Below are positions 1-35,307 of a stretch of 35,307 nucleotides of DNA, piece by piece (position 1 is the first letter of the stretch; each line of letters starts with the position of its first letter). The notes under the pieces are model-generated. The model made no database searches. It was not told where the DNA came from and was given only the letters and a program-made list of their open reading frames with translations. The DNA lies in contig CAJVZM010000007.1 in NCBI GenBank assembly GCA_913020475.1, positions 1 through 35,307 on the forward strand, given 5' to 3'. The translations under genes were made by a program, and so were the position numbers. This DNA is from an uncultured Flavobacteriaceae bacterium (GTDB lineage: Bacteria; Bacteroidota; Bacteroidia; Flavobacteriales; Flavobacteriaceae).

Positions 1-2
1 TC

Positions 3-821
3 ATGCAAAAACTACCTAAAATTGGATTACCCATTATTCTATTAGCCTTTGTGCTGATCATTTTTGTCTCTAAATCTTCCATTAATATTGGATATGGAGA
101 AGCAGGTGTATTATTTAGAACCTTTGGAGGAGGAGTGGTTACTGACGAGGCTCCACTCTCGGAAGGGTTTCATATTATTGCACCTTGGAACAAGGTTTAT
201 ATTTATAATGTAAAGCAGCAAGAGTTCTTCGAGGGAAATATGCAAGTATTATCTTCCAATGGTTTGGAAATATCTCTCGACGTATCCGTATTGTATCAAC
301 CTGTATATAATGAGCTTGGCTTATTGCATAAAACGAAAGGAGAGAATTATGTCAACATTGTTTTGATACCTCAGATTCGAGCAGTAGCCAGGAGTGTTGT
401 CGGACGTTACACTCCCGAGCAGTTGTATTCAACTAAACGAGACGCGATTCAGAACGAAATATACGAGGAAACTCAAAAGGTTGTTGAAAACCAACACATT
501 CAGGTTAATGCTGTATTGGTTAGAGATGTTTCTCTTCCACTCGCTATAAAAGAGGGAATTGAGAGAAAACTAATTCAAGAACAGGAATCACTTGAATATG
601 AATTCCGTCTAGAAAAAGCTAAACAAGAGGCTGAAAAACAAAGAATAGACGCTGAAGGTAAGGCAGCTGCTAACAGGATTCTTAGCGCCTCCATTACCAA
701 AATGATTCTCAAAGAAAAAGGAATAGAGGCCACCAAAGCACTTTCTACTTCACCAAATGCTAAAGTCATTGTTATCGGTAGTGGAGAAGATGGTATGCCT
801 ATTATATTAGGAGGTCAATAA
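3..821 (+). CDS. Prohibitin/SPFH (band 7) domain membrane protein
   Basis: N-terminal TM segment, then SPFH-like 'GEAGVLFRTFGG...EGFHIIAPWNKVYIYNVKQQEF', and an EAEKQRIDAEGKAAANRI coiled-coil tail. Confidence 0.85.
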   Translation: MQKLPKIGLPIILLAFVLIIFVSKSSINIGYGEAGVLFRTFGGGVVTDEAPLSEGFHIIAPWNKVYIYNVKQQEFFEGNMQVLSSNGLEISLDVSVLYQPVYNELGLLHKTKGENYVNIVLIPQIRAVARSVVGRYTPEQLYSTKRDAIQNEIYEETQKVVENQHIQVNAVLVRDVSLPLAIKEGIERKLIQEQESLEYEFRLEKAKQEAEKQRIDAEGKAAANRILSASITKMILKEKGIEATKALSTSPNAKVIVIGSGEDGMPIILGGQ

Positions 822-828
822 AAATTGA

Positions 829-861
829 TTTGAAATCTCATTGAAAAAAGTATTATATTTG
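829..861 (+). promoter_or_regulatory. Candidate Bacteroidota-type promoter of the his operon: TTTG (829-832), 21 nt spacer, TATATTTG (854-861)
   Basis: Matches the known Bacteroidota -33 TTTG / -7 TAnnTTTG consensus; directly upstream of the leader ORF. Confidence 0.5.
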
Positions 862-865
862 CTGT

Positions 866-919
866 GTGAAAACATTAAATCATCATATACATATTCTATT
901 AACCGATCAAATGAGGTAA
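866..919 (+). CDS. Candidate his leader peptide MKTLNHHIHILLTDQMR (GTG start)
   Basis: 17-codon ORF with His codons CAT CAT ATA CAT at 881-892, between a promoter-like element and a terminator hairpin upstream of hisG; too short for the ORF track. Confidence 0.7.
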   Translation: MKTLNHHIHILLTDQMR

Positions 920-941
920 AGGATGTGTATTGACTATACTG

Positions 942-972
942 AAAACCCGTTTGATTTCAAACGGGTTTTTTT
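942..972 (+). terminator. Intrinsic terminator/attenuator of the his operon
   Basis: AAAACCCGTTTG-ATTT-CAAACGGGTTTT is a perfect 12-bp stem with a 4-nt loop followed by T's, 16 nt before the hisG ATG. Confidence 0.85.
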
Positions 973-988
973 ATAAAATATATTTACA

Positions 989-1840
989 ATGATAAAAATT
1001 GCGATTCAAAAATCAGGGAGACTCAATGATGAATCTCTGGGAATACTCAAAAAGTGCGGCATTTCAATTGACAATGGTAAAGACCAACTCAAAGCTTCTG
1101 CCAGAAATTTTCCCATGGAGGTGCTTTATCTTAGAAATGGTGACATACCACAATACCTGAGAGATGGGGTAGTAGACTTGGCAATCATTGGTGAAAACCT
1201 TATTCATGAAAAAGGAAAGGACTTGAGCATCATTGAGAATTTAGGTTTTTCCAAGTGTCGTGTCTCAATAGCTGTACCTAAAGAAATTGACTTCAACAAT
1301 ATTAAACAACTCAATGGTAAGCGCATCGCCACTTCCTATCCCAATACCGTCCAACAATTTCTGGATGAAAACGGAATTTCTGCCGATCTACACATCATTA
1401 ATGGGTCTGTAGAAATAGCTCCCAATATTGGACTGGCAGATGCCATCTGCGATATCGTTTCCAGTGGCAGTACTTTGTTTAAAAATAACCTTAAAGAAGT
1501 TGCTAAAATAATGGAGTCTCAAGCAGTATTGGTTCAATCTCCAAATTTGTCTTCAGAAAAATCTGAGATAATTGACAAATTACGTTTCCGGTTAGGAACT
1601 GTTTTACGGGCTAAAAAATCAAAATACATATTGTTGAATGCCCCCAATGATAAAATAGAAACTATCAGTGAAATTCTTCCTGTTCTAAAAAGTCCAACCG
1701 TATTACCTCTAGCTCAGAAAGGATGGTCTTCTTTGCACTCTGTGATTGACGAATCCTCTTTTTGGGAAGTCATTGACGAGTTGAAAGCCGCGGGGGCAGA
1801 AGACATCTTGGTTTGTCCAATCGAAAAAATGGTTTTGTGA
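989..1840 (+). CDS. hisG: ATP phosphoribosyltransferase
   Basis: MIKIAIQKSGRLNDES... start, DAICDIVSSGSTL motif, first gene of the his operon. Confidence 0.97.
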   Translation: MIKIAIQKSGRLNDESLGILKKCGISIDNGKDQLKASARNFPMEVLYLRNGDIPQYLRDGVVDLAIIGENLIHEKGKDLSIIENLGFSKCRVSIAVPKEIDFNNIKQLNGKRIATSYPNTVQQFLDENGISADLHIINGSVEIAPNIGLADAICDIVSSGSTLFKNNLKEVAKIMESQAVLVQSPNLSSEKSEIIDKLRFRLGTVLRAKKSKYILLNAPNDKIETISEILPVLKSPTVLPLAQKGWSSLHSVIDESSFWEVIDELKAAGAEDILVCPIEKMVL

Positions 1841-3129
1841 TGCAGCGTTTTATGAATCCCACCCCTGATCAATGGAAGGATTTAACCCAAAGGGGTTCTG
1901 CCTCCTATGCTTCCCTAGAGCCTTTGGCCAAAGAGGTCTTTGACGATGTTGCCAAAAACGGAGATCAAGCATTAATGAATTATACCGAAAAATTTGACAA
2001 AGTTAAATTGGAAGATTTTTCTGTCAGTGCCGAGGAAATTGAGGTAGCTAGGTCCCTTGTGCCAGAAGAATTAAAGTTGGCCATCCAAAAAGCAAAAGAA
2101 AACATCTATCGTTTTCACATAGCTCAAAAGACCAAAGAAGTCAAAGTTGAGACCCAGATTGGTGTCAATTGTTGGCAAAAAAAATTACCTATCGAAAAGG
2201 TTGGCTTATACATTCCTGGAGGATCTGCACCCTTGTTTTCCACCATTTTGATGTTGGCCATTCCCGCTCAAGTCGCTGGATGTAGCGAAGTTGTATTATG
2301 CTCACCACCAAATGCTTACGGGAAAATACCTGATGTAATACTTTATACTGCAAATCTTTGTGGTGTCGATAAGATATTTAAGGTGGGAGGAATGCAAGCT
2401 ATCGCTGGTATGACCTTGGGAACAGTAACCCTACCCAAAGTGGATAAACTTTTTGGGCCTGGAAATCAATATGTAACTGTAGCCAAGCAGTTGGCCACCC
2501 AATACCAAGTGTCTATTGACATGCCCGCAGGGCCCAGTGAGTTGATGGTTGTCGCTGATGCTTCTGCCGATGAGGCATTTGTCGCCTCGGATCTATTATC
2601 TCAAGCCGAGCATGGTCCTGACAGTCAAGTGCTGTTGGTTACTACAGACATTAAAATCATTGACCAAGTCGATGCGGAAGTCGAAAAGCAAATTACTACA
2701 TTAGAACGTCAAGATACCGCCCGAAAAGCGCTGGACAACTCAAAAATCATCTATTTCGATTCGGAAACAGAGGCTTTGGCATTTACCAATTTTTATGGAG
2801 CGGAACACCTGATAGTATGCCTTGAAAACGAGAACGATTTTGTAAATCAAATCAAACACGCTGGTTCTGTGTTTATTGGCAACTACACCCCCGAAAGTGC
2901 AGGTGATTATGCTTCCGGCACCAATCACACTTTACCCACAAACGGCTATGTGAGGCAATACAGTGGGGTGAATTTGGATAGTTTTTTAAAAGCCATTACC
3001 TATCAGAAAATAACCGCTCAAGGGTTACTAGATTTGGGGCCCGTGATTGAAGAAATGGCTAGTGCAGAAGGCTTACAAGCCCACAAGAATGCTGTTTCAA
3101 TACGGTTAAAAAAGCTTAGTAATGAGTGA
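1840..3129 (+). CDS. hisD: Histidinol dehydrogenase
   Basis: YIPGGSAPLFSTILMLAIPAQVAG, GPGNQYVTVAK and SAGDYASGTNHTLPT motifs; ATG at 1840 overlaps the hisG stop (TGATG), more likely than the ORF-track start at 1813. Confidence 0.97.
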   Translation: MQRFMNPTPDQWKDLTQRGSASYASLEPLAKEVFDDVAKNGDQALMNYTEKFDKVKLEDFSVSAEEIEVARSLVPEELKLAIQKAKENIYRFHIAQKTKEVKVETQIGVNCWQKKLPIEKVGLYIPGGSAPLFSTILMLAIPAQVAGCSEVVLCSPPNAYGKIPDVILYTANLCGVDKIFKVGGMQAIAGMTLGTVTLPKVDKLFGPGNQYVTVAKQLATQYQVSIDMPAGPSELMVVADASADEAFVASDLLSQAEHGPDSQVLLVTTDIKIIDQVDAEVEKQITTLERQDTARKALDNSKIIYFDSETEALAFTNFYGAEHLIVCLENENDFVNQIKHAGSVFIGNYTPESAGDYASGTNHTLPTNGYVRQYSGVNLDSFLKAITYQKITAQGLLDLGPVIEEMASAEGLQAHKNAVSIRLKKLSNE

Positions 3130-4171
3130 TTCTGAAATAGTACAATTAGTTAGACCTTTGGTCATTGAGATGGCTCCCTATCGTTCGGCTAGGGATGAAT
3201 TTGAGGATTTTGATGCTCAGAAAATTTTTTTGGATGCCAATGAAAACCCCTATAACACTAATGTTAATCGTTATCCCGATCCGTTACAGCGTCGTTTAAA
3301 ACGAGTTTTGGCAAAGGTAAAAGGGGTATCCGCTGATCAAATATTGCTGGGAAATGGTAGTGACGAAGTATTGGATCTGATCTTTCGCACCTTTTGTGAG
3401 CCTGGTCAGGACGAAGTGATTTTATTGCCACCTACGTATGGAATGTATGGGGTATTGGCTCAACTGAATAACGTCAAAGCGGTTGATGTTCCGCTCGATG
3501 ACAATTTTCAATTGGATATAGCGTCCATTATGTCGTCGGTGAACGAAAATACCAAAGTTATTTTTGTGTGCAGTCCCAACAATCCTAGTGGAAACGCCAT
3601 TCCCTTTGAACAGATTGAAATACTGTTAAAGCGTTTTAAAGGTTTGGTAGTAGTGGATGAGGCTTATATAGATTTTTCTGAACAAATAAGCGCATTGAGC
3701 TTATTGGAAACCTATCCTAAACTGATCATTTGTCAAACCCTCTCCAAAGCCTATGGACTGGCAGGGATACGTTTGGGCATTGGCTTTGCAAACCCTGAAA
3801 TTATTGATTTTTTTAATAAAATCAAAGCCCCTTACAATGTCAATGTATTGACCCAAAAAACAGCTTTGGTATCCCTGAATGCTCCGACTGTTGTGAAACG
3901 ACAGGTTAAAACTTTGATTGAAGAACGTCAAAAAATGGAAAGAGAATTGCCCGCTTTTGGCTTTGTCAATAAAATCTATCCCAGTGATGCCAACTTTATA
4001 TTGATTCAAGTGGACGATGCCCAAAAGCGTTACGACCAGTTTCTGGAACAAGGCATAGTGGTTCGTAATCGTTCCTCTCTTTTGGGTTGTGAAAATACAC
4101 TCCGCATTACGATAGGGACAACCGAGGAAAATATTACATTTATTAACGTTTGTAAATCCATAGATCAATGA
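3122..4171 (+). CDS. hisC: Histidinol-phosphate aminotransferase
   Basis: PLP class I/II aminotransferase motifs [34 protein letters not shown]; operon context. Confidence 0.97.
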
Positions 4172-5298
4172 AAAAAGTTTTGTTCATCGACCGAGACGGT
4201 ACACTTACTTTAGAACCGGGAGATTATCAAGTTGACACCTTTGAGAAACTGATTTTTTATCCTCAAGTTTTTTGGTATTTGTCAAGTATAGTTAAAGAAT
4301 TGGACTATGAATTGGTGATGGTTACCAATCAAGATGGTTTGGGAACCGATAGTTTTCCTGAGGAAGAATTCTGGCCCTATCAGAATCATTTGGTAAAGTC
4401 CTTTGAAAATGAAGGAGTGATTTTTTCCGAAATACTCATTGATCGTACTTTTCCAGAAGACAAAGCCGATACACGCAAACCGGGAACTGGAATGCTGACA
4501 GCATATATAAATAATCCAGAGTATGATTTATCAAATTCCTATGTTATCGGGGATCGATTGACAGATATGCAATTGGCGAAGAATTTAGGTTCCAAGGGGA
4601 TTTTCATTGATAATAATGCTGATTTGGGAGCGGATGAAGTAACTGATACGGCCTTGGAGGAAACTATTGTACTAACCACTAACCGCTGGGAGAACATCTA
4701 CCGTATGCTTTTGTTAAAGGAGCGCGCAGTGCGATTGGAACGAAATACCAAGGAAACAAAAATATCAATTGATTTAAACTTGGATGGATGTGGAAAAAGT
4801 CAGATCGACACTGGAATTGCTTTCTTTGATCATATGCTAGATCAATTGGCCCGTCATGGGGGAGTTGATTTGAACATAAAAACCATAGGTGATCTAGAAG
4901 TCGACAAACACCACACCATAGAAGATACCGCTATTGCTTTGGGAGAAATTTTCGCTAAGGCATTGGGCGACAAAAAAGGGATAGAACGCTACGGATTTAC
5001 ACTGCCCATGGACGATGCATTGGCACAAGTGGCGCTTGATTTTGGTGGCAGAAGTTGGTTGATTTGGGAAACAGAATTCAAAAGAGAAATGATAGGCCAA
5101 ATGCCAACGGAAATGTTCTACCACTTTTTTAAATCCTTTGCAGATGGAGCCAAGGCAAACCTTAACATAAAAGCAGAGGGAAACAATGAGCACCATAAAA
5201 TTGAATCTATTTTTAAAGCTTTTGCTAAAGCGATTAAAATGGCAATAAAGAGAGATGCTGAAAATATGATTTTACCTTCCACCAAAGGAACCTTGTAG
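4168..5298 (+). CDS. hisB: Bifunctional histidinol-phosphatase / imidazoleglycerol-phosphate dehydratase
   Basis: HAD N-terminus [12 protein letters not shown] plus IGPD domain ([31 protein letters not shown]). Confidence 0.97.
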
Positions 5299-5299
5299 G

Positions 5300-5881
5300 A
5301 TGAAAATCGTCATTGTAGATTATGATGCAGGAAATGTAAAAAGTTTACAGTTTGCATTAGAACGCTTAGGTGTAAAGGCACAAATCACTGCCGAACTAGA
5401 AGAGATTTCTAATGCTGATAAAGTAATTTTCCCTGGTCAAGGGGAGGCTGCGAGTGCTATGAATAAACTCAGGTCAAATGGATTGGATTTGTTGATTCCA
5501 AAATTGAAGCAACCGGTTTTGGGGATCTGTTTGGGCATGCAGTTATTTTGTAAAAAAACCGAAGAAGGAGATACCAAATGTTTGGGTATCCTCCCTGTTG
5601 AAGTAGTCCGTTTTCCAAATACCGTGAAAGTCCCTCAAATGGGATGGAATTTGGTCAATCATAATGAGAACGGATTGTTTAAAGGAATCGAGCAAGATTG
5701 TTATATGTATTTAGTTCATAGTTATTTTGTTCCAATAACCACGAGCACTTCAGCGAGGAGCGTTTATGCTGGAATTTACAGTGTAGCAGTAGAAAAAGAT
5801 AATTTTTATGGAGTACAATTTCATCCCGAAAAGAGCAGTAATGATGGTTTGTGCTTGTTGGAAAATTTTTTAAATATTTGA
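5300..5881 (+). CDS. hisH: Imidazole glycerol phosphate synthase subunit HisH
   Basis: DYDAGNVKS, glutamine amidotransferase [10 protein letters not shown], and GVQFHPEKS. Confidence 0.97.
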
Positions 5882-5882
5882 T

Positions 5883-6611
5883 ATGAGAATCATCCCTGCC
5901 ATAGATATCATTGATGGGAAATGCGTTCGATTGACCAAAGGAGACTACGCCACCAAAAAAACTTACAACGAAGATCCTTTAGAGGTTGCAAAGGCTTTTG
6001 AAGACAGTGGGGTTTCTTTCCTTCATGTTGTCGATTTGGACGGTGCCAAAGCCAAAAGTATTGTCAATCACAAAGTGCTTGAAAACTTAGCTACCCATAC
6101 AGATTTAAAGATTGACTTTGGAGGAGGATTGAAATCCGATGCAGATATAGAGATTGCATTTGAATGTGGTGCTCATCAGGTTACTGGTGGGAGCATCGCC
6201 GTTAAACAGGTGGATATCTTTCAGAAATGGATAAAACAGTATGGAAGTGACAGAATCATTTTGGGGGCCGATGTGAAAGAAGACCGTATAGCGGTAGGGG
6301 GGTGGGCTGAAACCTCCGAAGAACAAATTATACCCTTTATTAAAAGGTACCAGGAGGAAGGAATTCAATACGTTATATGTACAGATATTAGTAGGGATGG
6401 AATGTTAGAAGGTCCAGCTTTTTCTCTCTATCAGTCCTTATTGTCCGAATGTCCGACCATCAAATTGATTGCCTCAGGTGGAGTTTCAGATATTCAGGAA
6501 TTACCTCTATTGGCCGAGTTGGGCTGTGAAGGTGTGATTATCGGTAAAGCGATTTATGAAAAAAAAATCAGCCTGAAAAGTTTAGAAAAGTTGATTGTAA
6601 ATAAGCCCTGA
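5883..6611 (+). CDS. hisA: Phosphoribosylformimino-5-aminoimidazole carboxamide ribotide isomerase
   Basis: [38 protein letters not shown]. Confidence 0.97.
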
Positions 6612-6614
6612 ATT

Positions 6615-7376
6615 ATGTTAGCAAAGAGAATTATCCCTTGTTTAGATATCAAAGGCGGACGAACCGTTAAGGGGGTCAATTTTGTTGACCTGAGAGACGC
6701 TGGTGACCCTGTCGAATTGGCCACCCGATATACAGAGGAGGGAGCCGATGAGTTAGTATTTTTAGATATATCGGCAACGGAACAAAAAAGAAAAACTTTA
6801 GCGGACTTAGTATTGAGGGTAGCCGCTGCATTGGACATTCCTTTTACGGTAGGAGGCGGAATCAGCAGCGTAGAGGATGCCAAAATATTGTTACAAAATG
6901 GCGCAGACAAGGTTTCGGTCAATTCTGCAGCTGTAAGAAGACCAGATTTGATCAATGAATTGGCTGATGCATTTGGTCGTCAGTGTGTCGTTGTTGCTAT
7001 TGATGCCAAAAAGATAGAAGACCGTTGGCTTGTTCATTTGGTAGGAGGGAAGGTGCCAACTACTAATGAGCTATATGTGTGGGCCAGAGAAGCCGAAATA
7101 CGAGGAGCTGGAGAAATCCTCTTTACCTCTATGGATCACGATGGAACAAAAAATGGATTTGCCAATGAAGCTCTTTTAGAATTGACACAAACCGTCAACA
7201 TTCCTATCATAGCTTCGGGAGGAGCTGGAAATACCTCACATTTTGTTGATGTTTTTAAAGTGGGAAAAGCCGATGCTGCTTTGGCAGCCAGTGTTTTTCA
7301 CTTTGGGGAAATCCCTATTCCTGCACTCAAACAGACTTTAAAAAATGAAAATATCGCAACAAGAATCATTAAATGA
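6615..7376 (+). CDS. hisF: Imidazole glycerol phosphate synthase subunit HisF
   Basis: [50 protein letters not shown]. Confidence 0.97.
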
Positions 7377-7440
7377 AACCGATATGATTATTTTTATGAT
7401 TAGAGGTTAGATATAATTCTGAAAAAATATAAATCAAAAC

Positions 7441-8040
7441 ATGAAAAAAGCTGACTTTAATAAAGATTCCAATGGCTTATTACCCGCCATTATTCAAGAT
7501 GTTCAAACCCACAAAGTATTAATGCTTGGTTATATGAATGAAGAGGCCTTAAAGATTACTCAATCCACGGGTAAAGTCACTTTCTACAGTAGGAGTAAGC
7601 AACGCCTTTGGACTAAAGGAGAGGAAAGTGGAAATTTTCTAAATTTTAATTCGTTTAAAGTAGATTGTGATCTTGATGCTTTATTGGTTTTTGCTGATCC
7701 AACAGGCCCGACTTGTCATACGGGAGCTGACACTTGTTGGGAAGAAGAAAACGCCTCAGAATTTTCTTTCATTGGTGAATTGGAAAATGTGATTGAAAAA
7801 AGGAAGTCTGATCCCCAGAAAGATAGCTATATAAGTAGTTTGTTTGATATGGGTTTGGATAAGATTGCTCAGAAAGTAGGTGAGGAGGCTGTAGAGACAG
7901 TCATAGAGGCGGTTGCAGAACGAGAAGATTTATTCATGGAGGAGGCTGCAGATTTGTTTTTTCACTACTTGATATTACTTAAATCCAAGGGCAAAAGCTT
8001 AAAAGACATTGGAGCTGTATTAAATAAGCGAAAGGGCTAG
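7441..8040 (+). CDS. hisIE: Bifunctional phosphoribosyl-AMP cyclohydrolase / phosphoribosyl-ATP pyrophosphatase
   Basis: HisI motifs SRSKQRLWTKGEESGN and DPTGPTCHTG; HisE C-terminus KVGEEAVETVIEA. Confidence 0.96.
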   Translation: MKKADFNKDSNGLLPAIIQDVQTHKVLMLGYMNEEALKITQSTGKVTFYSRSKQRLWTKGEESGNFLNFNSFKVDCDLDALLVFADPTGPTCHTGADTCWEEENASEFSFIGELENVIEKRKSDPQKDSYISSLFDMGLDKIAQKVGEEAVETVIEAVAEREDLFMEEAADLFFHYLILLKSKGKSLKDIGAVLNKRKG

Positions 8041-8087
8041 ACCAATATATTTGTAATTTTCATTGAAATAAAACCGTCTTACTTATC

Positions 8088-9845
8088 ATGAAAAAAAGCG
8101 TCTTAATTTTGTTTTACATTTTATTCTTGGCCTGCCATTTTCCACAAACTAAAACTCACAATGCTGCCTTTGACACTCTTTTAGAAGATTATTTCGAAGG
8201 TTCTTTGGAACTTTATCGTATCAATGCCACTTACATCGGGGACGAACGATACAACGACACCCTTCCGAATTTCCTTTCTCCAGAGTTTGAGCTAAAGGAG
8301 AAGAATTTTTTAAACCACTACAAAGATAAGTTAGTGGCATTTGATGATAATGAATTAAATAAAGAACAATTGATGAGTAAAAACATCCTCCTTCGAGAGT
8401 TGGCTTTGGAATTGGAGGGTAAAGCTTTTCATACAGATTTGATGCCGATCAATCAAATGTGGACTTTTCAGTTGACCATGGGGCAGTTGGCCTCGGCTAA
8501 GGGTGCTCAACCTTTTAAAACACCTCAAGATTACCGAAATTGGTTGGTTCGCCTTGAGGGTTATTTGGCTTGGATTCGTTCAGCAGAAGATAAAATGAGG
8601 ATGGGTATTGAAAAAGGATATGTTCTCCCGAAATCTCTAATTGTTAAAGTATTACCTCAGTTAGAAGCCATGGCGCAAACAGCGGTGGTAAATCATCTTT
8701 TTTATAGTCCTGTAAAGCAAATGCCCGAGGAGTTTACCTCAAAGGAAAAAGAGGCGTTTAAAACAGCCTATTTGTCCATGCTTGAAAATCAGATCATTCC
8801 TGCATACAAGCAATTACACAATTTTATGGCTACTGAATATTTGGAAGCAGGGAGAGAAAGTAGTGGTTTTGATGCTTTCCCAGATGGAGCTAAATATTAC
8901 GATTATGCCATTAGGGTATATACCACAACTGAGATGGATGCTGATAGCATTCATCGATTGGGCTTGAGCGAAGTATCAAGAATACGAGGAGAAATGGAAA
9001 AAGTTAGGGAAAAGGTTGGGTTTGAAGGTGATTTGAATGCCTTTTTTGAGCATATTCGTACGAAGCCAGAATTGATCCCTTATTCAGATCCACAGGAGGT
9101 GATTGACAATTTTAACTCTATGTACGAAAAGATCAAGCCAAATGTAGATCGACTTTTCTCCCTCCAACCCGAAACACCATTTGAAATCAGAAGAGTAGAA
9201 GCTTTCAGAGAAGCTTCTGCCGCAGCACACTATAACTCAGGGTCTTTGGATGGGACACGCCCAGGAATTTTCTATGTTCCCATCCCTGATGTAAAACAAT
9301 ACAATGTTTACTCGGATGAGGATCTTTTTTTGCACGAAGCGATTCCTGGTCATCACTTTCAGATTTCATTACAACAAGAGAATCAAGACCTTCCTGATTT
9401 TAGAAAAAATCTATCCTACAGTGCTTTTTCAGAAGGTTGGGCGTTATACACAGAGTCTTTAGGCGAAGAATTGGGCCTTTATAAAGACCCATACCAGTTT
9501 TTTGGGATGCTAGGAGCAGAAATGCACCGTGCCGTCCGATTGGTTGTTGATACGGGATTACATGCAAAAGGATGGACCCGTGAACAAGCCATTCAATTTT
9601 CATTGGATAACGAAGCCGAGTCGTTGGCAGGTATAACTTCCGAAATAGAACGTTATATGGCCAATCCAGGACAGGCCCTTTCTTATAAAATTGGTCAACT
9701 CAAAATTAGATCGCTGCGTAAAAAGGCTGAGGAAGCAATGGGAAACCAGTTTGATATTCGAATTTTCCATCAAAAAATATTAGAATCAGGAGCATTACCG
9801 CTTTCAATACTAGAGAGAAAAATCAATGATTGGATTAATAACTAA
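8088..9845 (+). CDS. DUF885 family lipoprotein, putative metallopeptidase
   Basis: Lipobox-like LFLAC; HEAIPGHHFQ motif and SEGWALYTESLGEELG typical of DUF885. Confidence 0.9.
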   Translation: MKKSVLILFYILFLACHFPQTKTHNAAFDTLLEDYFEGSLELYRINATYIGDERYNDTLPNFLSPEFELKEKNFLNHYKDKLVAFDDNELNKEQLMSKNILLRELALELEGKAFHTDLMPINQMWTFQLTMGQLASAKGAQPFKTPQDYRNWLVRLEGYLAWIRSAEDKMRMGIEKGYVLPKSLIVKVLPQLEAMAQTAVVNHLFYSPVKQMPEEFTSKEKEAFKTAYLSMLENQIIPAYKQLHNFMATEYLEAGRESSGFDAFPDGAKYYDYAIRVYTTTEMDADSIHRLGLSEVSRIRGEMEKVREKVGFEGDLNAFFEHIRTKPELIPYSDPQEVIDNFNSMYEKIKPNVDRLFSLQPETPFEIRRVEAFREASAAAHYNSGSLDGTRPGIFYVPIPDVKQYNVYSDEDLFLHEAIPGHHFQISLQQENQDLPDFRKNLSYSAFSEGWALYTESLGEELGLYKDPYQFFGMLGAEMHRAVRLVVDTGLHAKGWTREQAIQFSLDNEAESLAGITSEIERYMANPGQALSYKIGQLKIRSLRKKAEEAMGNQFDIRIFHQKILESGALPLSILERKINDWINN

Positions 9846-9860
9846 AGCTAGAATATTTTC

Positions 9861-10532
9861 ATGTCAGGTATCAATTCAAAAGTATTTCAATTTTTTTCCA
9901 AATTAGCTAAAAACAACAATCGTGAATGGTTTGAATGCCGCAAGACTGAGTTCAAAGCATTAGAATCAGAGGTTAAGATCTTTGCGAAGGAAATAGAAAG
10001 TGCTTTGCAAGAGCACGATAAAATTGAAAAAGCAAAGATATTTCGAATCTATCGTGATGTTCGCTTTTCAAAAAACAAAAGCCCCTATAAAACCCATTTC
10101 GGGATGGCTTTTCATCGGAAAAAACCACCACTGCGCGGGGGATACTACATACATTTGGAGCCCAATAACAGTTTTCTCGGGGTTGGATTTTGGGGCCCCA
10201 GTGCTGCGGATTTATTCCGTATCAGGAAGGAGTTAGAGGTCGATGCTGCAGAATTGCGAGAGATTATGGCGGATCCGACGTTTAAAAGTTATTGGGGGAC
10301 CTTACAAGGAGATGAGGTCAAAACCGCCCCAAAGGGTTTTAACAAAGAACACCCCAATATCGATTTGATCAAAAAGAAACAATATACATTCCATCACCGT
10401 TTGAGCGACCAGCAGGTCCTCGATCACAATTTTTCCGAGCTAATAGATGATCATTTTCAAAACATTCGTCCTTATTTTGACTATATGAGTAGTGTGCTAA
10501 CAACCGATCTTAATGGTGAAAGTATCCTTTAA
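9861..10532 (+). CDS. DUF2461 (TIGR02453) family protein
   Basis: FFSKLAKNNNREWFECRK and RIYRDVRFSKNKSPYKTHFG are family hallmarks. Confidence 0.85.
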   Translation: MSGINSKVFQFFSKLAKNNNREWFECRKTEFKALESEVKIFAKEIESALQEHDKIEKAKIFRIYRDVRFSKNKSPYKTHFGMAFHRKKPPLRGGYYIHLEPNNSFLGVGFWGPSAADLFRIRKELEVDAAELREIMADPTFKSYWGTLQGDEVKTAPKGFNKEHPNIDLIKKKQYTFHHRLSDQQVLDHNFSELIDDHFQNIRPYFDYMSSVLTTDLNGESIL

Positions 10533-10756
10533 TTAATTGTTGAGGTTGAGGATTACTTAAGTGCGCTGAGAGCGAATATATTGCTTTGTTCTATCTTGTA
10601 AGTAAGGCTGAAAAGTTGTTAATATTTATTTTCTTACTCACAAATGTCCTAATTTATGTACTCATTCACTTCCATATCAAGAATTATTCATATTTGTGTA
10701 AGCAATTAATCACTTATGACCTATAAAAAAAAGCAATTCTTGACAGCGCCCAATAT

Positions 10757-11239
10757 TTGATTTCATCGCAAGGATATGATGCGACTTCAACCCGATCAAT
10801 CGCTAAAAGAGCAAAGGTTTCAGAAGGTCTTATCTTCCGACACTTTGAAAATAAGGAGGGATTGATGAAAAGTTTATTAAAAAGGGGGGAAGCCATCATG
10901 GAAGAAACCATTTTAAATATTGATTCATTGACCCATCCTAAAGTAGTAATCAAGCACCTTATTGGTTTACCATTTAACCTTAACCAATTACAAAGGGACT
11001 TTTTGAAAATCTATTATCCATTGAGTTTTAAATTTGAATATGATAGACCCGTGTTTCTCTCCCGCATCCACGATAAAGCATTAGCTGCTTTTAAATTACT
11101 GGATTATACTGATCCTAATTCTGAAACGGAAACCTTTATGATGATATTGGAAGGCGCTTTGGTATATATGTTGCTCGAGAAGTCTAGCCAACCATTTATA
11201 GTTTTCGAAACATTGTTATTAAAGTACGACTTATCTTAG
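10757..11239 (+). CDS. TetR/AcrR family transcriptional regulator (5' end disrupted; likely true start at ATG 10716 with a frameshift at A8)
   Basis: HTH GYDATSTRSIAKRAKVSEGLIFRHFENKEGL; in-frame homology extends upstream as KKAILDSAQYL before a stop at 10724. Confidence 0.85.
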   Translation: MISSQGYDATSTRSIAKRAKVSEGLIFRHFENKEGLMKSLLKRGEAIMEETILNIDSLTHPKVVIKHLIGLPFNLNQLQRDFLKIYYPLSFKFEYDRPVFLSRIHDKALAAFKLLDYTDPNSETETFMMILEGALVYMLLEKSSQPFIVFETLLLKYDLS

Positions 11240-11249
11240 ATGCTATATA

Positions 11250-11263
11250 TAAGTAATTACTTA
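11250..11263. repeat. Perfect 14-bp palindrome TAAGTAATTACTTA, candidate regulator site
   Basis: Exact inverted repeat 11 nt after the tetR stop codon. Confidence 0.4.
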
Positions 11264-11410
11264 CTTTTTACTAATTTAACCCACTTTATTCTATAATTAA
11301 TATTATGTAAAATAGATTCGTCATGATTAATTGATACTCATACTCTACAGGGAATAAAATATCGAAATGAAAAATTGTATATTATTGCAGGAAATTAAAA
11401 AACAACTTTT

Positions 11411-11752
11411 ATGAGTAAGAAATTAAATAGCTTTTCTGACTTGGCTCATGTCAAATTTGACAAACTTTCACCAGATCCCGAACTCATAGCTGAAAGTAAG
11501 ATTGAATTTAATAAACAATACTTGGAAGCCCATTTTAGTATAAAAGGCAGAGCTGGAAAAGTAGTTACCGTTATCAAGGGTTTTGAAGGAGACACTGAAT
11601 CATTGAAATATTTGGCTAAAACTTTAAAACAAACCGTTAATACGGGAGGTAGTATAAAAAAAGGTGAGATTCTTATTCAGGGCAATTTTAGAGATCAAAT
11701 CATTGATAAACTTCGTGAGTTAGGTCATGAAGTCAAACGCATCGGAGGTTGA
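11411..11752 (+). CDS. SUI1/YciH-like translation initiation factor family protein
   Basis: GRAGKVVTVIKGF, LAKTLKQTVNTGGSIKKGEILIQGN, LRELGHEVKRIGG match SUI1-domain architecture. Confidence 0.9.
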   Translation: MSKKLNSFSDLAHVKFDKLSPDPELIAESKIEFNKQYLEAHFSIKGRAGKVVTVIKGFEGDTESLKYLAKTLKQTVNTGGSIKKGEILIQGNFRDQIIDKLRELGHEVKRIGG

Positions 11753-11753
11753 T

Positions 11754-12425
11754 CTATAAAGCCCAATCAATGGGTTCTTTTTCTTTTTCTTTTAAATAAT
11801 TATTTACTTTACTAAAATGGCCATTCCCAAACCAATATCCCCTATTGGCGCTTAAGGGTGAAGGATGTCCAGAGGTCAAAACACAATGCCTTCGTCCATC
11901 GATCAATTTTAACTTTTGCTTTGCATAACCTCCCCATAACAAAAACACAATGTTTTCATATCGCTCAGAGAGTATTTGTATAATCTGATCGGTAAATTTC
12001 TCCCATCCCTTCCCTTGATGACTCCCTGCTTGGTGGGCTTGAACGGTCAATGTGGCATTGAGTAATAGTACGCCTTGTTTTGCCCAAGGCGAAAGATCCC
12101 CACTTATAGGATAAGGAATTCCTATATCCTTTTCCATTTCTTTAAAAATATTTATCAATGAAGGTGGATGCGAAATTCCATCGGGAACAGAAAAGCACAA
12201 TCCATCGGCTTGACCCGGACCGTGGTAGGGATCCTGACCCAAAATCACAACCTTTATTTTTTCTGGGGGACAAAGATCTAATGCATTAAAAATCATTTTT
12301 CCCGGAGGAAAACAGCTAGAAGTAGCATAGGCCGATTTCACAAAATCAATAAGTGCTTTAAAATATTTTGATTCGAAAATATGTTCCAATATATTTTTCC
12401 AATGCGGATGTATACTTACTGCCAT
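11754..12425 (-). CDS. ung: Uracil-DNA glycosylase
   Basis: VVILGQDPYHGPGQADGLCFSVP and LTSGHPSPLSANRG motifs. Confidence 0.97.
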   Translation of the reverse strand: MAVSIHPHWKNILEHIFESKYFKALIDFVKSAYATSSCFPPGKMIFNALDLCPPEKIKVVILGQDPYHGPGQADGLCFSVPDGISHPPSLINIFKEMEKDIGIPYPISGDLSPWAKQGVLLLNATLTVQAHQAGSHQGKGWEKFTDQIIQILSERYENIVFLLWGGYAKQKLKLIDGRRHCVLTSGHPSPLSANRGYWFGNGHFSKVNNYLKEKEKEPIDWAL

Positions 12426-12462
12426 GATTTCTTAATTTTGTAGTGCTAATTTAGAAAAATAG

Positions 12463-14622
12463 ATGGGGTACCTCCCAAAAAAAACACTTGAGGATCTTGA
12501 ATTTTACAGGGTCACTCAACAAATCGCTGATTTTGCTATAACCCCTATGGGAAAGGCTTCATGTCTTTCCTTGGTTCCAATATCCGACCCAGATAGTCTT
12601 CGCAAAGAACTCCTCGCTGTTTCTGAATACTTGGCTTCTTTTGACAATGACAACAGAATACCCAATCATGGATTTGAAGACCTCTCTCCAGCTTTTCAAT
12701 TATTGAAGATCGAAAACAGTGTATTGGAAGTTAGCGCTTTTAGAAACATTGCCACAGCTTCCCACACTGTCAATACACTATTGTTGTTCCTTAAAAAATT
12801 CAAGAACTACTACCCCTCTCTGAATAATTTGGGAAGGGAGATGGAAGTAAACAAAGAGATCAAAAAAGAAATTGACAATGTGATTGATCGGTTTGGAGAA
12901 ATCCGTGACAATGCCTCCGATAATCTCCATACCCTGAGAAAGCAAATTCAAGTTCTTAAAGGTAAAATCGCTCAAAGCTTTAATAAGGCCCTGTCTCATT
13001 ACCAAAACCTTGATTATTTGGACGACATCCGGGAATCCGTTGTCGAAAATAAAAGAGTACTGGCGGTCAAAGCCATGTATCGCCGAAAAGTTAAAGGAGG
13101 TATTATGGGGAGTTCGAAAACTGGAAGTATTGTTTTTGTCGAGCCTGAGGCTACGTTAAATTTATCTAGAGAACTTCAAAACATTGTATTTGAGGAATCT
13201 GAAGAAATTAAAAAAATACTGAGTCAACTCACAGATTTTTTGCGTCCACTCTTGGATTTGATCAAGCATTATCATAGCTATCTGATCCATATAGATACCC
13301 TTTTTTCCCGTGCACGCTATGCCCAGGCCATCAATGCCCTACTTCCAATTTTTTCAGATCGACAAGAATTGGAACTCAAAAATGCCTTCCACCCCCTACT
13401 CTACCGAACTCATCAACTTGAAAACAAAAAAACCTTCCCTCAGGACATTCATTTAAACCCTGAGAGTAGAATTGTTGTCATATCAGGCCCCAATGCCGGA
13501 GGAAAGAGTATCACCCTAAAAACGGTGGGATTACTTCAATTGATGTTACAAAGTGGGATACTGATTCCCGTTCACGAAAAAAGCAGGGTGTGCTGTTTTG
13601 ACAGTATACTTACCGATATTGGTGACAATCAATCCATTGAAAACCACTTGAGCACTTATTCCTATCGTCTGAAAAACATGAAGGGTTTTCTAAAAAAGTG
13701 TGATGATAAAACACTTTTCCTGATTGATGAATTTGGAACGGGATCCGATCCAGAATTGGGAGGTGCTTTGGCCGAAGTGATCTTGGAGGATTTTTACGAA
13801 CGCAAATCTTTTGGTTTGATCACCACCCACTATGCCAACCTTAAGCTTTTGGCTAATGAACAACCTGCCATGGTCAATGCCAACATGCAGTTCGATGATA
13901 GAACCTTAGAGCCCGTTTTTAAACTGATTTTGGGTGAAGCTGGGAGTTCATTTACTTTCGAAGTTGCCCAAAAAAACGGCATTCCCTTTAATCTTATCAA
14001 CAGAGCTAAAAAGAAAATAGAAAGAGGAAAAGTTCGTTTTGACGCAACTATTGCCAAAATGCAAAAGCAACGCCAACAGATGGCAAAAACAGGTAAATCG
14101 CTCAAAGAAAAAGAAAGTAAATTCGACAATGAGTCTGAACGTCTGGAGAAACTCAATGAGAAACTGAAGTCTAAACTGGTAAACTATCAAGAGTTATTTG
14201 ATCACAACCAACGAATGATTGTATTGGGCAACAAACTCAATGATTTGGCAGATCGCTTTTTTCAAAACAACAAAAAAAGACCATTGATTGCCGAATTGTT
14301 ACGTTTGGTCGAATCGGAAAATGCCAAGCGAAAACGGAAAACTGCTGCTCAAACCAAAAAAGAAAGAGAGGTTAAAAAGGAAGTGGATAAAGAAGTGATG
14401 CAAAAGCTGGTTAAAATCCGAAAGGAAAAAAAGAAAAATAAAGAAGCATCCTCCCAACCCAAGGCTAAACCCTTGGTTGATCTTAAAGTGGGTGATAAAG
14501 TAAGGATGTTGGATGGAAAATCGGTGGGGAGTATCGATGCCATAGAAAAACAAAAAGCCATTGTAAACTATGGTCTATTCACAACACAAGTCAGTTTAGA
14601 TCAATTAGAAATAGCCCGATGA
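12463..14622 (+). CDS. mutS2: MutS2-type DNA mismatch/recombination ATPase without a visible C-terminal Smr domain
   Basis: Walker A SGPNAGGKSITLKTVGL, LIDEFGTGSDPELGGAL, TTHYANLKLLA; protein ends after a KOW-like segment. Confidence 0.93.
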   Translation: MGYLPKKTLEDLEFYRVTQQIADFAITPMGKASCLSLVPISDPDSLRKELLAVSEYLASFDNDNRIPNHGFEDLSPAFQLLKIENSVLEVSAFRNIATASHTVNTLLLFLKKFKNYYPSLNNLGREMEVNKEIKKEIDNVIDRFGEIRDNASDNLHTLRKQIQVLKGKIAQSFNKALSHYQNLDYLDDIRESVVENKRVLAVKAMYRRKVKGGIMGSSKTGSIVFVEPEATLNLSRELQNIVFEESEEIKKILSQLTDFLRPLLDLIKHYHSYLIHIDTLFSRARYAQAINALLPIFSDRQELELKNAFHPLLYRTHQLENKKTFPQDIHLNPESRIVVISGPNAGGKSITLKTVGLLQLMLQSGILIPVHEKSRVCCFDSILTDIGDNQSIENHLSTYSYRLKNMKGFLKKCDDKTLFLIDEFGTGSDPELGGALAEVILEDFYERKSFGLITTHYANLKLLANEQPAMVNANMQFDDRTLEPVFKLILGEAGSSFTFEVAQKNGIPFNLINRAKKKIERGKVRFDATIAKMQKQRQQMAKTGKSLKEKESKFDNESERLEKLNEKLKSKLVNYQELFDHNQRMIVLGNKLNDLADRFFQNNKKRPLIAELLRLVESENAKRKRKTAAQTKKEREVKKEVDKEVMQKLVKIRKEKKKNKEASSQPKAKPLVDLKVGDKVRMLDGKSVGSIDAIEKQKAIVNYGLFTTQVSLDQLEIAR

Positions 14623-14796
14623 TAAGCGTTTTGTTATTTTCTCAACTGACTTAAAATGTTACCACTTAAAATTTACACACGTCACGGTGGCGCGCCAGAG
14701 GTTTTTTTTAAGGAAACATTTGTAAAAATAGGTATTTTAAAGTATTTGACCCTACTTATTAGGATAATGATCATCCCGTTTCTCTTCTTTAGGAAG

Positions 14797-16059
14797 TTAG
14801 TGAAGTTTGCCTACAGATTTAGCCACCATCATAGATACAGATGCATCTCCGGTGATATTCACTACGGTTCGGCACATGTCTAAAGGTCGGTCGATGGCAA
14901 AGATCAGTGCCAAACCAGCTTCCGGTATTCCAGCTTGCCCCAATACGATCACCAACATGACCATTCCGGCTCCAGGCACTGCGGCAGAACCAATGGAGGC
15001 CAAAGTAGCCGTAAGTATGATTTCTAACTGGGTGCCCACACTCAAATCCATCCCAAAAGCTTGAGCGATAAATACTGCTGCAACAGCTTGGTAAAGACTT
15101 GTACCATCCATATTTATGGTTGCACCTATGGGTAATACAAAACTGGCGACTTCTTCATCCACTCCCAAATGCTCCTCAACCCGTTCCATGGTTACGGGCA
15201 AGGTGGCTGCGCTGGAAGAAGTAGAAAAAGCCAGTAACTGTGCTGGTGCAATACCCTGAATGAATTTTTTTGGCTTAAATTTTACAAAAAAGCGAATCAA
15301 GAATAGGTAGAACAACCCCATCAAAGCCAAACCGATAACCAAAGTGAGGGCGTACATGCTAAGGGCACGGAATAAATCCAAACTGGGAGATTCGACTACC
15401 AGGGCTGCCAATAAGGCAAAAACGCCATAAGGGGCTACCAACATGATCAAATCGATTAATTTGAGAATAACCTCATTAAAGGCGTCGAAAAAGTCTTTTA
15501 CTGGTTTTGATCTTTCGTTGGGAATAAGAATCAGTCCAATTCCGAAAAACAAAGAAAAAAAGATGACTTGTAGCATATTTCCGTTTTCTGTGGTTGCTTT
15601 AAATATGTTATCGGGAACCAGATCCACAAGTGCTTGTAAAGGTCCTGCGTCTTTTTGTTTTTGAGCCACGACTTGTTTTTCGGCTGCATCGGACTGATAT
15701 GCTTGCACAAGTTCCTGGCGGGTGCTCTCACTGATGCTGTTGCCGGGTTTAAGGGTGTTGACCATCACCAAACCGATCATTACCGCTACGATTGTGGTCA
15801 TGAGATAGATGCCTATGGTACGCCCTCCCATCAAGGAGAGCTTGGAAATGTCTTTTAGGTCAGAAACCCCTTTGATCAAAGAGCCCAATATCAAAGGCAT
15901 TGCGATGAGTTTGAGAGCATTGATAAAAATGGTACCAAAGGGTTTTACCCAATCGGAGATGAATTTGGGCCCCGCCTCAAATGTTGTAAATACAACACCC
16001 ACCCCAACACCGAGAATCATGCCTAACAGTATGCTCCAGTGCAGTGGAATTTTTTTCAT
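14797..16059 (-). CDS. Dicarboxylate/amino acid:cation symporter (DAACS family)
   Basis: AFSTSSSAATLPVTM, PIGATINMDGTSLY, AIDRPLDMCRTVVNITGD. Confidence 0.93.
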   Translation of the reverse strand: MKKIPLHWSILLGMILGVGVGVVFTTFEAGPKFISDWVKPFGTIFINALKLIAMPLILGSLIKGVSDLKDISKLSLMGGRTIGIYLMTTIVAVMIGLVMVNTLKPGNSISESTRQELVQAYQSDAAEKQVVAQKQKDAGPLQALVDLVPDNIFKATTENGNMLQVIFFSLFFGIGLILIPNERSKPVKDFFDAFNEVILKLIDLIMLVAPYGVFALLAALVVESPSLDLFRALSMYALTLVIGLALMGLFYLFLIRFFVKFKPKKFIQGIAPAQLLAFSTSSSAATLPVTMERVEEHLGVDEEVASFVLPIGATINMDGTSLYQAVAAVFIAQAFGMDLSVGTQLEIILTATLASIGSAAVPGAGMVMLVIVLGQAGIPEAGLALIFAIDRPLDMCRTVVNITGDASVSMMVAKSVGKLH

Positions 16060-16062
16060 GGA

Positions 16063-17127
16063 TTATTTTTTAACCGTTCGGTTGAGTAAGGCGAAATCTG
16101 CCAAGACTAACGCAGCCATTGCTTCTACAATGGGAACTGCTCGCGGCACCACACAGGGATCGTGGCGGCCTTTGCCTTGCATCTCAACTCTTTCACCCTT
16201 TTTGTTGATAGTTTCCTGAGATTGCATAATGGTAGCTACAGGCTTAAAAGCTACCTTAAAATATATGTCCATTCCGTTGGAAATCCCTCCTTGAATACCT
16301 CCTGATTGGTTGGTTTGGGTGGTTCCATCGGCGTTGTATAGATCGTTATGATTACTCCCCCTTTCCATGGCACCTGCAAAACCACTTCCGTATTCAAAAC
16401 CTTTCACGGCATTGATGGATAGCATGGCTTTACCCAATTCTGCATGAAGTTTGTTGAATACTGGTTCTCCCAAGCCAGCGGGAACATTTTGGATCACACA
16501 ACTGATGATTCCTCCCACTGTATCTCCTTCTTTTCGTATTTGCTTGATGTATTCTTCCATTTTCTTTGCTTTCTGTGGGTCTGGACAACGAACAGGATTT
16601 TGTTCTATTATTTCAAAATCAACTTCTTTATAGGATTTTTCCATTTCAATTTTACCTACGGCAGATACGTAGGCAGTAAATTTGATATCACTCAGAAACT
16701 GCTTGGCAATAGCTCCTGCCACTACCCTACTGGCTGTCTCTCGTGCCGAACTTCTTCCCCCACCTCGATAGTCTCTCACACCATATTTATCGTCGTAAAC
16801 CTTATCGGCATGGGAGGGACGGTATTGATCTTTAATATGGTCATAGTCCCTTGATTTCTGATTGGTATTGAAAATGGCGAATCCAATGGGCACTCCTGTG
16901 GTTTTTCCTTCAAAGATTCCTGAAAAAAATTCAACTTTGTCTGATTCCTTTCTTTGGGTTACGATGGCCGATTGACCAGGTTTTCTGCGATTGAGATCCC
17001 TTTGTATGGCTGGCAGATCTAACTCAATTCCCGAAGGACAACCATCTATAACACCTCCAATAGCAGGCCCGTGGGACTCTCCGAAAGAGGTCAGCTGAAA
17101 CAGATTTCCGAATGTATTTCCTGACAT
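16063..17127 (-). CDS. aroC: Chorismate synthase
   Basis: [73 protein letters not shown]. Confidence 0.98.
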
Positions 17128-17194
17128 ATGATTTTAAAATGTAAATATAATGTGAAAGTTTTGATTAAAGCTTGGATCACATCTACCTATCAAA

Positions 17195-18031
17195 TCATGA
17201 AGATAAAAATAATTCATAATGATCGTTTGTGGGCTTGGATTTTTTTGGATCAAATACGATCATACCCAGTTTGAAAAAATTGATAGAAAATACGATGCCT
17301 TGTTGCTTACATATATCTTGCCATGCTCTACTCATTCCCCTACTCCAATTAATATCGTCAAAAATTACAAGACAGCCATCTGACAAGTTGTTTTTGATTA
17401 GTTCAAAATACTTTAAGGTTGATTCATATCGATGATTACCATCAATAAATACCAAATCAAAACTAATATTCTTTTTAATTAATTTCGGAAGTGTTTCGTC
17501 ATATAAACCTTGAATAATTTCAAAGCGTTCCTCAGTTGATATAGAGTTAAATCGTTCTGATGCTATTTTACAAAGTTCTTTTACCCCCTCGAGGGTTATA
17601 AATTTTGTTTTTTTTTTATCTTCTAAAGCTTTTATGAAGTACTGACCAGATATTCCCAGATTTGTTCCTACTTCTAAGATATTCTTGACATTGTTTTTTT
17701 TTGATAGATTATAAAAAAACTTTTTCCATATTTCTGAAGATGAAGCACGGTGTGCGATTTCATTTACTTTCATTACTATTGCGGACCCAATTTCTTCAAA
17801 ACTGATATTATTATTATTGGCATACAGCTCCAGTTTATATTGATTAAGTTTTTCAAAAAGTTGTTTGTCTTTTTTAGAGTTAAATTCGCAATTGGCGGTT
17901 TCTAAGAATGCCTGAGAAATTAACGAACCCTCTAATCCTGATTGATTCAATTTTTTTAAACTACTGTTTTCCAGTAATTTAGATTTTAAAAAATGCTTAA
18001 ATTTTAAAATTTTAATTTTAATCATTCCCAC
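17195..18031 (-). CDS. Class I SAM-dependent methyltransferase (Methyltransf_24-like)
   Basis: NILEVGTNLGISGQYFIKAL SAM motif and DLVFIDGNHRYESTLKYFELI...LVIFDDINW. Confidence 0.85.
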   Translation of the reverse strand: MGMIKIKILKFKHFLKSKLLENSSLKKLNQSGLEGSLISQAFLETANCEFNSKKDKQLFEKLNQYKLELYANNNNISFEEIGSAIVMKVNEIAHRASSSEIWKKFFYNLSKKNNVKNILEVGTNLGISGQYFIKALEDKKKTKFITLEGVKELCKIASERFNSISTEERFEIIQGLYDETLPKLIKKNISFDLVFIDGNHRYESTLKYFELIKNNLSDGCLVIFDDINWSRGMSRAWQDICKQQGIVFSINFFKLGMIVFDPKKSKPTNDHYELFLSS

Positions 18032-18839
18032 TATATTTTTTATAAATAATGGGATTCAATTTAGTATTAATCACTGCACCTATTTTTGCACTTGGACACC
18101 AGGTATTCCAGTCATTAACTTGATTTTCATTTGTGGGTGATTTCAATCTCATATCTTCGTCCATATAGATAACAGTCATTACTTTTCTAATCTGATTAGT
18201 TGTATTTGGGCCTGCTCGGTGAAAAGTCCATCCTGAGTGAAAACTAATTTCTCCTAAATCAAATGGCTCCGAAATTTTTTCTAAATTAGTTTCTCTAAGC
18301 CGTTCTTCAATTTGAGTTTCACTTTCATCACTGATGGAGAGTTTTCGCCCTTCTCTTATTTCTTGACTTCCTGCACTAAATTCTAACGGACCCATATCCA
18401 AATCTACTTTTTGTAACGGTATCCAAGCTGTTATAGTTTTGTCACTCGCCAATGGCCAATAGTACTGATCTGCGTGCCATGGAGTAAACCCCCCATTACC
18501 TTCTTTGAAAAGCGCTTGATCATGATATACCCTCACCCCTTCAACTTCCATCAATTCAGCAGCAATTTTTGCCAATCGCTTGGAGAAAACAAACTTTTTA
18601 ATAAATTGATTTTCAGTCCAAAGATTACTAATCTGCAAAAAAGCTTTACCGTAGGTATCTCTCTCAGAAAGTGGAATACTTTTTTTTTCATCAACTTTTT
18701 TTGATATTATATTCCCGTAATAATCAAGGGTTTCAGCATCAAAAACATTCTTTAATTTTATAAAACCATTTTCTTTGTAAAAATCTATTTGATTAACGTT
18801 GAGCAAGAAATCTTTATTAATTAAATCCTTTTTCAACAT
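18018..18839 (-). CDS. Phytanoyl-CoA dioxygenase (PhyH) family Fe(II)/2-oxoglutarate oxygenase
   Basis: PWHADQYYWPLASDKTITAWIPL (HxD), GPLEFSAGSQ, and distal FHRAGPN plus RKVMTVIYMDED. Confidence 0.9.
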   Translation of the reverse strand: MLKKDLINKDFLLNVNQIDFYKENGFIKLKNVFDAETLDYYGNIISKKVDEKKSIPLSERDTYGKAFLQISNLWTENQFIKKFVFSKRLAKIAAELMEVEGVRVYHDQALFKEGNGGFTPWHADQYYWPLASDKTITAWIPLQKVDLDMGPLEFSAGSQEIREGRKLSISDESETQIEERLRETNLEKISEPFDLGEISFHSGWTFHRAGPNTTNQIRKVMTVIYMDEDMRLKSPTNENQVNDWNTWCPSAKIGAVINTKLNPIIYKKYSGND

Positions 18840-18891
18840 AATTTATTTTTACTATAGTTAGTAATTTATAATGGTGATTCAATTAAATCGA

Positions 18892-20571
18892 TTATTTCCA
18901 ATTTTTTTGTTTACTAGTCCTTCCTATTCCTGGATTAAAAACATTTATGGGATCTAATTTTTTATAAAAATTAATAAGAGAGGGTTTGGCTTTATATTCG
19001 TGACCAACGTTGTGCTCTGCTGGATATTCAGCCCCTTTTTCATCATAAAATTTTAAAATCTTATTTTTTAATAAATCAGGATCTACTCCTTTTTTTAAGA
19101 TATAATTTTGATGCAATACATGACAAAATAAATGCCCATAATATAATTTAACTTCGATTAACTTGTCAATTTCAGCAGGTAATTTCTCAAACCAGTTTTT
19201 TTCATTCCTTGGCAAAGCAATATCCATAGACATCATTTCACCATAATTTTTATTCTTGACAGCATGAAGGCGTCCAACCGCTCCACCAGCAACAAAGCGA
19301 TGAAGTAATGCTTTTTTGCTTTCTTCCATATTACATTCGAAAAAAGCCCCTTCATTATTCTTAAAGAATTTATCAAAATAACTGTTTGCCTCCTCAATTC
19401 CCTCATCCGTCATTTCAATTATCCAATAGTGATCATATTTTTCTCGAAATTCTTCCATTCTTTTAGGGAGATGATTTGGCAAAAATCTGCTTAAAACATG
19501 CATTAACTTATCTGAAAAATTTGATGGTAAAAATTTTACCTTCTCACAAAAAAAATCAACTCTTCTCTTAATCTCAAATAGCTTGGGAATAAAATTCGAA
19601 CCCATTCTATCAATCATCACAAAAGTATCTTTACAATATTCTTTTGTAATATCATAACAATCTTTGTGCATGTATTCCCCTGATATAGGTAAATGATTAA
19701 ATTTCGAAAGAATATGCCGTCGAATTTTACCAAACGAATTATCATTATTTGATCCAATATAAAAAACCTTTTTTCTTTTAGGAACTGGATAAGTGTCCAG
19801 TCTCACAGCAAAGACAGCTATTTTTCCAGCACAACCAGAGGCACCATAAAGACGTCTTTTATCAGAGTTGAATCTTGCTGGAGAAGATGCGTCAATATCT
19901 CTTACTCTACTCATATACTCATTGTCGGAACATAGTTTATCAGGAAACTTAATATCATCATTTGAGTAATTTTTATTTTGAAGGTTTTCTAAAATTTCAA
20001 TTGGTGAATTTCCTAGATCAATACCCAATTCATTGATTAAAATAAGTTTCCCATCATTATCTAATTTTGCATATAAGGATAATTCAGTATAGGCAGGTCC
20101 TCTCCTGATTAGTGCCCCTCCTGAGTTATTGCACACACCGCCGACAATTGATGCGCCAATACATGAAGAACCAATCACAGAATGTGGCTCTCGATTAAAT
20201 GTCATTAAACTCTCTTCTAATCCTATCAACGTGCTCCCTGCAAAACCTACAATTTGCCTACCACTGTCAATTAAATGAATTTGATCAACTTTTAGTGTAT
20301 TGATAATGACTATTGGCCTATCATAATTTTTACCGTTTGGTGTCGAACCCCCAGTTAAACCAGTATTTGCAGCTTGCATAATAATAATTAAATCTGCTTT
20401 GACGCAAAAATTAATTATTTTCCAAATTTCTGGAAGGTTTGTAGGCGTAACTACGGCAATTGCTTCACCCGAACCATATCTCCAACCGGTGGAATAAACT
20501 TTTTTCCTCCATGACGATGTTATTACTTGTTTTTTACCTACAATCTTGGATAGTCCGCGGATAATTTCCAT
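18892..20571 (-). CDS. dld: Quinone-dependent D-lactate dehydrogenase (FAD-binding, E. coli Dld type)
   Basis: IMQAANTGLTGGSTP FAD-binding motif, SSCIGASIVGGVCNNSGGALIRRGPAYTE, C-terminal PAEHNVGHEYKA...NPGIGRTSKQKNW. Confidence 0.93.
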   Translation of the reverse strand: MEIIRGLSKIVGKKQVITSSWRKKVYSTGWRYGSGEAIAVVTPTNLPEIWKIINFCVKADLIIIMQAANTGLTGGSTPNGKNYDRPIVIINTLKVDQIHLIDSGRQIVGFAGSTLIGLEESLMTFNREPHSVIGSSCIGASIVGGVCNNSGGALIRRGPAYTELSLYAKLDNDGKLILINELGIDLGNSPIEILENLQNKNYSNDDIKFPDKLCSDNEYMSRVRDIDASSPARFNSDKRRLYGASGCAGKIAVFAVRLDTYPVPKRKKVFYIGSNNDNSFGKIRRHILSKFNHLPISGEYMHKDCYDITKEYCKDTFVMIDRMGSNFIPKLFEIKRRVDFFCEKVKFLPSNFSDKLMHVLSRFLPNHLPKRMEEFREKYDHYWIIEMTDEGIEEANSYFDKFFKNNEGAFFECNMEESKKALLHRFVAGGAVGRLHAVKNKNYGEMMSMDIALPRNEKNWFEKLPAEIDKLIEVKLYYGHLFCHVLHQNYILKKGVDPDLLKNKILKFYDEKGAEYPAEHNVGHEYKAKPSLINFYKKLDPINVFNPGIGRTSKQKNWK

Positions 20572-20686
20572 TGTAAATGATGGGTGTTTTAGTTAATTCC
20601 TCCGACAAATAAAATTCATACACATAACTAACTAATAATAAAGATTTCAATAGTCGTAAGGAAATTAAATTTTATAATTTAGCTAC

Positions 20687-21799
20687 ATGATAAAAAAACT
20701 TTTTTTACTTACGTTAAATATAATAATTCTTGCTTGTTCTGAGAACAGCAACGAGTTTATGATACAAGGCTCTGTTGATTTAAAAGACGGCAATATGATT
20801 TACCGCGTTGTGGCCGATGCCAACCAACAACCTTTGATTATTGATTCCACTGCTGTGGAAGGTGGTGTTTTTAAAATGAGAGGTGTTAATGAGTCGCCAG
20901 ATATTAATTTTTTATCTCTTGAAAACATACAAGGTAATTTTCCTTTTGTTATTGAATCAGGAGATATCAAGATTTCTTTATATAAAGACAGTTTGATAAA
21001 TTCAAAAGCATTAGGAACCGTTTCCAACAATGCCTTTATGAAATACAAATCTGAAACCAAGGTATTTATTAACTCAATGAATGGCATCGGAAGAGATTTG
21101 CAACAGGCCAATATCGCCAGAGATAGCCTTCTGGCTGTCGATCTTCAAGATCAATACAAAGACGTACAAGATCAAATTAAAGATTATGAAATTCGGTTTA
21201 TTGAAGAAAATCCTGATTCTTTTGTCTCTGTTTTGATTCTAGAACGTTTTGTCATGACCAAGCAAATGACAAACGAGGAGTCCAAGCTTTTGTTTGATAA
21301 TTTGACCTTAAGGATCAAAGAAAGTAAAACAGGTATTAAACTGGATAAAGTCCTTAATGCCCCTAAACCCCCGGCAGAGGTTGGGCAAATTGCTCCCGAC
21401 TTTGAGGGACCTGGGCCAACAGGTCAATTAGTGAAGTTACAAGAAAATTTAGGTAAAATAACTATTGTTGATTTTTGGGCCTCATGGTGTCGACCATGTC
21501 GTATTGAAAACCCCAACTTGGTGAAAACATATAATAAACTTAAGTCCAAGGGTCTGAATGTAGTAAGCGTGTCACTCGACAAAAGTAAAGACAACTGGAT
21601 CAAGGCAATTGAGGATGACGGTTTACAATGGTCACATGTATCCCATCTTCAACATTGGAACGAACCTATTGCTAAAGCTTACCAAGTAAGATCTATACCT
21701 GCCACCTTTATTTTGGATCAGAATGGCAAAATATTGGCCAAAAATCTCAGAGGCAAAGCCCTTGAACAAAAAGTTGAAGAATTTTTAATAAATAATTAA
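20687..21799 (+). CDS. TlpA-like thioredoxin-fold lipoprotein with an N-terminal DUF4369-like domain
   Basis: Lipobox IILAC; VDFWASWCRPCRIENPNLV (CxxC active site); RSIPATFILDQNGKILAKNLRG. Confidence 0.9.
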   Translation: MIKKLFLLTLNIIILACSENSNEFMIQGSVDLKDGNMIYRVVADANQQPLIIDSTAVEGGVFKMRGVNESPDINFLSLENIQGNFPFVIESGDIKISLYKDSLINSKALGTVSNNAFMKYKSETKVFINSMNGIGRDLQQANIARDSLLAVDLQDQYKDVQDQIKDYEIRFIEENPDSFVSVLILERFVMTKQMTNEESKLLFDNLTLRIKESKTGIKLDKVLNAPKPPAEVGQIAPDFEGPGPTGQLVKLQENLGKITIVDFWASWCRPCRIENPNLVKTYNKLKSKGLNVVSVSLDKSKDNWIKAIEDDGLQWSHVSHLQHWNEPIAKAYQVRSIPATFILDQNGKILAKNLRGKALEQKVEEFLINN

Positions 21800-21802
21800 T
21801 TA

Positions 21803-22450
21803 TTAAGAATTACGCCTAAAAATGACCGCCGCTATAGTTAGGGTTGCAGCCAGTATAGCCAGGGTAAATCCCGAATCAATCAATACACTTGGTACGAAAG
21901 CTATGGTGCCTAATAGACCTGCTATAGCTCCTCCAAAATGGGCAGAATGTCCAATATTATCTCTTTGTTTTCCCATTCCATAAATGGTATAGGCCATATA
22001 CAGAGCGGCCATGACATACCCTGGAAGAGGGATCGGAAAAAAGAGCATCATCATTTTCATATCCGGATACAATAGTACAGCACTAAAAACAACCCCTGAA
22101 ACAGCTCCACTGGCTCCGACAGCCGTATAGTTGTCTTGTTTGTTGTGATATCTATACGATAGATAATTTCCCAAATAAAGGCTAGTGAGATATAAAGCTA
22201 AAAATTTCATTTCTCCTAAACTGTAGACAACGTATCCAGCAAAAAAATACAAGGATAACATATTGACAAACAAGTGATTGAAGTCGACGTGAAGAAAACC
22301 TGAACTCCACATACGAATTTGTTCTCCCGCCTTGATTTTCGCCATCTGAAACTGGTACTTATTAAAAAACACCTGATTTTTGAAACCTAAAACAGATAGT
22401 AAAACATTGGAAACAATTATTGCGGTTACAACCGATGGAAGCGTTGTCAT
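21803..22450 (-). CDS. Rhomboid family intramembrane serine protease
   Basis: GASGAVSGVVF (catalytic Ser) and GHSAHFGGAIAG (catalytic His), multiple TM segments. Confidence 0.92.
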   Translation of the reverse strand: MTTLPSVVTAIIVSNVLLSVLGFKNQVFFNKYQFQMAKIKAGEQIRMWSSGFLHVDFNHLFVNMLSLYFFAGYVVYSLGEMKFLALYLTSLYLGNYLSYRYHNKQDNYTAVGASGAVSGVVFSAVLLYPDMKMMMLFFPIPLPGYVMAALYMAYTIYGMGKQRDNIGHSAHFGGAIAGLLGTIAFVPSVLIDSGFTLAILAATLTIAAVIFRRNS

Positions 22451-22469
22451 TAAGATAAATTTTCAGAGA

Positions 22470-22477
22470 CAAATATA
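22470..22477 (-). promoter_or_regulatory. Candidate -7 element TATATTTG for the rhomboid gene
   Basis: Exact TAnnTTTG match on the minus strand, 20 nt upstream of the start codon; no confident -33 element. Confidence 0.45.
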
Positions 22478-22478
22478 C

Positions 22479-22486
22479 TATCTTTG
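22479..22486 (+). promoter_or_regulatory. Candidate -7 element TATCTTTG for the acyltransferase gene
   Basis: Exact TAnnTTTG match 13 nt upstream of the TTG start; -33 element not clear. Confidence 0.4.
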
Positions 22487-22499
22487 AAAAAAAATTGCA

Positions 22500-23384
22500 T
22501 TGCAAAGAGTTGTTTACCTTATAGCATATCCAATTATCTACATCGTCGCCTCAATTCCGTTCAGTATTCTGTATATTTTTTCTGACGTATTGAGTTTTTT
22601 GATCTATAAAATATTGGGTTATAGAAAAAAAATAGTTCGATCCAATCTCAGAAGGGTTTTTCCCGATAAAAATGAGGATGAACTCAAGTGGATCGAAAAA
22701 AAATTCTACCAGCATTTTTGTGACATTACCCTTGAAGCGTTCAAGTCATTAAAATTGAGTCCAGATGCAATGCAAAAAAGGATGGTTTTTAAGAATCTCG
22801 ATGTTTTGAACCAATTTGAGAAAAAAAATAGAGGTGTTATTATTATGTGTGGTCATTATGCCAGCTGGGAATGGATGTTATCTATCGGTTATCATACTGC
22901 TTCCGAGGGATATGGTATTTACACCCCCCTGATGAACAAATATCTCAATGATTTGGTAATTAAAATCAGGAAAAAACACCAAGCTAACTTAATTTCTCGT
23001 TATGATGCTATTCAAAACATTAGAAATCTACACCAAAATGGAATTCTAGGAGTATACGGTTTTGTCAGTGATCAGTCTCCACGACCTAAACCAAAATCCT
23101 ATTGGAGGACATTTTTGGGGGTAAAGGTTCCAGTATTTGTAGGAGCAGAAATGATGGCCAAAGAATTTGATTTTGGAGTAGTATATGCAAAAATTAATCG
23201 AGTCAAAAGAGGCTATTATGAGGCCAATTTTGAGTTGATATGTGATCAGCCAAAAAAAACCGACGTAAATCGAATAACAGATACTTTTACCGAATGGCTC
23301 GAGCAAGATGTTTATTGTGATCCCACCCAATACTTGTGGACGCACAGGCGTTTTAAGCACGCTCATAAAGCACCCAAGGATTAA
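22500..23384 (+). CDS. LpxL/HtrB-like lysophospholipid (lipid A) acyltransferase family protein, TTG start
   Basis: N-terminal TM, IIMCGHYASWEWM (HxxxxE-type acyltransferase motif), GVYGFVSDQSPRPK, QYLWTHRRFK. Confidence 0.9.
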   Translation: MQRVVYLIAYPIIYIVASIPFSILYIFSDVLSFLIYKILGYRKKIVRSNLRRVFPDKNEDELKWIEKKFYQHFCDITLEAFKSLKLSPDAMQKRMVFKNLDVLNQFEKKNRGVIIMCGHYASWEWMLSIGYHTASEGYGIYTPLMNKYLNDLVIKIRKKHQANLISRYDAIQNIRNLHQNGILGVYGFVSDQSPRPKPKSYWRTFLGVKVPVFVGAEMMAKEFDFGVVYAKINRVKRGYYEANFELICDQPKKTDVNRITDTFTEWLEQDVYCDPTQYLWTHRRFKHAHKAPKD

Positions 23385-24769
23385 ACCATCTCCTCAATCT
23401 CTTTTAAAAACCGTTGCGCCAATTCGTTAGCTTTTTTTTCATTTTTTGCCTCGGCATATACTCTAATAATTGGTTCCGTATTGGACTTTCTCAGATGAAC
23501 CCAGGAGGATCTAAAATATATTTTAACTCCATCTATAGTGTTGGGATTATTTTCAGAATATTTTTTTTCCATTTTTTTGAGAAGTGAATCCGCATTGATC
23601 CCTTCTGACAAGGAAACTTTAGCTTTGCTCATTACATAATTTGGATATGAAGCCCTCAATACAGAAACTTTTTGATTGGTTTCTGTTATAAGGCTCAAAA
23701 ATAGTGCAACTCCAACGAGCGCATCTCGACCGTAATGCAAATCAGGGTAGATGACGCCTCCATTGCCCTCACCCCCTATTACTGCTTTGACTTCCTTCAT
23801 TTTCTCAACAACATTAACTTCACCAACTGCGCTGGCATGATAATTACCATTTCTTTTTTGAGTGATGTCGGACAGCGCAAGGGTCGAAGAAAGATTAGAG
23901 ACAGTGTCTCCGGGGGTTTTTGACAAAACATAGTCGGAACATGCAACCAACGTATATTCTTCTCCAAAAACGACACCATTTTCATCGACAAAAGCCAGTC
24001 GGTCAACATCGGGATCGACAATGATTCCAAAATCGGCTTTTTCTTTCACTACTTTTTCAGACAATTCTGTAAGGTGTTCTTTCAGGGGCTCAGGATTGTG
24101 TGGAAAATGACCTGTAGGCTCACAATAAATGGGGATAGTAGTCACACCAAAGGCATCTAAAAGGAGTGGTATAGCAATTCCTCCTGTGGAATTAACGGCA
24201 TCCACGACTACTTTGATTTTTTTTTGACGAATGTCCTTTGAATTTACCAAGGGCAGATCTACAACTCTTTTTACATGTTCTTCTATAGCACCTTTGACTG
24301 AGGTGACTTTTCCTAAATTATCGATTGATGCATATTCAAAATTCTTTTTTTCGGCAATTTCCAATATGGCTTTTCCAGATGCAACATTTAAAAACTCACC
24401 CTTTTCGTTAAGTAATTTTAGTGCATTCCAATGCTTGGGGTTGTGACTGGCAGTAATAATGATACCGCCGTTAGCTTGATGTTGGGTTACCGCCATTTCT
24501 ACTGTTGGAGTGGTGGAAAGTCCCACATCCAATACTTCTATTCCAAAGCCTACCAAAGTTTGGTCGACCAGGCCTTGTACCATGGTGCCGGAAATCCTAG
24601 CATCTCGGCCAACTACAACTTTGAACTCTTTTGCATCTAGATTATTTTTTAACCAACTGGCATAGGCAGAAGTATACAAAACGATGTCTTGTGGGGTAAG
24701 ATTGTTGGAAGGTTTACCTCCAATGGTACCTCTTATTCCTGAAATGGATTTTATTAAAGTCATGTTCAA
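23381..24769 (-). CDS. glmM: Phosphoglucosamine mutase (phosphohexomutase family)
   Basis: ISGIRGTIGGKP, VVVGRDARISG, GGIIITASHNPKHWNALKL, VDPDVDRLAFVDENG, GGEGNGGVIYPD. Confidence 0.92.
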   Translation of the reverse strand: MNMTLIKSISGIRGTIGGKPSNNLTPQDIVLYTSAYASWLKNNLDAKEFKVVVGRDARISGTMVQGLVDQTLVGFGIEVLDVGLSTTPTVEMAVTQHQANGGIIITASHNPKHWNALKLLNEKGEFLNVASGKAILEIAEKKNFEYASIDNLGKVTSVKGAIEEHVKRVVDLPLVNSKDIRQKKIKVVVDAVNSTGGIAIPLLLDAFGVTTIPIYCEPTGHFPHNPEPLKEHLTELSEKVVKEKADFGIIVDPDVDRLAFVDENGVVFGEEYTLVACSDYVLSKTPGDTVSNLSSTLALSDITQKRNGNYHASAVGEVNVVEKMKEVKAVIGGEGNGGVIYPDLHYGRDALVGVALFLSLITETNQKVSVLRASYPNYVMSKAKVSLSEGINADSLLKKMEKKYSENNPNTIDGVKIYFRSSWVHLRKSNTEPIIRVYAEAKNEKKANELAQRFLKEIEEMV

Positions 24770-25181
24770 AGATAATGATTGCTCTACTTTAGAGGAATCA
24801 TTTTGTTGTTCTATTTCAATTTTTTAATGGATAACAAACCGACTCAGTTCTATTAGTTTTTATCCAAACTCTGTAAACGTAAAATAGTGAACTACCTGGC
24901 GTATGTTTACCTTTCTTGTTCAAATAAATAACTTCCCTTTGGAAACTTCATTGCCAGTCAAATTCTTGAGGGTTGAAAAGTATCCTTATTCAAATGTCAC
25001 AACAAATGTGGTTAGCTTATAATATGTCTTAGGCAATTCCATATTTTCAAAAAAAAATATTCCGAAATTACTATGGATTTTGCTCATTTTTTACATGAAT
25101 TAAAATATTTTTTTAGTTGTAAAAAGAAAATCTTAACTAGTTTTTTTACTTTTAAATGGTTATGAGTTAAGATATAGTCTG

Positions 25182-25214
25182 TTGTAGAATTACCCTTTTA
25201 AATTGTTATTTTTG
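25182..25214 (+). promoter_or_regulatory. Candidate uvrA promoter: TTG (25182-25184), 22 nt, TATTTTTG (25207-25214)
   Basis: Matches Bacteroidota TTG / TAnnTTTG promoter geometry immediately before the uvrA ATG. Confidence 0.5.
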
Positions 25215-25225
25215 CAAGATTATTT

Positions 25226-28063
25226 ATGAAAGAGAGTGAAAACTGTATTGACATTCAGGGAGCAAGGGTCCATAATCTGAAGAATGTTAGTCTCAAAATA
25301 CCAAGAGAAAAATTAGTTGTCATTACCGGTCTCTCTGGTAGTGGTAAATCTTCATTGGCCTTCGATACCATATACGCCGAAGGGCAGCGTCGATACATGG
25401 AAACTTTTTCGGCTTATGTAAGACAGTTTTTGGGCAATATGGAACGACCTGAAGTGGATAAAATTGATGGGCTCTCTCCTGTCATTGCTATAGAACAAAA
25501 AACCACCTCAAAAAGCCCACGCTCCACCGTGGGTACCATTACAGAATTGTATGATTATATCCGACTTCTTTTTGCAAGGGTAGGAACAGCATATAGTTAT
25601 GCGACCCACGAGAAAATGGTAAACTACAGTGACGACCAGATTCTTCAATTGATATTGGAGGAGTATATGAATAAAATAGTAACCATCTTATCTCCTCTTG
25701 TTAAAGCACGAAAAGGACACTACAGAGAATTATTTGACTCACTTTCTAGACAGGGTTTTCTGAGGGTAAGGGTCGATGGAGAAATCCTTGATCTAAAACC
25801 AGGTATGCGTGTGGATCGGTACAAAACGCATGACATCGAATTGATTGTTGACAGAATTAGGGTTAAAAAAGACGAAAATGATTTAAAGAGATTGATAGAT
25901 TCAATCAAAACCGCAATGCACTTCGGTGAGGAATCAATTGTTCTCATTGATACCGATACGGATAAGCTTCGCTATTTCAGCAGAAAATTAATGTGCCCCT
26001 CTTCTGGTATTTCCTATTCCCTTCCTGAACCCAATTCTTTCTCTTTCAATTCACCCAAGGGAATGTGTTTGAATTGTAAAGGTTTGGGAAATCAGTTTGA
26101 GGTAAGCAGAAAAAAAATTATTCCTGATGATAGTGTTTCTATTGAAAAGGGTGGAATTGCTCCTTTGGGAGAAAAGAAAAGCAATTGGGGGTTCAGACAA
26201 ATGGAAGTGATCTCAAAACGATACAATTTTTCCCTTTCAGATCCTATAAAAAAAATACCTAAGGAAGCGCTTGAGGTAATTCTTAAAGGGGGAAATGAAA
26301 AGTTTTCTTTGGCTTCCAAAGCCTTGGGAATTACCCGAGACTACAAAATAGATTACGAGGGCATCGAAAATTTTATTAAACACCAATTTGATAATACAGA
26401 AACCGCTGGAATCAAACGTTGGGCCTATAGCTTTATGGATGAAAAGAAATGTAGTGTATGCGAGGGAGCGCGTTTGAATCAAGAATCATTAAACTTTAAA
26501 ATCGTTGACCTAAATATTGCAGATTTAAGTAGTCTTGATCTCGGAGATCTTTATTATTGGTTTGATAATTTACCTGAGAAACTATCCTCTAATGAATTCA
26601 AAGTTGCTGGGGAAATCATCAAGGAAATCAAAACTAGATTGCAGTTTTTGCTTGATGTAGGACTTGACTACCTTTCCTTAAGTCGCTCATCTAAGTCTCT
26701 TTCAGGAGGCGAAGCCCAGCGCATCAGATTGGCTACCCAAATTGGTTCACAATTGGTTGGTGTTCTTTACATTTTGGACGAACCCAGTATAGGCCTTCAT
26801 CAAAGGGATAATGAAAAACTAATTAATTCGCTTGAATCATTGAGGGATATTGGTAATTCAGTGATCGTTGTAGAACACGATAAAGATATGATTCTGCGAG
26901 CCGATCATATTATTGATATAGGACCTCTTGCTGGAAAAAACGGCGGTGAGATCATCTCAGAGGGAAGCCCGAAAATGTTAAAAAAACAGCAAACCCTGAC
27001 AGCAAAATACCTAAACAATCAAAAGAATATAGAGGTCCCTCAAAAAAGGAGGAAGGGTAACGGACGGCGAATAATTTTATCGGGATGTACCGGAAACAAC
27101 CTTAAAAATATTGAAATCCAAATTCCTCTGGGTATCATGATTGGTGTTACTGGGGTCTCCGGCAGTGGTAAATCAACTTTGATCAACGAAACCCTCTACC
27201 CTATTCTAAACGCACATATATATAAGAGTGTAAAACTCCCCCTGCCATATAAAAAAATAGAGGGATTAAAGTATTTGGATAAGGTGGTTGACGTTAATCA
27301 GTCTCCCATAGGAAGAACCCCTAGAAGCAATCCAGCTACTTATTGTGGTGTTTTTAGTGAAATAAGAAGTCTTTTCACCATGACACCAGAAGCTCAAATC
27401 AGAGGTTATAAACCCGGTAGGTTCAGTTTTAATGTTAAAGGAGGTAGATGTGAAACTTGTCAGGGAGGCGGAATGAAAGTTATTGAAATGAACTTTTTAC
27501 CCGATGTACACGTGGAATGCGAAAACTGTAATGGCAAAAGATTTAATCGAGATACACTGGAAATAAGATTTAAAGGTAAATCTATTGCTGATGTTTTGGA
27601 GATGACGGTCAATCGGGCCTGTGAGTTTTTTGAAAATCACCCCAAAATATATCGAAAGTTAAAAACAGTTCAGGATGTTGGCTTGGGATATATTACGTTG
27701 GGTCAGTCGTCAACAACCCTTTCAGGTGGTGAAGCTCAGCGGATCAAATTGGCCACGGAATTATCAAAAAAGGATACTGGACAAACCCTATATATATTGG
27801 ATGAACCTACGACCGGACTTCACTTTGAGGACGTAAGAGTTCTTATGGAGGTTTTGGAAAGGCTCGTTAAAAGAGGAAATACTGTCTTGATAATCGAACA
27901 CAATATGGACGTTATCAAATTGGTAGATCACTTGATTGATATTGGTCCTGAAGGAGGTAAAAATGGTGGGGGATTGGTAGGTGAAGGTACCCCTGAAGAA
28001 ATTGTAAAAATTAAAAAAAGTTATACTGGTAAACATTTAGCGAAAGAGCTTAAAAACGTTTGA
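25226..28063 (+). CDS. uvrA: Excinuclease ABC subunit A
   Basis: TGLSGSGKSSLAFDTIYAEGQRRYMETFSAYVRQFL, two SLSGGEAQRI/TLSGGEAQRI signatures, GRCETCQGGG zinc finger. Confidence 0.98.
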   Translation: MKESENCIDIQGARVHNLKNVSLKIPREKLVVITGLSGSGKSSLAFDTIYAEGQRRYMETFSAYVRQFLGNMERPEVDKIDGLSPVIAIEQKTTSKSPRSTVGTITELYDYIRLLFARVGTAYSYATHEKMVNYSDDQILQLILEEYMNKIVTILSPLVKARKGHYRELFDSLSRQGFLRVRVDGEILDLKPGMRVDRYKTHDIELIVDRIRVKKDENDLKRLIDSIKTAMHFGEESIVLIDTDTDKLRYFSRKLMCPSSGISYSLPEPNSFSFNSPKGMCLNCKGLGNQFEVSRKKIIPDDSVSIEKGGIAPLGEKKSNWGFRQMEVISKRYNFSLSDPIKKIPKEALEVILKGGNEKFSLASKALGITRDYKIDYEGIENFIKHQFDNTETAGIKRWAYSFMDEKKCSVCEGARLNQESLNFKIVDLNIADLSSLDLGDLYYWFDNLPEKLSSNEFKVAGEIIKEIKTRLQFLLDVGLDYLSLSRSSKSLSGGEAQRIRLATQIGSQLVGVLYILDEPSIGLHQRDNEKLINSLESLRDIGNSVIVVEHDKDMILRADHIIDIGPLAGKNGGEIISEGSPKMLKKQQTLTAKYLNNQKNIEVPQKRRKGNGRRIILSGCTGNNLKNIEIQIPLGIMIGVTGVSGSGKSTLINETLYPILNAHIYKSVKLPLPYKKIEGLKYLDKVVDVNQSPIGRTPRSNPATYCGVFSEIRSLFTMTPEAQIRGYKPGRFSFNVKGGRCETCQGGGMKVIEMNFLPDVHVECENCNGKRFNRDTLEIRFKGKSIADVLEMTVNRACEFFENHPKIYRKLKTVQDVGLGYITLGQSSTTLSGGEAQRIKLATELSKKDTGQTLYILDEPTTGLHFEDVRVLMEVLERLVKRGNTVLIIEHNMDVIKLVDHLIDIGPEGGKNGGGLVGEGTPEEIVKIKKSYTGKHLAKELKNV

Positions 28064-28064
28064 A

Positions 28065-28754
28065 ATGAACTTCTTTAAAAGTCAAAGCCAAAATTGGAAT
28101 GAAAGTAAAGCCAATGATTCATTGGGCTTGTCCAAAATCATGAAAGAGTTTTTGGAGGGATATAAAAAAATGAGTACGATCGGTCCTTGTGTCTCCTTCT
28201 TTGGATCAGCGAGAACCCCTTCAGAGGACCCTCAATATAAATTGACTGTTGATATCGCAGAGGCAGTGGTTACATATGGATTGGGAATAATTACAGGAGG
28301 CGGGCCAGGGATCATGGAAGCAGCCAATCTCGGGGCGAAAAAAGCCGGCGGAACTTCTGTCGGATTGAATATTAATCTACCCTTGGAACAAAAACATAAT
28401 GACTATATAGATGACGATAAACTGATGAATTTTGAGTATTTTTTTGTCAGGAAAGTCATGTTCATCAAATACTCACAAGGATTTGTAGTTATGCCGGGTG
28501 GTTTGGGTACTTTAGATGAGTTATTCGAAGCGTTGACATTAATTCAAACTGAAAAAATCAAGAAATTCCCCATTTTGTTAGTAGGAAAAGAATATTGGAG
28601 TGGGCTATTATACTGGATCAAAGGTGTTCTTTTAAAAGAATATAAAATTAATGCTGATGATTTCAATCTAATTCGTGTTGTTGAGTCTAAGGAGGAAGTT
28701 GTTGAGCAACTCCACGAATTTTACAAACAGAAATATTTTAAACCTAACTTCTAA
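28065..28754 (+). CDS. LOG family protein (TIGR00730, cytokinin riboside 5'-monophosphate phosphoribohydrolase-like)
   Basis: GGGPGIMEAAN and MPGGLGTLDELFEALTLIQT motifs. Confidence 0.95.
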   Translation: MNFFKSQSQNWNESKANDSLGLSKIMKEFLEGYKKMSTIGPCVSFFGSARTPSEDPQYKLTVDIAEAVVTYGLGIITGGGPGIMEAANLGAKKAGGTSVGLNINLPLEQKHNDYIDDDKLMNFEYFFVRKVMFIKYSQGFVVMPGGLGTLDELFEALTLIQTEKIKKFPILLVGKEYWSGLLYWIKGVLLKEYKINADDFNLIRVVESKEEVVEQLHEFYKQKYFKPNF

Positions 28755-28764
28755 TGTTGTTATC

Positions 28765-31563
28765 ATAAAAAATCTAATATTATTTATTGTATTTCTATTG
28801 ATGGGAACGGACTTTTCTTACGGCCAAAAAGACATCTCATATGAAATTGATGCCATCATAGACAGTACGGGAAGAAAAATAACAATTCGTCAGAAGATAT
28901 CTCTCAAAAATTTACCTTTAGAAATGGGAGATACACTCTACTTAACGGATTGGTCTAATGCCTATTCAAGTACCAAATCACCCTTGGCACAACGATTTGT
29001 TGAAGAGTATGACAGAAGTTTTTATCTGTCCAATAAATCTAAACTAGGTTCAACCTCTATAAATTCCATCACCGTAAATGACTATCAAACCCAGTGGGAA
29101 AGAATGGAAAATCAATGCGATATCATCAAGGTAGTTACAGATTTACAGAAAAATGATACTAACACGACAGTTATCTCCCTTAATTATGAGCTGATATTGC
29201 CGGATGCTAAGTTTACTGGTTATGGGTACAATTTTATAAATGAGGCCCTTTTGAGGCATTGGTATATCGCTTTGAGTCCGATTTACGATAAACAATGGAG
29301 AAATTACAGTCATCTGAACCTAAATGATTACAGCATACAAGCAGCAGCCTACAACCTACGAATCGCAGCTACTGATGGCATTACTGTCCAAAGTAACCTT
29401 GTGAAAAATCAGTCAAAAAATGGAGTGCATTATTTTTCTGGTAAATCCAACCGAGAAGTACTTGTATATTTTACTCAAGATAATCCATTTAAGGTTTTAA
29501 AAATCAACAACGACCGTAGTCTTTTAACAAATATTTTTAAAGAGTCTGAAGATAAAGACAGCCCCATTTATAAAGCAAGAAGAATAGATGATTTCGTCAC
29601 AAAAGCATTTAACTTTAAAGGTGAAAATAAGTTTTTAATACCCATGTTAGTTTACGACAATAATCCCTTTTTTGGATTAAATGATCTACCAAAATTTCTG
29701 GCTCCTTTTAAAGATACTTTTTTGGAGGAAATCAGTCTTTTAAAGTCTTATCTGCATTTTTACTTGTCCAATAATTTATCCAATGATTTAAGACAAGATC
29801 ATTGGATTATAGGAGGATTACAGACCTACCTCATGATCAAGTACATAGAGACCTACTATCCAAAAGAGAAATACCTTGGACGTTTAGCAGATTTTAAGTT
29901 GATGAAGGCCTACACATTGGCCGATATAGATTTCAATGAGAGTTTTTGGATGTACTATGAGTTTATGGAGCGTGCCAATCTCCAACAATCTGATTTATTA
30001 CCTAAAGATAAATTAGTGAAATTTAATGAAAAGATTGGCTCTCCTTATCACGTTGGTGTTGGATTGCGTTACATAGAGCATTATATAGGAAAAGAATCGT
30101 TCGACAATGCCCTGAGGGAATATCTAAATCAAGTAGGAAAGCCTCTGAGGATTTACGATTTGTTAAAAAAACACAGTCCAAAAAATATCAATTGGTTTAA
30201 AGATTTTTATCTCAAAGATCGCACGCCCACCGATATAAAAATCAAAAGGGTCAAAAGGTATAAAGACAGCATTGTGGTTAATCTGACCAAATATTCCGAC
30301 AACAATATTCCGTTTGTGATCAGCCAAGTCAGAGATGAAATCATACTCGAGCAACATTGGATTGAGAATATGGGGACTACTTCTGCTGTAACCCTCAATA
30401 ACCTAAAGCCAGATTATATAGCTATTAATCCTGAAATACGCCTGCCCGAGACTGATAAAAATAATAATTGGAGATATGTTAAGAACTTTGTAAACGTAAA
30501 GCCAATCCAATTTAATTTTTTAAGGGACTATCAATCTCCTAAGCGAAATCAAGTCTATTATAACCCTGTAGTTAACTATAACTTATATGATGGACTATCA
30601 CCAGGATCAAGATTTTACAACAAGGGACTTCTGATACAAAAGTTCACTTTCGAAATGATGCCACAATACTCTTCTTTGCAAAATGATTTGGTTGGTAGAG
30701 TAAAAATGTCTTATCGCTTGAATAATACTGGAAAATCAAATTATGTCACTTCGTTTAATTTTTTTGGTAGCAGCTATCACTATCTTGAAAATCTCAGGTA
30801 TCAAGTCATTACTCCTGGAATTAATTTATTCTTCAGAACCCCTGATTTCAGATCCAATAAGCGCAGCACATTAAGTCTTTATTATTACAGCGTCAAAAGA
30901 GACAGCCCACCCGATATAATTAACACGCCCAATTACGAGCTTTTATATTTGAGGTATATTAATTCAAATCGAGGTGCATTAAAATATACAAGTTTCGATA
31001 CTGGTATTCAATTTTCAAATAAATTCACCAAAATTGAAATATCATTTGATTACAGAAGGTTACTCCCCAACGGAAGTCAGTTTACAGCTAGATTTTTTGG
31101 GGGAAAATTTTTAAAACACAAACAAAAAGAATCTACTTTTTTTGATTTTAATCTCAATAGACCTCAGGATTATCTCTTCAGGTATAATTATTTTGGAAGA
31201 TCTGAGGAGGAAGGTCTTTTTAGCCAACAGATTGTAATGGCTGAAGGGGGTTTTAAATCCTTATTACTTCCTGCTACAGCCAATGATTATTTGTTGTCAA
31301 CCAACCTTACGATTGGACTTTGGAAGTGGATTGAAGCCTATACAGATTTAGGTGTAGTAAAAAACCACAAAAAGAATCCTCTTTTCTTTTATGGCTCTGG
31401 GGTTAGGTTGAATGTCCTACCTGATTATTTGGAAATATTTTTCCCCTTTCATTCAAGTACCGGCTGGGAATTCGGTGAAGTACCCTATGAAACTAAAATA
31501 CGTTTTATACTTACCTTTAGTCCGAAACAGTTGACCAATCTTTTTTCCAGAAGGTGGTTCTAG
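28765..31563 (+). CDS. Secreted/outer-membrane M1-peptidase-like (gluzincin pseudopeptidase) protein with C-terminal beta-barrel-like region; start codon unclear
   Basis: Signal-peptide-like KNLILFIVFLLMGTDFSYGQ after ATA at 28765; DHWIIGGLQTYLMIKYIETYYP resembles the M1 second-Glu region; alternating beta-rich C-terminus ending in aromatic F; no HExxH seen. Confidence 0.7.
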   Translation: MKNLILFIVFLLMGTDFSYGQKDISYEIDAIIDSTGRKITIRQKISLKNLPLEMGDTLYLTDWSNAYSSTKSPLAQRFVEEYDRSFYLSNKSKLGSTSINSITVNDYQTQWERMENQCDIIKVVTDLQKNDTNTTVISLNYELILPDAKFTGYGYNFINEALLRHWYIALSPIYDKQWRNYSHLNLNDYSIQAAAYNLRIAATDGITVQSNLVKNQSKNGVHYFSGKSNREVLVYFTQDNPFKVLKINNDRSLLTNIFKESEDKDSPIYKARRIDDFVTKAFNFKGENKFLIPMLVYDNNPFFGLNDLPKFLAPFKDTFLEEISLLKSYLHFYLSNNLSNDLRQDHWIIGGLQTYLMIKYIETYYPKEKYLGRLADFKLMKAYTLADIDFNESFWMYYEFMERANLQQSDLLPKDKLVKFNEKIGSPYHVGVGLRYIEHYIGKESFDNALREYLNQVGKPLRIYDLLKKHSPKNINWFKDFYLKDRTPTDIKIKRVKRYKDSIVVNLTKYSDNNIPFVISQVRDEIILEQHWIENMGTTSAVTLNNLKPDYIAINPEIRLPETDKNNNWRYVKNFVNVKPIQFNFLRDYQSPKRNQVYYNPVVNYNLYDGLSPGSRFYNKGLLIQKFTFEMMPQYSSLQNDLVGRVKMSYRLNNTGKSNYVTSFNFFGSSYHYLENLRYQVITPGINLFFRTPDFRSNKRSTLSLYYYSVKRDSPPDIINTPNYELLYLRYINSNRGALKYTSFDTGIQFSNKFTKIEISFDYRRLLPNGSQFTARFFGGKFLKHKQKESTFFDFNLNRPQDYLFRYNYFGRSEEEGLFSQQIVMAEGGFKSLLLPATANDYLLSTNLTIGLWKWIEAYTDLGVVKNHKKNPLFFYGSGVRLNVLPDYLEIFFPFHSSTGWEFGEVPYETKIRFILTFSPKQLTNLFSRRWF

Positions 31564-31634
31564 AGTAATTGTTTTATTTGGATTAATATGGCAAATCATC
31601 TAAAAAACAAAATTTTGTAAATTTACCCTCCAAA

Positions 31635-34043
31635 ATGAAGATTGACAGCAAAGAAATCAATTCAAATCTTAGCTTCGAGGATTATAAGAAATTGATTCTC
31701 GAAGATTATAAGATTATCTTTACCAGCCGCCAAACCAGCATTCTTGGTAGAAGAGAGGTACTTAGTGGGAAAGGAACTTTTGGTATTTTTGGGGATGGAA
31801 AAGAGTTACCTCAAATTGTCCTAAATCGATTTTTTCAAGCTGGTGATATTCGTTCAGGATACTATAGGGACCAAACCATTATGATGGCTCAAGGTCATCT
31901 CGATCCAGAAATGCTTTTTTCGGCGATCTATGCACATCCTGATATCAAAAATGAACCCATGTCAGCTGGAAGACAAATGGTGGGGCATTTTTCCAATACT
32001 TTGGTGGATGAAAATGGGAAATGGTTGGATCAAACCAAAACCAAAAATCATGTTTCAGATATTTCTTCGACTGGAGCTCAAATGCCACGATTAATTGGTT
32101 TAGCCCAAGCTTCTAAAATTTACAGGAGCTTAAAAATCAAAAATGCCCGTAAATTTTCAAATAACGGAGACGAAATTGCTTGGGGGACTATCGGAAATGC
32201 AAGTACCAGTGAAGGATTATTTTTTGAAGCTATCAATGCGGCAGGTGTATTACAAATCCCAATTGTAATGAGTGTTTGGGATGATGATTATGGAATTTCT
32301 GTTGACAACAAACAACAAACTACTAAGGAAAGTATTTCAAAAGCACTTGAGGGTTTTGCCAGAGAGAAGGACATGGGAATTGAAATTTTGACAGTCAAGG
32401 GATGGGATTATTCTGCCTTGACAAAGATATATTCCTATGCCTCTATGATTGCTCGTAAAAAACACATACCCGTTTTAATACATGTTACTGAGCTTACTCA
32501 GCCACTTGGACATTCTACCTCAGGTTCTCATGAAAGATATAAAACCAAAGAAAGACTTCAGTGGGAAAAGGATTACGACTGTAATATAAAGTTCAGAGAA
32601 TGGATTTTATCCAATGGGATTTGCGATGAAGAATTCCTCAATGCGATGGAATCTAAAATTAAAATCAAAGTTAAGGATGCCAAAAATAAGGCATGGAAAA
32701 CCTACCAAAAACCCATATTCAGTCAAAGGGATCAACTCAACGAGTTTTTGGTAGCTTTTATGAAACATTCTCACAATGATGTGGAATTACGAATTCTTCA
32801 CAAAAATTTAAATGAAAAAACAGAACTCTTATACCACGATATAGTTTCGACGGCAAGAAAGTTATTTCCTTTATTAATTAAAAACAAAATCAAAAACACA
32901 ACCTCGTTTAAAAATTGGTTAAAAGATATCAAGGATTCACTTCAAGAGAAATACTCCTCCCACTTATACAGTGAAGGGATAAATAGCACTGATTATGTAG
33001 AAGAAATTCTTCCAAAATACGATTTGGAAGCTCCCAAAGTAGACGGAAGGATCATTTTGAGAGACAATTTTGATCAATTGCTAAAAAACGAGGACCGATT
33101 GATTATTTTTGGTGAAGACAGCGGAAAAATTGGAGGTGTCAATCAAGGTTTGGAGGGATTGCAAGACAAATATGGTAAATTAAGGGTTGCCGACGCTGGT
33201 ATAAGAGAGGCCACAATAGTTGGACAAGGCATTGGTATGGCAATTCGTGGGTTAAAACCCATTGCAGAAATTCAGTATTTGGATTACATACTTTATTGCA
33301 TACAAATTCTCAGTGATGATTTGGCTACCCTAAGTTATCGTACCAAAGGAAGACAATTGGCACCTTTGATAATCAGAACAAGAGGCCACCGACTGGAAGG
33401 TATTTGGCATTCAGGTTCTCCCATGGCTGGATTGATTCATTTGATCAGAGGCATACATCTTTTGGTGCCTCGAAATATGACACAAGCTGCAGGGTTTTAC
33501 AACACTTTACTAAAGGCTAATCAACCTGCCATTGTTATAGAACCCCTTAATGGATATCGCATTAAAGAAAAACTACCTTCTAACCTTGGAGAATATTGTT
33601 TACCCATTGGTAAAGTTGAACTTATTAAGGAAGGAACTGATATCAGCTTAATTTCTTATGGATCTACCTTGAGAATTGTACATGAAGTAGCTATGAAGCT
33701 AGTGGGTCATAATATTAGCGTAGAGGTTATAGATGTGCAAACACTGATCCCTTTTGATAAGGACAAAGAGATAAGATTAAGTATAGCAAAGACCAATAGG
33801 TTATTGATTGTGGATGAGGACATGCCAGGTGGGGCATCGGCTTATATTTTTCAACAATTGATGGAGGAACAAAAAATCTATCCCCTTTTGGATAGCCCGC
33901 CTAAACTACTCACTGCAAAAGAACACCGTCCTGCATATGCTGAAGATGGTGACTATTTTTCAAAACCCTCTGCCGAGGATATTTTTGAGTGTGTATACGA
34001 AATGATGCACGAAAACGACCCCAATCAATTTCCTTCTCTATGA
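31635..34043 (+). CDS. Fused thiamine-dependent 2-oxoacid dehydrogenase E1 alpha/beta (branched-chain/2-oxoisovalerate dehydrogenase-like)
   Basis: N-half E1 alpha with GDGKELPQI, GNASTSEGLFFEAINAAGVLQIPIV; C-half E1 beta with FGEDSGKIGGVNQGLEGLQDKYGKLRVADAGIREATIVGQGIGMA. Confidence 0.92.
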   Translation: MKIDSKEINSNLSFEDYKKLILEDYKIIFTSRQTSILGRREVLSGKGTFGIFGDGKELPQIVLNRFFQAGDIRSGYYRDQTIMMAQGHLDPEMLFSAIYAHPDIKNEPMSAGRQMVGHFSNTLVDENGKWLDQTKTKNHVSDISSTGAQMPRLIGLAQASKIYRSLKIKNARKFSNNGDEIAWGTIGNASTSEGLFFEAINAAGVLQIPIVMSVWDDDYGISVDNKQQTTKESISKALEGFAREKDMGIEILTVKGWDYSALTKIYSYASMIARKKHIPVLIHVTELTQPLGHSTSGSHERYKTKERLQWEKDYDCNIKFREWILSNGICDEEFLNAMESKIKIKVKDAKNKAWKTYQKPIFSQRDQLNEFLVAFMKHSHNDVELRILHKNLNEKTELLYHDIVSTARKLFPLLIKNKIKNTTSFKNWLKDIKDSLQEKYSSHLYSEGINSTDYVEEILPKYDLEAPKVDGRIILRDNFDQLLKNEDRLIIFGEDSGKIGGVNQGLEGLQDKYGKLRVADAGIREATIVGQGIGMAIRGLKPIAEIQYLDYILYCIQILSDDLATLSYRTKGRQLAPLIIRTRGHRLEGIWHSGSPMAGLIHLIRGIHLLVPRNMTQAAGFYNTLLKANQPAIVIEPLNGYRIKEKLPSNLGEYCLPIGKVELIKEGTDISLISYGSTLRIVHEVAMKLVGHNISVEVIDVQTLIPFDKDKEIRLSIAKTNRLLIVDEDMPGGASAYIFQQLMEEQKIYPLLDSPPKLLTAKEHRPAYAEDGDYFSKPSAEDIFECVYEMMHENDPNQFPSL

Positions 34044-34044
34044 T

Positions 34045-34440
34045 TCAAGCATCAAATATTTTGACCAGTAAGTCTTGAAGAATATTATACTGATTGCCAG
34101 ATTTAACACCTACTCCTTTACTTTTTAGATCAGCCTCCAATGTTAGTGTAATTGCCTTGCTTGCTTGTTTAAGGGTGAATTTTTTACAAGCATATTCGTA
34201 GTCTTTGACAAAGTAAGGGTTAACTCCCAATAGACTAGCAGAATTTGATTTGTCTACCAAACCATGATACAAAAGGACCCTTCTAAAAAAATTATAGAAG
34301 CCAGAGATGGTTAATACAAGAGGGTGATTTTTAGGGTTTTCAGCCATGTATTTTACTATTTTGAAACATTTTAGAAAATCACGCTCACTTACTGCTTTAT
34401 ATAATTCTTCTTTTATTAGAAGTTTTGTTACATTGAGATC
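34045..34440 (-). pseudogene. holA: DNA polymerase III delta subunit (HolA), C-terminal fragment only
   Basis: Minus-strand frame LLIKEELYKAVSERDFLKCFKIVKYMAENPKNHPLVLTISGFYNFFRRVLLYHGL... resembles the Bacteroidota HolA C-terminus; frame hits a stop at about 34459-34461, N-terminal part absent. Confidence 0.75.
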
Positions 34441-34871
34441 TTGTTCAAAATTATTTAATTAATTAAAAATAGAAAGTTAATTTTTTTCAAATTTAATAGA
34501 GAGTACTAATTTTTATTATTAGCAGAGTATAGTTAATTTAAAAATAGATAAGACACTCATCATTGTTAAAAATTTATGTTTCACTTTGATATTGGTCTCA
34601 TAAAATCAATTAAATCATAAAAATTATTTGCCACCTAAAATTAATTCAAAACTAATGGTATCAGTCACTTATAATTGAATAATTACTTTAATTTTATTTA
34701 TTATCTCTAATAAACAATAGTTTACTGATTTATTGATAAATATATTTAAAAAGTGTAACTAATTGTAAGCACTCTTTTGTGCGGTTTAAATATGAAGTAA
34801 ATAAGTGTTTATTGTTATTCGCATGTCAGTCATATCATGGCTAATGAATAGAATTCTTTAGGGATAATATA

Positions 34872-35307
34872 ATGAAAAATTTTTCAATTAGGACGTTAAT
34901 TTTTTTCCATACTCTTACTATGGGAACACTTTCTTTTCCAGCTTCGGCTAATATTAATTCTGGAACTGTTTTAGATAATTCTCACTCAGCGAAAGTTCAT
35001 GATCTTGTTGGTAATTTTCGACAGACAAGACATGCATCTGGATATTTGACCTATACCGGGGGACAGATATTAGGTAATACAGATAACGAATTTACATTGC
35101 AGGTTGGGCCACACGATACAAGCATTGGTACTGTGATAGGGACTTCAAATTTGTCATTCAATCCACAGGAAATCGACTGTGTCCGAGGGTTGCATTTGTC
35201 ATTAACAGTCAATGAAACTACGCCTCTTTCGATAAGTCCAACTTGTGAGGCTCTTTTAAAAACCGACCTTAAACGCACGTTTTCACATACAGTTGCAACG
35301 CTTGAGG
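34872..35307 (+). CDS. Partial secreted protein of unknown function, running off the window end
   Basis: 145 open codons; MKNFSIRTLIFFHTLTMGTLSFPASA|NINSGTVLDNSHSAKV... with Sec signal peptide and AxA-type cleavage site; absent from ORF track because it has no stop in the window. Confidence 0.65.
   Translation, partial: MKNFSIRTLIFFHTLTMGTLSFPASANINSGTVLDNSHSAKVHDLVGNFRQTRHASGYLTYTGGQILGNTDNEFTLQVGPHDTSIGTVIGTSNLSFNPQEIDCVRGLHLSLTVNETTPLSISPTCEALLKTDLKRTFSHTVATLE

Follow-up and report, generated by a model that had tools for sequence, protein, structure and literature searches.

A predicted ribosome-mediated transcription attenuator with a histidine-rich leader peptide upstream of the his operon in Bacteroidota

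The his locus and its leader region

The window, i.e. the whole stretch of 35,307 nucleotides from an uncultured Flavobacteriaceae bacterium that was analyzed here, contains a complete hisG-D-C-B-H-A-F-IE operon directly 3' of a short leader. The features of the locus are as follows (all on the + strand where a strand is given):

3-821, upstream of the leader: SPFH/HflK-like gene at the start of the window (weak match)
829-861, + strand: Bacteroidota-type promoter, TTTG at 829-832 and the TAnnTTTG box TATATTTG at 854-861, spacer 21 nt (read from the sequence)
866-919, + strand: leader ORF VKTLNHHIHILLTDQMR, 17 codons, GTG start, TAA stop (translation of the sequence; His-run ORFs in homologues)
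881-892, + strand: putative regulatory codons CAT CAT ATA CAT, His His Ile His (read from the sequence)
883-904, + strand: 5' arm of helix P1 (region 1), overlapping the His codons (MFE fold of 866-975 and of the leader alone)
906-916, + strand: 5' strand of the antiterminator (region 2), within the last leader codons, a near-copy of the terminator 3' arm (folds, swap test, alignment)
915-933, + strand: 3' arm of helix P1; the loop 905-914 contains the antiterminator strand (same folds as for the 5' arm)
941-972, + strand: intrinsic terminator, 941-953 paired with 958-970, T966-972 (fold, dG -17.2; covariation)
946-955, + strand: region 3, the 3' strand of the antiterminator, common to the terminator 5' arm (folds, alignment)
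989-1840, + strand: hisG, first gene of the operon (NCBIfam TIGR00070, E=1.1e-56)
1813-8040, + strand: hisD, hisC, hisB, hisH, hisA, hisF and hisIE (NCBIfam equivalogs, each over its cut-off)

A 17-codon ORF with an HHIH run upstream of hisG had been described in the original prediction, and we recovered it at 866-919. His codons occupy positions 881-883, 884-886 and 890-892, with ATA (Ile) at 887-889, so that a short predicted ORF carries tandem codons for the amino acid of the operon it precedes, as in an attenuator. ORFs with at least three His in seven codons appeared in 0.65% of the shuffles of the window's own upstream region. The closest relatives of the window have only 2–3 His codons (NYHAH in locus L031, HTH in locus L043) compared with 4–6 typically found elsewhere, and judging from these sequences control may therefore be weaker in the window's clade.

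The Bacteroidota -7 box at 854-861 ends exactly 4 nt 5' of the leader start codon. The same spacing is found in 19 of 19 loci listed for the close marine clade, in which either GTG or ATG serves as the start codon at one and the same place. From this constant spacing and the alternating start codon, the leader peptide ORF is probably leaderless or nearly so, with a predicted 5' end. The end of the terminator is only 18 nt away from hisG, hence transcription arriving from upstream must cross the terminator as well.

Terminator, antiterminator and a third helix

The terminator hairpin is located between the leader ORF and the first gene of the operon. It consists of 13 pairs (12 Watson-Crick and one G-U) followed by seven T. 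It had been drawn earlier as a perfect 12-bp hairpin plus T-run at 942-972; hairpin and T-run are present, but the helix is one pair longer and includes the G-U pair. A simple terminator scan did not list this hairpin, presumably as its outer A-U pairs enter the T-run; the fold is unambiguous.

In the antiterminator 906-913 (AUCAAAUG) pairs with 948-955 and, beyond a bulged A914, G915-G916 pair with C946-C947, giving 10 pairs with a dG of -11.5. This helix uses bases 946-953 of the terminator, and the two structures are mutually exclusive. The competing helix originally placed at 905-912/949-956 is therefore real, but it is longer and positioned at 906-916/946-955. The 110-nt leader (866-975) has a z of -5.2 in comparison to dinucleotide shuffles.

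An architecture of only two helices, as suggested at first, turned out to be wrong. A third helix, P1, covers the His codons and consists in the window of 19 pairs (883-904:915-933) around the loop 905-914. Counting P1 pairs in one fixed alignment register gave a weak signal (57.6% of cells paired), as P1 shifts in register from one species to another. P1 was judged instead by a register-free swap test of the segment from the start codon to the His codons against the segment following the stop codon, in which it proved sequence-specific (z=-8.3, 99 non-redundant sequences; z=-7.0 for the Flavobacteriia-type group and z=-4.3 for the rest). In 92 of 99 homologue folds at least four pairs of a P1-like helix surround the antiterminator strand, and folds of the segment from start codon to terminator have a mean z of -2.3 (99 sequences). 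Since P1 requires ribosome-free His codons, its formation should be limited to untranslated leaders, in which it probably enforces termination.

Two further structures were considered and rejected. An arrangement in which P1 crosses the antiterminator like a pseudoknot was dropped; full folds place the antiterminator strand in the upper part of P1. A local hairpin P2 between stop codon and terminator, the supposed partner of the antiterminator state, was weak (mean z -0.5) and beat the shuffle mean in 65 of 99 sequences.

Conservation of the leader across Bacteroidota

The set of hisG upstream regions was drawn first from the same family and GTDB genomes and was then widened to 297 genomes of the phylum, with 80 further upstream regions added. 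A His-rich leader followed by a terminator is present in 175 of 216 usable Bacteroidota regions. ORFs of 8–40 codons with at least three His within seven codons occur in 82% of 141 non-redundant upstream regions, compared to 2.1% both in dinucleotide shuffles and on the reverse strand, and 1.6% in windows elsewhere in the 35 kb. The leaders of 99 non-redundant homologues contain 361 CAT and 57 CAC codons and 42 of the 99 use both; the mixture of the two codons with the frame being kept indicates that the residue is conserved rather than the bases. Carriers include Kordia, Cellulophaga, Zobellia, Maribacter, Aquimarina, Lutibacter, Tenacibaculum, Portibacter, Ancylomarina and a Marinifilaceae MAG.

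Some leaders upstream of hisG look different. In loci L202, L204-L207, L210, L212 and L214 very His-rich leaders (9–10 His in most) were found with no intrinsic terminator detected before hisG; the bases close to their stop codon appear self-complementary, as in GTGCACTAATTCTACGCAC. Leaders in L156, L159, L165 and L166 end in HHFHHSS directly before the stop codon, which is spanned by an inverted repeat (in L166, ATTCCTCTTGAGAGGAAT); in these loci as well no intrinsic terminator was found downstream of the leader.

Co-variation of antiterminator and terminator

The segment following the His codons was paired with the terminator 5' arm of its own genome and with the arms of other genomes, in a swap test that needs no alignment. 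On average, the own pairing gained 3.7 kcal/mol over the foreign ones (z=-13.7 for 99 non-redundant sequences; 0 of 5000 permutations), with z=-5.5 for the Flavobacteriia-type group and z=-9.9 for the rest. For two pairings used as controls, z was -1.8 and +0.3. In an alignment of 53 sequences 89.6% of the antiterminator cells are paired, with 10 cells changed on both sides, a number reached by 0 of 500 shuffles. For the terminator the respective values are 98.3% of cells paired and 4 pairs changed on both sides, again in 0 of 500 shuffles. Alignment of hisG upstream regions from related Bacteroidota had been proposed along with the original prediction as a check for conserved His codons and covariation in both helices, and both were found.

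The sequences themselves illustrate the matching. Flavobacteriia leaders end in CTCAAGCGAGG or similar (QAR or QAS followed by the stop codon), which is a near-copy of the terminator 3' arm; the terminator 5' arm is CCCGTTTGAG. Antiterminator and terminator sequences change together: CUCAAGCG/CGUUUGAG, GGUAAGC/GCUUACC, GCGCCGG/CCGGCGU and GCAGGUAG/CUACCUG. Beyond Flavobacteriia they are different but mutually matching, at the DNA level GGTAAGC with GCTTACC, GCGCCGG with CCGGCGT and GCAGGTAG with CTACCTG.

A covariance model and its specificity

From the 53 sequences we built a covariance model (R1), which matched 55 of 61 family genomes at E<=0.01. At E<1e-6 its matches in the 61 genomes lie just upstream of hisG with the exception of L258, which precedes a hisG remnant, L259, which is a terminator after another gene, and one short contig of genome G049. 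Eight secondary matches of R1 away from hisG were inspected; one is the match before the hisG remnant (L258) and the others look like plain terminators. L258 (G027:C11:11500-14700) retains the his leader and the beginning of hisG, followed by non-his reading frames. A full-length hisG was not found in this genome, and the locus is probably a broken his operon. In a phylum-wide search R1 reached Flavobacteriia and a few others; distant clades need models of their own because their terminator sequence differs.

In the window, none of the Rfam 15 families, including RF00514 His_leader, RF01692 Bacteroid-trp and the T-box, reached its gathering score. When 11 loci were searched permissively, only weak sub-threshold matches came up, the best of leader type being Thr_leader and Phe_leader, while RF00514 had no match in these loci at E<=1.

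Proposed mechanism

The leader has a defined anatomy, it is conserved, antiterminator, terminator and P1 co-vary in a sequence-specific manner, the spacing of its elements is kept, and it is nearly restricted to hisG. We consider it very probable that it acts as a ribosome-mediated transcription attenuator of the his operon. For the scheme below we infer the histidine dependence, the stalling, the start site and the role of P1.

RNA polymerase would start near 864-868, and a ribosome would begin to translate the leader ORF at the 5' end of the transcript or close to it. When His-tRNA runs short, the ribosome would stall at 881-892, covering the P1 5' arm and leaving 906-916 free. This strand could then pair with 946-955 as soon as the latter has emerged, which would consume the terminator 5' arm and allow transcription to continue into hisG-IE. 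With ample His-tRNA the ribosome would reach the stop codon at 917 and cover 906-916, so that the hairpin 941-970 could form and transcription would end near 972. Without translation P1 (883-904:915-933) would keep 906-914 in its loop, again leading to termination.

The spacing fits the geometry of stalling and release that had been put forward for this locus. Measured from the first base of the last His codon, the antiterminator strand begins at a median distance of 16 nt, and it runs up to the stop codon (median distance 0 nt). By the usual figures for a ribosome footprint, the strand is accessible during a stall at His and covered once the ribosome has reached the stop codon. Simulated folding agrees: with a ribosome on the His codons the antiterminator reached 0.97–1.0 once the RNA extended to 954-957, while it stayed at 0.0 with the ribosome at the stop codon and at most 0.13 without a ribosome. 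At full length and equilibrium the terminator beats the antiterminator in all cases, even with a ribosome on the His codons, and the switch must therefore act kinetically, during transcription. Attenuators are generally thought to switch in this way.

Other explanations for the leader

The hairpin could also be no more than the terminator of the upstream SPFH/HflK-like gene (3-821), the short ORF being a chance frame. The stretch from 821 to the promoter showed no other terminator, and an SPFH homologue adjoins hisG in 72 of 131 loci. In the remaining 59 of 131 loci, however, no SPFH homologue was found beside hisG, and these mostly carry the same leader. The His runs are far above chance, the promoter box sits between the SPFH gene and the leader, and the terminator changes in step with a strand of the leader ORF, which would otherwise be unexplained. 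We therefore regard this explanation as very unlikely, although the hairpin could serve as an additional terminator of the SPFH gene.

Those His-rich leaders that lack a detected intrinsic terminator (e.g. L202, L204-L207, L210, L212 and L214) suggest a different output, in which the hairpin would be secondary; Rho-dependent termination, control of hisG translation and reinitiation on hisG would be candidates. Yet in the window and in most of the phylum the hairpin with its T-run co-varies with the antiterminator, and such an output appears very improbable here. The least probable of all is control of the operon by a T-box (tRNA-sensing), riboswitch or protein-binding leader with an incidental ORF. 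Firmicutes his genes are indeed under T-boxes and the HisR repressor (PMC9413887), but the Rfam searches described above speak against such elements, the T-box covariance model matched neither the window nor the leader loci, and the conserved element is a His run with its frame kept and synonymous changes.

Relation to known leaders

The original prediction regarded ribosome-mediated his attenuation as well established in Gammaproteobacteria. This holds true, leader-peptide attenuation of his operons being classical in enterobacteria (PMC8305728), but the mechanism is not confined to this group, since ribosome-mediated attenuation has also been predicted in Actinobacteria and Firmicutes (PMC1262725; PMC2965389; PMC9413887). 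A 2021 survey of his genes in the superphylum describes attenuation for E. coli and Salmonella only (PMC8305728). Like the Bacteroidota leader, RF00514 His_leader of Gammaproteobacteria combines a short His-rich leader peptide with alternative antiterminator and terminator upstream of hisG. In the Bacteroidota leader, by contrast, the antiterminator strand is encoded in the last leader codons and placed in the P1 loop. The gammaproteobacterial his leader has a longer series of segments.

His-rich leader peptides with alternative terminator and antiterminator before his operons have also been predicted in Firmicutes (Bacillus cereus group, Peptostreptococcaceae, Erysipelotrichales), i.e. in another phylum and in a handful of lineages (PMC9413887). 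The leaders of the hisS paralogue and of hisZ in bacilli likewise combine a His leader peptide with a terminator and differ in phylum and gene; no earlier amino-acid leader-peptide system outside Proteobacteria and Actinobacteria was known to the authors of that study (PMC2965389).

Within the phylum the closest parallel in kind is the Bacteroidota trp leader RF01692 Bacteroid-trp (listed in PMC2864571), where a run of the regulated amino acid (WWW) precedes a terminator before trpE. Its codons are Trp and its sequences are others. Six trpE loci of relatives match RF01692. Upstream of trpE in L291-L294, L297-L301 and L303 we observed leaders with WWW runs, usually with a terminator. In several Flavobacteriia the best pairing partner for the end of the trp leader (CGTCGTGA) is the loop and 3' arm of the terminator, in contrast to the his leader, which pairs with the 5' arm. 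Short ORFs with Thr runs, e.g. TTTTTTITTTR and STTTTTTP, were seen upstream of an aspartokinase-type gene (L310, L312, L313, L316, L321). Three of these loci were searched and had no Rfam leader match, and the space between ORF and gene showed no clear terminator. The runs themselves are suggestive of a threonine attenuator of this type. A leader of ilvD was also sought but did not appear consistently.

In the literature searched, mostly without subscription papers, we found neither a description of the Bacteroidota his leader nor a described transcriptional regulator of Bacteroidota his genes. Vitreschak et al. 2004 reportedly mentions candidates in Bacteroidetes/Chlorobi and may contain an earlier prediction of a Bacteroidota his attenuator. 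The Bacteroidota his leader is new to Rfam; the kind of mechanism, ribosome-mediated attenuation, is already known.

Implications

A broader reading, which we put forward tentatively and hold to be somewhat short of an even chance, is that of a phylum-wide family of his attenuators with an independent architecture, in which the antiterminator strand is contained in the last leader codons and shown in the loop of a helix over the His codons. In the window's marine clade the leader would then lie at the very 5' end of the RNA, ribosome and polymerase being coupled from the first bases, and some lineages would have lost the terminator while the same kind of leader was kept with another output.

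The predicted attenuator provides a concrete regulator with a covariance model for the his genes of one of the commonest bacterial phyla. More than 100 natural variants with joint changes of antiterminator and terminator are useful for studying attenuator evolution. Leader-peptide attenuation may be general in Bacteroidota, with His described here, Trp in Rfam and perhaps Thr. Such control would imply that transcription and translation in Bacteroidota are coupled tightly enough for ribosomes to control termination.
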